A stretch of DNA of 64,000 nucleotides, from NCBI GenBank assembly GCA_937957915.1, contig CALGNZ010000036.1, positions 62,001-126,000 on the forward strand, written 5' to 3'. Position 1 is the first letter of the stretch. The number at the start of each line of letters is the position of its first letter. Source of the DNA: an uncultured Granulosicoccaceae bacterium. Its GTDB lineage: Bacteria; Pseudomonadota; Gammaproteobacteria; Granulosicoccales; Granulosicoccaceae. The notes under the pieces were generated by a model. That model saw only the letters and a list, made by a program, of their open reading frames with translations, did no database searches and was not told where the DNA came from. This document shows positions 1 to 64,000 of the stretch, piece by piece. Made by a program: the position numbers and the translations under genes.

Positions 1-404
1 CTGAAAATGCGCCTGCACCTGTACTTGCAGCGACCGACAGCACCGCAACGGCGACCGCGGCGACTGCAGCGGTTGAAGAAGATGCGGATCGAGAGTGGGC
101 TCAGGACGAGCTGATGGCCAAGGGCGAGACCGTATACAATCAGGTTTGTGCAGCGTGCCATCAGGCTAATGGACAAGGCTTACCTGGTGCCTTCCCTGCG
201 ATTGCCGGTAGTGCGATAGCCACTGGTCCACAGGATGCACACATTGACGTAATTTATTCTGGTGTACAAGGGTCTGCAATGGCCTCCTTTGCTGGCCAGT
301 TAAGTGATGTCGACATGGCAGCCGTCATCACCTATCAGCGCAACGCCTTTGGCAATACTGTTGGTGACACAGTACAGCCCTCACAGATTAAGGCCCTGCG
401 CTAG
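1..404 (+). CDS. coxB: Cytochrome c oxidase subunit II, C-terminal cytochrome c domain (5' truncated)
   Basis: The reading frame is open from the window edge, so only the last ~134 residues are present. After an Ala/Thr-rich linker comes a mono-heme cytochrome c domain with the heme-binding CAACH motif and a likely Met axial ligand in GSAMASF. It ends 57 bp before subunit I. In gammaproteobacteria, subunit II of aa3 oxidases often carries such a fused cytochrome c domain, which passes electrons to CuA. The CuA domain and membrane hairpin would lie upstream of the window. The identification rests on this tail plus its position immediately before ctaD. A free-standing cytochrome c is less likely, because the frame continues upstream without a signal peptide. 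Confidence 0.9.
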   Translation, partial: ENAPAPVLAATDSTATATAATAAVEEDADREWAQDELMAKGETVYNQVCAACHQANGQGLPGAFPAIAGSAIATGPQDAHIDVIYSGVQGSAMASFAGQLSDVDMAAVITYQRNAFGNTVGDTVQPSQIKALR

Positions 405-460
405 CAGGCTCTGTGAACAGAACACATGATTAATAATTTGAGCATCTATCGGAGTCACTT

Positions 461-2041
461 ATGAGTACTGCAACAGCAGAACATCACGATCATGATGATC
501 ATGGGCCGGCGAAAGGCTGGACCCGCTGGCTGTATACCACCAACCATAAAGATATTGGTACTTTGTACCTGCTATTTGCATTGGTTATGTTTTTCATCGG
601 CGGCGGTATGGCGCTGATCATTCGCGCCGAATTATTTCAGCCCGGTCTGCAACTGGTTGATCCGTTGTTTTTCAACTCAATGACCACGATGCATGCACTG
701 GTGATGATCTTTGGTGTCGTCATGCCGGCGTTTGTCGGTTTGGCCAACTGGATGATTCCAATGATGATTGGAGGTCCTGATATGGCGCTGCCCCGGTTGA
801 ACAACTGGAGCTTCTGGATCATGCCTTTCGCATTCCTGCTGCTGTTATCAACCCTTTTTATGGAAGGTGGTGGTCCTGCAGGTGGCTGGACGCTCTATGC
901 GCCACTGTCTTTGCAGGGTGGCGATAGCTTTGCCTTTGTTATCTTCTCTATTCACTTCATGGGTATCTCGTCGGTGATGGGGTCGATCAACATCGTCGCT
1001 ACTATTTTCAACATGCGTGCTCCAGGCATGACCTTGATGAAAATGCCTTTGTTCGTATGGACCTGGTTGATTACAGCGTATCTGTTGATCGCGGTAATAC
1101 CGGTCCTGGCAGGTGCGGTTACCATGCTGCTGACAGATCGATACTTCGGCACCAGCTTTTTTAGCGCAGCGGGCGGCGGTGATCCGGTGATGTATCAGCA
1201 CATCTTCTGGTTCTTTGGCCACCCTGAAGTGTATATTTTGATTTTGCCTGCATTCGGCATCATCTCAAGCATCATCCCTACCTTCGCTCGCAAGCCCTTG
1301 TTTGGCTATGCATCAATGGTTTATGCAACAGCATCTATTGCCTTCCTGTCGTTCATCGTCTGGGCACACCACATGTTTACCGTAGGTATGCCACTGGCTG
1401 GCGAGATGTTCTTTATGTTTGCCACGATGATGATTTCTGTGCCCACCGGTGTGAAAGTATTTAACTGGATTGCGACGATGTGGCGCGGATCCATGACCTT
1501 TGAAACACCTATGCTGTTTGCTGTTGGCTTCCTCGTGATGTTTACGATTGGTGGGTTGTCAGGATTGATGCTTGCGATTACACCCGCAGATATTCAGTAT
1601 CACGACACTTACTTCGTGGTTGCGCATTTCCATTACGTGTTAGTGCCGGGGGCGATCTATTCAATTATGGCTGCCACCTACTACTGGATGCCCAAGTGGA
1701 CCGGCAATATGTATGATGAGAAATGGGGCAAGATACACTTTTGGGTGTCTACTATTTTCCTCAACGTGCTGTTTTTCCCAATGCACTTTGTTGGTTTGGC
1801 GGGTATGCCACGTCGTATTCCGGACTACAGCCTGCAGTTCGCTGACTGGAATGCCGTTGCGACAATTGGTGCCTTCGGTTTCGGTTTCTCGCAGTTGATT
1901 TTTGTCTACGTGGTGCTCAAATGCATGCGCGGTGGCGAAAAGGCTACAACCGAGGTTTGGGAAGGTGCTGAGGGCCTGGAGTGGACTGTGCCATCGCCGG
2001 CGCCCTACCACACCTTCGAAAAACCGCCCGTAATTAACTAA
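461..2041 (+). CDS. ctaD: Cytochrome c oxidase subunit I (aa3-type)
   Basis: Catalytic subunit of the inner-membrane heme-copper oxidase that reduces O2 to water and pumps protons. The 526-residue protein has about 12 hydrophobic segments and the expected ligands: TMHALVM (heme a), [11 protein letters not shown] (CuB His and the cross-linked Tyr), the AHHMFTVGM His pair (CuB), and AHFHYVL (heme a3 and heme a). The GHPEVY signature marks an A-type oxidase. The N terminus is His/Asp-rich. A GGAG ribosome site lies about 8 bp before the ATG. It is the second gene of the oxidase operon, between coxB and a small membrane protein followed by ctaG. Length is normal for the family. Confidence 0.98.
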
Positions 2042-2094
2042 ATACAGCAGATGAAGAACGGAGCAGCCAGCCCTGGCTGGCTGCACCAAAATCA

Positions 2095-2211
2095 ATGAGC
2101 AAAGAAAAAACCAACAAAATTCTGGTGCCAGTGATACTGGCGTTCGTCGCTTTCGGCTTTTATGTGCTCAGTATCGTTATGCAGTTTCTGAGTGCCGGAG
2201 CCAGCACATGA
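2095..2211 (+). CDS. 38-residue single-span membrane protein of the oxidase operon
   Basis: A short frame fills the gap between ctaD and ctaG. It encodes 38 residues: a short basic N terminus (MSKEKTNK), one transmembrane helix (about residues 9-31) and a short Ser/Ala tail. Its stop overlaps the ctaG start in an ATGA arrangement (2208-2211), which implies translational coupling. Many proteobacteria have a tiny single-helix protein here, sometimes annotated as a cytochrome oxidase small assembly protein. I infer a structural or assembly role from position only, since no motif identifies it. Coding status is supported by the coupling, the exact fit in the gap and the clean membrane-helix pattern. 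Confidence 0.7.
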   Translation: MSKEKTNKILVPVILAFVAFGFYVLSIVMQFLSAGAST

Positions 2212-2771
2212 ATATGACGTCATTGCGTAAAGCCCATCTTTTCATTGCCGCCAAGCTGTGCGTGCTGGTAGTGGGAATGTTCGGTTTTGGCTATCTGATG
2301 GTGCCAATTTATGACGTGCTGTGCGATATCACCGGGCTGAACGGCAAGCCTTCCATGGAGGCGTCAGCTGCACCAACCGCAGAAATGATGGAGCAGGAAC
2401 AACGTGAAATAACCGTGGAATTCGTATCGGTTATTAATTCTGGCGCGGCGTGGACTTTCAAGCCCACTCAGCGAACAATGAAAGTTACCCCTGGCAAGAC
2501 TTACCAAACATCCTATCTGGTGACCAATCTGGCCCAGCGTGCAGCGGTTGGACAGGCCGTCCCTAGTGTCGCCCCGTCCTCTGCCGCCAAGTACTTTAAC
2601 AAGATTGAGTGTTTTTGCTTCAACCGACAGGATTTTGAGGCGGGTTCTACCAAAGATTTGCCACTGGTATTTTTTGTCGAACCTGATCTGCCACGAAGTA
2701 TTGATACGATTACCCTTTCTTACACTTACTTTGATATAGGCGAGCAAGGCGCTTCTGTTCCTGACAGTTGA
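2208..2771 (+). CDS. ctaG: Cytochrome c oxidase assembly protein CtaG/Cox11 (CuB copper chaperone)
   Basis: Membrane-anchored periplasmic copper chaperone that delivers Cu to the CuB site of subunit I. The 187-residue protein has one N-terminal membrane span (about residues 11-32), the conserved segment VPIYDVLCDITGLNGK just after it, and the copper-binding CFCF motif near residues 135-138, followed by the family's Leu-Pro-Leu-x-Phe-Phe-x-x-Pro pattern. It starts inside the stop of the preceding small gene. Length and architecture match bacterial Cox11. The next gene, subunit III, begins about 50 bp downstream. Confidence 0.96.
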   Translation: MNMTSLRKAHLFIAAKLCVLVVGMFGFGYLMVPIYDVLCDITGLNGKPSMEASAAPTAEMMEQEQREITVEFVSVINSGAAWTFKPTQRTMKVTPGKTYQTSYLVTNLAQRAAVGQAVPSVAPSSAAKYFNKIECFCFNRQDFEAGSTKDLPLVFFVEPDLPRSIDTITLSYTYFDIGEQGASVPDS

Positions 2772-2821
2772 TCCTTCGCGTAAATGCAAAAGACTTAAAA
2801 AAAGAACGTAACGGAAAATTT

Positions 2822-3685
2822 ATGAGCGCTGAAAGTAGTTATTACATACCCCACGAAGCTAAGTGGCCCATTGTCGGGTCCATAGCCTTGTTTCTGTTTT
2901 TTCTGGGCTTTGGTTCAGTGCTCAATGGTGGCAACTGGATCATCATGGCAGTTGGTGGGGCATTGCTGGTCTATATGATGTTTCGCTGGTTCGCTGACGT
3001 TATTAATGAGTCTGAAAACGGTATTTACAGCAAGCAGGTTGATGTATCGTTTCGGATGGCGATGATGTGGTTTATTTTCTCCGAGGTGATGTTTTTCGGC
3101 GCATTTTTCGGCGCGCTTTTTTACGCACGCATATTTTCCGGTCCATGGTTATCCGGGTTGGGAGAGGGTGGTGCAGCTGCAACCAACGCAGTGTTGTGGC
3201 AAGGCTTCGACTATGTATGGCCGACAAACGGTCCCGGGGAGCTGGGCGGAAACTTTTTGAAAATGGGTTGGTTCCCGCTGCCTATCATTAACACTCTGAT
3301 ACTGCTTACATCGGGTGTCACTTGCACCATTGCACACCATGCAATAAAAGATGGCGATCGCAAGAAAATGGTTCGCTGGTTACTGGCTACTGTTGCCCTC
3401 GGCTTTCTGTTTGTTGTTTTGCAGGCGGTGGAGTACAAGGAGGCATATGCCCATTTGAACCTGAAGCTGTCGACCGGCATTTACGGTTCTACTTTCTTTT
3501 TGCTCACCGGTTTTCACGGCTTTCATGTGACAATGGGGGCGGTGATCCTGTTAGTAGTGATGCTGCGCGGCACCAGGAGCCACTTTTCTTCAACCAACCA
3601 TTTTGCGTTTGAGGCGGCAGCCTGGTATTGGCACTTTGTTGATGTTGTTTGGCTGGGGCTGTTTATATTCGTCTACATTCTTTAG
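2822..3685 (+). CDS. ctaE: Cytochrome c oxidase subunit III
   Basis: Membrane subunit that stabilises the aa3 complex and its proton uptake path. I chose the ATG at 2822 (MSAESSYYIPHEAKWP), which resembles family N termini. An upstream in-frame start at 2768 would overlap ctaG and add a poor N terminus. The 287-residue product has seven predicted helices and conserved segments such as FIFSEVMFF, LLTGFHGFHV and AAWYWHFVDVVWLGLF. It is the last gene of this transcription unit: a strong hairpin terminator follows within 20 bp of the stop. Confidence 0.96.
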   Translation: MSAESSYYIPHEAKWPIVGSIALFLFFLGFGSVLNGGNWIIMAVGGALLVYMMFRWFADVINESENGIYSKQVDVSFRMAMMWFIFSEVMFFGAFFGALFYARIFSGPWLSGLGEGGAAATNAVLWQGFDYVWPTNGPGELGGNFLKMGWFPLPIINTLILLTSGVTCTIAHHAIKDGDRKKMVRWLLATVALGFLFVVLQAVEYKEAYAHLNLKLSTGIYGSTFFLLTGFHGFHVTMGAVILLVVMLRGTRSHFSSTNHFAFEAAAWYWHFVDVVWLGLFIFVYIL

Positions 3686-3704
3686 CGAATACCTGGAACC
3701 ACAG

Positions 3705-3733
3705 AAAAGGGCGCTTCAAGCGCCCTTTTTTTT
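3705..3733 (+). terminator. Rho-independent terminator, probably bidirectional
   Basis: GGGCGC, loop TTCAA, GCGCCC, then eight T on the plus strand (3726-3733). Four A precede the stem on the same strand, so the minus strand also reads stem plus a short T run. It ends the coxB-ctaD-ctaG-ctaE unit and can serve the convergent DUF2909 gene. Confidence 0.9.
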
Positions 3734-3757
3734 GACCGGGTTGTTGGTCTTGTCGAC

Positions 3758-3970
3758 CTAAAGCGGCGTATTATCCATGGGAATAAAACCCGCAAAACCG
3801 GCGATAATAATTATCAGGATAGCGACAATGGACAGGCCGATGCGCCATGTCAGCGCGTTAACGGTGCGACGTTTTGTGCCATCGTCTTTGACGAGAAAAA
3901 ACAGACCGGAAAACAGGCTGACGATGACCGCAAGCAGCATGACAACAACTAACACTTTGACTAGTAACAT
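3758..3970 (-). CDS. Twin-transmembrane protein, DUF2909 family
   Basis: A 70-residue protein of two hydrophobic helices (about residues 3-26 and 44-64) joined by a short charged loop, with the family-like segments LFSGLFFLVKDDGTKRRTVNALTWRIGLS. DUF2909 proteins are regularly found in oxidase clusters between subunit III and SURF1 on the opposite strand, exactly as here. The molecular role is unknown, and the context suggests oxidase biogenesis. It is convergent with ctaE across the terminator and divergent from SURF1. Confidence 0.85.
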   Translation of the reverse strand: MLLVKVLVVVMLLAVIVSLFSGLFFLVKDDGTKRRTVNALTWRIGLSIVAILIIIIAGFAGFIPMDNTPL

Positions 3971-4035
3971 TCGATGCTCACAAATAAAAAGATAGTATCA
4001 CGCGATGGTGTAACTGATGTGTCCACCGCGCTGCA

Positions 4036-4848
4036 GTGACGAGTAGAGTGGACCAGCACAGGCCATCGGGGTTGCGTAAGTTTAGTACGAAAACTGGCGT
4101 GGTTTCGATCATTGCAACACTGCTCCTTGTCTTTCTGTTTGCCCGCCTGGGGCTGTGGCAACTGGACAGAGCGGCCGAAAAACGATCGATGCTGGCTGCA
4201 AAGGAGCTTGCATCAACTGCCAGTGCTTTAACCGCATTCGATGAGCAGTTGCACATTCAGGATATTGAATACCGGAATGTAGAATTATCCGGACAGTACG
4301 ATTACTCGAGACAATTTCTGCTCGACAACCGTATCTATCAGCAGCAAGCTGGCTACGAAGTAATCACCCCTTTTTATCCGCTGGGGTCTGATGGCTTTAT
4401 ACTGGTGAATCGTGGTTGGGTTGGCCACAACGGCAATCGCAATGACAAGCCATCGATTCCTGCCGCCACTACCGAAAGTCTGCTTGCAGGTGTGATGACG
4501 AATCCTTCAAAGGGCTTTTCAATTGGCCCCGCACTGGAGCAGTCTGAGGCGGTATACAATAAGGCTCACAGTGGTAAAGGGAGTGCGCAGGGGCGCGAAC
4601 AAAAATGGCCATTGGTGTTGCAATATATCGATTATGCGACTATTGCTGATAAAGTCGATAAAATACCGCTGGTGAGTGGCGTGGTTGTCGCTGATCAGGG
4701 ACAAAATGGCAATTTGATGTATAACTGGAAGCCGGTCGCAAATGGACCGATGAAGCACTACGGCTATGCATTTCAGTGGTTCGCCATGCTTGTGGCCGTA
4801 ATTATTTTATTCATTTATCTCAACTTTATAAAAGAATTCCATGAGTGA
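4036..4848 (+). CDS. SURF1 family cytochrome c oxidase assembly protein
   Basis: Inner-membrane protein thought to help insert heme A into subunit I. It has the SURF1 layout: an N-terminal helix (about residues 20-40) running into RLGLWQLDRAAEK, the periplasmic signatures FLLDNRIYQQQAGYEV and ILVNRGWVGH, and a C-terminal helix with HYGYAFQWFAM. The start is a GTG at 4036, and a second GTG lies at 4048. It is divergent from DUF2909 and overlaps the next gene by 8 bp, so both are probably co-transcribed with ctaB. Confidence 0.93.
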   Translation: MTSRVDQHRPSGLRKFSTKTGVVSIIATLLLVFLFARLGLWQLDRAAEKRSMLAAKELASTASALTAFDEQLHIQDIEYRNVELSGQYDYSRQFLLDNRIYQQQAGYEVITPFYPLGSDGFILVNRGWVGHNGNRNDKPSIPAATTESLLAGVMTNPSKGFSIGPALEQSEAVYNKAHSGKGSAQGREQKWPLVLQYIDYATIADKVDKIPLVSGVVVADQGQNGNLMYNWKPVANGPMKHYGYAFQWFAMLVAVIILFIYLNFIKEFHE

Positions 4849-5470
4849 TACTGAGCCAGATACAGCGAAGAAGTCAGTCACAATCAGTCGAGTGAAGTTG
4901 ATTGCGCTGATTTCGATCTATGCTGCGCCGCTGCTAGGCGCATGGCTATGGCTTGGTTATGTTCGCAGCAATGAGGGCGCCGGGGTGTCTGTCAACGGGG
5001 AGTTGATAAAACCCGCTGTACCCGTCGAGGATTTTGAGCTGCAAAATGCGTCTGGTGAGGCATGGGGCGTCGATAACCTGAAACAAAAGTGGAGCATGGT
5101 TTACTTCTCGGAGAACGAGTGTAATGCCGCTTGCGAGCAAAGCCTGTACAACATGCGTCAGGTGAGGCTGTCAACCGGGCGTCGAATGGATCGGGTGCAG
5201 CGAGTTTTTGTCACCGGCGATTTGCACAATATGTCTGCCAAGCTGGAGCAGGCAGGGGAAGGCCTGGCGGTAGTTGGCGGTACCAGTGAGCAGGTAACCT
5301 CGCTTGATGCTCAATTCAGAGCGGCGCAAGACGGCATGCCGCGGTGCACAGATTGTATTTATCTGGTTGATCCGTTCGGCAATTTGATGATGCGTTTTTC
5401 ACCTGATCTCGATCCTAAAAAAATGTACAAGGATCTAAAGCATCTGCTTAAGGTCTCTCGCATAGGGTAG
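4841..5470 (+). CDS. SCO-like thioredoxin-fold membrane protein of the oxidase cluster
   Basis: A 209-residue protein with a single N-terminal membrane helix (about residues 18-40) and a periplasmic domain. The stretch WSMVYFSENECNAAC resembles the SCO/SenC segment that carries the copper-binding CxxxC, and IYLVDPFGNLMMRF matches the later SCO beta strand. The SCO copper-binding His is not at its usual place: the residues there read CTDC. Proteins of this type sit between SURF1 and ctaA in pseudomonads and related groups, usually as hypothetical. A role in CuA loading or thiol redox during oxidase assembly is my inference. It overlaps SURF1 by 8 bp and ends 6 bp before ctaB. Confidence 0.8.
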   Translation: MSDTEPDTAKKSVTISRVKLIALISIYAAPLLGAWLWLGYVRSNEGAGVSVNGELIKPAVPVEDFELQNASGEAWGVDNLKQKWSMVYFSENECNAACEQSLYNMRQVRLSTGRRMDRVQRVFVTGDLHNMSAKLEQAGEGLAVVGGTSEQVTSLDAQFRAAQDGMPRCTDCIYLVDPFGNLMMRFSPDLDPKKMYKDLKHLLKVSRIG

Positions 5471-5476
5471 GTACTG

Positions 5477-6421
5477 TTGACTCAATCAAACAATGAAGCA
5501 GGATCCATCAGTGGCACTACCGGTAAGGTAGAGGCCGCGCCGGATCGCTCCGCAACACTGAGCGACTATCTGGAAGTAACTAAACCGAAAGTGGTGCTGT
5601 TGCTGGTATTTACCGCAATCGTAGGCATGGTTCTATCGGTGCCCGGCATGCTGCCTTTACAGGAAACTTTCTTTGGCATAGTGGGTATTGGCCTGGCTTC
5701 CGCGTCGGCGGCAGCTATCAATCATGTTGTCGACCAACGAGCCGATGCGCAAATGCATCGCACACGCAACCGACCACTGCCGCAAGGCAATCTGAGTTCC
5801 GAGCAATGCCTTATGTTTGCGGCGGCTATCGGATTGGCAGCGATGGTCGTACTGGTCCTGTTTGTAAACGTGCTGACTGCCGTACTGACGTTCTTTTCGC
5901 TGATTGGCTACGCTTGCGTTTACACCATGTACCTGAAGCGTGCGACCCCCCAAAACATAGTGATTGGCGGTGCCGCAGGCGCGATGCCTCCGGTATTGGG
6001 TTGGGCGGCAATTACAGGAGAAGTGACGGCACAGTCGCTGTTGCTATTTTTAATAGTGTTCATCTGGACGCCGCCTCACTTCTGGGCATTGGCGATACAC
6101 CGTCGCGACGATTACGCAAAGGTCGATATACCAATGTTGCCAGTCACCCATGGCAACGAATACACACGCTTGCAAATACTGCTTTACACCATTTTGCTGG
6201 TGCTCGTTACTATTGTTCCGTATCTAATACACATGAGTGGGCTGATTTATCTGGTAGCGGCAATTGCGCTGGGGATCTGGTTTCTGGTTCATGCGATAAA
6301 AACCATGAATCCCGATTTGTCGAAGCAGCCCATGCGAATGTTTATGGTCTCAATACAGTACCTGATGGGGTTGTTCGGTGCGCTGCTGGTTGACCACTAC
6401 TATCCTCTGTTTTTTCACTAG
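5477..6421 (+). CDS. ctaB: Protoheme IX farnesyltransferase (heme O synthase)
   Basis: UbiA-family membrane enzyme that attaches a farnesyl group to heme b to give heme O, the precursor of heme A. Motif NHVVDQRADAQMHRT (Asp-rich prenyl-diphosphate site) followed by RPLP, and the second loop RRDDYAKVDIPMLPVTHG, are diagnostic. There are about nine helices in 314 residues, with a ~30-residue polar N-terminal extension. The start is a TTG at 5477 preceded by an AGGGTAGG ribosome site. It lies 6 bp after the SCO-like gene. Heme A synthase (ctaA), which usually lies just before ctaB, is not here. Confidence 0.96.
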   Translation: MTQSNNEAGSISGTTGKVEAAPDRSATLSDYLEVTKPKVVLLLVFTAIVGMVLSVPGMLPLQETFFGIVGIGLASASAAAINHVVDQRADAQMHRTRNRPLPQGNLSSEQCLMFAAAIGLAAMVVLVLFVNVLTAVLTFFSLIGYACVYTMYLKRATPQNIVIGGAAGAMPPVLGWAAITGEVTAQSLLLFLIVFIWTPPHFWALAIHRRDDYAKVDIPMLPVTHGNEYTRLQILLYTILLVLVTIVPYLIHMSGLIYLVAAIALGIWFLVHAIKTMNPDLSKQPMRMFMVSIQYLMGLFGALLVDHYYPLFFH

Positions 6422-6626
6422 TCCGGTGCCACGAAGCTTCGCTGCCTCAAGCGGGCGGTTTCTCAATTAGTCAATACAGCGCACAGAACAGTGGATTAAA
6501 GTCTGGTAATCAAATGTCTGTATTTAGGATCAACTACCGTCGACTCATTCACAGTTAGAGAAGTGTGGTTTTGATAACTTGTTCTCACTTTGTACTGGCC
6601 CAACGGCCTTTATATCCGGGGAACCA

Positions 6627-7532
6627 ATGAATACTACACATCGATTAACGGCCGGCGCGGTAGCCATAAGTGTTGCGGTTGGCTTGTCATACAACTCTCT
6701 GCAGGCGGCACATCACGAGGAAAACGTTGGTAAGTACACCACGCGGGTGCAGGAATCGCGTCTGTTTGTTGATGGCGGCACGAAGTTGCGCTGTGATCTG
6801 TTTTTCAGTACACCTGGCGGCAAAACGGCAATCGCCAAAAAAGACAGCCTGGTCTCTCAACAGGTACCTGCATTTGTGTGGCAATACTCTGGTCTGCTGC
6901 CGGTATCTGATTACCTCAAAACCGTCGCTATCCACGGTGTGGCGACAGAACAGAAAATTGAGCGGTGGCAAGATGTGCAGCACACCTTCTACGACGGCTT
7001 GCGTGCTGAAGGTGCAGCGAGCACCGACGCAAAAATCGCCTTTGCTGGGGCGTACGCTTTCGCGCCTCGATGGCCTTTGATTGAGTTGGTTGAAATCGCC
7101 GATGAGCTCAATATTCCTGACACAAAACTGTATTCAGTGTCGGTTACTGATCCGGCGAAAAAGGGCCTGTCGATCGACGACTATCGCGCGATGGCCCGAG
7201 ATATATTTGATAGCCCGCAGAATGTTACCTTGCAGGATATCCGTGGCGTCATTGACGCGGTGGATGCTGGTGAAGGCAATTATGAAGAAAGCGGGTTGCT
7301 GGTGAACCTGGTTAAGAAAATTCAGGGAATTGTGAAGCCCCAATCTACAGAACCTGAAACGATAGAACCTGAATCAATGGTGGTCGATCTCGAGCCTGTC
7401 AGGCTTGAGCTCGAGGCGAAACAGATGCAGAAGGTATCTGATCAGGAAGAGAATGGCTCTGACGAATGGGTCAGGTTGCCTGATGGCAGTGCGGTGCTTG
7501 CAAAAGTAGCGAGCCTGGCGCAAGAATCCTAG
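6627..7532 (+). CDS. Secreted protein of unknown function
   Basis: I do not recognise this protein. The ATG at 6627 has a GGGGAA ribosome site and gives a clear signal peptide (MNTTHRLTAGAVAISVAVGL, with likely cleavage after SLQA). An upstream in-frame start at 6579 would spoil it. The mature part is ~270 residues, acidic, with a Glu/Pro-rich low-complexity stretch at about residues 233-260 and no Cys pairs or catalytic motif that I can identify. It stands alone: ctaB ends 205 bp upstream and the convergent rpoH terminator follows. An envelope or periplasmic role is inferred from the signal peptide only. Confidence 0.75.
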   Translation: MNTTHRLTAGAVAISVAVGLSYNSLQAAHHEENVGKYTTRVQESRLFVDGGTKLRCDLFFSTPGGKTAIAKKDSLVSQQVPAFVWQYSGLLPVSDYLKTVAIHGVATEQKIERWQDVQHTFYDGLRAEGAASTDAKIAFAGAYAFAPRWPLIELVEIADELNIPDTKLYSVSVTDPAKKGLSIDDYRAMARDIFDSPQNVTLQDIRGVIDAVDAGEGNYEESGLLVNLVKKIQGIVKPQSTEPETIEPESMVVDLEPVRLELEAKQMQKVSDQEENGSDEWVRLPDGSAVLAKVASLAQES

Positions 7533-7621
7533 CGGGCACTGGCGTTGGTCACTCAGCATTGACGGCCGCCATCTGCTGGTAGCGTAACGTTGGTGTAGGA
7601 AGCAGAAAAAAACAGGAAGCA

Positions 7622-7650
7622 GAAAAAAAGTGGCCTCGACAAGAGGCCAC
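7622..7650 (-). terminator. Rho-independent terminator of rpoH
   Basis: On the minus strand GTGGCCTC, loop TTGTC, GAGGCCAC are followed by seven T (7623-7629). It lies about 25 bp after the rpoH stop. Confidence 0.9.
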
Positions 7651-7674
7651 CGTTAACTCGATAGTAAGCGAGTG

Positions 7675-8547
7675 TTAAGCAGCAAGCATATGCGCTTTGA
7701 GCTTTTTCATTGCTGCTTTTTCGATCTGTCTGATTCGCTCAGCAGAAACACTGTACTCGTTGGCAAGATCTTGCAGAGTTGTTTTACCGTCGTCGTCCAG
7801 CCATCGACGCTGCAGGATATCTCGGCTTCTGTCGTCGAGATCGAGCAGGCCATCAGCCAGTATACTTGCCTGTGTATCTGCAAAGTTTTGCGACTCGGCT
7901 ACCAGCGCCGGATCGGATTCCTCCAGATGCAGATACTCTGCTGGACGCAGGGCGCGCTTCTCGGAACCATCATCAGCGGTGGTCGCATCAAACGATGTAT
8001 CACCGCTGGTAAGCCGCGATTCCATCTCGTACACCTGCTCCTGAGTAACGCCAAGATCACGTGCTACCGCTTCTGCCTCTGCGGCAGAGAACCATCCCAG
8101 ACCTTTCTTTGAGCTGCGCAGTTTAAAGAACAGCTTGCGTTGAGCCTTGGTGGTGGCGACCTTTACGATGCGCCAGTTGCGGATTACGTACTCGTGGATT
8201 TCTGCTCGAATCCAGTGCACAGCGAAAGAAATGAGTCGCACACCGACATCGGGATCGAAGCGTTTTACAGCTTTCATCAGTCCGATGTTGCCTTCCTGTA
8301 CGAGATCAGCCAGTGGCAGGCCATAGCCTGAGTAGCTGCGCGCCAGGTGCACGACGAAACGTAGTTGTGACATTACCATTTGGCCCGCAGATTCGAGATC
8401 ATCGTTATCGCGGTATTTTATGGCCAGCTTTTGCTCTTCTTCGGAGGTTAGCACCGGAAAAGCAGCTATTTTGGCTAGGTAGCCGTTTAGATCATCGCTG
8501 ACCGCAGGTAAAGCCATGGGTGATGCTTTAACCATTGCATGGGTCAT
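7675..8547 (-). CDS. rpoH: RNA polymerase heat-shock sigma factor sigma-32
   Basis: Directs RNA polymerase to heat-shock promoters. The 290-residue protein has sigma region 2 (DLVQEGNIGLMKAVKRFDP), the RpoH box QRKLFFKLRSSKK that separates it from the housekeeping sigma, and a region 4 helix-turn-helix ending RIRQIEKAAMKKLK. Start ATG at 8547 has an AAGGAG ribosome site. It is downstream of ftsY-ftsE-ftsX, as in many gammaproteobacteria, but has its own leader. That leader contains a perfect HrcA-type CIRCE operator 34 bp before the start codon, so the gene is probably repressed by HrcA at normal temperature. Confidence 0.98.
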   Translation of the reverse strand: MTHAMVKASPMALPAVSDDLNGYLAKIAAFPVLTSEEEQKLAIKYRDNDDLESAGQMVMSQLRFVVHLARSYSGYGLPLADLVQEGNIGLMKAVKRFDPDVGVRLISFAVHWIRAEIHEYVIRNWRIVKVATTKAQRKLFFKLRSSKKGLGWFSAAEAEAVARDLGVTQEQVYEMESRLTSGDTSFDATTADDGSEKRALRPAEYLHLEESDPALVAESQNFADTQASILADGLLDLDDRSRDILQRRWLDDDGKTTLQDLANEYSVSAERIRQIEKAAMKKLKAHMLAA

Positions 8548-8580
8548 TAGGTTGTTCTCCTTTGCCGAGTTCGGCCTATT

Positions 8581-8607
8581 TTAGCACTCACAGCGTTAGA
8601 GTGCTAA
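8581..8607 (-). promoter_or_regulatory. CIRCE operator (HrcA-binding inverted repeat) upstream of rpoH
   Basis: TTAGCACTC, nine-base spacer, GAGTGCTAA: an exact match on both arms to the known CIRCE consensus, including the spacer length. It lies between a predicted -10 box and the rpoH ribosome site, at or just after the expected transcription start, where HrcA binding would block initiation or early elongation. The identification is from sequence. HrcA itself is not encoded in this window. Confidence 0.92.
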
Positions 8608-8612
8608 CAAAG

Positions 8613-8642
8613 ATAATAGTTCCTTATTTATCGTACGTTTAA
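8613..8642 (-). promoter_or_regulatory. Predicted sigma-70 promoter of rpoH
   Basis: On the minus strand TTAAAC (8637-8642), an 18-base spacer, then TATTAT (8613-8618). The -10 box matches the consensus at five of six positions, while the -35 is weak. Start of transcription would fall at the edge of the CIRCE operator. Confidence 0.5.
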
Positions 8643-8680
8643 CAGACATCTGTAATGCCAATTTGTTGCGTTGCGAATTC

Positions 8681-9595
8681 TCAATTCTCGATCAAAAAAT
8701 GTTGACTGGACAACATACTGCCCGGTCTAATTTTTCTAAGTATATGATTTAAAACATTAAAAATGCTTTGAAGTGCGGTGGCAGCGGCGAAACAAGCGGC
8801 CGCAACGCTGACGATGGCGAGTACGATTAAATGCGCGACAGGTAACGAATCGAGCAAAACCGTACTATAGGTAGATATGTCAGCGTAGTGCTCAAGCGTT
8901 TTGTAAAACACTGTGACCATCGCGGCCGCACCAATGGTTGCCAGCATCGTGATTAGCGCTGCACGGACGATATACGGACGTGAAATGGTGGTTGGTGTGG
9001 CACCAAGTTGACGTTGCAAGTTGATATTGGCGCTGTTGGATCTGAGTATTTCCCTTTTAATGGTGATCATGCAGGTCAGCGCAGCGGCCACCAGGGCGAA
9101 CAGAAACAGCACCAACGCCAGCTTTTTTGCTTTGTTGTGACTGCCGGCATTCCTTTTTAGCAGCTGTCGGTTGACCGATACGAAGGTGAATGCGCCTGAG
9201 TTTTCCAGAGTTCGTGCCAGCAAATCAGTCTGGTTTTCCGTCAGTGCCAGTGCAGGTTTTATTTCCAGAATCGCAGGAATGTTCTCATCGGCAGGTAAAA
9301 TGGTGACACGCTCTATTTGCGGGTTGTTAATCAAAGACTGCTTCAATGTTGCGACTACCGCTTCATTGCTATCTGTGGCAAAGGCGCTGATGTGTCGTCT
9401 GTCCTCCAGGTTAGCCGCTGCATTTTGCATAGTCAGCGCCAGTGCAACCAGAGTTACCGGTATCAGCAGTCCCACACTGAGAACGCAGAGTAACCTGAAT
9501 TGATTGCCAGTTTCGCGGCGCAAAACAGTGATGAGCTCGCTCATCGTTTGCCCACTGACAGTGGGAAAGTGCCGAGATTCCTTTTTATCCTTCAT
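8681..9595 (-). CDS. ftsX: Cell division protein FtsX
   Basis: Membrane partner of FtsE, which in other bacteria signals across the membrane to activate septal peptidoglycan hydrolases. The 304-residue protein has the FtsX layout: a cytoplasmic N terminus, helix 1 (about 34-57), a ~100-residue periplasmic loop, helix 2 (about 158-180), then two further helices (about 210-235 and 252-280). The segment LQRQLGATPTTISRPYIVRAAL matches the FtsX cytoplasmic coupling region. The gene follows ftsE with a 4-bp gap and is followed by rpoH. FtsX itself shows no sign of decay, although its FtsE partner lacks ATPase motifs. Confidence 0.92.
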   Translation of the reverse strand: MKDKKESRHFPTVSGQTMSELITVLRRETGNQFRLLCVLSVGLLIPVTLVALALTMQNAAANLEDRRHISAFATDSNEAVVATLKQSLINNPQIERVTILPADENIPAILEIKPALALTENQTDLLARTLENSGAFTFVSVNRQLLKRNAGSHNKAKKLALVLFLFALVAAALTCMITIKREILRSNSANINLQRQLGATPTTISRPYIVRAALITMLATIGAAAMVTVFYKTLEHYADISTYSTVLLDSLPVAHLIVLAIVSVAAACFAAATALQSIFNVLNHILRKIRPGSMLSSQHFLIEN

Positions 9596-9599
9596 CGCT

Positions 9600-10274
9600 T
9601 CAGACTAATCCGGTGGCTGTGCTTTCGTGTTGACTCAGGGATCCCCTAAAGGCCTGCAGCAAATGTGTAAAGTTGCGGCTGGGTGGTGTTTTACCAGTTA
9701 TCATAAGTACGGTTGCTCCGCCGGCGTTGGCGGTTTCGAGCATGCCGAAGATCAAGTCCTGTTTTTCCTTGTCGGGCTCTGCCTCCGGGTAGTCCGCCAG
9801 AATGGTTTGTGGATTGTGGATGGTCGCTCTGGCACAGGCCACCAGCCGCAATTTTGCCGTATCCAATTGCCGCACCAGGCGGTTTGCATCTTCTATTAGA
9901 CGAGCTTCCTCTAGTTTGTCAGCAATACGCTCACGCATGGCTTTTCGATCAAAACCGGCGATCTGCAAGGGTAACGCCAGATTTTCTATGACGGTCCGAT
10001 TGCCAGCGAGATTGGGCTTGAATTCCAGCCAGCCTATGTTTCGACGTAAAAAGGGGACACGGGCCTCAGCAAGATTGCTGACATCAATACCGTTGATAAT
10101 GACAGTGCCGCGATCAGGTTGCTCATACCCCATTATTAGCCGCACCAGCGCGTTGCCGGTAGGCTCAGAATCTACCTGGAGGGCCGCGTAGGAACCTTTC
10201 GGAAGAATCATGGTGGCTTCGCGCAAAGCAGTTTTGCCCGCGCTCAGTTTGGTTACTTTGCTCAGGTGAATCAT
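9600..10274 (-). CDS. ftsE: Degenerate FtsE: ABC ATPase-like protein lacking all ATPase motifs
   Basis: Position between ftsY and ftsX and segments such as VPFLRRNIGW, ENLALPLQIAG and ALVRLIMGYEQPDRGTVIING identify it as FtsE, which normally energises FtsX. The catalytic motifs are gone. Walker A (usually GxSGAGKST) reads DSEPTGNA, with Gly for Lys and Asn for Ser. The Q-loop Gln is lost (WLEFKPNL). The LSGGEQQR signature reads LDTAKLRL. Walker B DEPTG reads DYPEAE, losing the catalytic Glu, and the switch His (ATHD) reads ITGK. The frame is intact and full length, so this is a conserved pseudo-ATPase rather than a broken gene. I chose ATG 10274, because family members begin at MI; an upstream in-frame ATG exists at 10304. 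Confidence 0.88.
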   Translation of the reverse strand: MIHLSKVTKLSAGKTALREATMILPKGSYAALQVDSEPTGNALVRLIMGYEQPDRGTVIINGIDVSNLAEARVPFLRRNIGWLEFKPNLAGNRTVIENLALPLQIAGFDRKAMRERIADKLEEARLIEDANRLVRQLDTAKLRLVACARATIHNPQTILADYPEAEPDKEKQDLIFGMLETANAGGATVLMITGKTPPSRNFTHLLQAFRGSLSQHESTATGLV

Positions 10275-10372
10275 GCCCGCAACGCCCTGCATTTTTATCC
10301 GCAATACTCAGGGTAACTATAGACGTTGCAATCACAACCGCAACTGCCTCGCTGGTTGCGCGCGTACGCGAA

Positions 10373-11398
10373 CTATGCGCTTTCCGCATTCGAGTCAAGC
10401 AGTGCTTCGACATAGTCTTCCGCCAGGAAGACCCGTAAATCATAGATGCCTTCACCCACGCCGATAAAACGGATGGGCAGTTTCAATTCATTGGCCAGAG
10501 TAAACACCATGCCGCCCTTGGCAGTGCCGTCGAGCTTGGTAATTGCCAGACCAGTCACATCCACAGCATCGCCGAACTCGCGTGCCTGATTGAGTCCGTT
10601 CTGACCAGTGGTACCGTCGAGCACGAGCAGTGTTTCATGAGGAGCGCTGTCATCCAACTTGCGTAGCACGCGGGATACCTTGCTCAACTCATCCATCAGG
10701 CCAGACTGAGTGTGCAGGCGGCCCGCGGTATCTGCTATGAGTACATCGATACCCCGCGCGGTTGCTGCTTGCAATGCATCAAAAATAACTGATGCCGAAT
10801 CGGCACCGCTGCCTTGTGCGATTACCGGAATATTGTTTCTGTCTCCCCAGGTCTGCAGCTGTTCGACAGCAGCGGCGCGGAAGGTGTCTCCGGCTGCCAG
10901 CATCACAGTTTTGCCACCGTTTTGAAGTTGACGAGCAATTTTACCAATGGTAGTGGTTTTACCTGCGCCATTCACACCGACCACAAGTAACACGAATGGT
11001 TTGTCTGACTCCGGAATTTCCAGTGGTAACTCAACGGGCTTTAACACGTCAATCAACTCAGATCGCAGAACGCCTGGCAGGTCAGCGTCGCTGTTGCGTC
11101 GAGCGACGGCGCTTACTTTGTCGATAATGCTCGCGGCGGTCGGCACGCTGATATCGCTCATAATCAGCTGTGATTCCAGATCTTCGAGCAGCTCATCATC
11201 GATCTGGCTTTTGCCAGTCAGGAAGCCAAGCAGGCCCGATGTAAAACGGCTGCGTGTTTTTTCCAGTTTTTTATCGAGGCGCTCGTCAGCGTCAGCGGTC
11301 GCTGGTACTGGCTGCACTGCCTCTGTCGCATCAACTGGGTCGTGATCGGCAGCGGTCTTTGCCTTGCCCTTTCGGTTTAGGAAACTGAATATGCCCAT
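10373..11398 (-). CDS. ftsY: Signal recognition particle receptor FtsY
   Basis: SRP GTPase that docks ribosome-SRP complexes at the inner membrane. In 341 residues it has a charged N-terminal A domain (shorter than in E. coli), the N domain, and a G domain with VVGVNGAGKTTT (G1), AGDTFRAAAVEQL (G2), IADTAGRLHTQ (G3) and ITKLDGTAKGG (G4), ending in the conserved GVGEGIYDLRVF. Start ATG at 11398 gives the expected MGIFSFLNRK amphipathic start. It is the first gene of ftsY-ftsE-ftsX, separated from ftsE by ~100 bp. Confidence 0.98.
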   Translation of the reverse strand: MGIFSFLNRKGKAKTAADHDPVDATEAVQPVPATADADERLDKKLEKTRSRFTSGLLGFLTGKSQIDDELLEDLESQLIMSDISVPTAASIIDKVSAVARRNSDADLPGVLRSELIDVLKPVELPLEIPESDKPFVLLVVGVNGAGKTTTIGKIARQLQNGGKTVMLAAGDTFRAAAVEQLQTWGDRNNIPVIAQGSGADSASVIFDALQAATARGIDVLIADTAGRLHTQSGLMDELSKVSRVLRKLDDSAPHETLLVLDGTTGQNGLNQAREFGDAVDVTGLAITKLDGTAKGGMVFTLANELKLPIRFIGVGEGIYDLRVFLAEDYVEALLDSNAESA

Positions 11399-11624
11399 AA
11401 AAGTATCATGTAGTGGTGCGGCTGTCGGTTTTCCAGTAAATGCGAGACCGGCTTTGGTAAATTATCGTAATCCCGTGGACGCTTAGGGTGTTTATTAAAA
11501 ACACAGTAGGTTCAGAGCAGGGCGGGAAGGTATAAGAACATGCGCTATCGTATCACTAGGTAATATAAACATGGGTGAATTAGTTGATTCGTTTACCAAA
11601 ACCATGACTTTGGGATCTTAATCC

Positions 11625-12212
11625 TTGGCAAGCCAGAAACACAATAAGGTTCGGATCATAGCTGGCCGGTTCCGCGGTCGGAATATCACATTTGCAGATA
11701 GTCCGGGGTTGCGACCAACCGGTGACCGACTGCGTGAGATGCTGTTCTCATGGCTTCAGCCATACATAGTCGAGAGCAGGGTACTGGATTTATTTGCTGG
11801 AAGTGGTGCACTGGGCTTTGAAGCGGTCTCCCGCGGTGCAGCGCAAGTGACAATGGTCGAAAAGTCGCGCAAAGTCTGCGCGGTGTTACGGCAGAATGCA
11901 GCGCAACTTGAGGCAGACGACATCACTATTATCTGCGCAGATGCTCTGGACTTGCTAAGTGGCACTGTCAAAAGCAATCGTGACGGGGCTATCGGTCCAG
12001 CCGATATTGTTTTTGTTGATCCGCCTTTTGGTGAGCGTCTGCACCAGACGGTTATCGACGAGCTGAGCCGGAGCCAACAAGTAGTACAACATTCGTTGGT
12101 AGTTATCGAGAGTGACAGGCGCGCAGACCAATGCACAGTTCCAGCAGCCTGGCTGCTGCTGAGAGAAAAAGTGGCAGGCGAAGTGCGCCTGCAGCTTTTT
12201 CAGATTCAATAA
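11625..12212 (+). CDS. rsmD: 16S rRNA (guanine-966-N2)-methyltransferase RsmD
   Basis: SAM-dependent enzyme that methylates G966 of 16S rRNA. Visible motifs: N-terminal VRIIAGRFRGRNI, LRPTGDRLREMLFSWL, SAM-binding LDLFAGSGALGFEA, and catalytic VDPPFG at about residue 130. Length (195 residues) is normal. The start is TTG at 11625, because an in-frame stop lies 6 bp upstream and no ATG is available. It is divergent from ftsY and followed by coaD, the usual arrangement in this class. Confidence 0.95.
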   Translation: MASQKHNKVRIIAGRFRGRNITFADSPGLRPTGDRLREMLFSWLQPYIVESRVLDLFAGSGALGFEAVSRGAAQVTMVEKSRKVCAVLRQNAAQLEADDITIICADALDLLSGTVKSNRDGAIGPADIVFVDPPFGERLHQTVIDELSRSQQVVQHSLVVIESDRRADQCTVPAAWLLLREKVAGEVRLQLFQIQ

Positions 12213-12276
12213 AAAGCAGATTGCAGCCAGGTAACCTGCGTGCAATGATGCGGACACTAATAAGAGGGCGCTGATT

Positions 12277-12756
12277 GTGCAGATAACAGCAATATACCCA
12301 GGAACGTTTGATCCGGTGACACTCGGGCATATCGATGTCGCGACACGGGCCAGCAAAATATTCGACAAGCTAATCGTCGCCGTAGCGGCGAGTCCGGGCA
12401 AAGAGCCCCACTTTGATCTGCAACAGCGCAGCGAGATGGCAGAGAAGGTACTGGCTCACTGTGGCAATGTCAGCGTTCAGCCATTTACCGGGCTACTGGT
12501 CAATTTTGCAACGGATGTCGGTGCAAGTGTCATTGTGCGCGGGCTTCGAGCAGTCTCAGATTTTGAGTACGAGGCACAACTGGCAAATTTGAATCGTCAG
12601 TTGAACAGTGACGTCGAAACTGTTTTTGTCGGCGCCGCCAGTGAATACACATTTGTATCATCCAGTATGGTTCGCGAAATAGCAGGCCTTGGTGGCGATG
12701 TATCGCAATTTGTGGATCCACTGGTAGAAGCTGCGCTTTTAAAGAAGCGGCAGTAG
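12277..12756 (+). CDS. coaD: Phosphopantetheine adenylyltransferase
   Basis: Cytoplasmic enzyme of coenzyme A synthesis, joining 4'-phosphopantetheine and ATP to form dephospho-CoA. The 159-residue protein begins YPGTFDPVTLGHIDVATRA, containing the TxGH nucleotidyl-transferase signature, and has RGLRAVSDFEYE and the ATP-contact EYTFVSSSMVREIA. Start is GTG at 12277. It lies 64 bp after rsmD, and probably the two are co-transcribed. Confidence 0.97.
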   Translation: MQITAIYPGTFDPVTLGHIDVATRASKIFDKLIVAVAASPGKEPHFDLQQRSEMAEKVLAHCGNVSVQPFTGLLVNFATDVGASVIVRGLRAVSDFEYEAQLANLNRQLNSDVETVFVGAASEYTFVSSSMVREIAGLGGDVSQFVDPLVEAALLKKRQ

Positions 12757-12777
12757 TTAAGGCTCCGCCTTGATTGA

Positions 12778-13113
<336 letters not shown>

Positions 13114-13191
13114 AACCTTATGGTTACGGATGCTTTGAGAGCGAGCTGATTAACGCGGATAAATCAAAAGCAAAGGCTTTGCGTTTCCAAT

Positions 13192-14004
13192 TCAATGTTG
13201 ACAGCTTGCACAGTAGAACGTTGATCGCTGCCCGATTGTTTTCATTTTGACTTCCGTTTTACATCTTCTGCACGGTTCACCACCGCGGCCATAGACATTC
13301 AGCGTTTGTTGGAAGTAACCGGGTGCGCCGTCGCTGTTGACGAAGTCCCTGAGTGTGGTGCCGCCCTGTTCTATTGCAGCTGCGAGTACCTGTTTTATTG
13401 ATGCGACGATGGCTCCGGATTGTGCTCGAGTGATTCGTCCGGCTGCCACACCTGGTCTGACGCCGGCGAGAAATAGCGATTCACTGGCGTAGATATTACC
13501 GACACCAACAACGATATGGCTGTCCATAATCAGGTTTTTTATAGCGATTTTGCGTTTGCGTGTCGCTCGATGCAGGTGTTCGCTATCGAATTGATCAGCC
13601 AGTGGCTCCGGCCCCAGTTTGCTGATAAGTATATGATCGTCCACGCGGTCGGCAGTCCACAATACGGCACCGAATCGCCGCGGGTCGTGGTAACGCATCA
13701 GCTTGCCTGTGGATAGCCTGAATTCCACGTGATCATGTTTGCGTCGAGGTTCGTCGTGGTTGACGATTCTTAAGCTGCCCGACATACCCAGGTGAATAAT
13801 AATGTGTCCGGCGTCGGTATTGATGATCAGATACTTGGCGCGACGCTGGAGCGACAGCACTGGCACCTGCTTCAGCGTTATGAGTTCAGCGGAAACTGGC
13901 CATCGTAATTTCGGTTGTGACACTGTTACCGCTTCAATCCGATGGTTTTGCAGATGCGGTGCAATACCGCGCAGTGTTGTTTCTACTTCCGGGAGCTCTG
14001 GCAT
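13192..14004 (-). CDS. mutM: Formamidopyrimidine-DNA glycosylase (8-oxoguanine repair)
   Basis: Base-excision repair enzyme removing 8-oxoguanine and formamidopyrimidines. The catalytic N terminus MPELPEVETTLRG (Pro2, Glu3), the Lys-containing RRAKYLII loop, the H2TH region VGVGNIYASE, and a C-terminal zinc finger with two CxxC pairs (CRRC and CASC, 16 residues apart) are all present. Length 270 is normal. It lies 63 bp after the DUF4340 gene and may be read with the ABC operon upstream of it. Confidence 0.98.
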   Translation of the reverse strand: MPELPEVETTLRGIAPHLQNHRIEAVTVSQPKLRWPVSAELITLKQVPVLSLQRRAKYLIINTDAGHIIIHLGMSGSLRIVNHDEPRRKHDHVEFRLSTGKLMRYHDPRRFGAVLWTADRVDDHILISKLGPEPLADQFDSEHLHRATRKRKIAIKNLIMDSHIVVGVGNIYASESLFLAGVRPGVAAGRITRAQSGAIVASIKQVLAAAIEQGGTTLRDFVNSDGAPGYFQQTLNVYGRGGEPCRRCKTEVKMKTIGQRSTFYCASCQH

Positions 14005-14067
14005 AGTTCTGATGGGTCAGGTTCGCAACGGCAGTGTGGCAATGCGTGCTGCGGTGTACGCGAGTTT

Positions 14068-14916
14068 TCAGCAGTATACACAGATCCCGAGCGTACTTGC
14101 CTGCTCCTGGCTAATCAGATAGGCGAACTTTGAATCTTTGGGGTGCAGCGCTATAAGCTGTTGATAGTGAGCGATTTCAAAGTGTTTTTTTGTGTCATCA
14201 GTGTGTTTGGTGGCGGCAGTAATCGTAGCTGTGCCTATCGGTGGCTGTTCGAGTATGTCCGCGTCAATGACTGCCAGTGCGTCGAGGTCGCTCCAGTGAG
14301 AGAGCTGCTCTACGGTTGCGGTTGCGGTTGCGGTGCCGGCGGTTTTGTCGTCGGCCGCACTGGCGTTGGCCGTGTTGCTGGCGTTAGTCTGATGTAAAAC
14401 AAGATCAACCGATGTAACCGATTTTGTAATATTCAAATTGGTAAAGGTGGACTTAGGCGATTGCAGCATTGGCACAATATGGTCCGCCTGCAAGTACACT
14501 TTGTTATTTGCTGACACGTAGCGAAGTTGACTGACCGGCTCAATATCCCCAAGCAGAAAAAGGTTGTTATCTACACTGAGTTCAACCGGATCCGGGAAAG
14601 CCGCTGGCTCATTGCCAAAGATGTGTTTTAAATCATCAGCACTATAACTGCGATTAGTTTGATTATTTGACTCGAGCAACAGTGACACACGAGACGTGAT
14701 GGCCGGGGCGTAAAACGGATGCGTTACCTGCCATTCGTCATCTGTTTTTAGCAAGGTAAGTAAGACCTTATCCTGGTACTTAACTTCAATGGTGCGCGCA
14801 TCGTTGAACGGGTATATAGCGGGCTGGTGATCCACCTGGTTGTATAAGACGCCATCACTGATGGCACCAATGATCAATACCAGAGCGATAATCGCAAGGT
14901 TACGATTAGAGAGCAC
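14068..14916 (-). CDS. DUF4340-type membrane-anchored protein of a Gld-like ABC system
   Basis: A 282-residue protein with one N-terminal membrane helix (about residues 7-24) and an extracytoplasmic beta-rich region with features of DUF4340 (VEVKY-like strand, DDEWQVTHPFYAPA, LGDIEPVSQLRYV). A Thr/Ala-rich linker sits at about residues 180-205. It starts 2 bp after the GldG-like gene, so it is the fourth gene of the ABC operon. DUF4340 proteins regularly follow gldA-gldF-gldG homologues, and their function is not established. I infer a periplasmic partner of the complex. Confidence 0.75.
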   Translation of the reverse strand: MLSNRNLAIIALVLIIGAISDGVLYNQVDHQPAIYPFNDARTIEVKYQDKVLLTLLKTDDEWQVTHPFYAPAITSRVSLLLESNNQTNRSYSADDLKHIFGNEPAAFPDPVELSVDNNLFLLGDIEPVSQLRYVSANNKVYLQADHIVPMLQSPKSTFTNLNITKSVTSVDLVLHQTNASNTANASAADDKTAGTATATATVEQLSHWSDLDALAVIDADILEQPPIGTATITAATKHTDDTKKHFEIAHYQQLIALHPKDSKFAYLISQEQASTLGICVYC

Positions 14917-14918
14917 GA

Positions 14919-16310
14919 TTAGCCGTGCGTCCGTGTGTACCAGACCCGTGTTGCGCCCGCGAACATAAACCCGGGTAACAACAGCAGACTAAACAGAGCA
15001 AGTGCCAGAATCCGGCCCGGTGTCAGGCTGATTTGTGCGTCCGGCTTTTGCGGGTACGTAATGTTAATCATTGCCGCATCGTCGGTTGCCCAATTGAACA
15101 AACGGCTGGCCAGATCGCGATTGCCTCCGTTGCCAATCCATGCATCGGCAAGGAAATCACCGTCGCCGGCAACGATAACTCGTTGTGATCTGTCTGACTT
15201 GTTGCGCTCCAGCGCAATGATCAGCGGGAAAGGACCGGCGATTTCCGCGCTGCCTTCATCAAAGGCGACTTCACCACTGAGTGCGCCGGTCTCTGTCCAT
15301 GCGTGTTCACCTGCCTGCACCAATGCCGCAGCAAGCCATTCTCTGTTCGGCTGCAGGTCGAGCCCGGTCGCCTGCGGAAACAGCGTGACAGAAGCCAGAT
15401 CTGCGGTTGCTTCGTGCGGTGAATAGGTTTTGGCGATCGCAAAATCGGGTCGGTCAACGGACAAATTTTGTGTCGCCAAATCTACCACCACACCCGGCAA
15501 GCGCCTGACTCCGAGTTCGAGTGCGACTGCTTTTAATCCATCGTCTGCGTTAGGTTCGGTTAGCCACAGCAAGTTGCCACCGCGTGACAGGTAGTCCAGC
15601 ACCATTGCAGTTTCACCGGGCAGGTAGCGGTGTATCGGACTGGCAATAACCAGCAGTCCATCATCAACGGCAATCTCTTGCTGGTCGGTTAGATCGATGG
15701 TTTCCACGTGGAATCCGGAGCTGACCAGTTGGCTGCTGATAACACCGATATCGCCACCGTTTTGACTGCTGGCTGACCGCTCGCCATGGCCGGTGATAAA
15801 TGTTGCCACCCTGGTCTTGTTTCGGGCCAGCCGTTGCAGCGCCGAGGTAATAGCAATCTCCGAGATCTGGGTGATGCGTTGCGTTTTATCGTTGTGGCGG
15901 AAAATTATCTCTCCGCCCGGTGCGATGTTAAGGGCCCGGGTTTCGGCCGGGTTTAGTGCCGGGTCAATGAACTCAATGTTGAGATCCGGTTTGTGTCTGG
16001 CGTATTTTTGTAACAACCGGTCGATCTGTGTTCGATACTCATCGTTGGGTGAGATATAAACCTCAACGTTGACAGGTTCGCCTGTACGACCTGTGTTGCC
16101 AGACTCCGCTGTACTACCTGCGGTATCAAACAGGCTCAGGACCTGAATGCTTTGCGGCAACAAGGTGTGGCGTCCGGTTGCTGTTAAATCGGATTGCACA
16201 AAGTGCCGCTGACCTAACAGCACAACGACAGCGCTGATTGTAATAACGAGCACTGCCCGGACGATTTGCCCGTTCGCGATAAACTGACCTAACCTGTTAA
16301 ACTTATTCAT
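14919..16310 (-). CDS. GldG-like auxiliary component of ABC transporter
   Basis: A 463-residue protein with a helix near the N terminus and another near the C terminus (about residues 430-452), and between them an extracytoplasmic domain resembling the GldG / ABC_transp_aux family (VEVYISPNDEYRTQIDRLL, IEFIDPALNP, ITGHGERS, LVIASP, MVLDYLSRGGNLLWL). I chose ATG 16310 because it forms an ATGA overlap with the permease stop; an upstream in-frame start at 16331 would overlap more. In Bacteroidetes such proteins belong to the gliding apparatus. In proteobacteria the substrate is unknown. Confidence 0.85.
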   Translation of the reverse strand: MNKFNRLGQFIANGQIVRAVLVITISAVVVLLGQRHFVQSDLTATGRHTLLPQSIQVLSLFDTAGSTAESGNTGRTGEPVNVEVYISPNDEYRTQIDRLLQKYARHKPDLNIEFIDPALNPAETRALNIAPGGEIIFRHNDKTQRITQISEIAITSALQRLARNKTRVATFITGHGERSASSQNGGDIGVISSQLVSSGFHVETIDLTDQQEIAVDDGLLVIASPIHRYLPGETAMVLDYLSRGGNLLWLTEPNADDGLKAVALELGVRRLPGVVVDLATQNLSVDRPDFAIAKTYSPHEATADLASVTLFPQATGLDLQPNREWLAAALVQAGEHAWTETGALSGEVAFDEGSAEIAGPFPLIIALERNKSDRSQRVIVAGDGDFLADAWIGNGGNRDLASRLFNWATDDAAMINITYPQKPDAQISLTPGRILALALFSLLLLPGFMFAGATRVWYTRTHG

Positions 16311-17053
16311 GCTGTTTTTACCGCTGAGCATCTGACCAGGTTAATGCGAAGTGTGGTGAGGTAGAGCAATACGCCGCAGCTACAAATAAAATAGAGGGCA
16401 TCTCGCGTATCAAATAGCCCCTGCATAAAACTGTTCAAATGGGTGGATGGCGACAGTGCTGCGGTAAAGCTGCCGGCGGCGCCGGCTGCGGCAAGCCATA
16501 ATAGCAACAGCGTTGCAAAGCCAAGGAATGCGGCCAGTGCCGGGCGGCGGGTAAGCGAGGAATACAATAGTGACAGTGCAGTAGCCATGGCTACAAACGC
16601 CGCCAGACCTGCAAAGGCGGTGAGCAGGTGTCCATCGTCAAGGTTGATCAATGGTGACAGACTACACACCATTAGCAGACTCGTAGCGAGCAACAGATAC
16701 TGAAAAAGCAGGGCGCCGAGAAATTTTCCACCGACTATCTGGCTAGCGCTTATCGGCGCGCTTGCCCACATGCCTCTCTGATACGGTGCGTCGCCGGCGA
16801 ACAGACTCATGCACAGCAATGGCGTGGCCAGCATTAAAACAATACTGGCTGGTGCCAGAAAATGTATCACCAGATACGCCGTCAGGCCGGTTGTCGGTGC
16901 GTTGACCGCGAGTTCTGCCTGCACCGTGTTGAAGCGATCGATAGCCGCCAAAAAAAGCCAGCTGAAAATGAGCTGCGTTAGTCCGGCTGCGATCCAGGCA
17001 AAGGGTGATCGGCTTAGTAAGCGCAGTTCGTGCGCGGCGATCATTCTGATCAT
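16307..17053 (-). CDS. GldF-like ABC transporter permease
   Basis: A 248-residue integral membrane protein with about six helices, an ABC-2 type permease layout, and the conserved GldF-like segment MSLFAGDAPYQRGMWASAPISASQIVGGKFLGAL. It overlaps both neighbours by 4 bp (ATGA junctions), which shows tight translational coupling with the ATPase and the GldG-like gene. With them it should form an inner-membrane ABC complex. The substrate cannot be read from the sequence. Confidence 0.87.
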   Translation of the reverse strand: MIRMIAAHELRLLSRSPFAWIAAGLTQLIFSWLFLAAIDRFNTVQAELAVNAPTTGLTAYLVIHFLAPASIVLMLATPLLCMSLFAGDAPYQRGMWASAPISASQIVGGKFLGALLFQYLLLATSLLMVCSLSPLINLDDGHLLTAFAGLAAFVAMATALSLLYSSLTRRPALAAFLGFATLLLLWLAAAGAAGSFTAALSPSTHLNSFMQGLFDTRDALYFICSCGVLLYLTTLRINLVRCSAVKTA

Positions 17054-18006
17054 GTTGCCTCTCCTACCGGGCTGGTTGTTTTTAGTTTCAACAAACCAAA
17101 CAAGGTTTCCAGATGATTTCTTACCGGTGTGACCTTTGCCAGAGCGACACCGCGCCCGCGCATCATTTCACCAAAACCAACGCCATTGTCTCCGCGGTTA
17201 AGTGTGGTTAATAACCAGTGCTTTGGATCTACCGAGCAGGCGGAGATAAAGCCAGGTAAGTTCTGAAAATCCTGGCTGCTGGCGGCCTGATTTAGTCTTA
17301 CCTCGAAGGTGCTGTGGCTGGCGTCAGTCAATTGATCCATCCGCAGGTCGAGTATTTTTCGGCCGCTATCCATCAGCACGACGCGCTGGCAATTTGCCTG
17401 CACTTCGGTCAATTGGTGACTTGAGAAGACCGTTGCCTGATGTGCCTCCAGGTTTTGCAGCACATCGCGAATTTCCATCAGTTGAACCGGATCAAGCCCG
17501 TTTGTCGGCTCGTCCAGAATCAACAAACGAGGCTCGTGTACCATTGCCTGCGCCAGGTTGATTCGCTGTTGAAAGCCGTGAGACAGATTGCCGATCACGC
17601 GCTTTTGCACCTCTGCCAACTTACAAAGGTCGATTGCGCGAGTAACGCCCCGTGCCAGTGCCGCACCTTTGAGTCCGCGCAATTTGCCAGCGAAGTTCAG
17701 GTATTCCCTAACTCTGAATTCTGGATAAACAGGTGGAGTGTCAGGTGCGTAGCCCAGTTGGCGTCGGGACTCTACAGCTTGTTTTTGCAGGTCTGCGCCA
17801 GCGATCGACACAGTGCCCTGTTGTGGTGCATGGACGCCTGCCAGCACCTTAAGCAGCGTCGATTTGCCAGCGCCATTGAGCCCCAGCAGACCGATGGAAT
17901 CGCCTGCGTCAATCGCTAAATCAAGGTTGTGCAGCGCCTGTTTATCACCGAAGTACATCGAGATAGCGTTTGCGGACAGCAACGGTTGAGATGTATCAGC
18001 GCACAT
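17050..18006 (-). CDS. GldA-like ABC transporter ATPase
   Basis: ATPase of the four-gene ABC operon. Walker A LLGLNGAGKSTLL, Q-loop, signature LSHGFQQR (the LSxGxxQR form common in ABC-2 exporters), Walker B LLILDEPTNGLDP and switch His in FSSHQ are all intact. About 100 C-terminal residues extend beyond the nucleotide-binding domain, as in GldA. Start ATG 18006 is preferred over the in-frame start at 18051, which would add an unconserved N terminus. First gene of the operon, overlapping the permease by 4 bp. Confidence 0.92.
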   Translation of the reverse strand: MCADTSQPLLSANAISMYFGDKQALHNLDLAIDAGDSIGLLGLNGAGKSTLLKVLAGVHAPQQGTVSIAGADLQKQAVESRRQLGYAPDTPPVYPEFRVREYLNFAGKLRGLKGAALARGVTRAIDLCKLAEVQKRVIGNLSHGFQQRINLAQAMVHEPRLLILDEPTNGLDPVQLMEIRDVLQNLEAHQATVFSSHQLTEVQANCQRVVLMDSGRKILDLRMDQLTDASHSTFEVRLNQAASSQDFQNLPGFISACSVDPKHWLLTTLNRGDNGVGFGEMMRGRGVALAKVTPVRNHLETLFGLLKLKTTSPVGEAT

Positions 18007-18177
18007 GGTGTTGCTCTTCGTAGGCCAATAGGGGGCATTGTTAAAGCACAACTGTGGCCAACTTCACAAAGATTCGGGGGTGATATTTCCTGTCTGGTGG
18101 TGGTGAGATTGTAGATCGTTGATTTTAAAAGAATGTTTTCTTTTCGGGGTGAGGTTTCTGAATTCAGATACAGGCAC

Positions 18178-18207
18178 AAAAAAGCCTGGTAAAAACCAGG
18201 CTTTTCC
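18178..18207 (-). terminator. Rho-independent terminator downstream of rpmB-rpmG
   Basis: AGCCTGGT (18183-18190), four-base loop, ACCAGGCT (18195-18202). On the minus strand a run of T follows the stem, which suits termination of rpmBG about 100 bp after the rpmG stop. A shorter T run exists on the plus side too. Confidence 0.8.
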
Positions 18208-18306
18208 AAATCAGTGCTTCACATAGCCCCGGGTCAACAAACAGCAATAGTAAAAACCGGGTTTGGACGGCATTGACTCGACGTCATTACCGCGCCAGAG
18301 TGACGC

Positions 18307-18462
18307 TTACTTTATTTTTGCTTCTTTGTAGGCAACGTGCTGACGTACAACGGGATCATACTTTTTGATCTCCATTTTTTCGGTCATTGTTCGTTTGTTT
18401 TTGGTCGTGGTGTAGTAATGACCGGTGCCCGCTGTAGATACAAGCTTGATTTTGTCTCTCAT
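18307..18462 (-). CDS. rpmG: 50S ribosomal protein L33
   Basis: A 51-residue basic protein reading [20 protein letters not shown] and then KNKR, with the C-terminal [19 protein letters not shown] of bacterial L33. It has no Cys, so it is the zinc-free (C-minus) form. A GGAGG ribosome site lies about 10 bp before the ATG. It follows rpmB by 12 bp, and the pair is terminated by the hairpin downstream. Confidence 0.97.
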
Positions 18463-18474
18463 TGCAATGGCCTC

Positions 18475-18711
18475 CTAGACCTTTTCGCCACGACCACGCA
18501 GGTCGCTCAGTACCGTATCGATACCTTTTTTGTCGATAATTCGCATGCCTTTAGAAGACAAGCGTAGCGTTACAAAACGCTTTTCTGCCTCGACCCAAAA
18601 TCGATGGGTGTGGAGGTTTGGCAAAAAACGTCGGCGCGTTCGGTTCTTCGCATGTGAAACATTGTTACCGCTCATCGGGCGCTTTCCGGTAACCTGACAA
18701 ACTCTGGACAT
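18475..18711 (-). CDS. rpmB: 50S ribosomal protein L28
   Basis: A 78-residue basic protein with the L28 signature [20 protein letters not shown], then [15 protein letters not shown] and [19 protein letters not shown]. It forms part of the large subunit near the tRNA exit site. It is first in the rpmB-rpmG pair, a very common arrangement. It has no zinc-finger Cys set. Confidence 0.97.
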
Positions 18712-18798
18712 GTGCTTGCTCCGGCACTAAAGATATGACACTGAACCGCACATTATAAGCAAGAATGGTGATCTTTCCAACGTATTTCTGCAGATTTA

Positions 18799-19566
18799 AT
18801 GCAAATGGCTTTTGATTCGTCCCTGGAATTTGCAATTGACAGTCCTGCATCAGCCATTGCGGTGCAATTGAAGGCCGTTGGCCTGAACATGTTTGCCCTC
18901 CTTGATCCCTGCAAAATTGACGATTCAGCCATACCGAATGACGTCACATCCATAATGCTTATCGGCAACTACGGACGCCACCTTTGGGACTGTATGCCGG
19001 ACAACTGGCGTCAGAATGACGATCCGGTGGATGATTTTACCTCGTCCGCCGTGACCCGCGTGCTGACTTCAGAGTTGGGTAACGGAGGATGGACGATCCT
19101 GTTTCCAAATCGAGCTTTAGCGTGTGCCCCGGTTTTGCAGCAGTTGGGCCACGCGGCTGGCTGGCATCATCCATCCCCGCTGGGTAATGGTATTCACCCT
19201 GAGCACGGCTTGTGGTTCGCCTATCGAGCGGTGGCGGCGATTACCGCTGACATTGCCAGTGGCACCACCGTGCGGCAGACCAGCGATGCAGGCATCAGTG
19301 ATTCGCCGTGCATCCGATGCGTCGATCAGCCCTGCATTAAATCGTGCCCGCCCTCGGCGCTTGGTGCCGGCAGGTCTCCAGACCTGGAGGCGTGCGTCAA
19401 TTTTCGATCACGCGATCAGTCTCCCTGTGCCGAGCGTTGCCTGGCGCGGCAACAGTGTCCGGTCGGCGTTCAATCTATCTACGCGGACGAGCAAATCAGA
19501 TACTTCTACCGGGTATCACTGCAATCGCTACAGAGCTGGGTGGCAGAATCAAGCCACAGGGAATGA
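18799..19566 (+). CDS. 4Fe-4S cluster protein distantly like the QueG C-terminal half
   Basis: A 255-residue cytoplasmic protein. The last ~90 residues carry two Cys sets, CIRCVDQPCIKSCP and CAERCLARQQCP, arranged like a ferredoxin-type domain. The middle contains HPSPLGNGIHPEHGLWFAYRAV, which resembles flavin- or cobalamin-binding-like proteins related to epoxyqueuosine reductase and vitamin B12 processing enzymes. It is too short to be full QueG. The catalytic role is unknown to me, and an electron-transfer or reductase activity is inferred. Start ATG 18799, with a second ATG at 18805. Divergent from rpmB. Confidence 0.72.
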   Translation: MQMAFDSSLEFAIDSPASAIAVQLKAVGLNMFALLDPCKIDDSAIPNDVTSIMLIGNYGRHLWDCMPDNWRQNDDPVDDFTSSAVTRVLTSELGNGGWTILFPNRALACAPVLQQLGHAAGWHHPSPLGNGIHPEHGLWFAYRAVAAITADIASGTTVRQTSDAGISDSPCIRCVDQPCIKSCPPSALGAGRSPDLEACVNFRSRDQSPCAERCLARQQCPVGVQSIYADEQIRYFYRVSLQSLQSWVAESSHRE

Positions 19567-19718
19567 CTGATGCCGTTTTGCATTGAGCTTCATTTGCGCT
19601 GATACAACGGATGAGCAATCGGGTTTCTCGGTGTAAGGTAACTGCGCGGCCGACTGACTACGGTGGCCCTTGAATCGTGGTATAAGCGAACCCTGAAAGA
19701 GCAATCGTAAAGAGAATT

Positions 19719-20081
19719 ATGGATACGGTATTTATTGAAGGGCTTGGTGTGAAAACCGTCATCGGTATTCATGATTGGGAGCGTAATATCCAGCAACAAC
19801 TGTCGATTGATCTGGAGCTCGCCACGGATATAAGACCCGCGGCAAGTGGTGATGACATCGAATACACGTTGAACTACCAAATAATTTCAGAGCGAGTTAT
19901 CGAATTCGTGCAACAAAGCAGCTACGGATTGATTGAAACTCTGGCGGAACAACTCGCGTCATTATTGATGAGTGAGTTTTCGGTTCCATGGTTAAAGCTG
20001 ACTGTCAGAAAACCAGACGCGATCGCTGAGGCCAAATGCGTTGGTGTTGTAATTGAGCGCGGACGACGCCTTGCATCCTGA
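19719..20081 (+). CDS. folB: Dihydroneopterin aldolase
   Basis: Folate-pathway enzyme that cleaves 7,8-dihydroneopterin to 6-hydroxymethyl-dihydropterin and glycolaldehyde. In 120 residues it has IEGLGVKTVIGIHDWER near the N terminus, the conserved Tyr in LNYQII, the pterin-binding Glu in SYGLIETLAEQLA, and LTVRKPDAI with the catalytic Lys. It forms an octamer in other species. It sits 129 bp before midA; folK, which often follows, is not here. Confidence 0.95.
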   Translation: MDTVFIEGLGVKTVIGIHDWERNIQQQLSIDLELATDIRPAASGDDIEYTLNYQIISERVIEFVQQSSYGLIETLAEQLASLLMSEFSVPWLKLTVRKPDAIAEAKCVGVVIERGRRLAS

Positions 20082-20209
20082 AGTACCTGCCGCACCACCG
20101 CGCAGAGTAATGGTCGTTGCTTGGCTAATGTGCGAAACCTGGAGCAGTTTAATGGGTTCTGTAAAGAGCTATTCAAAGAGCTATTCAAAGTGCAGCGCAG
20201 GTTAAGGGT

Positions 20210-21469
20210 GTGTCTGGTAATCAGTTAACTGATGATCAGCAGCAGATCACATCACAGCTGCAGGCATTGTTGCGACGTCGAATTCAAATCGATGGTCCGA
20301 TGCCTTTTTCCGAGTATATGCACGCGTGTTTGTATGAACCCGAGCTTGGCTACTATGTAAACGGGCTGAGCAAAATTGGTGCGGGCGGTGATTTTATTAC
20401 TGCCCCGGAGCTATCTGCCAGCTTTGCCAGTTGTCTTGCCACTCAAGCTGCGGAGGTCTTTAATGCCGAGAGCTTCCAGCGCGCTGCAGGGTGTGACATT
20501 CTGGAGTTCGGTGCCGGTTCCGGAAGGCTTGCCTGTGATGTATTGAAAGCGCTGGATCAACAGCAATCATTGCCGGATCATTACTTAATACTCGAAGTTA
20601 GCGGTCAGTTAACGGGCCTGCAGCAGGAACTTTTGAGTAGCGAACTGGAACCACGACTGCACGAGCGTGTTCAATGGGTTCAGTCGCTTCCGACAAAATT
20701 CAGCGGAGTGGTTTTGGCGAATGAGGTGTTCGATGCATTTGCGATCGAGAGGTTCACCGTAGAGCACTCAGAGATTCAGCGTGTGTTTGTCGATTACGTC
20801 TATCACGATAATTCTGAATCTCGTATTGCTGAAGGTGGTACTGCCGAAACCCTCGGTGGTGAATATAGTGTCCCGGAAGACGGGTGCTTTGTTGTCACGA
20901 CGCAACCAGACAAACGCGTGCAGGAAGTGGTCGAGAATCTCCAATCGAGCTTGCAGCAAACGTTCGCACCTGGCTATACATCGGAGTACTGCGAGTCGTT
21001 ACATCCCTGGTGGAATAGTCTGGCGGATGTGATGCAGCAGGGCCTGATCCTGATTTGTGACTATGGCTGCGAGCAGGCCAGTTACTACTCACCATCAAGA
21101 AACGAAGGCACCTTGCGATGCTTTTTTCGACACGGCGTGCACAATGATCCACTGGTTTATGCGGGCGTGCAGGATTTAACCGCTGATGTCGATTTCACCG
21201 CGCTGACGCAGGCGGCTGTTGATGCCGGCTTTGAGCTCGAGGGTTACACGCCAATGACGCAATTTATGTTAGGTAACGATGTGCTGCAACATCATCAGGC
21301 GGCCCTGGTAAACGCTTCAGAACGCGAGCAAATAGCAGCGACTGGCAGGCTAAAGCAGTTGCTGCTGCCACAGGAAATGGGGGAGCGATTCATGGTTGCA
21401 GGCTATTCTATTGGTCTGCAAAAACCGCTTCGGGGGTTTTCACTGGCGGACTGGTCGCGCCTGCTTTAG
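20210..21469 (+). CDS. MidA/NDUFAF7-type SAM-dependent methyltransferase (DUF185)
   Basis: A 419-residue class I methyltransferase of the MidA family, whose mitochondrial member dimethylates an arginine of complex I subunit NDUFS2. Motifs: MPFSEYMHACLYEPELGYY at the N terminus, GDFITAPELS, SAM-binding ILEFGAGSGRLACDVL, and GVVLANEVFDAFAIERF. The bacterial substrate is not known. The start is a GTG at 20210: the frame closes at 20162 and holds no better codon. Directly upstream lies a 12-bp tandem duplication (20163-20186). Confidence 0.92.
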   Translation: MSGNQLTDDQQQITSQLQALLRRRIQIDGPMPFSEYMHACLYEPELGYYVNGLSKIGAGGDFITAPELSASFASCLATQAAEVFNAESFQRAAGCDILEFGAGSGRLACDVLKALDQQQSLPDHYLILEVSGQLTGLQQELLSSELEPRLHERVQWVQSLPTKFSGVVLANEVFDAFAIERFTVEHSEIQRVFVDYVYHDNSESRIAEGGTAETLGGEYSVPEDGCFVVTTQPDKRVQEVVENLQSSLQQTFAPGYTSEYCESLHPWWNSLADVMQQGLILICDYGCEQASYYSPSRNEGTLRCFFRHGVHNDPLVYAGVQDLTADVDFTALTQAAVDAGFELEGYTPMTQFMLGNDVLQHHQAALVNASEREQIAATGRLKQLLLPQEMGERFMVAGYSIGLQKPLRGFSLADWSRLL

Positions 21470-21590
21470 CGATACACACAACGCATAGCAGTGGTGGTTC
21501 ACGCTGTGCGCGATTGCTCAGCGAGTTCGGGGGTTGGTAACCCCTGGAATTGACGGCCTGGGGAATCCAGCACTCCAGGCATCCGTGGCC

Positions 21591-21992
21591 TCAGGAATCC
21601 GGAACCTCGAGTTCAAAAGTCTTATCGTTGTCACCGTGAACCGAATCACTGGCCACAATCGTAACCCGTGTTACCCCTGGCGGAATGGTCAGTGATAAGC
21701 TTCGAGTGAATGGCTGTTCGTTGACATGCGGGTGGTGGAGCGTGCGAGAGCCGAGCAGGTTGCCGTCCTGATCCAGTACATCCCATCGATTGGCATAGTG
21801 GTCCCAGCCTGTGTCAGCGTGCTCGAGTGTGACGTGAATTTGAAATTGTCGCTCGCCCCCTGCCGAGAGTATTTTCGCATCGACGATCTTGGCATCATCC
21901 GCCAGCGTTGGACCGGCGCAAAATAGCAATGCGACTAATGCCATGGCAGAACAGCGCGGTTTCTTGAGTGATAGAAAGTGCATGTCGAACAT
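21591..21992 (-). CDS. Small secreted protein of unknown function
   Basis: The ATG at 21992 with an AAGGTAA ribosome site gives 133 residues starting with a signal peptide (hydrophobic core MALVALLFCAGP, likely cleavage before ADDAK). A longer in-frame start at 22184 would place ~64 uncharacteristic residues before it and overlap the divergent gene. The mature domain looks like a compact beta fold (HVTLEHADTGWDHYANRWD, LTIPPGVTRVTIVASDSVHG) with conserved-looking Trp, His and Asp. I recognise no named family. Likely periplasmic. Confidence 0.72.
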   Translation of the reverse strand: MFDMHFLSLKKPRCSAMALVALLFCAGPTLADDAKIVDAKILSAGGERQFQIHVTLEHADTGWDHYANRWDVLDQDGNLLGSRTLHHPHVNEQPFTRSLSLTIPPGVTRVTIVASDSVHGDNDKTFELEVPDS

Positions 21993-22162
21993 TGTTTTTA
22001 CCTTGTGATGGCGTTGGCTGACGGCAGTGATCAGTATGCCGGTAATACAGTACTTGGGTATTTGGAAACAAAGCGGCGGAAAAGTTCCGTTGTGTCTTAT
22101 GCTATAAATCATCGTATTCCGGCAGTCGCCAGTCAACCACCATTTTTGAGAGTGAAATTTAA

Positions 22163-22483
22163 TTGAATTCAGTTCCTGAGCCAAAGCCCGTATCGCCGGT
22201 ATGGCAATTCATTAGTTTACTGGCGCCGACAGTGCTGACCGGTTTTTACCTGGTTTACGGTCTGGTTGGTCTGGTGCTTGATGAAAAAAACAAGCTCAAG
22301 TGGAGCGATGAAGCGCTTGATGTGGGCATCATGGTCACTGCGATTGTTATTGGCATGAACGCATTGGTGTTGGCATATGCCTGGTATCACCGTCTGGCGC
22401 TGCGTCACCTGTTGTGGATCTCACCAATCGCACATATTGCTATTTGCGTTGCGCTCACACTCATTGTGTTTTTTGCGGTGTAG
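22163..22483 (+). CDS. Small inner-membrane protein with three helices
   Basis: A 106-residue protein with helices at about residues 15-38, 50-72 and 85-105 and a charged loop (DEKNKLKWSDEALD). No enzymatic motif. The first available start is TTG at 22163; no ATG lies near. It is divergent from the secreted protein gene and about 100 bp before the VanZ-like gene. Function unknown. Confidence 0.68.
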   Translation: MNSVPEPKPVSPVWQFISLLAPTVLTGFYLVYGLVGLVLDEKNKLKWSDEALDVGIMVTAIVIGMNALVLAYAWYHRLALRHLLWISPIAHIAICVALTLIVFFAV

Positions 22484-22581
22484 CGCAAACGCGCGCGAAC
22501 TGAATCTGAAAGTCGGTGTCAAAGCTCTGTAAAGCGGGTGCAGTGGTGCTGATTCGTCGCACTTTGGCCGTGCTTGGGTAA

Positions 22582-22956
22582 ATGGATAAATTTCGGTTTT
22601 GCTGGTTTTTAGCAGGGGCGGGGTGGATCGCGCTGGTGGTATATCTGTCGCTGGCAAATCTGCATATTCCACAGGCACCTGTGGCCTGGTCAGACAAACT
22701 CAGCCATTTTCTTGCCTACGGTTTTTTAATGGGATGGTTTGGTCAACTGTACCTGTTGCGTAAATCACGTGTCATTCTGGCTGGCAGCCTTATAGCGCTG
22801 GGTTGTTTGATGGAGGTTCTGCAGGGGCAGCTACCTTATCGGTGGTTTGACGTGGTGGACGCGTTAGCTAATTCTGGCGGGGTGTTGGTTGCCTGGCTGG
22901 TGTTGCACCTTGGAGCCGACAAAATACTCTGTTGGCTTCAGCAACGTTTTGGATAA
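22582..22956 (+). CDS. VanZ-like family membrane protein
   Basis: A 124-residue protein with four hydrophobic segments. The signature WSDKLSHFLAYGFL (Asp-Lys-x-x-His) and MEVLQGQLPYRWFDVVDALAN (Glu and Asp-Asp) are typical of the VanZ-like/teicoplanin-resistance-associated fold found in many proteobacteria without any resistance role. Function is unknown. Start ATG 22582 has no strong ribosome site. It precedes the DUF3179 gene by 24 bp and may share its transcript. Confidence 0.85.
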   Translation: MDKFRFCWFLAGAGWIALVVYLSLANLHIPQAPVAWSDKLSHFLAYGFLMGWFGQLYLLRKSRVILAGSLIALGCLMEVLQGQLPYRWFDVVDALANSGGVLVAWLVLHLGADKILCWLQQRFG

Positions 22957-22980
22957 ATCTATCAACTGGCAGGCATAACA

Positions 22981-24132
22981 ATGACTAGTCGAATAAAACT
23001 CGCGCGGTTCGCAAACAATCGAATTGCGACTCCGGTTAAATTAACTGTCTGTGTAATGCTGCTAACGCTATTTGCTAAACATAGCTTTGCCCTGAGCAAT
23101 ACGTCCGAGTGGCCAAACACTGATTTTGAAAATTCGTCGATAGATCACTCAGAGATTTTCTCTGGCGGGCCACCTAAAGATGGCATTCCGTCAATCGATA
23201 AACCGATCTTTATAACTACTGCCAGCGCATCGGAATGGCTAAAGGATGACGAACCGGTTATATCGCTTACGGTTAATGATATTTCTCGTGCCTATCCGCT
23301 GCAAATTCTGATGTGGCACGAGATTGTAAATGATGTCATCGACGAACTGCCCGTTGCCGTTACCTTTTGTCCGTTGTGCAATGCATCCATTGTTTTTGAC
23401 CGGCGAGTCGACGGGCAAGTGCTGGACTTCGGCACCACTGGCAGGCTGCGCCGCAGTGATATGGTGATGTACGACCGGCAAACCGAATCCTGGTGGCAGC
23501 AATTTACCGGCAGCGGCATTATCGGGGATATGAACGGTGTCGTGCTCGAGCAAATACCTTCCAACATAGTGTCCTTTGCTGATTTCAAGAAACACCACCA
23601 AAATGGTGAGGTTTTGTCACAAGAAACCGGCATAAGAAGGAATTATGGGGAGAACCCCTACGTCGGGTACGACAATATCAATTCCAGGCCCTTCCTGTTT
23701 AAGGGGGAAATCAGTGACCGACTGCCAGCGATGGAACGGGTGCTTGCATTGCGCAACGATGATTCGACGTTGTTATTTACGCTGTCATCGCTGACAGAAA
23801 AGCCGTTGATCAATACACAGTTTGGCGAGCAGCCAATTGCGGTTTTTGCTTTTTCTGACATGGCTTCGGCGTTAGACCAGCGCGAGATTGCAACTTCCCG
23901 CAAGATCCCGGCGGCAGCAGTTTACAACGCTGAAGTGGATGGTCGATCGTTGACATTTGAGCTCAAAGACGGCGTGGCCGTCGATACCGAGACGAATTCC
24001 AGCTGGAGCATTTTTGGCGTTGCACTGGCGGGTGAGTTGGCTGGCAAGAGACTGCAGCAACTCGATGGCGGGGTTCACTTTGCGTTTGCATGGCTGGCAT
24101 TTGATCCGAGCGCCGATATCTTCAAACCCTAA
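22981..24132 (+). CDS. DUF3179 domain-containing exported protein
   Basis: A 383-residue protein with an N-terminal signal segment (hydrophobic core at about residues 22-37, likely cleavage after SFA). The DUF3179 domain follows with its hallmarks: YPLQILMWHEIVND, VAVTFCPLCNASIVFDR (paired Cys), DFGTTGRLRRSDMVMYDRQT, ESWWQQFTG, and NPYVGYDN near the end. The pattern of His, Cys and Trp suggests a metal- or cofactor-binding enzyme, but no activity is established for the family. Exported, so periplasmic. Confidence 0.87.
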   Translation: MTSRIKLARFANNRIATPVKLTVCVMLLTLFAKHSFALSNTSEWPNTDFENSSIDHSEIFSGGPPKDGIPSIDKPIFITTASASEWLKDDEPVISLTVNDISRAYPLQILMWHEIVNDVIDELPVAVTFCPLCNASIVFDRRVDGQVLDFGTTGRLRRSDMVMYDRQTESWWQQFTGSGIIGDMNGVVLEQIPSNIVSFADFKKHHQNGEVLSQETGIRRNYGENPYVGYDNINSRPFLFKGEISDRLPAMERVLALRNDDSTLLFTLSSLTEKPLINTQFGEQPIAVFAFSDMASALDQREIATSRKIPAAAVYNAEVDGRSLTFELKDGVAVDTETNSSWSIFGVALAGELAGKRLQQLDGGVHFAFAWLAFDPSADIFKP

Positions 24133-24234
24133 ACTGTGGCAGCCGAGTCGCCAGGCTAGGCGTCGAAGTTGCTTTTTTACCCGTAGCCGGTATAACTTAA
24201 GGGGGTACTTTTAAACGACGAGTGGCAAATTGTT

Positions 24235-24849
24235 TTGCATGACTTGACGCAACAAGTGCTCCGCACAGACGCATCGGGGATGCCTCTGGAGTGGATCAAT
24301 TATCAGGATGCCGTGCGGTTCTACCACTCCGGCCGAGTGGCCTATTGTCTGGGCAAATGTATCTATACGCTCAGGGGAGGAATCAACGCGCAATCCGGCG
24401 CTCGCAGCGAAGTTGATGTCAATGCGATACTCGCGACCCACGGCACCAACAAGACACTCACCTATGGCTATGTGCCACCACTGACCAATCGCACTCTGTT
24501 TAAGCGTGACGCGCAAATTTGTCTGTATTGCGGTCAGCGGTTCGTCACCTCTGAACTGTCGCGCGACCATGTCACGCCAATTTCGCGCGGTGGCAGGGAT
24601 TTATGGCAAAACGTGGTCACTGCGTGTAAGCGCTGTAACAACCACAAGGCCGGACGCACACCCGAACAAGCCAATATGGAGTTATTGGCGATTCCCTTTA
24701 CTCCTACTCATGCCGAGTACATTTACTTGAAAGGCAAGCGCGTATTGGCGGATCAAATGGATTTTTTACGGTCACACTTTCCCAGGAGCAGTCCGCTCCG
24801 AGATCGTGAAGATGTCGTTCGAGCTATTTCCGGCGAACACGACAGCTGA
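24235..24849 (+). CDS. HNH endonuclease family protein
   Basis: A 204-residue protein with an HNH domain at about residues 97-142: CLYCGQRF and CKRCNNHK form a zinc-binding Cys quartet around SRDHVTPISRGGRDLWQNVV, which carries the catalytic His and Asn. The N-terminal part (RTDASGMPLEWINYQDAVRF) is typical of a stand-alone, widespread gammaproteobacterial family rather than of restriction or homing systems. The start is uncertain: TTG 24235 is the only usual codon before the conserved region, and the frame is open back to 24196. No toxin, phage or intron context is visible. Confidence 0.85.
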   Translation: MHDLTQQVLRTDASGMPLEWINYQDAVRFYHSGRVAYCLGKCIYTLRGGINAQSGARSEVDVNAILATHGTNKTLTYGYVPPLTNRTLFKRDAQICLYCGQRFVTSELSRDHVTPISRGGRDLWQNVVTACKRCNNHKAGRTPEQANMELLAIPFTPTHAEYIYLKGKRVLADQMDFLRSHFPRSSPLRDREDVVRAISGEHDS

Positions 24850-24914
24850 CGCCGTGCGCTGAGGCGTGCGGTTACGAGTTGCACGTGACCGGTTCTCCAC
24901 ACAGCGCTGCGCCA

Positions 24915-26150
24915 CTATGCGTTGTACTGTTTTGCGTAGGCCTTCAGCGCATCTATTTTCGCCAGTCTTACGGCATCGGCTACGTTAGCTCCGGTTTCGC
25001 GAGCGGCTTTTGCTACTCGGCCTGTATTGAGGGTTCGCAGCGCTGACGCCGCACCGCGCAGATAGTCGGGTTGTGGGTAGTCTCGATCTTCGAAGCCGGT
25101 ACGGCCTCTGGCGTCGGCCTCGCATACACGCAGGAAGAGCTCAAACCGATCGGGTTTACGCAAACAATCCACTGCCTGTAACAATTTCAGCATTTTGGAG
25201 GGCCGTAACTCCAGCGCACGGTGAGTGTGGGTGTGGTAGCGCGCCGTGATGACTGCAAGGTCGCGATATTCGAGCGGAATTTTTAGCCGGCGTGCCACGC
25301 GATCGGTAATTTCTGCGCCACGTTCCTCGTGTCCGTAGTGGTGCGGCAAAATGTCGGCCGGGGTTTCCCCTTTGCCTAGATCGTGACAAAGGCTGGCAAA
25401 CCGTGCGATGGGCGAGTCGCTCAGCAGACAGGTTTGCTCCAGCGTCAGCATCGTGTGAACGCCACTGTCAATTTCTGGATGGTGCAGCGCCACTTGTGGC
25501 ACGCCATAGAGTTGATCAAGCTCTGGCCATAGTATTTTTAAAGCGCTGCAGTCTCGTAATGTACTAAAAAAGGGTTGAGGATCAGCGTAGCCCAGCGTAG
25601 TTCGAATTTCGCTAAAAATTCGTTCTGCCGCCAGTGTTTCGAGTTCTCCAGAGCGACTGAGTTGACGCATCAGGTCCAGTGTTTCATCGGCAACCCGGAA
25701 GCCGAATTTCGCTAACTTGGCGCAGAATCGCGCAACACGCAACACTCGCAGCGGATCTTCCGCGAAAGCCGGCGAAATATGGCGCAACACCCTATTGTCG
25801 AGATCGCGCTTGCCGTTCCACGGATCGATAAGTGCACCGCTTTGCCCGTCAATTGCCATTGCGTTAATGGTTAAATCACGGCGCGCCAGATCCTCTTCCA
25901 GCGTCACTTCCTGTGAGGTGTTGAATTCGAAGCCATGGTAACCCGCAGAGGTCTTGCGCTCGGTACGAGCAAGGGCATATTCTTCCTGTGTGGCGGGATG
26001 CAGGTAAACCGGGAAATCTTTGCCGACTTGTCGGTATCCCAGTTCTTGCATAGTTTCCGGTGTGGTTCCGGTTACCACCCAGTCACGGTCAGCTACCGGT
26101 TGCGCCAATAGCTCGTCACGCACGGCGCCTCCGACGAGGTATATTTTCAT
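24915..26150 (-). CDS. cca: Multifunctional CCA-adding tRNA nucleotidyltransferase with HD domain
   Basis: Adds or repairs the 3' CCA of tRNAs. The class II nucleotidyltransferase core is clear: YLVGGAVRDELL, VADRDWVVTG (metal-binding Asp pair), EDLARRDLTINAMA, and EDPLRVLRVARF. The C-terminal HD phosphohydrolase domain (LCHDLGKGETPADILPHHYGHEERG) is present, as in the E. coli-type bifunctional enzyme. The 411 residues are full length. Its ATG (26150-26148) overlaps the ATG of the divergent lipoprotein gene within a palindromic CATG. Confidence 0.97.
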   Translation of the reverse strand: MKIYLVGGAVRDELLAQPVADRDWVVTGTTPETMQELGYRQVGKDFPVYLHPATQEEYALARTERKTSAGYHGFEFNTSQEVTLEEDLARRDLTINAMAIDGQSGALIDPWNGKRDLDNRVLRHISPAFAEDPLRVLRVARFCAKLAKFGFRVADETLDLMRQLSRSGELETLAAERIFSEIRTTLGYADPQPFFSTLRDCSALKILWPELDQLYGVPQVALHHPEIDSGVHTMLTLEQTCLLSDSPIARFASLCHDLGKGETPADILPHHYGHEERGAEITDRVARRLKIPLEYRDLAVITARYHTHTHRALELRPSKMLKLLQAVDCLRKPDRFELFLRVCEADARGRTGFEDRDYPQPDYLRGAASALRTLNTGRVAKAARETGANVADAVRLAKIDALKAYAKQYNA

Positions 26151-27270
26151 GACACTGCTTTGTTCCGTTGTTGCAAGACTAAAAGATGATCGGTTGAGAT
26201 TACCGGTAGTGCTTGTGCTCGCGCTGACACTGTCTGGCTGCGGTACAGTAGGGTACTACTCACAGATCATTACTGGCCACATGAAAATTGTCATGGGCAA
26301 GGAATCTGTCGAGAAAGTCGTGCAACGAGAAGAGACGGATGACAAGACCAGGCACCAGTTGCAACTGGCGTTACAAGCGCGAGAGTTTGCAATAAACGAA
26401 CTCGCACTGCCGGATACTAAAAGCTACACCACGTTTTACGACACCGGGCGAGATTTTGTAACGTGGAATGTTGTCGCTGCTCCGGAGTTTTCATTTGCAC
26501 CTAAAACCTGGTGTTTCCCGATAGCCGGCTGTGTTTCCTATCGAGGCTACTACGATGTAGCCGATGCTCAATCCTATGCAGATTTGCTTGCTGCAGACGA
26601 AGGGCTGGATGTCGCCATAGGTGGGGCCACAGCCTATTCTACGCTCGGCTGGTTTTCTGATCCGCTGCTGAATACGATGTTGAACCGAAGTGATTCAAGT
26701 TTGGTGGCACTGTTGTTTCACGAAATGGCGCATCAGAAAATCTATGTCAGCGATGACAGTAAGTTTAACGAATCCTTTGCCGGTTTTGTGGAAAGAGCAG
26801 GTCTGCAGAAATGGCTGGACAATCATGGCGATCCGCGAGTATTGCCGGAGCTCGACAAGCGCAAACAACGGCAAAAACAATTTATCGACCTGTTGCTTCA
26901 GGCCAGAAAAAATCTTGCAGTGGTTTATGAGTCAAATGCGGACATCGAACGTAAAAGAGAGCAGAAGGCCGAGCAATTTGAACAACTCCGTGAAAACTAC
27001 CAGGCCTTAAAAACGTCGTGGGATGGCTATGCAGGTTATGACAACTGGTTCTCAAGGCCGCTGAACAATGCGAGGTTAGTGTCCGTTGCAACCTATACAG
27101 ATTACCTGCCCGCATTTGCTGTGCTATTTCGCGATTCGAACGAAAATTTCGAACAGTTCTACAAAGCCGTAAACGTGCTGGGAAAGCTGCCTTTTGACGC
27201 CAGGCAGCGCGAAATGACGGTTTTATCAGAGCGGGCTGAAACCATGTTGTCAGCCGACAGTCAGAATTAG
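26149..27270 (+). CDS. Predicted zinc-dependent aminopeptidase lipoprotein (COG4324-like)
   Basis: A ~373-residue lipoprotein with lipobox LSGC at about residue 31, and a metallopeptidase motif HEMAHQKIYV plus a downstream NESFAGFVERAG, as in the uncharacterised COG4324 aminopeptidase family. The region from KRKQRQKQ onward is a coiled coil. Start choice is open. ATG 26149 has a GAGGT ribosome site but gives a long n-region. TTG 26194 would give a textbook short lipoprotein signal (RLPVVLVLALTLSGC). The first choice makes its start codon share CATG with that of cca. Probably anchored in the outer membrane. Confidence 0.82.
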   Translation: MTLLCSVVARLKDDRLRLPVVLVLALTLSGCGTVGYYSQIITGHMKIVMGKESVEKVVQREETDDKTRHQLQLALQAREFAINELALPDTKSYTTFYDTGRDFVTWNVVAAPEFSFAPKTWCFPIAGCVSYRGYYDVADAQSYADLLAADEGLDVAIGGATAYSTLGWFSDPLLNTMLNRSDSSLVALLFHEMAHQKIYVSDDSKFNESFAGFVERAGLQKWLDNHGDPRVLPELDKRKQRQKQFIDLLLQARKNLAVVYESNADIERKREQKAEQFEQLRENYQALKTSWDGYAGYDNWFSRPLNNARLVSVATYTDYLPAFAVLFRDSNENFEQFYKAVNVLGKLPFDARQREMTVLSERAETMLSADSQN

Positions 27271-27550
27271 TCAGTAAAACTGTGTTTTGGGGAATATTTT
27301 TTACGGGTACCAGTGTAATGCGACAGAAGTATCAAACTTGCAGTGAATTCGGTAAGTGTTCCGAGCTACTTCAGTGAGTTAGATGAGTTCGGGCCTATAA
27401 AATTGAGTTGTGTTAATTGTATGACGGCGCAGAACGCTGGAATTGCGTAAGCTTCGCCGTTCGCGTGAGATAGCGACCGGGGTCATATCTTTACGTTGAC
27501 AAAACACAAAAGCGGCACCGCACAGTCTCCAGCGAGAGGTCACATTGCTA

Positions 27551-29473
27551 ATGAGCATTTTTAATCACTATCAATCCAGATACGAATTAAAAAAACAAGA
27601 AGAGTACACACTGCAGGAATATCTGCAGCTGTGTAAAGACGAGCCTTCGACTTATGCTACCGCCGCCGAACGATTGTTAATGGCGATCGGCGAGCCTGAG
27701 GTAATAGATACCTCTCGCGATCCGCGACTCAGCCGAATATTTTCTAATAAAGTCATTAAGCGCTATCCGGCGTTCTCTGAGTTCTATGGAATGGAGGAGG
27801 CAATAGAAAGCATTGTTGCCTATTTCCGTCATGCGGCTCAGGGCCTTGAAGAGAAAAAGCAAATTCTCTATTTGCTGGGCCCGGTGGGCGGCGGTAAGTC
27901 ATCACTGGCTGAAAGACTTAAAGCGTTGATTCAGGCGCAACCTATTTATTGCCTGAAAGGGTCGCCAATTAATGAGTCGCCGCTGGGGCTGTTCGACCCG
28001 ATTGAAGATGGAGCAATCCTGGAGGAAGATTACGGAATTCCTCTGCGCTATGTGCAGACAATTATGTCGCCCTGGGCTGTAAAGCGATTGCATGAGCATG
28101 GTGGTGATATCAGTCAGTTCACGGTAGTAAAGAGATACCCGTCAATACTTGATCAAATCAGCGTGTCCAAAACAGAACCGGGTGATGAAAACAATCAGGA
28201 TATTTCAGCGCTGGTTGGCAAGGTCGATATCAGAAAGCTTGAAGACTATCCGCAGAATGACTCGGATGCCTATAGTTTTTCAGGTGCATTGTGTCTGGCT
28301 AATCAGGGCTTGATGGAATTTGTTGAAATGTTCAAAGCGCCGATCAAGGTGCTGCATCCTTTACTGACCGCTACTCAGGAAGGGAACTATAACGGCACCG
28401 AAAGTATAGGAGCCATACCATTTGACGGAGTGATCATGGCTCACTCCAATGAATCAGAATGGCAGACCTTTAAAAATAACAAAAACAATGAAGCCTTTAT
28501 TGACCGAGTATTTATTGTCAAAGTGCCGTATTGCCTGCGAGTTTCCGAAGAGGTCAAAATCTACGAGAAATTGTTAGTCGGTAGCTCACTTGCAGAGGCA
28601 CACTGTGCACCTGATACACTGAAGATGCTGGCGCAATTCACCGCACTGTCGAGGCTTAAGGATCCTGAAAACTCGAGCATCTACTCGAAAATGCGCGTGT
28701 ATGACGGAGAAAATCTGAAAGACACAGACCCCAAGGCGAAGTCAATACAAGAGTACCGGGACAGCGCCGGGGTTGATGAAGGCATGACAGGTTTGTCCAC
28801 TCGATTTGCTTTTAAGATTCTGTCTAAGGTGTTTAATTTTGACGCCACCGAGATTGCAGCGAATCCGGTTCATCTGCTCTATGTGCTCGAGCAGCAAATT
28901 GAAAAGGAGCAGTTTCCCAAGGAGCTGCATGATCGATACATGGGCCACATCAAAGAGTTTCTTGCCCCCAGATATATCGATTTTATTGGTAAGGAGATTC
29001 AAACTGCCTATCTCGAATCCTACTCAGAATACGGTCAAAATCTTTTTGACCGCTACGTAACCTATGCTGATTTCTGGATACAGGATCAGGAGTATCGCGA
29101 TCCTGAGACTGGTGAAATGTTCGATAGGTCGTCGCTCAACGAAGAGCTGGAGAAAATTGAGAAGCCCGCTGGAATCAGTAATCCTAAGGACTTCCGTAAC
29201 GAGATTGTAAATTTTGTGCTTAGGGCCCGAGCTAACAACAATGGTAACAACCCCAGTTGGACCAGTTACGAAAAGCTGCGAAGTGTGATCGAGAAGAAGA
29301 TGTTTTCCAGCACAGAAGATCTACTGCCGGTGATTTCTTTTAATACCAAGTCCTCTGGCGATGAGCAGAAAAAACACGACGAATTTGTCAAGCGCATGGT
29401 AGAGCGTGGTTACACCGAGAAACAGGTTAGGTTGCTGGCTGAGTGGTACCTGCGAGTTCGGAAGTCGCAGTAG
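27551..29473 (+). CDS. prkA: PrkA/YeaG serine protein kinase
   Basis: A 640-residue cytoplasmic protein of the PrkA family: an N-terminal AAA+-like domain with Walker A LLGPVGGGKSSLAERL (about residue 110) and a C-terminal PrkA domain. E. coli YeaG is a kinase linked to nitrogen starvation and stationary-phase stress. I chose ATG 27551 (MSIFNHYQSRYE, as in YeaG) over TTG 27545, because GAGAGGT is then correctly spaced. It is the first gene of the conserved prkA-yeaH-spoVR operon and is preceded by a 280-bp gap that should hold the promoter. Confidence 0.96.
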   Translation: MSIFNHYQSRYELKKQEEYTLQEYLQLCKDEPSTYATAAERLLMAIGEPEVIDTSRDPRLSRIFSNKVIKRYPAFSEFYGMEEAIESIVAYFRHAAQGLEEKKQILYLLGPVGGGKSSLAERLKALIQAQPIYCLKGSPINESPLGLFDPIEDGAILEEDYGIPLRYVQTIMSPWAVKRLHEHGGDISQFTVVKRYPSILDQISVSKTEPGDENNQDISALVGKVDIRKLEDYPQNDSDAYSFSGALCLANQGLMEFVEMFKAPIKVLHPLLTATQEGNYNGTESIGAIPFDGVIMAHSNESEWQTFKNNKNNEAFIDRVFIVKVPYCLRVSEEVKIYEKLLVGSSLAEAHCAPDTLKMLAQFTALSRLKDPENSSIYSKMRVYDGENLKDTDPKAKSIQEYRDSAGVDEGMTGLSTRFAFKILSKVFNFDATEIAANPVHLLYVLEQQIEKEQFPKELHDRYMGHIKEFLAPRYIDFIGKEIQTAYLESYSEYGQNLFDRYVTYADFWIQDQEYRDPETGEMFDRSSLNEELEKIEKPAGISNPKDFRNEIVNFVLRARANNNGNNPSWTSYEKLRSVIEKKMFSSTEDLLPVISFNTKSSGDEQKKHDEFVKRMVERGYTEKQVRLLAEWYLRVRKSQ

Positions 29474-29508
29474 TTGAGAGTGACTGTGATTAGCAGCGGG
29501 GTAGTGAG

Positions 29509-30780
29509 ATGAGTTATATCATTGATCGGCGCCTGAATAGCAAAGATAAAAGTGCTGTCAACCGACAGCGCTTTTTAAAGCGGTACAAAAAGCATATAAA
29601 GCGTGCTGTATCGGATGCTGTTAGCAAGCGCAGCATTACCGATATGGAGCGAGGCGAAAATATTGGTATACCGCAAAAGGATATAGAAGAACCCACTTTC
29701 GGGCATGGGCATGGTGGTGTCCGGTCCAGAGTTTTGCCGGGTAATCGGGAGTTTAACGCCGGTGATAAACTACGCCGACCAGAGGGTGGAGAAGGTGGCG
29801 GCGCTGGCAATGGCAGTGCGTCTGATTCGGGCGAGGGCATGGACGATTTTGTATTCCAGATCACTCAGGAAGAGTTTCTGGAGTTTATGTTCGAAGACCT
29901 TGAGTTGCCCAATCTCGTTAAACGACAACTACTAGCAAATGATGCAGTAAAGATTGTTAAAGCCGGTATTAGTGAAGTGGGCACTCCGAACCAGCTGAAT
30001 ATCGTTCGGTCTATGCGCAGCGCATATGCCAGGCGCATAGCATTGGGCGCTAAGAAGCGGCGTCGTAAAAATGAAATATTAGCGTTGTTGCAGAACATGG
30101 ATGATGGCATCGAGGCGCGCGCGTTGCAGCAGGAGCTTGAAGAATTAGAACGCAAGCTGTCGCGCATTCCCTATATTGATGATTTCGATCTAAAATTTAA
30201 CATTAACAAGCAAGAGCCACAGCCTTCGTCAAAGGCGGTGATGTTTTGTTTGATGGATGTATCCGGTTCAATGGATCAGCGTACGAAAGACATTGCCAAG
30301 CGTTTCTTTATTTTGCTGTATTTGTTTTTGCAGCGTAATTACGAAAAAACCGAAGTCGTTTTTATTCGTCATCATTCAACCGCCAAGGAAGTTGACGAGC
30401 AGGAGTTTTTCTACTCCCGCGAAACTGGTGGTACTGTTGTATCGAGTGCGCTCAAGCTCATGCATGAAATTATCGAAGAACGTTACCCGGTCAGTGAGTG
30501 GAATATCTATGGTGCTCAGGCATCTGACGGGGATAACTGGACCAATGATTCTCCCATTTGCCACGACTTGTTGAATGAACAATTGTTGCCACTCTTACAA
30601 TACTACTGCTATATCGAAATCACCGACCGTGGACATCAGGAGTTATGGCAGTTCTATGAGAAACTGGTAGAGGCGAATCCGGAGGCATTTGCCATGCGCG
30701 GCATTGAAGACTATGCAGATATCTATCCGGTATTTCGAGATCTATTCCACCGAGACACAGCCGGGTTGCGTGCCTCGTGA
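29509..30780 (+). CDS. yeaH: YeaH/DUF444 family protein with VWA-like domain
   Basis: A 423-residue partner of PrkA. The N terminus is basic ([20 protein letters not shown]), followed by a Gly-rich linker (about residues 85-108), and a C-terminal von Willebrand-like domain with a MIDAS metal site, DVSGSMD, at about residue 250 and [10 protein letters not shown] later. DUF444 always travels with prkA and spoVR. Its role in stress adaptation is known only genetically. It begins 35 bp after prkA and overlaps spoVR by 4 bp. Confidence 0.95.
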
Positions 30781-32291
30781 CTGACAAATTACTTTCGAGT
30801 GGCACAGCCTGGTCGTTTGACCTGATTGAAAAGTATGATCGGGAAATCGCCAGAATTGCGCAAGGGTACAGACTCGATACCTACCCGAATCAGATCGAAA
30901 TCATACGATCCGACCAGATGATGGATGCTTACGCATCTGTTGGAATGCCCATTGGCTATAACCATTGGTCGTATGGAAAGCAGTTTCTGAATGTCGAACG
31001 CAGTTACAAGCGCGGACAAATGGGGCTGGCCTATGAGATCGTGATCAACTCCAATCCGTGCATCTCGTATTTAATGGAAGAGAATACGATGACCATGCAG
31101 GCGCTGGTTATTGCGCATGCCTGTTATGGCCACAATTCGTTTTTCAAGAATAACTATTTGTTTAAAAGCTGGACAGATGCTGATTCCATAATCGACTATT
31201 TTGTATTTGCCAGAAACTTTATTGCCGAGTGTGAGGAGAGGCATGGAGCGGAGATGGTTGAGTCTGTGCTCGACTCCTGCCATGCCTTAATGCACTACGG
31301 AACGGATCGCTACAAGCGCCCGTATCCTATTTCCGCGGCGGAGGAGCTTGCTCGACAAAAAGAACGAGAGGAATACGTGCAGCAGCAAGTCAATGATCTG
31401 TGGCGCACAATTCCCGTGTCAGACTCTCGACGAGAACCGACAGATCAACCGAGATTCCCGCTGGAGCCGCAAGAAAACCTGCTCTATTTTATCGAGAAAA
31501 ATGCGCCTCTGCTGGAGCCCTGGCAACGAGAGATAGTCAGAATAGTCCGCAAGATAGCGCAGTATTTTTACCCGCAACGGCAGACGCAGGTAATGAACGA
31601 GGGTTGGGCCACCTTCTGGCACTACACCATTCTGAACGACATGTATGACCAGCAGCTCGTAGACGATGGCTTCATGATGGAATTTTTGCACTCTCATTCA
31701 AGTGTCGTTGCGCAGCCGTCGTTTGATAGTCCGCACTTTAGCGGCATCAATCCTTACGCTTTGGGTTTTGCAATGATGCGTGATATACGCAGGATATGCG
31801 AGAGCCCCACCGAAGAGGACAAGCGCTGGTTTCCGGAAATCGCGGGCTCTGACTGGCTAACAACACTTCACTTCGCGATGGAAAATTTCAAGGACGAGAG
31901 TTTTGTGCAGCAGTTTCTATCGCCCCGGGTGATACGTGATTTTCATCTGTTCAGTATTGTCGATGACGACGAGAGCGAAACTATTGATGTGAATGCTATT
32001 CACGATGACGATGGGTATCGCAGTGTTCGTGAGGCACTTGCCATGCAATACAATTTGAGTTCCCGCGAACCGAATATTCAAGTGCATGACGTGGACATAC
32101 GTGGCGATCGATCACTAACTTTGCATCATCAGCAGAACAACAGAAACCCTCTGAACGACGATACACAGGAGGTTTTGAAACACCTCTACCGGCTCTGGAA
32201 GTTCGACGTGCATTTGTATTCGTTCGATGGTGAAGAAGTTGATCGATCCTTTCGAGTGCCGACACGCGGAATCAGTCTGAACAGCAAATAG
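30777..32291 (+). CDS. ycgB: SpoVR family protein
   Basis: A 504-residue protein matching the SpoVR/YcgB family: [43 protein letters not shown] and [11 protein letters not shown] with conserved His residues, suggestive of metal binding. The family is needed for spore cortex formation in Bacillus, but in non-sporulating proteobacteria it acts with PrkA and YeaH in stress responses by an unknown mechanism. The start is GTG at 30777 inside the yeaH stop, which implies coupling. Confidence 0.95.
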
Positions 32292-32433
32292 TCGTCGTGC
32301 AGATATGAGTAACAACGTGCTACTGATGGCTTTGTTTGTACGCTAAATGCAGGTCCGTAAACATTAACGGCGGGCGTGCAATATCGAAGAGAACCTCCGC
32401 CACGCCTGAATAGACAGCGTTGTGACCCCGTCG

Positions 32434-33387
32434 TTAGCCGCGTTCGTCTCGGCGAGCCAATTCACGGTAGTGCTGCAACCTGCTTTGGCGATTCATTTTT
32501 CCAAGATAGGTCGGTACGATTTTTTGCACAGAAGTTGGCTGCCGACTGTCACTGTCTTCACAGACGCTGTCGACTTGCATGGAATTGTAATTGTCTCGAC
32601 TAAAAGGTTTACCCGGAACCCATTCCATCACCCAGGCTTGAATTTTAGCGATGCCGTTGGGCAGGCCAATGATCGGGCGCTTTATTTCCAGTACATCGGC
32701 GGTGTACTGAACGATTTCACGCAGGGTAAATACTTCGGGCCCGCAGAGATTGATGGATTTTCCAATAAACTCAGGGTCGTCGATTGCCTGTTTTATTTGT
32801 CGCGCGACGTCTCCAACATAGACCGGCGCAAACCGAGCGTCGGCACAAGCCAGTGGCATAAACGGCATTGCGTGCAGCAGATTGGCAAAGCGCGTAAAAA
32901 GTCCGTCGCCATTTCCAAATACCACTGATGGGCAAAAAATAGTCAGGGGCACACCGCTGTCTCTCAAAATATCGCAGGCCTGACCTTTTGTGCGCAAATA
33001 CTCACTGGGGCCGCTTTCGGCGTCAGCGTGTAGCGAGCTGATTTGAATAATCTGTTTTACACCGGCCTTTTTCGAGGCAGCGGCAATATTCCTGGCCAGC
33101 TCAGTGTGGGCCTCGGCGAAAGTTCCGCCTTTGCCAACACTCTGATTGAGTATACCAACCAGATTGATTACCACATCCTGGTTAGTGAAGGCTTGAGTCA
33201 GAGCAGTCTCGTCGTGCGGATCAACCTGATGAATATCCACTGTTGGCACAACTCGCAGTGATTTCATTTTTCGCAGATCGCGGCTCAGCACGCGGATGTT
33301 TTTACCCGCACTGATCAGCTGTGCTGCCAGTTCGGTACCGATAAATCCACTTCCGCCGATAAGACAAATATTGGTGTTTGAAGACAT
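32434..33387 (-). CDS. NAD(P)-binding epimerase-like protein, NDUFA9 family
   Basis: A 317-residue atypical short-chain dehydrogenase. Rossmann motif ICLIGGSGFIGTELA begins at about residue 7; VVINLVGILNQ and FCPSVVFGNGDGLF follow. The catalytic Tyr-x-x-x-Lys is present as YLRTKGQ. Bacterial members are annotated as complex I NDUFA9-like, but this organism's complex I is not in the window, so the name reflects fold only. The substrate is unknown. It stands alone between spoVR and soeA. Confidence 0.88.
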   Translation of the reverse strand: MSSNTNICLIGGSGFIGTELAAQLISAGKNIRVLSRDLRKMKSLRVVPTVDIHQVDPHDETALTQAFTNQDVVINLVGILNQSVGKGGTFAEAHTELARNIAAASKKAGVKQIIQISSLHADAESGPSEYLRTKGQACDILRDSGVPLTIFCPSVVFGNGDGLFTRFANLLHAMPFMPLACADARFAPVYVGDVARQIKQAIDDPEFIGKSINLCGPEVFTLREIVQYTADVLEIKRPIIGLPNGIAKIQAWVMEWVPGKPFSRDNYNSMQVDSVCEDSDSRQPTSVQKIVPTYLGKMNRQSRLQHYRELARRDERG

Positions 33388-33673
33388 GAGTTAAAGCTTC
33401 CTGAGACGAACTCGTACGCTATTCGTATAACAAAGAGAAATAGTTGTAACGACTGATGAGAACGGTTGAGGTGATGTTCGGATATTGCAACCCAGACGGC
33501 CGCACACTGTTGTGTGATACAACGGGTAAGGCGCCGAACGTGCATTGATCCAGTTCATTCCCCAATCTGTCTGCATTGAGTGAACGAGATTATAGCGATG
33601 TTCACGCGACACGGATATGGCTTCCCTGCTGACCCCGAGTTATCGGCTGGTTGGTACTTTTTTCCAGTAAGAA

Positions 33674-36595
33674 TTGGCGCAACATTACGCTGTGACCTCA
33701 CGACCTCCCAAGATGACTCAATTACCCCAGTTTGAAGACCACGCTGCGCAGTCGGTAAAAACGACCACTTGCTACATGTGTGCCTGTCGCTGTGGCATTA
33801 AAGTGACACTCGAAGGCGAGCAAATTCGGTTCATTCAGGGCAATCCTGATCACCCGATAAACAAAGGTGTGCTCTGTGCCAAGGGCAACGCCGGCATAAT
33901 GAAGCAGATATCGCCGGCTAAATTGACGCAACCGTTGTTGCGCAAGGCGGGCAGCGAGCGTGGTGATGGAGAGTTCGAGCCAATCTCGTGGGACGACGCG
34001 CTGGATATGCTGACCGAGCGCCTCCAGCGTATCCGTGAGACAGACCCGCGCAAGCTGGCTTATTTCACCGGGCGCGATCAAATGCAGGCGCTAACCGGTT
34101 TCTGGGCGTCTCAGTTTGGCACCATTAACTGGGCGGCTCATGGAGGGTTTTGTTCGGTCAATATGGCGGCGGGTGGCCTGTACATGATTGGCCAGTCGTT
34201 TTGGGAATTCGGTGATCCGGACTGGGACCATGCCAAATATTTTTTAATGTGGGGTGTTGCCGAGGATCATGCCTCAAACCCGATCAAGATCGGCCTCGAA
34301 AAACTCAAACGGCGGGGCTGCAAGTTTGTTTCGGTCAACCCGGTTCGCACAGGCTATCAGGCAATAGCGGACGAGTGGATTGGTATAAAGCCGGGAACCG
34401 ATGGATTGCTGGCACTGGCGTTTGTGCATGTGCTGTTAAAAAACGATTTATTTGATCGGGATTTCATAACCCGCTACACCAACGGTGCTCAGCTTGTAAT
34501 CCAGAATCCTGGTACGGGTACCGACGGGTTAATCGCACGCGATGCCAGTGGCGAGGCGCAAATATGGTGCCTCGACCAAAAAGCGCTGCAGCCGTGGTCC
34601 AACATCGATGCGACGCCCGCATTGTTCGGTGAGTACCAGACACCAGACGGAGTGACTGTGAAAACCGCAATGACGCTGCTTGCGGAACGTTATCTCGATG
34701 AAAAATATTCGCCCGCAGCTGTGGCCGCCGAGACAGGTGTTGATGCCGAGACAATAGAGCGCATTGCACTTGAAATGGCGCATGTGGCGTTCCGCGAAAC
34801 CATAACGATAGACACTCCCTGGACTGACTGGGCGGGGCGCAAGCACGATAAGTTTGTAGGCCGCCCCGTTGCCATGCATGCCATGCGTGGTATCTCGGCG
34901 CACAGCAACGGTTTCCAGACCTGTCGCGCCATTCACCTCGTGCAGGTTCTGCTGGGCGCTATTGACTGTCCCGGTGGGCATCTTGCCAAACCACCTTTCC
35001 CCCGGCACTTGCCACCACCGGTTAAACCTGCGCGAGATACTGCGCCGAACACTCCGCTATCAGGACCGCCGCTTGGCTTTCCTACAGCACCGGAAGACCT
35101 TGCGATCGATGATAATGGTCAGCCATTGCGTATCGACAAAGCCTATTCATGGCATGCGCCAATAGCCAATCATGGATTGATGCATATGGTGATTCGCAAT
35201 GCAGTCAATGAAGACCCCTACCCGATAGACACCTTGATGCTGTTCATGGCCAATATGGCGTGGAACTCATCAATGAACACGGACGAGACACAAAAGCTGT
35301 TGCGGGCGAAAGGCGAGAACGGGGAGTACAAGATTCCCTTCATCGTAACCAGCGATGCGTTTCACAGTGAGATGGTGCAGTTTTCAGATTTGGTGTTGCC
35401 TGACACCACCTACCTTGAACGCTTCGATACCATATCAATGCTCGACCGACCAATCTCTGAGCCGCACATGGCTTGCGACTCGATTCGGCAGCCTGTGTTA
35501 GAGCCGAAGCGCGATGTAAAGCCGTGGCAGGAGGTCATGATCGAGGTAGGGTCGAGGCTGGGCTTCCCGGCACTGGTTGATGAGCAGGGCAAGCGAAAAT
35601 TTACCGGGTACAACGACTTTATTGTGAATTGGCAGAAGTCACCCGGGGTTGGCTTTCTTGCCGGTTGGCGTGGTAGTGATGGCAACAAACATTTTGTTGG
35701 TGAGCCCAATCCCTCTCAGTGGGATGCGTATATCGAAAATGATTGCTTCTTCGAACATCACATACCGCCTGATCAGCGTTATTACCGTTTTGCTAATCGT
35801 GAATATCTGGCCTGGGCAAAAGAGGTTGGCTTTAACGCCCACGACGGACCGATTGTGATGGAGTTGTATTCAGAGACGCTGCAAAAATTTCGCCTGGCAG
35901 GGCAGGGCTTGTACGACGGACCGTGTCCGACGGAGGACCAGGACAAGCAGCGACTGGTTACCTATTTTGACCCCATGCCTGACTGGTATTTGCCATTGGA
36001 GCAGCAGCAAACAGATAGCGACGAGTATCCTTTTTTCGCGGTGAACCAGCGGCCGATGTTCATGTATCACTCATGGGATTCTCAAAACGCGTGGCTGCGA
36101 CAGATCATGAACCAAAACTATTTGTACATGAATCGCGTGCGCGGCGAGCAACTGGGCTTTACAGATTTACAGTGGGTTTGGGTGGAATCAAACAGTGGCA
36201 AAATAAAGGTGCAGTTAAAGCTGATGGAAGGAGTAAACAGCGATACGGTCTGGACCTGGAATGCCATTGGCAAGCAACGCGGTGCCTGGGGTTTGTCAGA
36301 TCAGGCACCAGAATCGAATCAGGGATTTTTAATGAATCATCTGATTGCAGAGACGCTGCCCGCAGAGCCGGGTCTGACCAACTCTGATCCGGTTACCGGG
36401 CAAGCGGCGTGGTATGACTTGCGAGTAAAAGTGACCTCAGCACAGACTGGAGATGGTAAGTCGTTACCGCAGTTTGAGAGCCCGGGAAAGGCTCCCGGTC
36501 TGGAAGATTCAGCGAAGGTGCTGCGCTATGCAGTGGGTAAGCAGGTGAATGTGAAGCGTGGCTTAAAGGATATAATCATGCGGGGGTGGCGATAG
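33674..36595 (+). CDS. soeA: Sulfite dehydrogenase SoeA, molybdopterin subunit
   Basis: Large catalytic subunit (973 residues) of a membrane-bound bis-MGD molybdoenzyme. N-terminal [4Fe-4S] ligands CYMCACRCG plus a Cys in VLCAKGN; a candidate Mo-ligand Cys lies in GGFCSVN near residue 160. There is no Tat signal, so the enzyme faces the cytoplasm, which separates SoeA from periplasmic polysulfide or DMSO reductase relatives. Length and the SoeB/SoeC neighbours match SoeABC of sulfur-oxidising bacteria, which oxidises sulfite to sulfate and feeds the quinone pool. The start is TTG 33674 or ATG 33713. A related reductase with another substrate cannot be excluded. Confidence 0.87.
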   Translation: MAQHYAVTSRPPKMTQLPQFEDHAAQSVKTTTCYMCACRCGIKVTLEGEQIRFIQGNPDHPINKGVLCAKGNAGIMKQISPAKLTQPLLRKAGSERGDGEFEPISWDDALDMLTERLQRIRETDPRKLAYFTGRDQMQALTGFWASQFGTINWAAHGGFCSVNMAAGGLYMIGQSFWEFGDPDWDHAKYFLMWGVAEDHASNPIKIGLEKLKRRGCKFVSVNPVRTGYQAIADEWIGIKPGTDGLLALAFVHVLLKNDLFDRDFITRYTNGAQLVIQNPGTGTDGLIARDASGEAQIWCLDQKALQPWSNIDATPALFGEYQTPDGVTVKTAMTLLAERYLDEKYSPAAVAAETGVDAETIERIALEMAHVAFRETITIDTPWTDWAGRKHDKFVGRPVAMHAMRGISAHSNGFQTCRAIHLVQVLLGAIDCPGGHLAKPPFPRHLPPPVKPARDTAPNTPLSGPPLGFPTAPEDLAIDDNGQPLRIDKAYSWHAPIANHGLMHMVIRNAVNEDPYPIDTLMLFMANMAWNSSMNTDETQKLLRAKGENGEYKIPFIVTSDAFHSEMVQFSDLVLPDTTYLERFDTISMLDRPISEPHMACDSIRQPVLEPKRDVKPWQEVMIEVGSRLGFPALVDEQGKRKFTGYNDFIVNWQKSPGVGFLAGWRGSDGNKHFVGEPNPSQWDAYIENDCFFEHHIPPDQRYYRFANREYLAWAKEVGFNAHDGPIVMELYSETLQKFRLAGQGLYDGPCPTEDQDKQRLVTYFDPMPDWYLPLEQQQTDSDEYPFFAVNQRPMFMYHSWDSQNAWLRQIMNQNYLYMNRVRGEQLGFTDLQWVWVESNSGKIKVQLKLMEGVNSDTVWTWNAIGKQRGAWGLSDQAPESNQGFLMNHLIAETLPAEPGLTNSDPVTGQAAWYDLRVKVTSAQTGDGKSLPQFESPGKAPGLEDSAKVLRYAVGKQVNVKRGLKDIIMRGWR

Positions 36596-37311
36596 TGAAA
36601 CTGGGACTGGTGATTGATCTGGACACATGTGTTGGCTGCCACGCCTGCGCTGTCGCCTGTAAACAATGGAATGCCTCCGGCACCAGCGGGCCGCTGACTG
36701 ATTATGACCCCTACGGGGCGGAGCCAAGCGGGGTCTGGTTCAATCGTGTCAGACACTACGAGGTAGATGAATACCCGAAAAACAAAACGGTTAACACACC
36801 GATGTCGTGTATGCACTGCGAAGATGCAGCCTGTGTAACGGTATGCCCGACCGGCGCCTCGTACAAGCGCGAAGAAGATGGCATCGTGTTGATCGATCAG
36901 GACAAATGCATGGGCTGCAATTACTGCGCATGGGCCTGTCCGTATGGTGCGCGTGAGCTCGATAGGGAATCGGGGACAATGAAGAAGTGCACGTTGTGCG
37001 TTGACCGAATCTATGATGAAAACCTGCCGGAAGCCGAACGGCAGCCTGCGTGTGTTTTAACCTGTCCCTCTCATGCACGATTCTTTGGCGATTTTGACGA
37101 CCCGAATTCAACCGTGAGTGAGATGGTAAGAGAGCGTGGTGGCTATGCCATGATGCCGGAGGCTGGCTACCAGCCTACTAACAAGTATCTGCCGCCGCGT
37201 CAGAATGTAAAAACGCAAACGCATGCGAAAGACCCGCAAGCTGAAACCAGTGAAAAGCCACTCGCACAAATCCAGCGCTGGATAGCGCAGCAACTGGCGA
37301 GGCAGGAATAG
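36586..37311 (+). CDS. soeB: Sulfite dehydrogenase SoeB, iron-sulfur electron-transfer subunit
   Basis: A 241-residue ferredoxin-like subunit with four cluster-binding Cys sets: CVGCHACAVAC, CMHCEDAACVTVCP, CMGCNYCAWACP, and CTLCVDR with CVLTCP. It should relay electrons from the SoeA molybdenum site to the membrane anchor. The start is GTG 36586, or GTG 36595 within the soeA stop region. Both overlap soeA, so the genes are coupled. The subunit has no signal peptide, consistent with a cytoplasmic complex. Confidence 0.9.
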   Translation: MAIVKLGLVIDLDTCVGCHACAVACKQWNASGTSGPLTDYDPYGAEPSGVWFNRVRHYEVDEYPKNKTVNTPMSCMHCEDAACVTVCPTGASYKREEDGIVLIDQDKCMGCNYCAWACPYGARELDRESGTMKKCTLCVDRIYDENLPEAERQPACVLTCPSHARFFGDFDDPNSTVSEMVRERGGYAMMPEAGYQPTNKYLPPRQNVKTQTHAKDPQAETSEKPLAQIQRWIAQQLARQE

Positions 37312-37489
37312 TGGTTTATCCGGATAGATCTTACCGTTGCAGACAGTGCGGCCTGAAAGCTGTCAAAGACCGATGCCACTCGGTTGTTATCGTATTTAAA
37401 AAGGGATTAACGTTTAACAGCAAGTGGTGGCCTGCAGCGAAGCCCTGCATTGGTACTGAATTGTACAATACCTGTTGGATGAGCCGCTA

Positions 37490-38413
37490 ATGCACCCGGC
37501 AATATCGGTTATTTGTTTTACATTGTTGTCCGGGGCTGGTTACGGCCTGCTCGGCATACTGTGTGTTGATAGTGCAGTGGGCGTGGGGTTCGAGCTAGAC
37601 AGTGGGCGGCGCAATGTGCTGGCACTCCTGTCGCTGGCATTGATAACAGTGGGTCTGCTGTGCTCCACTTTTCATTTGGCCAACCCGCGCAATGCGTGGC
37701 GTGCTTTTTTTCGGTTTAAGACATCCTGGCTTTCCCGAGAGGGTGTGTTTGCCGTGCTGGTATATCCTTTTGCGTTGCTGTGGCTGGTATTTGCCTGGAG
37801 TGAAAACCCGTCACTGGCGAGCGGGTACACCAAACTTTTTGCGATAATCACCTTGTTTTTGGCGGCAGCAACCTTGTTTTCGACCGGTATGATATACGCT
37901 TGTCTAAAAACCATACGTCAGTGGAATACGTCGTTAACCCCGGCCAATTACCTGTTGTTGGGTTTGATGCTGGGTGCATTGATACTGCACGCCTTCGGCA
38001 ATGCGCAGGGCTCAGGCACGCTGGCGCTGGGGTTCATATTTGTGGCTGCAGCAACCAAGGTGATCTATTTTTTCTGGATTGGTCAGCCGGCCGGGTCAAC
38101 GATTAACTCGGCACTCGGCTTTACCAGAGCCACAGTTCGATTGCTCGATGTTGGCCATAGCGCGGGTACGTTTCTAACCGATGAGTTTGGCTTTGAAATG
38201 GCGCGCGCAAAACTTATTTGGCTGAGGTTGCTGTGTATTGTCTGTGCGTTTGTATTGCCAATATTATTACTGATGCTTGTTGGTAAAGATTCAACCATTG
38301 CCGCAACATTCGCACTGATGCTTGCGTTTATCGGTGTGTACGTTGAACGCTGGTTATTCTTTGCTGAGGCCAGACACGTGGTCAATCTTTACCACGGTGC
38401 ACAGCGAACCTGA
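37490..38413 (+). CDS. soeC: Sulfite dehydrogenase SoeC, DmsC-like membrane anchor
   Basis: A 307-residue integral membrane protein with eight helices of the DmsC type, expected to bind quinone and anchor SoeAB to the inner membrane. I chose ATG 37490 (MHPAISVICFTLLSGAGYGL), which matches family N termini; TTG 37475 would add five residues. It is separated from soeB by 178 bp without another gene, an unusually wide gap for this operon and possibly a site of independent expression. Confidence 0.88.
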   Translation: MHPAISVICFTLLSGAGYGLLGILCVDSAVGVGFELDSGRRNVLALLSLALITVGLLCSTFHLANPRNAWRAFFRFKTSWLSREGVFAVLVYPFALLWLVFAWSENPSLASGYTKLFAIITLFLAAATLFSTGMIYACLKTIRQWNTSLTPANYLLLGLMLGALILHAFGNAQGSGTLALGFIFVAAATKVIYFFWIGQPAGSTINSALGFTRATVRLLDVGHSAGTFLTDEFGFEMARAKLIWLRLLCIVCAFVLPILLLMLVGKDSTIAATFALMLAFIGVYVERWLFFAEARHVVNLYHGAQRT

Positions 38414-38495
38414 GCCCATAGGCTAGTCAGTGAACAAGATTGCCGCGGCGACTGCCACCATGTTGCGTGGCGTGGTCGCAGTTGCAAGCGTGCGG

Positions 38496-39761
38496 CTAGG
38501 TGATCCTGGTATCAGATTCCGGATAACGACTGGCTGCAAACTGCACCAGGTTTTTTATAGTTAACCCCTGCAAAATAACCGACATGATAACGATCACATA
38601 AGTGATAGAGACAATAACATCTCTCTCTTCGCTCTGCGGGAGCGAAAGCGCCAGCGCAACCGAAATTCCGCCACGGATGCCTCCCCAGGTTAGAATCGAA
38701 ATAACGTGTGGATGGAAAGACTGCTGAAGTTTTAGCAGCGATACTGGTATACCAACAGCTATAAAACGCGCTGTCAATACAACCAGGAACATAATCACTC
38801 CGACGACTACGGAGTCACCATTCAGGCCCATTACTATGACTTCAAGCCCGATTAGCATAAACAGCAGGGCGTTCAGAATTTCATCAATGAGCTCCCAGAA
38901 TGTGTCGAGGTTTTGGCGAGTTTTATCGGTCATGGCAAAAGCGCGGCCCTGGTTACCTATCAGCAGACCGGCAACGACGATGGCGATAGGGCCAGAGATA
39001 TGCATCGCCAGCGCTGCGGCGTAGCCTCCCATTACCAGTCCCAGCGTCAACAATACTTCGACGTGGTAATCGTCTATCGATTTAACGAGTCGATAGCAGA
39101 TCCAGCCCACCAGCAAGCCGAACAACGCACCGCCTACCGTCTCCTGTATGAACAATTTGGCAATACCGCCGGCGGTGGCTTCGCTATCTCCAACCGCTAT
39201 CCCCAGAATCACCAGAAACACCACTACAGCGATACCATCGTTAAACAGGGATTCACCGGCGATCTTTGTTTCGAGTGACTTACTGGCACCCGCAGTCTTC
39301 AGGATGGCGAGTACTGCTACCGGGTCTGTTGGTGCAATCAGAGATCCGAACAGAAGGCAATAAATAAACGGCATCGGCAATCCGAACCATCCCAGGATCA
39401 ACCAGGACGCCACCCCCACAATAGCTGTGCTGGTTATCACACCGATTGATGCGAGGATTCCGACGACCCAGCGCTTGTCGAGCAGCTCGTTCAGGTTAAT
39501 GTGAAGCGCGCCGGCGAAAAGCAGGAAGCTCAGCATGCCCTCCATGAGGGTCGCGTCAAAATCGATCCCGGCCAGCAAATTTTCTGTGTACTTGATGCCG
39601 AACGATAGCCCTGCCTTTGATAACAGCACAAGTAGCAGCGAAAACAAAAGTGAAATAACCATCACACCGATCGTGATCGGCAAACGGATAAAACGATAGT
39701 TGACGTACGCAAACAGCGCGGTCACGGTCATCAGTAAACTGGCAGTACCAAATAAGTCCAT
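38496..39761 (-). CDS. CPA1-family Na+/H+ antiporter (NhaP-like)
   Basis: A 421-residue inner-membrane antiporter with about 12 helices. FGSLIAPTDPVAVLAIL carries the TDP motif of the unwound helix 4, GESLFNDGIAVV the essential Asp, and TWGGIRGGISVALAL the conserved Arg of CPA1 exchangers. It lacks the long cytoplasmic tail of eukaryotic NHE proteins. It probably exports Na+ or K+ in exchange for H+, as expected for a marine organism. Convergent with soeC, divergent from the YgjP-like gene. Confidence 0.92.
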   Translation of the reverse strand: MDLFGTASLLMTVTALFAYVNYRFIRLPITIGVMVISLLFSLLLVLLSKAGLSFGIKYTENLLAGIDFDATLMEGMLSFLLFAGALHINLNELLDKRWVVGILASIGVITSTAIVGVASWLILGWFGLPMPFIYCLLFGSLIAPTDPVAVLAILKTAGASKSLETKIAGESLFNDGIAVVVFLVILGIAVGDSEATAGGIAKLFIQETVGGALFGLLVGWICYRLVKSIDDYHVEVLLTLGLVMGGYAAALAMHISGPIAIVVAGLLIGNQGRAFAMTDKTRQNLDTFWELIDEILNALLFMLIGLEVIVMGLNGDSVVVGVIMFLVVLTARFIAVGIPVSLLKLQQSFHPHVISILTWGGIRGGISVALALSLPQSEERDVIVSITYVIVIMSVILQGLTIKNLVQFAASRYPESDTRIT

Positions 39762-39796
39762 AGCCTGCTTCTTGCTCTTGGGTTGGATGCGGGTGG

Positions 39797-40579
39797 TTGA
39801 TTCTAACGTTCAGGCGCGCGCGAATGCGAGCATTGAACTATATAACTACGGTAACCATTTACAGGGCAAGTGTTTTGACTGCCGAAGTTGACTATAACGT
39901 TCGGGTTTCGCCGCGTGCCCGCAATGTTACCTTGAAAGTGAATCGTGCCAATGGTCTGGTCGTTGTGGTGCCGAAAGATTTCGATCGAAGCTTATTGCCA
40001 GGTATTTTGTCGTCTCGTCAAAGCTGGATAGAGCGTCAGCTTGAGCGATTCGGATCGCTGCCCGGTCGGTTTGAGCTGGACTGGCCACCCAAAATCCTAA
40101 ATCTGCAGGGGGCCGGTCAGGAGATTGACGTGAGTTATCGCTCTGTTGCGGGCGATCAGTTGCGCTTAAGCCTCGATGATAACCTGCTAAACGCGGAGTT
40201 GCCGAACAGCTACACCGATGAAAATCTTGCCGATATTTTTGTGCAGTGGCTAAAGAAATATGCGACCCGCCACTGTACGTTGATTGCCAATGAGATCTCC
40301 TTGGTTACCGAACTGAAATATGAAAAGCTATCAGTGCGCGGGCAAAAAACCCGCTGGGGCAGTTTTTCCTCAAGGGGTACTCTCAGCCTCAATTACAAGC
40401 TCTTGTTTCTGCCGGAGGCACTACTGCGACATGTCATTCTGCATGAATTGTGTCATTCGGTGCACATGAATCACTCAGCTGATTTTTGGGATTTACTGGA
40501 GTCGTTCGATGAAAATGCGCTTGAGCATGACCGCCAGCTGGCAGAGGGCTGGAAGTACCTGCCTATGTGGCTGGATTAA
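39797..40579 (+). CDS. YgjP-like metallopeptidase domain protein (DUF45, M48-related)
   Basis: A putative zinc metalloprotease with LRHVILHELCHSVHMNHS (HExxH variant HELCH plus a downstream His) and the family signature VRGQKTRWGSFSSRGTLSLNYKL. The true start is uncertain. TTG 39875, preceded by AGGG, begins just before the conserved EVDYNVRVSPRARN region and would give 234 residues; starts at 39797 or 39824 add an unconserved leader. The protein is cytoplasmic and its physiological substrate is unknown. Confidence 0.87.
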   Translation: MILTFRRARMRALNYITTVTIYRASVLTAEVDYNVRVSPRARNVTLKVNRANGLVVVVPKDFDRSLLPGILSSRQSWIERQLERFGSLPGRFELDWPPKILNLQGAGQEIDVSYRSVAGDQLRLSLDDNLLNAELPNSYTDENLADIFVQWLKKYATRHCTLIANEISLVTELKYEKLSVRGQKTRWGSFSSRGTLSLNYKLLFLPEALLRHVILHELCHSVHMNHSADFWDLLESFDENALEHDRQLAEGWKYLPMWLD

Positions 40580-40803
40580 TAGACGGTTGAGTGTGTCTGA
40601 TTTATCCAATAGCAGCGGTCATTGTGACGCCTGCGGGTAAAATATAAGGTCGCAAGGGCACGGTTGCGTCAGCGGATTTTTATCCCATAATGTACGGGCA
40701 AGAAGTAGCCGGTCTCTGTTACCCCGCCTTTTCACATACACACACCTGAAATGTGTTCTTTATGGCTCGCGAGCGTTGGCGACGAGTTGGTTTATTCTCC
40801 GCA

Positions 40804-40833
40804 ATCACATTACAGGAACTGAGCGCATATAAT
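40804..40833 (+). promoter_or_regulatory. Predicted sigma-70 promoter upstream of zapE
   Basis: A perfect -10 box TATAAT at 40828-40833 and a -35-like ATCACA at 40804-40809, 18-base spacer. Transcription would begin near 40840, about 120 bases ahead of the zapE start, and would include the folded element at 40848-40912. Confidence 0.5.
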
Positions 40834-40847
40834 TTGCTCCTCTGAGA

Positions 40848-40912
40848 GGGGGTTAGGCTGCGGGCTGGGTATGACCGATTGTTGTTGTCAATCGCAGCAG
40901 AAGGAACTCCCC
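40848..40912 (+). promoter_or_regulatory. Nested stem-loop in the zapE leader, candidate RNA regulator
   Basis: Three consecutive pairings close one long hairpin: GGGGGTT (40848-40854) with AAC-T-CCCC (40905-40912), GCTGC (40857-40861) with GCAGC (40894-40898), and GATTG (40877-40881) with CAATC (40889-40893) around a seven-base loop. CCTC just upstream (40839-40842) could instead pair with GAGG (40846-40849), competing for the same G run. A six-codon ORF (40945-40965) then overlaps the zapE ATG. It could be a leader attenuator or a small RNA. No known family is recognised. Confidence 0.4.
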
Positions 40913-40961
40913 ATTTTATTGATCGTTCGTTTGCCAATTAAAAGATGCCCTTACATCCTGC

Positions 40962-42104
40962 ATGAGAATTCCGTCTAAAAATACCGATCCGCGGACCTCG
41001 TACCGCAATGCACTGGATTTGGGAGTTTTGCAGCCGGACCAGCGTCAGTTTGAAATTGTCGGCAAGCTTCAGGATTTGTATGAACGGCTGTTGCAAAGAG
41101 AGGAGCAACTGTCTGAGCGGGGGCAGCAACAGGCTGGCTTCTTTTCATCTCTGTTTAAGAAAAAATCTGCACCAGAGCCATTGCTGGAGCCTGGATTGTA
41201 TCTGTGGGGCGGGGTAGGGCGGGGCAAGACTTTGTTGTGCGATATGTTCTTCGACGGCTTGCCTGTGGTCGCGAAAAAGAGAATTCATTTCCATCGATTT
41301 ATGCGTGGGGTACACGAACAACTGGCGGCAATAAAAAATGTCGAGTCGCCGCTTGAAATCGTAGCTGATCAACTCAGTAGTGACTGCCGCGTTCTGGTGC
41401 TCGATGAAATGCACGTCAATGACATCACCGATGCTATGTTAATGGGCGGGTTGCTTCAGGCGTTATTCTCGAGAGGGGTTACACTGATTACAACGTCAAA
41501 TGCCGAACCAGACAATTTATATAAGAATGGTTTGCAGAGAAGTCGATTCATACCTGCCATTGAAAGTATCAAGCAGCATACAGAAGTAGTGTTTCTGGGT
41601 GGAGACGTAGACTATCGATTGCGTGTTCTCGAAAATGCTGAAATCTACCACACGCCGCTGGATGAATTTGCCGACGCTTCACTGGAGGCATACTTTCATC
41701 AAATGGTGGCGGCCGGTACATTCGAGCCCGCGAAAGCGATCAGTGTGAATGACCGTCAAATAGACACGGTTTTTTTGTCTGATGACGTCGTCTGGTTTAC
41801 CTTTGAGTCACTGTGTATGACCAGTAGAAGCACAGATGACTATATTGAAGTGGCTCGGTTGTTCCACACGGTATTGCTTAGCGGTGTAATTGCGATGGAC
41901 GATAAAAGCGATGATATTGGCCGTCGCTTTATTAATCTGGTAGATGAGTTCTACGACCGTAATGTCAAGCTGGTAGTCACCGCGGAGGTTCCGCCCGAGC
42001 AGTTGTATTCGGGTAAGCGGCTATCTTTCGAATTTGACAGAACTGTCAGCCGACTGCGAGAAATGCAGTCGACTGCTTACCTGGCCAGTCAGCATATGCC
42101 CTGA
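40962..42104 (+). CDS. zapE: ZapE, AFG1-like cell division ATPase
   Basis: A 380-residue cytoplasmic P-loop ATPase. Walker A LWGGVGRGKTLLCDMF, Walker B VLVLDEMHVNDI and sensor region TLITTSNAEPDNLYKNGLQ are diagnostic of the AFG1/LACE1/ZapE family. In E. coli ZapE associates with the divisome and destabilises FtsZ polymers under stress. A ~20-residue insert (SLFKKKSAPEPLLEPG) precedes Walker A, as in homologues. Start ATG 40962 overlaps the stop of a six-codon upstream ORF. Convergent with typA, 16 bp apart. Confidence 0.94.
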   Translation: MRIPSKNTDPRTSYRNALDLGVLQPDQRQFEIVGKLQDLYERLLQREEQLSERGQQQAGFFSSLFKKKSAPEPLLEPGLYLWGGVGRGKTLLCDMFFDGLPVVAKKRIHFHRFMRGVHEQLAAIKNVESPLEIVADQLSSDCRVLVLDEMHVNDITDAMLMGGLLQALFSRGVTLITTSNAEPDNLYKNGLQRSRFIPAIESIKQHTEVVFLGGDVDYRLRVLENAEIYHTPLDEFADASLEAYFHQMVAAGTFEPAKAISVNDRQIDTVFLSDDVVWFTFESLCMTSRSTDDYIEVARLFHTVLLSGVIAMDDKSDDIGRRFINLVDEFYDRNVKLVVTAEVPPEQLYSGKRLSFEFDRTVSRLREMQSTAYLASQHMP

Positions 42105-42120
42105 CGGTAAATAGAAGGCG

Positions 42121-43941
42121 CTATGCGGCTCCGCGTCCTGCCCGCTTGCGTTCTGATTCAGTTAGTAACTTCTTGCGAATCCTGATAGAGGTCGGCGTCA
42201 CCTCGACAAGCTCGTCATCGTCGATAAAATCCAAGGCCTGTTCCAGCGTTAGTTTTATAGGTGGTGTGAGCACGATGTTTTCGTCGGTTCCAGCTGCTCG
42301 AATATTTGTGAGCTGCTTGCCTTTCAGCGGGTTTACCGTCAAATCATTTGCTCGCGCGTGAATGCCGATAACCTGTCCCTCATAGACCTGATCACCATGT
42401 GACGCGAACAGTGTGCCCCTCTCCTGCAGGTTAAACAGAGCAAATCCGAGTGCTTTGCCTTTGCCATTAGAGATGATCGCACCGTTACTGCGCTGGCCGA
42501 TCTGAATGCCGCTGTATTTGTCGTACTGCTCGAACGTGCTTGCCAGCAGACCCGTGCCTGACGTTGTCGTTAGAAATTCAGTTCGAAAGCCGATCAGCCC
42601 GCGAGACGGAATCATGTAGTCAAGTTGAACTCTCCCCTTTCCGTCCGGCACCATGTTTTTGAGTTCGCCACGGCGCGCGCCGAGCTTTTCCATTGTCGCG
42701 CCCTGGTGCCGCTCTTCGATGTCCACTTTCAGCAGTTCGAACGGCTCCATCGTCTGGCCGTTTTCCTCCTTCAGGATCACCTCCGGTCGACCCACTGCCA
42801 GCTCGTACCCCTCCCTTCTCATCGTTTCGATCAGGACTGACAGGTGTAGCTCCCCCCGACCGGACACTTGAAACTTTTCCGCGTCTTCGGTTCTTTCCAC
42901 CCGCAGGGCTACGTTGTGCAGGAGTTCTGTCTGCAGTCGGTCCCATATGTTGCGACTGGTTACGTACTTCCCCTCCTGTCCTGCGAACGGCCCCGTGTTC
43001 GGCTGGAACATCATTGTTATTGTTGGTTCGTCCACCGTCAGCGGGGGCAGCATTTCCAGGTTTGCCGGATCGCATATCGTGTCGCTGATGTTGAGCGGGT
43101 CGATTCCCGTTATTGCGACGATGTCGCCCGCGCTGGCTGTTTCGACGCTTATTTTCTCCAGCCCCAGAAACCCCAGCACCTGAGCCACTTTGCCCGTTCT
43201 GCTCTGATTCTCCTGATTCAGAATTTTCACTGGCAAGTTGTTTTGCAGCATACCGCGCTTGATCCTCCCGATACCAATCACTCCCACGTAACTGTTGTAG
43301 TCCAGTGTAGATATTTGCATCTGAAGGGGACCAGTCGTGTCCACTTCTGGGGGCTTTACCTTGTCGACGATTGCCTGAAACAGCGGCGTCATGTCGTCGG
43401 CCATTTGGTCGGGATCGGTTCCCGCTATTCCCTGAATTGCCGAGCAGTAAATCGTCGGAAAGTCCAGTTGATCGTCGTTGGCCCCCAGATTGTCGAACAG
43501 CTCGAAAGTCTGATTCAGAGTCCAGTCTGGGCGCGCTCCTTCCCGGTCGATCTTGTTTACCACGACGATTGGGTTGAACCCCATTTCGAACGCCTTCTGC
43601 GTTACGAACCTCGTTTGGGGCATCGGACCCTCCACTGCGTCCACCAGGAGCAGCACTGAGTCCACCATCGACAGGACGCGTTCTACTTCGCCCCCGAAGT
43701 CCGCGTGGCCCGGGGTGTCTACGATGTTTATTTGGTAGTTCTGCCATTTTATCGATGTATTCTTCGAAAGGATGGTAATGCCGCGCTCTTTCTCAAGGTC
43801 ATTGGAATCGAGCACCCGTGCGGTCGGAGCCAGTCGAGAGTCGAAGGTTCCGGATTGCTGGAGCAATTGGTCCACCAAGGTGGTTTTGCCATGATCGACA
43901 TGCGCAATTATCGCGATGTTTCGGATGTGTTGTACGGACAA
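42121..43941 (-). CDS. typA: Translational GTPase TypA/BipA
   Basis: Ribosome-binding GTPase involved in 50S assembly and stress responses. The 606-residue protein has G1 [16 protein letters not shown]3 [16 protein letters not shown]4 [10 protein letters not shown], and the characteristic C-terminal domain ([36 protein letters not shown]). The protein is ordinary, the DNA is not. Between roughly 42640 and 43730 codons ending in T are almost absent (one in 66 consecutive codons from 43722 downward) and GGG, CGG, AGG and GGA are frequent, whereas both ends of the gene look like the rest of the window. Confidence 0.98.
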
Positions 43942-44416
43942 AAAATTTACTCAAAGTGTTCATTGATGGGTTTATTGAAAACCGACGGGACGGTGGACTA
44001 AAAGTCGTGAACATTATCGTTCGAATAGATCCCGCTACCTTGATTGCTCGGTTTAGTTTAATCACAGTTTCTTCTATTAACCCTGCTTTTATTAATAACG
44101 CATTTTCACTAACATTGTATCTGTGTAAGCACGTTACGTTAGTGGGGTTGGTACTAAAGGTGGTTGTTTCAACGCCACCTTCGCTTGGTCGTCTGTCTAT
44201 TATTTCGCTCAGCTTTGGTTTTTTGTGCCTGCTGTCAAGCGCACTACTTAAAGCTAAATTAGTGTTTTTTGGCGAAGTATCTGGTCGACTGCCTGTCGTT
44301 AGTTCCGCACTATCTTTGCCTTTATTTAACCAATACCGCTCAAAAAAATACAAAATTCCCTCACTCTAATCGACCAGACTGCAATATTGTGCTGTGCTCT
44401 TTCTGGTGTCTATATC

Positions 44417-44503
44417 TTTAGCAGCTATGTTTTTAGCAGCTATGTTTCCAGTAGCGTTTCCAGTACCTATGTTTCCAGCGCTTTATGTCTCTAGCGTCTA
44501 TCG
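44417..44503 (+). repeat. Degenerate tandem repeats of 12-16 bp
   Basis: Six consecutive units of the form TTT-(T/C)(T/C)AG-(C/T)AG-C-TATG: 44417-44429, 44430-44444, 44445-44456, 44457-44471, 44472-44487 and 44488-44503. The first two share TTTAGCAGCTATG exactly; the others share TTTCCAG. No start or coding pattern is associated with them. A decaying minisatellite or slippage product. Confidence 0.6.
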
Positions 44504-44516
44504 CTCCCATTAAATT

Positions 44517-44783
44517 GTGGGAGAAGCGCATGCTTTCTCTATCAGCTCTGGCTTGTCCGTTATGACCGAGGTCACTGTTCACACAGGCCAACTGGGTCGG
44601 TCAGACAGACTGCTCAACGTTTTGTTGTATATTCAAGAGCTACGTACCCACTATCAAATGCCTTTCCAGCCAGGCGCATTACTAACGGCGCCAGTACATT
44701 TAGCAGCCTATCGTGGTGTCAGCATTCGTAGCTGTTGTTTAGCTCTATCCTTGTTTAATTCCGTACGTTTAAGTGTTATTTAA
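44517..44783 (+). pseudogene. Possible remnant of a YafY/WYL-type transcription regulator N terminus
   Basis: The 88-codon frame contains GRSDRLLNVLLYIQELR and then LTAPVHLAAYRGVSIRS. These resemble the opening of YafY-type HTH regulators (SRSDRLLxLLxxL..., then TAxELAARxGVSIRTLYRD), but with an extra residue and with the recognition helix and everything after it lost. No WYL domain follows in any frame. Tentative: short similarity, no start signal, and could be chance. Confidence 0.25.
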
Positions 44784-45397
44784 GTCAGTTGCTTGCGTCA
44801 GCTGGAATGTACTTCACGAATGATTTGCACTCAGACTGTAATTGTTAGCAGGTTGTCGCCATCAATAACAAGTCATACTCGCGAGGTTTATTGGCTGGTG
44901 TGAAGTTGCTGGCTTTCATCGCGAGAGGCAAGTGTACACATTAGTAGCCTGCGCTCAACCGCTTATGTCAAATTCTCTTCTATTTTTACACTCTGTCGAA
45001 CCGTGGTCTGTATCCAATTAGTGTATTTGGATGTTTTCGCCCTCGGTTTGCTCTCTATGCCATCACTGGGGTCGTCGCTCTTTCCGCGTTAGACCCAGAG
45101 CAATTGTAGCCGAAGTTTGCAGCGTTGACGTTTATGCTTTGCCGCGAGTGAGGGTCTGGCCCTACAGCGGGTTGTAACATCGTGCGGTGCAAATATCGGT
45201 CAGGTCGGTACCGGCTTGTCGGTGTTGTCCGCTCTTTTCGCCCGATCTTTCGCCACTGATAAAGTCAGGCGAGGTGCAAGCTCTGGCAAAGGAGTGGCGA
45301 CAGTGTGTCCCGAACTTGGCAATTAGTCTAGCAAATATTGTACATATAAGTCGCTTGTGTGAGTAAGCGAGTTTGGAAAGCTTGCCGGTGATTCGAT

Positions 45398-45643
45398 CTA
45401 TTTAATCGACAAATTGCTCGCAATCTCTTGTTTTATATGTGTTTTTCTCGTCCTTGTTGTTGGTGCGCTGGCTGTGACGTGCGATTCAAGTTCCGCAACG
45501 TTAATGACGCGATCATTCGTTCGTGACTCTGCATCCGGGCTACTTGTTGGATAAGACACGAAGTACAACATGACAGCAGCGCCGAGCAGATGCGTCACAA
45601 TCAGCCATGTGGGGGCCAGTGTTTGCCGAGGATTAGGTTTCAT
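45398..45643 (-). CDS. Small single-span membrane protein, unknown function
   Basis: An 81-residue protein from ATG 45643 (GTG 45652 would add three residues). It has a short N terminus MKPNPRQ, one clear membrane helix WLIVTHLLGAAVMLYFVSY at about residues 13-31, and a polar Ser/Thr/Arg-rich tail. The ribosome site is weak. The well-formed helix supports a real gene, but there is no recognised family. It sits at the edge of the decayed region and 245 bp from amtB. Confidence 0.45.
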   Translation of the reverse strand: MKPNPRQTLAPTWLIVTHLLGAAVMLYFVSYPTSSPDAESRTNDRVINVAELESHVTASAPTTRTRKTHIKQEIASNLSIK

Positions 45644-45833
45644 GTCAGACACTACCAGTTAGTCCTGGATTATATTTATTCTAATTGGACTAGCGAATAT
45701 CCGTCGCTCTTAAAGAATTGCCACAAGCAACCCTTTCCGGGAAACGGGTTAGGAGTAGCAAGTGTACTCAGTTTATTCTGCAAATTGGTAGCGATGGCGC
45801 TTGTTTTACTGCGATGTAATTACCGCGTAATTT

Positions 45834-45862
45834 ACGAGAGGAACTTGCCTTGTTCCTCTCGT
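45834..45862 (-). terminator. Strong 11-bp hairpin downstream of amtB
   Basis: ACGAGAGGAAC (45834-45844), seven-base loop, GTTCCTCTCGT (45852-45862), perfectly paired. It is 35 bp after the amtB stop. No T run follows on the minus strand and only a short one on the plus strand, so it may act as an mRNA 3' end stabiliser or a weak terminator. Confidence 0.45.
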
Positions 45863-45896
45863 TTGTTACAGCTAACGCACTAGCGCTGTGCACATT

Positions 45897-47144
45897 TTAG
45901 CTATTGGTGAACTCAGGGTACGCTTCCATTCCGCATTCGGATAAATCGACTCCTTCATACTCTTCTTCCTCCGAGACTCTTAATCCCATAATGCCATCCA
46001 GAGCGACCCATACCATAAGGCTTGCGACAAACGTCCAAATGAATATCGTGCCTATTCCCAATAACTGAGTGGCAAAATTTGCGTCAGAATTTGTCAGAGG
46101 TACAGCCAGCAGGCCCCAGATGCCGACTACGCCATGCACGGAGATCGCTCCAACCGGATCGTCAACTCGGAGTCGATCGAGGATTACGATTGAAAATACA
46201 ACCAACGCACCGCCGGCAGCTCCAATGAGGGTTGCGATATGTGGCTCTGGTGTCAGTGGTTCGGCAGTGATGGCGACCAGCCCGGCAAGAGCGCCGTTCA
46301 GTGCCATTGTCAAATCTGCTTTACGGTAGAGCACCCTGGCAACGATCAGAGCTGCCATTACACCACCTGCAGCGGCCATATTTGTATTTACGAATATGTT
46401 CGCAACTGCGTTTGCATTTTCAACATCAGACAACTTTAGCTGCGAGCCACCGTTAAAGCCAAACCATCCCATCCAGAGAATGAAGGTACCCAGGGTTGCT
46501 AATGGCAGGTTTGCGCCGGGGATTGGTTTGACCTGGCCGTTCGGGCCATACTTGCCACGTCTGGCGCCAAGGATTAGTACCCCGGCCAGTGCGGCGCTCG
46601 CGCCGCACATATGAACAACGCCTGAGCCGGCGAAATCCTGAAATCCGGCTTCGTTGAGAAATCCGCCGCCCCATTTCCAAAACCCCTGGATAGGGTAGAT
46701 AAAAGCGGTGAAAACGACAGCAAAAAACAAAAATGCCCACAACTTCATGCGCTCTGCCACTGCACCAGACACGATAGACATGGCAGTGGCGACAAAAACG
46801 ACCTGAAAAAAGAAGTCTGACCGCGCGGCGTAGTAAGGGGCGTCATCACCGCCGGCGGTGACGGCGCTGACTTCATTCTCGGCGCCAAGCAAGAAAGAAA
46901 AGCCTGGCCAGTAGGCGCTTACTGCCTCACCCGGATACATAATGTTGTAGCCACATAGCAGGTACATAATGCAGGCTATGGCGAAAAGGGCGACGTTTTT
47001 AGTCAGTATTTCCGTGGTGTTTTTTGACCGGACCAGGCCAGCTTCAAGCATGGCAAAGCCAGCAGCCATCCACATCACCAGGGCCCCGGATATCAGAAAA
47101 TAAAAAGTATCTAACGCGTACGATAGTTCGACTAGTTGTTCCAT
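45897..47144 (-). CDS. amtB: Ammonium transporter AmtB
   Basis: A 415-residue Amt/Mep/Rh channel with 11 helices, conducting ammonium across the inner membrane. Signatures: the start LDTFYFLISGALVMWMAAG, AGSGVVHMCGASAALAG (first pore His), GFNGGSQL, and SVHGVVGIWGLLAVPL (second pore His). No cleaved signal peptide is evident. It lies 14 bp after glnK, and the PII protein is known to plug AmtB when nitrogen is sufficient. A sigma-54/NtrC promoter precedes the pair. Confidence 0.96.
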   Translation of the reverse strand: MEQLVELSYALDTFYFLISGALVMWMAAGFAMLEAGLVRSKNTTEILTKNVALFAIACIMYLLCGYNIMYPGEAVSAYWPGFSFLLGAENEVSAVTAGGDDAPYYAARSDFFFQVVFVATAMSIVSGAVAERMKLWAFLFFAVVFTAFIYPIQGFWKWGGGFLNEAGFQDFAGSGVVHMCGASAALAGVLILGARRGKYGPNGQVKPIPGANLPLATLGTFILWMGWFGFNGGSQLKLSDVENANAVANIFVNTNMAAAGGVMAALIVARVLYRKADLTMALNGALAGLVAITAEPLTPEPHIATLIGAAGGALVVFSIVILDRLRVDDPVGAISVHGVVGIWGLLAVPLTNSDANFATQLLGIGTIFIWTFVASLMVWVALDGIMGLRVSEEEEYEGVDLSECGMEAYPEFTNS

Positions 47145-47158
47145 GAGGGAGTCCTTGC

Positions 47159-47518
<360 letters not shown>

Positions 47519-47531
47519 TCATACTTGCATT

Positions 47532-47547
47532 AACAATATTGATGCCA
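47532..47547 (-). promoter_or_regulatory. Predicted sigma-54 promoter of glnK-amtB
   Basis: On the minus strand TGGCATCAATATTGTT, which fits the -24/-12 consensus TGGCAC-N5-TTGCW with the correct spacing and two mismatches. It ends 34 bp before the glnK ATG. Confidence 0.75.
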
Positions 47548-47608
47548 ATTGTAAAAACACATAAATAACAATAATTTATATAAATTAATCAACCTTACTG
47601 AACTCAAT

Positions 47609-47625
47609 TGCACTATCTTGGTGCG
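47609..47625 (-). promoter_or_regulatory. Predicted NtrC-binding site
   Basis: TGCACTATCTTGGTGCG (17 bp) fits the NtrC dyad TGCACC-N5-GGTGCA with two mismatches. It lies about 60-75 bp upstream of the sigma-54 element, a usual distance for an enhancer. It supports induction of glnK-amtB by nitrogen limitation. Confidence 0.75.
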
Positions 47626-47748
47626 TAAATGAGGGGATTGTGATCGATAGCGGTGCGAGCCAAATCGCAAAAACGGCAGCGGGATAACACTATGCTGAGT
47701 CCCGATAAGCCGATATCATCAGGCTGCATATTTCCGCAGGGTCGTGTA

Positions 47749-48012
47749 ATGAAAAAATCCGGTGTGCTCGACGAGCTCGTTGGCAAGTTGGGTCAGGTGC
47801 TTCCGGCAGGTGCAGTAGAGCTCAAGGAAGATTTCGAAAAAAATGCTCGTGCGGCGGTGCAGTCCACATTGGCGAAGATGGATCTGGTGACCAGAGAGGA
47901 GTTCGACATCCAGGCGGCGCTACTGCAGCGAACGCGAGAAAAGCTTGATCGGCTGGAAAAACTGCTTAACGAACAACAGGTAACTGACAACACTGATGCC
48001 GGGCACAGCTAG
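47749..48012 (+). CDS. ubiK: Ubiquinone biosynthesis accessory factor UbiK (YqiC/BMFP)
   Basis: An 87-residue protein with an amphipathic N-terminal half and a C-terminal coiled coil. LVTREEFDIQAALLQRTREKLDRLEKLL matches the YqiC/UbiK signature, and the family supports aerobic ubiquinone synthesis with UbiJ and binds lipid. ATG 47749 with AGGGT spaced 7 bp ahead is preferred. An in-frame start at 47653 would add an unconserved leader and run into the amtB regulatory region. It precedes comM, as in several gammaproteobacteria. Confidence 0.88.
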   Translation: MKKSGVLDELVGKLGQVLPAGAVELKEDFEKNARAAVQSTLAKMDLVTREEFDIQAALLQRTREKLDRLEKLLNEQQVTDNTDAGHS

Positions 48013-48094
48013 CCGGCCGGTTGTATTCGAATTAATTTGATGTAAGAGGTGCGGGCACCGACGCAATGCGCTCGGTAGATATCCGAAAAGCAGT

Positions 48095-49618
48095 TTGAAT
48101 TTATCAGTAGTAAATAGCTGCACATTAATCGGTGTGCAGGCGATCCCCGTCAGTGTAGAAACTCACCTTGCTGGTGGGTTGCCATCGTTGTCTATTGTTG
48201 GCATGCCGGAAACAGCAGTGCGAGAAAGCAAAGACCGTGTGCGCGCGGCTATTCTTAATTCCGGCTTTGACTTTCCGGCCAGGCGTATAACAGTCAATCT
48301 GGCACCAGCTGATTTACCAAAGCATGGTGGTCGATTCGACTTGCCCATTGCCCTTGGCGTGCTCGCTGCATCAGGGCAAATTAATCCGGACTGCCTGTCC
48401 GGCATCGAGTTTATTGGTGAGCTGGCTCTTGGCGGTGAGCTTCGAGCGGTGCCAGGCGCGCTGCCCAGTGCGATCGCGGCCCAGCAGCTTGATCATGCAT
48501 TAGTAGTCCCCTCAGCAAACCGGCAGGAAGCGGGGCTTGCCGAGAAGTGTCGAATACACGCGTATGCCAGTTTGCTGGCGCTTTGCAATGATCTGATCAG
48601 CACAGAGCCCCTCGACTGCGTTACGACCACCTGCGCGCAATTGAATTCTCATGAATCTGCGGTCCTCGATCTTGCGGATGTAAGAGGGCAGCACCAGGCC
48701 AGGCGAGCACTCGAGGTTGTGGCCGCAGGTGCGCACAATTTGTTGTTGGTCGGCCCGCCAGGGACAGGTAAGTCAATGCTTGCCAGTCGTCTGCCCGGCA
48801 TCCTCCCGCCCTTGTCACTGGAGCAGGCTCTGGAGACAGCATCGATTGCGTCAATCAGTCGAGGTGGTCTCGATATAACGAAATGGCGCCAGCGTCCTTA
48901 TCGAGCGCCACACCATACCGCTTCAGGGGTTGCTCTGGTGGGTGGTGGCAGTCAGCCAAAGCCGGGTGAAGTGTCACTTGCTCATAATGGAATACTGTTT
49001 CTTGATGAGTTGCCGGAGTTTCCTCGCCATGTTCTCGATGTGTTGCGTGAGCCATTGGAAAACGGTGAGATTACAATTTCCAGGGCAGGCAATCAGGCGG
49101 ATTTTCCAGCGCGCATCCAGATGGTTGCAGCGATGAATCCCTGTTTGTGTGGCTACTATGGAGATACCCGTGAGGCTTGTCGTTGCGCACCTGAGCAAAT
49201 TGCGCGGTATCAATCAAGAATCTCCGGGCCCTTGCTGGACAGAGTTGATGTACAAATTGCAGTGCAGCGCGTGGAGTATGCGCAGTTGCGCAGCGATGCC
49301 GCCCCGGGTGAATGCAGCGCTGATGTTCGCGAGAGAGTGATGCAGGCGAATCAAATCCAGCAGCAAAGAGCTGGCAAGTCAAATGCTCACCTCAGCGCAA
49401 AAGAAGTAGAGGAGTTTTGCGAGCTTGGCGAGGCACAACACGAGTGGATTGCACAGGCGCTGGATAAGTTAAATTTGTCTGCCCGCGCTATTCACCGCAC
49501 CCTGAAAGTGGCTCGCACTGTCGCGGATTTAGCGGGTGCCACAAACATAGGTGAAGCTCACTTGCGTGAAGCAATGAGTTACAGATCCACACTCAGGGAA
49601 CAGTATCGCCCACGTTGA
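48095..49618 (+). CDS. comM: YifB/ComM family Mg-chelatase-like AAA ATPase
   Basis: A 507-residue protein with an N-terminal Lon-protease-like fold domain, followed by an AAA+ module with Walker A LLLVGPPGTGKSMLASRLPG, Walker B ILFLDELPEF, and a C-terminal Mg-chelatase domain (LSARAIHRTLKVARTVADL). ComM promotes branch migration during natural transformation in Vibrio and Haemophilus. Full length, with all ATPase motifs. The start is TTG 48095 (reads NLSVVNSCTLIGVQA). Presence does not prove competence, since many non-competent bacteria keep it. Confidence 0.94.
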   Translation: MNLSVVNSCTLIGVQAIPVSVETHLAGGLPSLSIVGMPETAVRESKDRVRAAILNSGFDFPARRITVNLAPADLPKHGGRFDLPIALGVLAASGQINPDCLSGIEFIGELALGGELRAVPGALPSAIAAQQLDHALVVPSANRQEAGLAEKCRIHAYASLLALCNDLISTEPLDCVTTTCAQLNSHESAVLDLADVRGQHQARRALEVVAAGAHNLLLVGPPGTGKSMLASRLPGILPPLSLEQALETASIASISRGGLDITKWRQRPYRAPHHTASGVALVGGGSQPKPGEVSLAHNGILFLDELPEFPRHVLDVLREPLENGEITISRAGNQADFPARIQMVAAMNPCLCGYYGDTREACRCAPEQIARYQSRISGPLLDRVDVQIAVQRVEYAQLRSDAAPGECSADVRERVMQANQIQQQRAGKSNAHLSAKEVEEFCELGEAQHEWIAQALDKLNLSARAIHRTLKVARTVADLAGATNIGEAHLREAMSYRSTLREQYRPR

Positions 49619-49985
49619 TGGCTGTTCACGTGGCTCTTGATTGAAACTGGGATTCGTTTCGATCCATCGCTTTCTTTTGTCAGATGCTGCAGATCGAGGT
49701 TGCCAGGTTTCCGTGCCTTTGACCAACGGCGCTGCGCAATTATCTACTTAGCGCGAGGGATTTCTGCCATGATTTGCAGGTCAGATGTAAATCATAGATG
49801 CGCCTATCGAACTCACGCATCCTGCGCCTGCGGGTGTGTTGTGATGGTAAGGCTTCTAGCGGGTGGATGTGGGCGCAGAGTCAACTCGTCACGGTGGACT
49901 ACTACAATGCGGCGCTTACAATAAAATCGCCAGGCGTCCCAAGTGCTATAACGCCAGCGTAATCCTAAAACTACCGGAATAAACA
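49619..49985 (+). other. Intergenic region between comM and folD
   Basis: 367 bp without a supported gene. Short frames here have no recognisable product and no ribosome site. The end nearest folD should hold its promoter (AT-rich ACAATAAAATCG near 49918-49929). Nothing else identified. Confidence 0.5.
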
Positions 49986-50864
49986 ATGGATAAGATCATT
50001 GACGGCAAAGCCTTTGCCGAGAAATTGCGCGGAGAGGTTGCCCGCAAAGTGGCGGCGATTAAGGCTAGCGACAATATTGTCCCGGGTTTAGCTGTGGTGC
50101 TGGTGGGTGAAGACCCTGCCAGTCAGGTATATGTGCGCAACAAAGGCAAGCAGACGGTAGAAGTGGGAATGCAGAGCTTTGAGCACAAGTTACCGGACAC
50201 CACCAGTCAGGACGACCTGATGGCGCTCATCGATCAATTGAATGGCGACGACAAAGTGCACGGCATCCTGGTGCAGCTGCCCTTGCCTGCACAAATAGAT
50301 GAAAAGGCCGTGATTAATCGAATAAATCCACAAAAAGATGTTGATGGATTTCATCTCGACAACGTCGGGCGCCTGGCCATCGGTGATCCGGGAATCGTGC
50401 CCTGTACGCCGTTGGGGTGTCTGATGATGGTCAAAGATCAATTAGGAGATCTGTCCGGACTGCATGCGGTTGTGGTTGGCCGTTCCAATATTGTTGGTAA
50501 GCCGGTTGCATCGTTGCTGCTTGCTGAAAACTGCACGGTCGAGATCACGCACTCACGTACGCGTAATCTTCAGGAAGAGTGTAAACGGGCAGATATATTG
50601 GTCGCTGCGGTCGGTCGGCCGGAAATGATCAAGGGAGACTGGATCAAGCCTGGCGCTACTGTGATTGATGTTGGCATAAACCGGATTGAAGCCGAGGGTG
50701 GTAAAACCCGGCTGGTTGGGGATGTCGAGTTTTCTTCAGCCGAGGCCGTGGCCGGTAAAATCACACCAGTGCCTGGTGGCGTTGGCCCGATGACTATTGC
50801 ATGCCTGTTGCACAACACGTTGCAGCAAGCCTGCACCATTAACGGAATTGCGGTGCCTGGCTAA
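49986..50864 (+). CDS. folD: Bifunctional methylenetetrahydrofolate dehydrogenase/cyclohydrolase
   Basis: Interconverts 5,10-methylene-, methenyl- and 10-formyl-tetrahydrofolate. In 292 residues: [21 protein letters not shown] with catalytic Tyr and Lys, [19 protein letters not shown], the NADP-binding [17 protein letters not shown], and the C-terminal [22 protein letters not shown] 49986. Convergent with the lpxL-like gene across a hairpin. Confidence 0.98.
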
Positions 50865-50882
50865 TAAGAGCGGGCCAGCGCG

Positions 50883-51770
50883 CTACTGGTAGCGCTTCTC
50901 GCTACCAGGCGGTGTTTTTTTAAATCGCTTGTAGTTCCACATGTATTGATCTGGTGCAACAGCAATACATTGTTCAACATGATGGTTTAATGCGCTGGCA
51001 GCAGTCAGAGGATTAGTGCTGACAAGCGCCTCGTCTGATGGAAAAAAATGCAGGTGATAGCCGGCGTTGTCCTGCTGTCGTTGCATTGCCGCGAACACAA
51101 TCGGAGCTCCGGTTTTTTGCGCTAAATTGGAAACAAAGGTCATCGTATATGCGGGGTGACCGAAAAATGGTGCAAACACGCCGTGCTCGTCGGCTGGTTC
51201 CTGATCTGGAAGTATTCCAATCACCTCTCCTCGCTTCAATGCACGAACCAGGGCGCTGAGACCGCGACGGGTAATCGGGTAGCATTTACCGCCAAACCTT
51301 TCTCTTGCATTAATTATTAAGCTGTCGAAGGTGGATTTTCTACCAGGTCGATAGAGGAAGTGCATTGGTCGGTCGGCGGTGAACTTGAGGCCAATAAGTT
51401 CCCAGGCTCCGGTGTGTGGTGCTGCGATGATCACGCCTTTGTTTTGCGACAAAGCCCTGGTCAGGTGTTCAGTTCCGCTCTGGCTGCACACCAGAGAGGT
51501 GACTTTGTTTTTATCCCAACACCAGAATGGCCCGAGTTCTGTGAGATTTTTTCCGGTTTCGGCCAAATTATTTCTAAGCAACTGGCGGCGTTCCTGATCG
51601 TCCATGTCCGGGTAACACAGCGCCAGGTTATGCTCGATGGTTCTGCTGTGACGATTAGGCAGCAGATAGCACAGGTGGCCGACAACGGCACCCAGCTTCA
51701 GATTCGCACGAAGTGGCAACAGTGAGAGCAGATACAGCAGTGCTTTGGCGATTTTTGGGCTGGTGGTCAA
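50883..51770 (-). CDS. LpxL/HtrB-type lipid A (lysophospholipid) acyltransferase
   Basis: A 295-residue inner-membrane enzyme that adds a secondary acyl chain to lipid A. One N-terminal hydrophobic segment, the catalytic APHTGAWELIGL (His-x4-Glu), and the later GEVIGILPDQEP and YMWNYKRFK are typical of the LpxL/LpxM family. Whether it transfers laurate or myristate cannot be told. Start ATG 51770. The stop falls inside the folD terminator stem. Confidence 0.92.
   Translation of the reverse strand: MTTSPKIAKALLYLLSLLPLRANLKLGAVVGHLCYLLPNRHSRTIEHNLALCYPDMDDQERRQLLRNNLAETGKNLTELGPFWCWDKNKVTSLVCSQSGTEHLTRALSQNKGVIIAAPHTGAWELIGLKFTADRPMHFLYRPGRKSTFDSLIINARERFGGKCYPITRRGLSALVRALKRGEVIGILPDQEPADEHGVFAPFFGHPAYTMTFVSNLAQKTGAPIVFAAMQRQQDNAGYHLHFFPSDEALVSTNPLTAASALNHHVEQCIAVAPDQYMWNYKRFKKTPPGSEKRYQ
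50886..50921 (+). terminator. Probable terminator of folD
   Basis: CTGGTAGCG (50886-50894), five-base loop, CGCTACCAG (50900-50908), then five bases and seven T (50915-50921). It begins 21 bp after the folD stop and overlaps the 3' end of the convergent acyltransferase gene. The gap between stem and T run lowers confidence. Confidence 0.6.
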
Positions 51771-52175
51771 TTGCTTTGGTGGAGGGTAAATCGGTATTGT
51801 CAGGAAAGCGGGGAAATCAGATAGTTACAATCGGGAATAAGTCCGGGGGGTACAGGTCTGGCCATCACTGAGCTGCAGGTGAGAAAGTTTCTGGCTGAGT
51901 GGTCAGGACAGGACATCCTGTTTTCGGAGGTTGAACGATTGAAGGTTATTGCCATTCGTCTCTGAGTGTCCATGATTTCGCAACTGCCCCCCCCCGGTTG
52001 AGCCATTCAGATAAGTAACAGAGGGATTTTTGCCTGGTCGATGTCTGATATATTTGCAGGAATTTTTAACGATCAGGCGTTTTTGCGGGAGCACGCCATG
52101 TATGGCGGAGCAGGATTGGCAGTGCATTTAACAACAGAGCATTTGATGGCTCAGGCATTCGGTGAATAGTATCTG
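51771..52175 (+). other. 405-bp region upstream of dtd with a C9 tract and a 42-codon ORF
   Basis: No recognised gene. It contains a run of nine C (51987-51995), a palindrome CGCCAT-GT-ATGGCG (52093-52106), and a 42-codon frame (52041-52169) just before dtd. Overlapping short minus-strand frames of 68 and 74 codons have no ribosome site or known motif. Confidence 0.45.
52041..52169 (+). CDS. Possible 42-residue protein upstream of dtd
   Basis: The frame begins at ATG 52041 and reads MSDIFAGIFNDQAFLREHAM, then a Gly/Ala/Leu stretch, ending FGE with TAG at 52169, 6 bp before the dtd start. It is acidic with an amphipathic look. No family is recognised and the ribosome site (GAGGGA) is about 16 bp away, too far. 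Coding status uncertain. Confidence 0.25.
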   Translation: MSDIFAGIFNDQAFLREHAMYGGAGLAVHLTTEHLMAQAFGE

Positions 52176-52619
52176 ATGATTGCATTGCTTCAGCGCGTGG
52201 CGCATTCCAGTGTGTCGGTTGATAATAGTGAAATTGCAGCGACGGGTGCAGGTCTGTTGGTGCTGTTGGCTGTTGAGCCAAACGATACTGAAAAGACCTG
52301 TGCATCCATGGTTAGAAAAATCAGTCGTTATCGGATTTTTTCAGATCAGCAGGGGAAAATGAATCTCAGTCTGCTGGATACCAATGGTGAATTGATGCTG
52401 GTGCCGCAATTTACTCTTGCAGCAGATACTGGCCGCGGTTTGCGCCCCAGTTTTACCTCTGCTGCAGATCCTGCAGAAGGGGCCCGTCTTTTTGATATAG
52501 TAGTTGCACGCGCCGGAGAGTTAGGTTGTGTGGTTGGCACGGGGCAGTTTGGTGCCAATATGCAGGTGTCACTGACCAATGACGGGCCTGTAACCTTTCT
52601 GTTGCGGGAATCCGCCTGA
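52176..52619 (+). CDS. dtd: D-aminoacyl-tRNA deacylase
   Basis: Removes D-amino acids and glycine mischarged on tRNA. In 147 residues it has the N-terminal MIALLQRVAHSSVSV, the active-site strand LVPQFTLAADT, and the C-terminal LTNDGPVTFLL with the cross-subunit Gly-cisPro. In the first motif Pro replaces the Ser of E. coli (SQFTL), while the Thr is retained. This appears in other homologues and I do not treat it as inactivating. ATG 52176. 219 bp before hisB. Confidence 0.95.
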   Translation: MIALLQRVAHSSVSVDNSEIAATGAGLLVLLAVEPNDTEKTCASMVRKISRYRIFSDQQGKMNLSLLDTNGELMLVPQFTLAADTGRGLRPSFTSAADPAEGARLFDIVVARAGELGCVVGTGQFGANMQVSLTNDGPVTFLLRESA

Positions 52620-52838
52620 TGGCCAGCAAAGAATGTACGGTTGGCCCGTGAGTGTTGTCTCTGTGTATTACGCCATTAACACTTTGAATGCCTGAGTTCT
52701 GGCAGTTGCTGCATCGGGCGAACAATTGCCTTCGTAAATTTATGAAAACGCTCGACGGCGTCAGATTCCAGCCAAAGTGGGCTGTGCAACAAACTCCACA
52801 GACAGAATTCATCGCTTCAGACTATCCGGTAAACCTTC

Positions 52839-53432
52839 ATGAGTAATCGACGCTCGCGAGTTACTCGCGACACATCAGAAACACAAATTATCGTAGAGCT
52901 TGATCTCGACGGTTCCGGCACGCGTCATTTCGACACCGGTGTGCCATTCCTTGAGCACATGCTCGATCAGGTTGTGCGTCACGGTATGCTGGATCTTAAA
53001 GTTACCTGCAATGGCGATACACACATAGATGACCACCACAGTGTGGAGGACATTGGCATTGCACTGGGTCAGGCATTTAACGAGGCGCTCGGTGATAAGT
53101 CAGGTATCTATCGATACGGCCATGCCTATGTGCCGCTTGACGAGGCTTTGTCACGAGTAGTTATCGATTTTTCCGGTCGTCCGGGTCTCTACTATGACTG
53201 CGAGTTTAAACGCGACCGAGTCGGCAGCTTTGACGTTGATTTGCCTTATGAGTTCTTTCACGGCTTTGTCAATCACGCGAGAGCGACTCTGCATATCGAT
53301 AACTTGAAAGGTGATAACGATCACCACAAAATAGAAACGATTTACAAGGCGTTTGGGCGGGCACTGCGTGCGGCTATAGCCACCGACGAACAATTACAAG
53401 GTAAGCCGGCGTCAACAAAGGGCGTGTTGTAG
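52839..53432 (+). CDS. hisB: Imidazoleglycerol-phosphate dehydratase
   Basis: Sixth step of histidine synthesis, metal-dependent dehydration of imidazole glycerol phosphate. The 197-residue monofunctional form has [13 protein letters not shown]-like (here [13 protein letters not shown]), [15 protein letters not shown], and [14 protein letters not shown] with metal-binding His. No fused phosphatase. First gene of hisBHAFIE, 4 bp before hisH. hisG, hisD and hisC are not in the window. Confidence 0.98.
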
Positions 53433-53436
53433 AAAC

Positions 53437-54072
53437 ATGACTAAAACAATAGCGGTCGTCGACTATGGAATGGGAAATCTTCATTCTGTGGCGCGAGCGG
53501 TCTCTCAGGTTGCGCCTCAAAATAACACCATTATCACGTCGACTGCGGCTGATATTGCCGCCGCAGACAGGGTTGTGTTCCCGGGGCAAGGTGCTGCACG
53601 CCAGTGTGTGCAAGGGGTAAAGGATCATCATCTGCAAGAGGTTCTGATCGACGCCTTTAACAATAAGCCGTTTTTAGGTATCTGCATGGGTTTACAGATA
53701 TTGTTTGACCATAGCGATGAAAACAACGGCGTAGATTGTCTTGGGTTAATAGCGGGAGGGGTTAATGGCTTTCAGCGTTCAGCGCTCGAGCCTGATAAAA
53801 AAGTACCCCATATGGGCTGGAACGAAGTGCAACAGTCGGGTTCACATCCGCTGTGGCAGGGTATAGATGATGGCGCGCGCTTTTACTTTGTCCATAGTTA
53901 CTTCGTGGCGCCCACTGATGCCAGCTGGACTGCAGCTACAACCGATTATTTGGGTTCATTTACCAGTGCCGTTGCTCGCGACAACGTGTTTGCAACTCAG
54001 TTTCATCCTGAGAAAAGCGCGACCGACGGGTTGCAACTATTAAAGAATTTTTCTGAATGGAAAGTGAACTGA
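53437..54072 (+). CDS. hisH: Imidazole glycerol phosphate synthase, glutaminase subunit
   Basis: Class I glutamine amidotransferase that feeds ammonia to HisF. VVDYGMGNLHSVARAV at the N terminus, nucleophile Cys in FLGICMGLQILFD, and the His-Glu of the triad in FATQFHPEKSATDG. 211 residues, normal. Its TGA overlaps the hisA ATG (TGATG at 54070-54074). Confidence 0.98.
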   Translation: MTKTIAVVDYGMGNLHSVARAVSQVAPQNNTIITSTAADIAAADRVVFPGQGAARQCVQGVKDHHLQEVLIDAFNNKPFLGICMGLQILFDHSDENNGVDCLGLIAGGVNGFQRSALEPDKKVPHMGWNEVQQSGSHPLWQGIDDGARFYFVHSYFVAPTDASWTAATTDYLGSFTSAVARDNVFATQFHPEKSATDGLQLLKNFSEWKVN

Positions 54073-54854
54073 TGCCTTCGCCTGTGAAAATTGTTCCCGC
54101 TATAGATCTGAAAGAGGGCAAGTGCGTGCGCCTCAAACAGGGACGCATGGAAGATGACACGATCTTTTCTGACGACGTAGTAGCGACAGCTACCCGATGG
54201 GTAGACGCTGGTACAGACAGACTGCACATGGTTGATCTTGATGGTGCGTTTGCCGGTGTTCCGGTCAACGCCGGTGCTGTTGCCGAAGTCTGTAAAGCAC
54301 ACCCCGCACTTGAGGTGCAAATAGGGGGTGGTATTCGCAACGATGCTATTGCAGCGAGTTATTTTGAGGCGGGTGTACAGTTCGTTATTATCGGCACGCA
54401 GGCCGTTGTGGAGCCTGAATTTGTAAAAAGATTGTGCCGCGACTGGCCAGGTCGGGTCATGGTTGGACTCGATGCGCGCAATGGTCAGGTCGCCGTTAAT
54501 GGATGGGCAGAAGAGAGTGGTGTCGACGCTACCGAGTTGGCGAAGTCCTTTGAAGGCTACGGTGTCAGTGGCATCGTCTATACCGACATCAGTCGTGATG
54601 GCATGATGCAGGGGTTCAACGACGTTGCAACGGCCGCGCTTGCACAGTCGGTTTCCATTCCGGTTTTCGCCTCCGGTGGCGTTAGTAACTACGACGACAT
54701 CGACAGGCTCTGTGCTATCGCGATGCACGGGGTAGCAGGCGCGATTGTGGGTCGGGCACTCTACGAGGGTAAAATCAGTCTGGCCGAGGCGAATCAACGA
54801 GTCGATGGAAAAATAAAACAGGCCGACGCCGGCTCAGTGAAAGGCAGTAGCTGA
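54072..54854 (+). CDS. hisA: ProFAR isomerase
   Basis: TIM-barrel enzyme of histidine synthesis. [17 protein letters not shown] with the N-terminal catalytic Asp, [12 protein letters not shown], and [13 protein letters not shown] with the second catalytic Asp. I chose ATG 54072, which shares TGATG with the hisH stop; ATG 54057 is in frame but would overlap hisH by 16 bp. 260 residues. Two bases separate it from hisF. Confidence 0.98.
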
Positions 54855-54856
54855 TC

Positions 54857-55633
54857 ATGGGATTGGCCAAACGAGTAATTCCGTGTCTGGATGTCGATGC
54901 AGGGCGCGTGGTTAAAGGCGTCAACTTTGTCGACATAGTTGATGCGGGTGATCCGGTAACAGCAGCGAAGCGCTACTTTGATGCCGGCGCTGATGAGTTG
55001 GCATTTCTCGACATCACTGCCAGCAAAGACAATCGCAACACCATTCTGGACGTTGTAGAGAAAGTCGCCTCAGAAGTGTTTATTCCATTGACTGTCGGTG
55101 GGGGAATCCGCCAGGTGGCCGATATCAGGCGTCTGTTGAATGCGGGTGCCGACAAAGTCAGCATCAATACCGCAGCTGTGCATAACCCGGCACTGGTACG
55201 CGAGGCATCAGAGCATGTCGGCAGTCAGTGTATTGTGGTGGCAATTGATGCGAAGAGTGTCGCTGTGCCTGGCACCGAAGCGCCGCGCTTTGAAATATTT
55301 ACCCATGGCGGGCGCGAGGCAACCGGAATCGATGCGGTAGAGTGGTCGGTAAAAATGGCAGAACTTGGGGCCGGTGAGCTATTGGTGACCAGTATGGATC
55401 GAGATGGCACCAAGGCTGGTTTCAATCTGCCGTTAACCCGCGCCATCAGTGATGCGGTAGACGTGCCGGTAATAGCCTCTGGTGGTGTTGGCAACCTGCA
55501 GCACCTTTGTGACGGTGTGTTGGCCGGCGGAGCCGATGCAGTGCTGGCAGCCAGCATTTTTCACTTTGGCGAATATACCATTGAGGAAGCCAAGCTTATG
55601 ATGAGAGACGCTGGCATTGAGGTACGTCTGTGA
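54857..55633 (+). CDS. hisF: Imidazole glycerol phosphate synthase, cyclase subunit
   Basis: TIM-barrel cyclase partner of His[20 protein letters not shown] with catalytic Asp, [20 protein letters not shown], and [16 protein letters not shown] with the second catalytic Asp. 258 residues. Its stop overlaps the hisI GTG start by 4 bp. Confidence 0.98.
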
Positions 55634-56067
55634 CTGACCAAATGGCTGACGTTGCCGGGCTTTCTAAGCCTGATAACAGTCAGTGGCTTGATATGGTGGC
55701 CTGGAACGCTGACGGACTGGCACCCGCCATCGCGCAGGATGCGAGCAGTGGTGAAATTCTAATGATGGCGTGGATGAATCGTGAAGCATTAAAACAAACA
55801 GCGGATCAGCGGCAGGCGGTATACTGGTCTCGCTCAAGAAGTCGTCTTTGGCACAAGGGTGAGAGCTCAGGCCATATCCAGCATGTGAGTGAAATACGAC
55901 TGGATTGCGATGCAGATGCAATCGTGCTGAAAGTTGAGCAAATTGGTGGTGTCGCATGCCATACCGGCAGAGCGAACTGCTTTTATCGTAAACTGGGTGC
56001 CGACGGTTGGGAAACGGTTGAGCCTGTGTTAAAAGATCCGGCAGAAATCTATGCGGGTAAAGCGTGA
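55630..56067 (+). CDS. hisI: Phosphoribosyl-AMP cyclohydrolase
   Basis: Zinc enzyme opening the adenine ring of [53 protein letters not shown] and [14 protein letters not shown] contain the metal-binding Asp, His and Cys residues. The N terminus is ~20 residues longer than in minimal homologues. GTG 55630. Separate from hisE, unlike the fused hisIE of enterics. Confidence 0.97.
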
Positions 56068-56414
56068 TGTCACAAAATGACAGGGTTTTGGCGGAACTGG
56101 CAGCGGAACTCGAACAGCGAAAAGCCGCATCTGACACGGAATCTTACGTCGCAAGCTTGTATAAACGTGGCACAGACGCCATTCTAAAGAAAGTGGGCGA
56201 AGAAGCCACTGAGACCATTCTTGCCGTAAAATCGGGGTCAAGGAAAGATATCGTGCACGAAACGGCTGATCTCTGGTTCCATACGCTTGTGATGCTAGCT
56301 GATCAGGGGCTGGGGCCGCAGGATGTTTTGCAGGAGCTTGATCGTCGCCGTGGAACCTCAGGGCATGTCGAGAAAGCCGCTCGCGCAACGAATACCGCTC
56401 CAAGAAGCGAATAA
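56067..56414 (+). CDS. hisE: Phosphoribosyl-ATP pyrophosphatase
   Basis: MazG-like all-alpha enzyme hydrolysing [35 protein letters not shown] carries the Glu-rich metal site (GEEATE), and [14 protein letters not shown] carries the second. About 115 residues from ATG 56067, overlapping the hisI stop; GTG 56064 is also possible. Last his gene of the cluster, 15 bp before tatA. Confidence 0.97.
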
Positions 56415-56429
56415 CAGAGACTAATTATT

Positions 56430-56678
56430 ATGATGCCAAGTATTCCCCAGCTATTAATCGTGCTGGTTATTGTCGTACTGATTTTCGGTGCCAAGCGCTT
56501 GCGAAATCTGGGCGGTGACCTCGGATCCGCAGTAAAGGGATTCAAAGAGGCAGTGAAAGAAGATCCTAATGCAAAAAGCGATGATGCTCAGGGTCAAATA
56601 GAAGATGCCACTACGGCAACATCTGACGCAGCCGAGCGGGTTGCTGAAGAAGCCACCACTGAAAAGAAAGAAGTCTGA
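56430..56678 (+). CDS. tatA: Twin-arginine translocase subunit TatA
   Basis: Pore-forming Tat component. 82 residues: a short membrane helix ([14 protein letters not shown]), the FG hinge, and the amphipathic helix [20 protein letters not shown], then an acidic Ala/Glu-rich tail. It follows hisE by 15 bp, the common his-tat arrangement. ATG 56430 or the adjacent ATG 56433. Confidence 0.97.
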
Positions 56679-56790
56679 TCAGCTCGATTTGCGTCGACAG
56701 ATCATGAAATGACCGGATTTGTAAAAGTGGCTCTTTATCAAAAAAATCCGACTGCGCCAGTGGTCGGCACAGGCGCGCTGGAGCATCGCA

Positions 56791-57321
56791 TTGTTTGATG
56801 TCGGTTTTCAGGAAATAGTGCTGATTGGTATTATTGCACTGCTCGTTATTGGTCCCGAACGGCTACCATCGGTGGCGCGCAGCGTCGGCCTTTGGATAGG
56901 TAAAATTCAGCGTTTTGTTGCCGGTGTCAAAACCGATATTCGAAATGAATTGAAAACCGATGAGCTGCGGGGGTTACTCGATAATCAGGAAGATCAGATC
57001 CGCGAGTTAAAGGAAACACTGACTGAAACGCGAAATGAATTTGCACGAACAGCCAGTATGGCGAGCAGCTCATTGTCTGACGGAATGAGCAGCGCCGTTG
57101 AGCAGGTTCGCGGTGCGGCAGATGCGGTCAAAGAAAGTGCCTCAACGCTCGATGATGCATCAACTGATAAACAGAAAACAAAACCCTTGGAATCATCTGC
57201 TGCCGGATCGGAGGGTGGCGATATTGAATCTGGTACTGCGGCGGCGGATTCTGATGTAAAGACTATCCCGAATCCGGATACCTCATCTGCCAGCGACACC
57301 GATTCCGGCAAGCCTGCTTAA
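56791..57321 (+). CDS. tatB: Twin-arginine translocase subunit TatB
   Basis: Tat substrate-receptor component. FDVGFQEIVLIGIIALLVIG is the TatB N-terminal helix, followed by PERLPSVARSVGLWIGK and a long amphipathic region. The C-terminal ~100 residues are low-complexity Ser/Asp/Ala. The start is TTG 56791, because no ATG precedes the conserved helix. 176 residues. Lies between tatA and tatC. Confidence 0.95.
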   Translation: MFDVGFQEIVLIGIIALLVIGPERLPSVARSVGLWIGKIQRFVAGVKTDIRNELKTDELRGLLDNQEDQIRELKETLTETRNEFARTASMASSSLSDGMSSAVEQVRGAADAVKESASTLDDASTDKQKTKPLESSAAGSEGGDIESGTAAADSDVKTIPNPDTSSASDTDSGKPA

Positions 57322-57373
57322 AAAGACGATACACCGGAAATGAACCCAGCACGAATGATGGCACCCCCAAGCG

Positions 57374-58330
57374 ATGACTGAGCAGGCGAAAGACGAAAGC
57401 GGCGGTGCCGAAATGGGCTTGCTGTCTCATCTTATAGAGCTACGCGATCGCTTGCTCAAGATGCTGCTGGCCGTGGGTATCGTTTTTTTGTGTCTGTTCC
57501 CGTTCGCTGACACCATCTACAGCTGGTTGGCTCAACCGCTGCTCAGCCACATGCCGGAAGGCACGAGCATGATCGCCATTGAGGTGGCATCGCCATTCCT
57601 GATTCCTTTCAAAGTGTGTTTGATGGTCGCTGTTTTTGCGACCGCGCCGTTCTGGCTCTACCAGATCTGGGCGTTTGTAGCCCCGGGTCTTTACACCCAC
57701 GAGAAGCGGCTGGTGTCTCCACTGTTGATTTCGAGCACATTGTTATTCTATCTCGGTATTGCATTCGCCTACTTTATTGTCTTTCCGCTGGTCTTCGGTT
57801 TTTTTACCAGTGTCGCGCCGGAAGGCGTGGAAGTGAGTACCGACATCAGTCGTTACCTCGACTTTGTGCTAACAATTTTTCTGGCGTTTGGTATTGCGTT
57901 TGAAGTACCCATTGCGACGATTTTACTGGTTGCTGTCGGTGTCGCTACCCCGGAGGGATTAGCTAAACAAAGACCGTACTTTATTGTCGCGGCCTTTGTT
58001 GTTGGTATGTTTCTAACTCCTCCCGATATCATTTCGCAAACATTGCTGGCGCTGCCCATGTGGCTGTTGTTCGAAGCAGGAATCTTCTTTTCTCGCTTTT
58101 TCATGAAGCGTAAGGACGAGTTCTCTAAAGCGTCTGAAGATCGTTACAAAAGCGACGATAGCAGCAGCGGTGGCACGGCAGCAACGGGTGCCGCTGCGGC
58201 AGGTGCTGCAGGCGCCGCCGCCACGTTTGCCGACGACGAGGCTCTGGCGGACTCGGAGATGGAAGCGGAAATGAAAAAGCTCGATAAGGAGTCGGATAAG
58301 CTTGACGATGACGAGGTGCCAGGGCCTTAG
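57374..58330 (+). CDS. tatC: Twin-arginine translocase subunit TatC with acidic C-terminal extension
   Basis: Six-helix Tat receptor core. MGLLSHLIELRDRLLKMLLAV at the N terminus, LWAFVAPGLY-like (here IWAFVAPGLYTHEKR), FTSVAPEGVEVSTDISRYLDF, and FGIAFEVPIATILLVAVG are diagnostic. After the last helix (about residue 245) comes a ~70-residue tail: a Ser/Gly/Ala-rich segment at about residues 258-280 followed by a highly acidic segment to the C terminus. The tail is cytoplasmic by topology, with unknown purpose. The core is normal, so it should function. Confidence 0.96.
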   Translation: MTEQAKDESGGAEMGLLSHLIELRDRLLKMLLAVGIVFLCLFPFADTIYSWLAQPLLSHMPEGTSMIAIEVASPFLIPFKVCLMVAVFATAPFWLYQIWAFVAPGLYTHEKRLVSPLLISSTLLFYLGIAFAYFIVFPLVFGFFTSVAPEGVEVSTDISRYLDFVLTIFLAFGIAFEVPIATILLVAVGVATPEGLAKQRPYFIVAAFVVGMFLTPPDIISQTLLALPMWLLFEAGIFFSRFFMKRKDEFSKASEDRYKSDDSSSGGTAATGAAAAGAAGAAATFADDEALADSEMEAEMKKLDKESDKLDDDEVPGP

Positions 58331-58480
58331 GCTCAGGGTTGCTTCAGCGGTTCAGAGCTATCGGCCCAGGAGCTGCGGATACCGTTTTCGGGGTAATGCC
58401 GGCCTAACGTTGTCGGGCTGCCCAGTTATCACTGCACAACCTTTGCTTAGCTTTCCTTGAACTATTGACTTCGGAATATC

Positions 58481-60049
58481 ATGAGCCAGTTTCAGCCAGC
58501 TCCACGTCGCGCGGCGATGTTGATCATTATGGACGGAGTGGGGCTCAACCCATCTCGTATAAACAATGCTGTAGCGATTGCGAAAACCCCTAATCTTGAT
58601 CGACTTTATTCATCTAACCCAGTCACGGTGCTCGAGGCATCAGGAGCGGCCGTTGGATTGCCCGGCGGGCAAATGGGTAACTCCGAGGTGGGGCACTTAA
58701 CGCTGGGTTGCGGCACAGTGTTGCGGCAGGATTTGGTGGTCATCAACGACAGTATCGCCGAAGGCGCTTTCTACTCCAATGAGGCAATCGTTGCGGCCTG
58801 TGATAACGCACTGGCTGCTGATCGTCCATTGCATCTGTTAGGGCTTGTGTCTGATGGTGGGGTGCACAGCCACCTCGACCATCTGTTGGCAATCATTGAA
58901 ACGTGTCGGCGTAAAAAGGTTGTGCCGGTACTGCACATGATCACTGACGGTCGCGATACCGCTCCGCAATGCTCTACTGCTTATCTGGTTGAACTCGAGG
59001 AAGCGCTGACCAAGGCGGACGGTCAGATCGCCACTGTGTGCGGACGTTACTACGCGATGGATCGTGATAACCGATGGGAGCGCGTACAGGTTGCTTTCGA
59101 TGCGATGGTGCACGGCACTGGAGCCACGGCAGCATCGGCAGCCGAAGCAATTAGCAACGCATGGGCTGCCGGGCAGAATGACGAGTTTATAGAGCCTGTG
59201 ATTATTCAGGAAGCGAAAGAAGGGATAAAAAAAGGCTGGTCGTTAATTGCTCCTGGTGATCAGGTGGTATTTTTTAATTTCCGTAACGATCGGCCACGGG
59301 AGTTAAGCAGTGCACTAATGCAGGCGGACTTTGCGGAGTTTGATCGTGGTAATTTCGAACCGGTAGTGTTAACCACCATGACTCGCTACCACGACAGCTT
59401 TACCTGTGCTGTTGCCTTTGAAAAAGATAAGGCTGAGGCCACTTTGGGCAAAGCGGTTGAGGGTGCTGGTGTTGCACAGTTTCATTCAGCCGAGACAGAA
59501 AAATACCCTCACGTGACATTTTTCTTTAACGGTGGTGAAGAGCAGCCTTATCGTGGTGAAGAGCGTGCGCTGATCGCCTCACCTAAAGTCGAAACGTATG
59601 ATTTACAACCGGAAATGAGTGCCTACGAAGTACGCGATGCAGTGGTGCAGGCCATTGAGTCTGGCAAGTATGGGTTTATTGTAGTGAATTTGGCCAACGG
59701 CGATATGGTCGGGCACACAGGTGTGCGCGAAGCGGTTGTTAAAGCCGTAGAAGTTGTCGATGAAATTGTGGGAGAGCTGGTTGAAACCGCAGCTGCCAAT
59801 GACTTTTCAGTGATCGTGACAGCAGATCATGGCAACGCCGATATGCTTGTTGATCCTGTTACCGGTGCACCACACACACAGCATACCCTGTTCCCGGTAG
59901 CTTGCATGGTGCAGGATAAAGTCGCATGGCATCTCGATACAGGCGCTGGGTTATCGGCTATAGCACCAACTATTTTGCAACTGATGGGTATCCCCAAACC
60001 TGAAGGTATGGGTGGCAAGAGCCTGCTACTTGGTGAAAAAACTCATTAA
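58481..60049 (+). CDS. gpmI: 2,3-bisphosphoglycerate-independent phosphoglycerate mutase
   Basis: Mn-dependent glycolytic enzyme converting 3- and 2-phosphoglycerate. 522 residues with metal-site MLIIMDGVGLN, catalytic Ser in GGQMGNSEVGHLT, HMITDGRDTAP, GRYYAMDRDNRWERV, NFRNDRPRE, and the C-terminal TADHGNADMLVDP with APHTQHT. ATG 58481. It stands alone between tatC and the convergent uup. Confidence 0.98.
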   Translation: MSQFQPAPRRAAMLIIMDGVGLNPSRINNAVAIAKTPNLDRLYSSNPVTVLEASGAAVGLPGGQMGNSEVGHLTLGCGTVLRQDLVVINDSIAEGAFYSNEAIVAACDNALAADRPLHLLGLVSDGGVHSHLDHLLAIIETCRRKKVVPVLHMITDGRDTAPQCSTAYLVELEEALTKADGQIATVCGRYYAMDRDNRWERVQVAFDAMVHGTGATAASAAEAISNAWAAGQNDEFIEPVIIQEAKEGIKKGWSLIAPGDQVVFFNFRNDRPRELSSALMQADFAEFDRGNFEPVVLTTMTRYHDSFTCAVAFEKDKAEATLGKAVEGAGVAQFHSAETEKYPHVTFFFNGGEEQPYRGEERALIASPKVETYDLQPEMSAYEVRDAVVQAIESGKYGFIVVNLANGDMVGHTGVREAVVKAVEVVDEIVGELVETAAANDFSVIVTADHGNADMLVDPVTGAPHTQHTLFPVACMVQDKVAWHLDTGAGLSAIAPTILQLMGIPKPEGMGGKSLLLGEKTH

Positions 60050-60096
60050 GAGGCTGTCAGAGAACCAATGATCTACTGCGGACGCGATCTTTTGGG

Positions 60097-61944
60097 TTAA
60101 CCGGTTAGCTCTTCCAGTTCTTCCCATCGTGCGTAAGCTGCCGTCAAATCGGTTTCAAGCTGTTTGTGCTCATCCTGCAGTGCGGCAAGAACAGCTTCAC
60201 CCTGTTGATAAACGGCAGGGTCAGACAGTGACTGTTCTACTTTCTCTTTCTCTGTCTCCAGTGATTCAATTTTCGCAGGCAATGTGTCGAGTTCACGCTG
60301 CAGCTTGTACGACAGCTTGTTTTTTACTTTGGGTTTCGCGTTTGCAGGTGGAGCTGATTTGGACGATCCTTTTTTACCATTGCTGGCTGATGTATCAGGC
60401 CTCTGAGTCAAATAGTCGCTGTAGCCACCAACATATTCCTGCACGTTACCGCTGCCATCCAGGGTGATCGTGCTGGTTGCGATGTTATCGATAAATTCAC
60501 GATCGTGACTGACCAGCAGCACGGTACCTGGAAACTCAAGAACGGTATATTCGAGTAGCTCGAGTGTTTCTACGTCGAGATCGTTTGTTGGCTCATCCAG
60601 TACCAACAGATTAGCCGGGCGGGTAAAAAGTCGGGCCAGCAGCAAGCGGTTGCGTTCGCCACCGGACAACTTGCGAATAGGCGCACGCGCACGCTCCGGG
60701 CTAAACAGAAACTCCTGCATATAACCCATAATGTGTTTGCGTATGCCATTGATTTCGATGAAGTCAGAACCGTCAGAAACGTTGTCAGCCGCGGAGCGCG
60801 ATTCGTCGAGCTGCTCTCGCAACTGATCGAAATAGGCGATTTCCAGGTTGGTTCCGGCTTTAACGGATCCTTCATCAGGATCGAGTTGCCCGAGTATTAA
60901 TTTTAACAGCGTGGTTTTGCCGCTGCCGTTGGGGCCAATGATTGCGATTTTATGGCCGCGCATTATCGTTGTAGAAAAATTACGTATCAGTTGCTGGCCA
61001 CCCATAGCGTGGCTGACTTTATCAACTTCAAAAACAATCTTGCCGGATTTGTTGCCGGTTTGAACCTGCAGATTGACCTGGCCAATTTGTGCACGTCGTT
61101 GTGCGCGTTCGTCGCGCAGTTTCTTTAATGCCCTGACTCTGCCTTCGTTGCGGGTGCGACGTGCCTTGATGCCCTGTCTGATCCACTCCTCTTCCTGTTT
61201 TAGTTTTTTGTCGAACAGCTTGTCCTGAGTTTCCCGGGCCTCGAGCTCCTGTTGTCTGGAGACCAGGAATTTTTCGTAGGTTTGGTTCCAGGCCGTCAGG
61301 CGGCCTCGATCAATCTCGACGATGCGGTTGGCGATACTTTTTATAAGCTGCCTGTCGTGCGTGACAAAGATCAGGGTAACCGGGAGCTTCTTTAAAAACG
61401 CTTCCAGCCAGACAACTGATTCGACGTCCAGATGATTGGTAGGCTCATCCATAAGCAGGACTGATGGCTCACTGGCCAGTGCACGTGCCAGCATAACCCG
61501 CCTTTTTTGACCACCGGACAAATCAGCTACTTTGTCATCCGGGTCTAAATGCAATCTGGAAATAATACTTTTGATATCTGCAGTGGCGCGCCAGATATCA
61601 GTGGTGGTATCAATGTCTGTGGAACCTGTGCTTTCGAGTTCCTGCAGTGCCTGGGCTGTGGTTTCATCGTGACCAGATGCGGCAACTGCAAACACCGAGC
61701 GGTCATCGTCACCACCTGGCACTTCTTGTTGAAGCCGTGAAATAGTAGCGCCATCGGATACCACGATTTCGCCACTGTCTGGCGTGATCGTTCCGTCGAG
61801 CAGTTTTAGTAATGTCGATTTTCCCTGACCGTTACGCCCGAGAACGGCAATACGTTCGCCATGTTCGATCACCAGCTCCGCATCATCGAGCAATGGCTCC
61901 GGTCCGAAGGACAGGTTAATATTTCGCAGTCGAATAAGTGCCAT
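60097..61944 (-). CDS. uup: ABC-F ATPase Uup
   Basis: Soluble protein with two ABC domains (615 residues) and no membrane part. Walker A sites VLGRNGQGKSTLL and IIGPNGSGKTTLL, signatures LSGGQKRR and LSGGERNR, Walker B LLMDEPTNHLD and LVLDEPTNDLD. The C-terminal coiled coil (LSYKLQRELDTLPAKIESLE) defines Uup rather than YheS. The family acts on ribosomes and Uup also affects transposon excision and recombination in E. coli. ATG 61944. Confidence 0.95.
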   Translation of the reverse strand: MALIRLRNINLSFGPEPLLDDAELVIEHGERIAVLGRNGQGKSTLLKLLDGTITPDSGEIVVSDGATISRLQQEVPGGDDDRSVFAVAASGHDETTAQALQELESTGSTDIDTTTDIWRATADIKSIISRLHLDPDDKVADLSGGQKRRVMLARALASEPSVLLMDEPTNHLDVESVVWLEAFLKKLPVTLIFVTHDRQLIKSIANRIVEIDRGRLTAWNQTYEKFLVSRQQELEARETQDKLFDKKLKQEEEWIRQGIKARRTRNEGRVRALKKLRDERAQRRAQIGQVNLQVQTGNKSGKIVFEVDKVSHAMGGQQLIRNFSTTIMRGHKIAIIGPNGSGKTTLLKLILGQLDPDEGSVKAGTNLEIAYFDQLREQLDESRSAADNVSDGSDFIEINGIRKHIMGYMQEFLFSPERARAPIRKLSGGERNRLLLARLFTRPANLLVLDEPTNDLDVETLELLEYTVLEFPGTVLLVSHDREFIDNIATSTITLDGSGNVQEYVGGYSDYLTQRPDTSASNGKKGSSKSAPPANAKPKVKNKLSYKLQRELDTLPAKIESLETEKEKVEQSLSDPAVYQQGEAVLAALQDEHKQLETDLTAAYARWEELEELTG

Positions 61945-62194
61945 AGTCAGTGAGCTTTTTTGCCGTTGGTCATGTTGCAGTAGATGATGCGAAACCGCGC
62001 AGGTCGTCGCCAGGTGCTACGGTCATTGCACGCCTTGCTGGTTTGCGCAGGCCGCCGCTAAGGTGTCGCAAGTCTTCGTCTGATACGCAACGGTATGGAT
62101 CGGCCGTCAGGCCGGTTGGCGTGCAATCGGTCAGTTTATCGCCAGTTCCAGATAATTGCCGACAAGCATGGTGGTTTCCGGAGCCAGGGCAGGT

Positions 62195-62443
62195 TCAGCC
62201 AGCGGCTTCTTTCTCGGTCCATTCAGATTTTGTGTACGCCTTGATCGACAGTGCATGGATGGCTCCTGTCTTAATGTACTGGTCCAGCACTGCGTACACC
62301 ATTCTGTGGCGCTTGATTGTCGACAAACCATCGAACTCGTCGCTGACTACCCGAGCCTCGAATTTGCTGCCGTCACCAGTGACATGGGCACTTGAGTTCG
62401 GGATGGCCTTTTCGACCTCATCACTGTAAAAATCCATTCGCAT
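62195..62443 (-). CDS. BolA family protein
   Basis: An 82-residue BolA/IbaG-type protein that pairs with monothiol glutaredoxins for Fe-S trafficking or acts in stress morphology. AHVTGDGSKFEARVVSDEFDG, then KRHRMVYAVLDQYI and GAIHALSIKAYTKSEW are typical; the His in KRHRMVY is the conserved cluster ligand. BolA and IbaG cannot be separated with confidence from sequence alone. 250 bp upstream of uup on the same strand. Confidence 0.92.
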   Translation of the reverse strand: MRMDFYSDEVEKAIPNSSAHVTGDGSKFEARVVSDEFDGLSTIKRHRMVYAVLDQYIKTGAIHALSIKAYTKSEWTEKEAAG

Positions 62444-62933
62444 GGGAGTCTATCTCTTTGAAAGCAGTTTTATTATAGCGCGTCAAAAGCCCGTTACATG
62501 CAAAGATTTATGTCGCCGGGTATCAGGTAACCGCCTGGCGGTAGTTTTGCGCCAGCGTTGTGTGTGACTCGATCGGCGTGGGTGGTCTCGATAGCATCAG
62601 ACGTCGGTGGCACAGGGCGGCAAGGCGATACAACAAACGTCGAGCGGGGTATAAAAAGAGGGCCCGCAGGGCGGGCCCGATATGGGGGTGAGAACGTGAC
62701 TGTTGCAAACAGGCCACGCACTTATTGTTTTAGTAGCTCAGTAAAAAAAAACAACCAAATTAGAGCTAAAAAGTACTTTTTTTTCAAATACCGACTGTGG
62801 TGATAAAGACTTGACGTCAATGATTTAGCATTTTTGCAGAATGCTGATGACGAGTGCTCATGAACTGCCGTTAAATTGCTCGTGATGTATGAACTGTCTT
62901 GTTCACGCCACTTATTTGTCGGCGCTATCTCAC
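62444..62933 (-). other. 490-bp intergenic region with a strong terminator hairpin
   Basis: No protein gene supported. It holds a GC-rich terminator pointing to the minus strand (62650-62678), an AT-rich stretch with TAGCTC (62734-62739) pairing with GAGCTA (62763-62768), and A8/T8 tracts. A minus-strand small RNA ending at the terminator, or a long 3' UTR of the lipoprotein gene, could explain it. Confidence 0.45.
62650..62678 (-). terminator. Rho-independent terminator, minus strand
   Basis: On the minus strand GGGCCCGC, loop CCT, GCGGGCCC, then TCTTTTTATA. It lies 255 bp after the stop of the lipoprotein gene and ahead of bolA, so it ends either that transcript or an unannotated small RNA. 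Confidence 0.7.
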
Positions 62934-63272
62934 TCAGTTGTCCTCATAGAAAATGTAGGAAGTCGAGTAATCACTGAACTCAAAATAAACTTTGCCACCT
63001 TCACCATCATCGATTACACCATTGAGGTTTTTGTCCATGGTGCCGTAGCCGAAGCGATAGGGACGATCAATATCGCGCGATGTGCCAGTGGCGGTTGAAA
63101 GCTTGTCAATTTTCATAAACCGTTTGACGAGGGTGTTGCCAGCATACACTTCCAGTATGCCGTCGGTCCCGGTCCAGTTTTGCACGGCACGACCAAACTT
63201 ATTTTGAGTCTCCTGTGTGCAGCCGGTGATAAACATTCCGGTGATCACAATGGTAAAAAAGATTTTTTTCAT
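62934..63272 (-). CDS. Small lipoprotein of unknown function
   Basis: A 112-residue protein with an ideal lipoprotein signal MKKIFFTIVITGMFITGC (lipobox ITGC). ATG 63272 is preferred; an in-frame start at 63281 adds MRP. The mature part contains FGRAVQNWTGTDGILEVYAG and DKNLNGVIDDGEGG, the latter resembling an EF-hand-like Asp-rich loop, and ends in a Tyr-rich strand. I recall similar uncharacterised gammaproteobacterial lipoproteins but no function. Alone, divergent from the next gene. Confidence 0.8.
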   Translation of the reverse strand: MKKIFFTIVITGMFITGCTQETQNKFGRAVQNWTGTDGILEVYAGNTLVKRFMKIDKLSTATGTSRDIDRPYRFGYGTMDKNLNGVIDDGEGGKVYFEFSDYSTSYIFYEDN

Positions 63273-63515
63273 GGGTCTCATTTCTCCGCGGCTTTGGTAT
63301 TAGTAGATGCACTACGTTTATATCGGAACCCAGGCAATAGATTGCCAATGCAAGGCTCAATACCGATACTTTAACAGGCTGGTGTAGAATATGCCGTATC
63401 CAGGTACATGCGACGAGCAGCATGCTCTGTTTTTATCGTCCGTTTTTTTGCGGCAGTGCGGGTGGGGCGATTGTGCCAAACTATTGGTTTTAGCGACGGA
63501 TTATCAGTCAGAAAA

Positions 63516-63728
63516 ATGAAAAAATTTGGAATCAAAGTGTGTTTGCCGAGCGGTGACACTATGTCCGCAGCACACCTGTTAGGTGACAATTGGCAGACTT
63601 TCAGATGGTTCGACACCGCTGAGAAACGAGACGAGGCATACTCTGAAATGGAGCGGCAGCCTCCCTATTACCGCAAGGGAGATTCACCGACGGTGGTATT
63701 GGAGAAAATTGATCAGGACGCAGCTTAG
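63516..63728 (+). CDS. Small conserved-type protein of unknown function
   Basis: A 70-residue protein from ATG 63516 (MKKFGIKVCLPSGDTMSAAH). An upstream in-frame start at 63408 would add an unconvincing leader. The sequence is rich in aromatics (GDNWQTFRWFDTAEKRDEAY) and ends acidic, suggesting a compact alpha/beta cytoplasmic protein. No named domain recognised. Convergent with sixA, 9 bp apart. Confidence 0.62.
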   Translation: MKKFGIKVCLPSGDTMSAAHLLGDNWQTFRWFDTAEKRDEAYSEMERQPPYYRKGDSPTVVLEKIDQDAA

Positions 63729-63737
63729 CCGCCGGCG

Positions 63738-64000
63738 TCAGCGACTGCCGCTGAGCTTAATCTGGTTTTTCGGATAGTCATACCAGCGTAGCGTTGCGCA
63801 GTCACGATAGACATCACTCCAGTTTTCAATGTCTAAATCAAGGCAAGCCATGGCACAGGTCGGCATCTGCAGTGCAGCCTCAGGACATAAATAGTTGCCA
63901 GTTGAAGACATACCCGGATTGTGGCCGACTATCAGTGCTGTTTGGCAACTGACCTTCAGGTTGCCAATGGTTTCGAGCAGGGCCTGGACCGGTGCTTCAT
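63738..64000 (-). CDS. sixA: SixA-like phosphohistidine phosphatase (5' part beyond window)
   Basis: The last ~87 residues of a histidine-phosphatase-superfamily protein. VGHNPGMSSTGNYL carries the second catalytic His region (VGHNP) typical of SixA, which removes phosphate from phosphohistidine residues. The C-terminal part has CDLDIENW-like (here CLDLDIENW) and RWYDYPKNQ. The frame is open to the window edge, so the N-terminal catalytic RHG motif is outside and unverified. Confidence 0.8.
   Translation of the reverse strand, partial: EAPVQALLETIGNLKVSCQTALIVGHNPGMSSTGNYLCPEAALQMPTCAMACLDLDIENWSDVYRDCATLRWYDYPKNQIKLSGSR

Follow-up and report, generated by a model that had tools for sequence, protein, structure and literature searches.

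Among the closest described counterparts of the locus analysed here is the FtsEX–EnvC–amidase pathway, as studied in Escherichia coli. According to one account, the X-lobe of E. coli FtsX comprises residues 145–171, and its deletion abolishes both EnvC binding and daughter-cell separation while still permitting growth at low osmolarity, which the FtsE substitutions K41A and E163Q do not (PMC7668044). EnvC in turn contacts FtsX through residues 114–128 and 141–160 and possesses a restraining arm which blocks amidase binding, as described in the same source (PMC7668044). A second study reports that, given NlpD, ATPase-dead E. coli FtsEX can still bring in EnvC and favour cell separation, and that it blocks division unless FtsA is altered; there, the reason why FtsEX must hydrolyse ATP is presented as an open question (PMC7343993). 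For S. pneumoniae FtsE, the regions shaping the groove for FtsX have been described (PMC7468199). In the open-access literature, searched at the level of titles and abstract openings, we found no description of a natural FtsE devoid of ATPase residues.

The window, a stretch of 64,000 nucleotides from an uncultured Granulosicoccaceae bacterium, contains the gene order ftsY-ftsE-ftsX-rpoH with rsmD divergent, which is the order found in E. coli K-12. The genes of the locus are the following:

7675..8547, minus strand: rpoH, downstream member of the conserved locus
8681..9595, minus strand: ftsX, 304 aa, modelled with its transmembrane helices, Porter domain and coupling helix, the X-lobe being absent
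9600..10274, minus strand: ftsE, 224 aa, an ABC nucleotide-binding domain fold with degenerate ATPase motifs (reading frame, alignment, profile score and AlphaFold2 model)
10373..11398, minus strand: ftsY, upstream member of the conserved locus
11625..12212, plus strand: rsmD, divergent neighbour as in E. coli

The ftsE frame is open from 9600 to 10304 on the minus strand, and the likely start is the ATG at 10274. The original prediction described a full-length protein with preserved structural landmarks, and this description holds: PFLRR, ENLALPLQIAG and LIMGYEQP are all present. FtsE (TIGR02673) is the top NCBIfam family with 113.5 bits, a score which misses the equivalog cut-off of 264.85 bits. 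The protein is 35% identical to E. coli FtsE over 191 aa (E 2e-32). Its AlphaFold2 model, built from 12 sequences of the genus, has a pLDDT of 86.6, and the first nine PDB matches of this model are all FtsE or FtsEX entries (TM 0.88 for 8hd0_A, 0.87 for 8ymc_A). Position between ftsY and ftsX-rpoH, best sequence match and best fold match all identify the gene as an orthologue of FtsE by descent, kept beside FtsX.

The catalytic residues listed as replaced in the original prediction are indeed replaced in the alignment, every one of them, and the Walker B aspartate is kept:

10149..10175, minus strand: former Walker A, residues 34–42, VDSEPTGNA against GHSGAGKST in E. coli FtsE (alignment)
10020..10022, minus strand: former Q-loop Gln, residue 85, now Phe against Gln in E. 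coli FtsE (alignment)
9843..9866, minus strand: former ABC signature, residues 137–144, LDTAKLRL against LSGGEQQR in E. coli FtsE (alignment)
9786..9803, minus strand: former Walker B, residues 158–163, ILADYP against LLADEP in E. coli FtsE, with the Asp retained and the catalytic Glu now Tyr (alignment)
9693..9695, minus strand: former switch His, residue 194, now Gly, in ITGK against ATHD in E. coli FtsE (alignment)

The D-loop reads AEPD. The residues of a functional ABC ATPase, namely the Walker A Lys and Ser/Thr, the signature, the Q-loop Gln, the switch His and the catalytic Glu, are all absent, and the protein is predicted not to hydrolyse ATP.

Other ABC proteins are encoded in the same DNA. 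A second ABC ATPase domain with a strong family score (112.8 bits) lies at 17362–17961 on the minus strand of the window, which shows that ABC motifs are not degenerate throughout this stretch. The 5.38 Mb genome from which the window derives gives at least 137 ABC ATPase family matches, with 150 of its 211 candidates scored.

The genus of the window species comprises 14 genomes within the family Granulosicoccaceae, and the family has 34 genomes outside it. A degenerate ftsE stands beside ftsY or ftsX in 13 of the 14. Twelve genomes, including that of the window, have the full gene between ftsY and ftsX on a single contig; rpoH follows on the same contig in 11 of these, whereas the G013 contig stops just past ftsX. 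The G002 gene is in two pieces at two contig ends, one beside ftsY and the other beside ftsX-rpoH. For G009 no part of the ftsE locus was found: no ftsX was detected and the ftsY match reaches only 34%. As ctpA was not detected there either, G009 is not counted as a loss. None of the 12 full proteins retains the Q-loop Gln, the signature or the switch His, and the two G002 pieces fit this pattern (13/13). The Walker A Lys is kept in 10 of 13 (9 of the 12 full proteins and the 5′ piece of G002) and lost in the window species, G011 and G013. The nine full proteins that keep it show GK[ST]T together with DEP in Walker B, and GK[ST]T is also present in the G002 5′ piece. Judged from these motifs, most members of the genus may still bind ATP, but not the window species.

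Canonical FtsE motifs were found in each of the 13 family relatives read, out of the 34 outside the genus. One canonical relative, G040, is a single contig of 7.78 Mb and belongs to genus g4, which we take to be Granulosicoccus. At the level of the class, 259 of 370 sampled genomes have an FtsE over the TIGR02673 cut-off, which some canonical FtsE may miss narrowly. Genomes of the class that lack an FtsE above this threshold are thus fairly common; the keeping of a dead FtsE looks unusual. The window does come from an assembly of 201 contigs (completeness 89.09), but the same kind of gene with the same losses recurs in twelve other genomes of the genus, which rules out a sequencing or assembly artefact; the original prediction had argued against sequencing error from the number of motifs lost.

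The neighbouring FtsX had been called intact. Its frame is, but model and alignments both show that the X-lobe is missing:

9272..9295, minus strand: X-lobe site, an 8-residue loop (residues 101–108) between two Porter strands (model secondary structure and alignments)

A profile comparison matches the protein to E. coli FtsX (probability 97.7), and its AlphaFold2 model (pLDDT 83.7, pTM 0.70) has the type VII topology of four transmembrane helices, a Porter domain made of two beta-alpha-beta units and a coupling helix. The best PDB matches come from FtsEX entries and are moderate, with TM 0.56–0.62 and rmsd 5.5–7.3 for the top four. The score against TIGR00439 is 71.4 bits and does not reach the cut-off of 255. 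This threshold is strict: in the 30 family genomes outside the genus which have an FtsX, scores range from 216 to 298, and 18 exceed 255 while the other 12, canonical as well, miss it at 216–254.9 bits. No FtsX at or above 255 bits occurs in the 14 genus genomes. The NPLP motif of the X-lobe is absent from 13 of 13 genus FtsX and present in 15 of 15 others and in E. coli. The columns of E. coli FtsX 139–177 contain 18–37 residues in the genus and 39–42 in canonical proteins. G011 (37 residues) and G001 (31) hold other sequence there and may possess a different lobe at this site. The outgroup frames of G033, G032 and G035 were wrong in an early FtsX alignment and are left out of the later counts.

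The original prediction presupposed an FtsX that still signals. This premise finds no support, as the conserved sequence of the EnvC-binding X-lobe is gone in all 13 FtsX read and EnvC is changed at the matching places. An EnvC-type LytM protein occurs in 13 of the 14 genus genomes (E 6e-34 to 5e-27; G009 gives only 3e-16), and these are the same 13 genomes that retain ftsE and ftsX. For the window genome's protein EnvC is the best family at 112.4 bits; the family cut-off of 270 bits, missed by 40 of the 40 relatives searched, is non-discriminating. Furthermore, envC adjoins ctpA at all 13 loci of the genus and at the seven family loci checked. In alignments read by eye, the family pattern is gone from the genus in the EnvC stretches that match the E. 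coli contacts to FtsX. The restraining-arm columns hold 16 residues in all 11 genus rows counted (of 13, with G007 and G012 left out), 23 in 7 of 7 family rows and 23–57 in other gammaproteobacterial rows. In these EnvC alignments the G032 row is shortened by start trimming, and several rows of the contact alignment are trimmed at an internal Met. The FtsX–EnvC contact sites appear altered on both partners.

Downstream in the pathway, an AmiC-like amidase (AMIN plus Amidase_3) is present as one copy in 12 of 14 genus genomes, including that of the window; a search of 25 genomes, two of them non-genus members of the family, did not find it in G003 and G004. The window genome also encodes a protein with LysM and LytM domains that resembles NlpD or ActS (127.3 and 125.1 bits, under both cut-offs), and the surrounding gene order, by eye, is surE-pcm-nlpD-rpoS. 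The finding is larger than first noted and amounts to a genus-wide remodelling of the FtsEX–EnvC switch.

Selection was estimated as dN/dS by NG86; most of the 66 ftsE pairs are too saturated, and 20 of the 66 are listed. For ftsE, the pair G007–G008 gives 0.13 at dS 0.43, the five other listed pairs with dS below 1.4 give 0.14, 0.15, 0.15, 0.23 and 0.24, and the remaining listed pairs with finite dS give 0.11–0.26. In G007–G008 the value is 0.19 for ftsX and 0.02 each for ftsY and rpoH, and the latter two genes lie at 0.01–0.09 in the other listed pairs. All 12 full ftsE copies and all 13 ftsX copies have open frames; one stop flagged in the G010 ftsX lies right where the match finishes, with the frame closing at L051:4438, and is read as the gene's own stop. 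When neutral evolution was simulated with no indels, the ftsE frame remained open in 46 of 2000 runs at 0.215 substitutions per site (half the G007–G008 dS) and in 3 of 2000 at 0.43; for the window gene, 2 of 2000 survive at 0.6. Since dN/dS is 0.13–0.24 in the pairs with dS below 1.4 and frames rarely survive neutrally, the genes are constrained, albeit more loosely than their neighbours ftsY and rpoH. The homologue alignment and dN/dS estimates suggested with the original prediction thus bear out a degenerate gene that is conserved in 13 of 14 genomes, with values well under 1 wherever a pair could be used. For the window species itself no close partner exists, so constraint on its own copy is read solely from the open frame.

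The distribution of conservation along FtsE has changed as well. At FtsY identities of 62–80%, mean FtsE identity is 41% in the genus (54 pairs) against 60% in the canonical family proteins (30 pairs). From canonical to genus sequences, mean column identity falls from 0.66 to 0.44 over the whole gene and from 0.98 to 0.42 at the ATP site, just under the genus gene mean. In the FtsX-contact regions, which are the S. pneumoniae groove regions described in PMC7468199 and mapped by hand, it falls from 0.66 to 0.56. At nine positions the genus is close to invariant for a residue seldom seen in 15 canonical sequences, and 23 canonical positions have been lost.

Outside the genus, two relatives from different genera of the family have no ftsEX between ftsY and rpoH. 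G050 and G059, with no FtsX match and ftsY matches of only 35%, are not used for this count. In a tree of FtsY and RpoH (29 taxa, 609 columns), the genus forms one clade of 13 members with support 99. G017 is its sister (support 100), G015 groups with g4 (support 69), and the nodes which decide between one and two losses of Walker A have supports of 80 and 49. About 360 bases separate the frames of ftsY and rpoH in G017 (L253 6629–6990), and about 410 in G015 (L254 6357–6767). FtsE (26 rows) and FtsX (25 rows) proteins match nothing in the 11.9 kb stretch of G017 better than E 0.08. In the ftsY-rpoH gap of G015 no FtsE or FtsX match is better than E 6.6, and the sole significant match in its 11.8 kb stretch is an unrelated ABC gene at 2.0–2.6 kb. 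Genome-wide, an FtsX-grade match is absent from both (best 38.7 bits in G017, 26.5 in G015). As G015 is placed with g4 and not beside G017, the two losses look independent, tentatively so at this support. In addition, the ctpA locus of G015 (L291/L292, a 7.5 kb stretch) shows no EnvC match better than E 0.85, although ctpA and the gene that flanks envC on its other side, which matches at least 12 genus or family loci, are both present; G015 appears to have lost envC between conserved neighbours, alongside ftsEX. G017 likewise has no EnvC-grade match (best E 3.5e-15), but a ctpA search at E 1e-60 found nothing there, so the local absence of envC is established only for G015. Given these two relatives, ftsEX is dispensable in the family.

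A second FtsE was sought in each genus genome, with 109 candidates scored out of 120–278. None exceeds the cut-off in any of the 14 genomes; the best other FtsE-like matches have E 7e-69 to 1e-58, against 1e-77 to 1e-81 for three canonical family FtsE. A plasmid search yielded 3183 records, each below 60% identity, and 35.6% was the highest value among five of the 3183. One motif-complete copy did appear on contig C16 of G007 (L297, 6000–16000), with GPSGSGKTT, LSGGERQR, DEPTGN and THD:

L297 5064–5876 and 4162–4914, minus strand: motif-complete FtsE and FtsX-like frame of G007 C16, in a different gene setting

C16 has 55.5% GC, against 47.8–50.3% in four further stretches of G007 (including one overlapping pair), and because of this higher GC and the different gene setting it is probably a foreign, contaminating contig.

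How can these observations be explained? We believe, with slightly more confidence than doubt, that FtsEX in this genus is an ATP-free scaffold in a pathway without an ATP-driven switch. The genes would be expressed and their products would form a complex in which FtsE, with its fold and much of the groove holding the FtsX coupling helix preserved, probably acts at the division site as a scaffold for FtsX or stabilises it. The ATP-powered step that moves the FtsX periplasmic domain and frees EnvC would have been taken apart in three places: in the catalysis by FtsE, in the X-lobe of FtsX, and in EnvC, where both the stretch contacting FtsX and the autoinhibitory arm are affected. Amidases would then be activated by an EnvC that is less restrained or held in a new way, together with an NlpD-type activator. 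The original prediction had offered a scaffolding FtsE as one option, and it is the best reading. A more specific form, which we regard as possible and somewhat doubtful, is a working ATP-free FtsEX–EnvC switch throughout the genus: a pseudo-ATPase FtsE would hold an FtsX lacking its X-lobe, EnvC would be partly freed or newly bound, and septal wall cutting would follow another signal. A scaffold of this kind is plausible by analogy, because ATPase-dead E. coli FtsEX still promotes separation alongside NlpD. The same analogy also speaks against it: the E. coli mutant needs an altered FtsA, so the FtsA side should have changed in the genus too.

The main rival is slow decay, in which FtsEX became dispensable in an ancestor and is now being lost, the genus being an intermediate stage under residual constraint. 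We consider it unlikely, though a serious contender. The original prediction had named absence of the gene in relatives as a sign of decay; such absence occurs in two other genera, the sister G017 (support 100) and G015, where envC is gone too, and decay therefore stays a live rival. Moreover, ftsE and ftsX evolve faster than ftsY and rpoH, and ftsE faster than canonical family FtsE, as relaxed selection would give, and the further Walker A loss is confined to the window species, G011 and G013. That the nine full proteins with Walker A all keep DEP, and that the window species lacks a close pair, weighs slightly towards decay and against the scaffold. However, the genus itself keeps open frames in 12 of 12 full ftsE (the thirteenth being in two pieces) and 13 of 13 ftsX, where neutral frames rarely survive. 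The dN/dS of 0.13–0.24 in usable pairs, the newly fixed FtsE positions and the joint retention of ftsE, ftsX and envC in the same 13 genomes also argue against it.

The Walker A keepers with their DEP would also fit a switch that binds ATP without hydrolysing it, operating in most members and lost altogether in the window species. This is improbable, as every member read has lost the Q-loop Gln and also the signature, the motif by which one subunit of the dimer completes the site of the other, and three have lost the Walker A Lys. It is more improbable still that a canonical FtsE elsewhere, or another ABC ATPase, performs catalysis in a heterodimer whose inert half is the degenerate FtsE. Among other ABC proteins, heterodimers in which one of the sites is degenerate do occur, the genome encodes very many ABC domains, the assemblies are 77–98% complete, and G007 has the motif-complete FtsE beside an FtsX-like frame. 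Against this, neither another FtsE (109 candidates scored per genome) nor any FtsX over its cut-off was found in the 14 genomes, so the search for a second ftsE proposed earlier came out negative, with the exception of the G007 copy, whose gene setting and GC point to contamination.

Under the preferred scaffold reading, a switch thought to need ATP may have become ATP-independent. The genus and its gene-less relatives separate the ATP-dependent part of the system from whatever keeps the FtsEX–EnvC proteins under selection.

Compared with the FtsE of described FtsEX systems (TIGR02673; structures from E. coli, P. aeruginosa and V. cholerae), the window protein is alike in locus order, length, fold, best family and FtsX-contact regions, but lacks the Walker A Lys and Ser, the Q-loop Gln, the signature, the catalytic Glu and the switch His. 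Its FtsX resembles Gram-negative FtsX (TIGR00439) in the transmembrane helices, Porter domain and coupling helix of the model and in its FtsEX structural matches, and differs in the missing X-lobe and the score of 71.4 bits. The pathway beyond is that of FtsEX, EnvC and amidase, with EnvC beside ctpA, a LytM domain, an AmiC-like amidase and an NlpD-type protein, except that genus EnvC is altered in the FtsX-contact and restraining-arm stretches. Lastly, the laboratory ATPase-dead E. coli FtsE variants D162N, K41A and E163Q are alike in providing an FtsEX without hydrolysis, as is predicted here. They are, however, single mutations which impair or block E. coli division, whereas here the loss arose in nature, extends across the genus and goes together with altered FtsX and EnvC.
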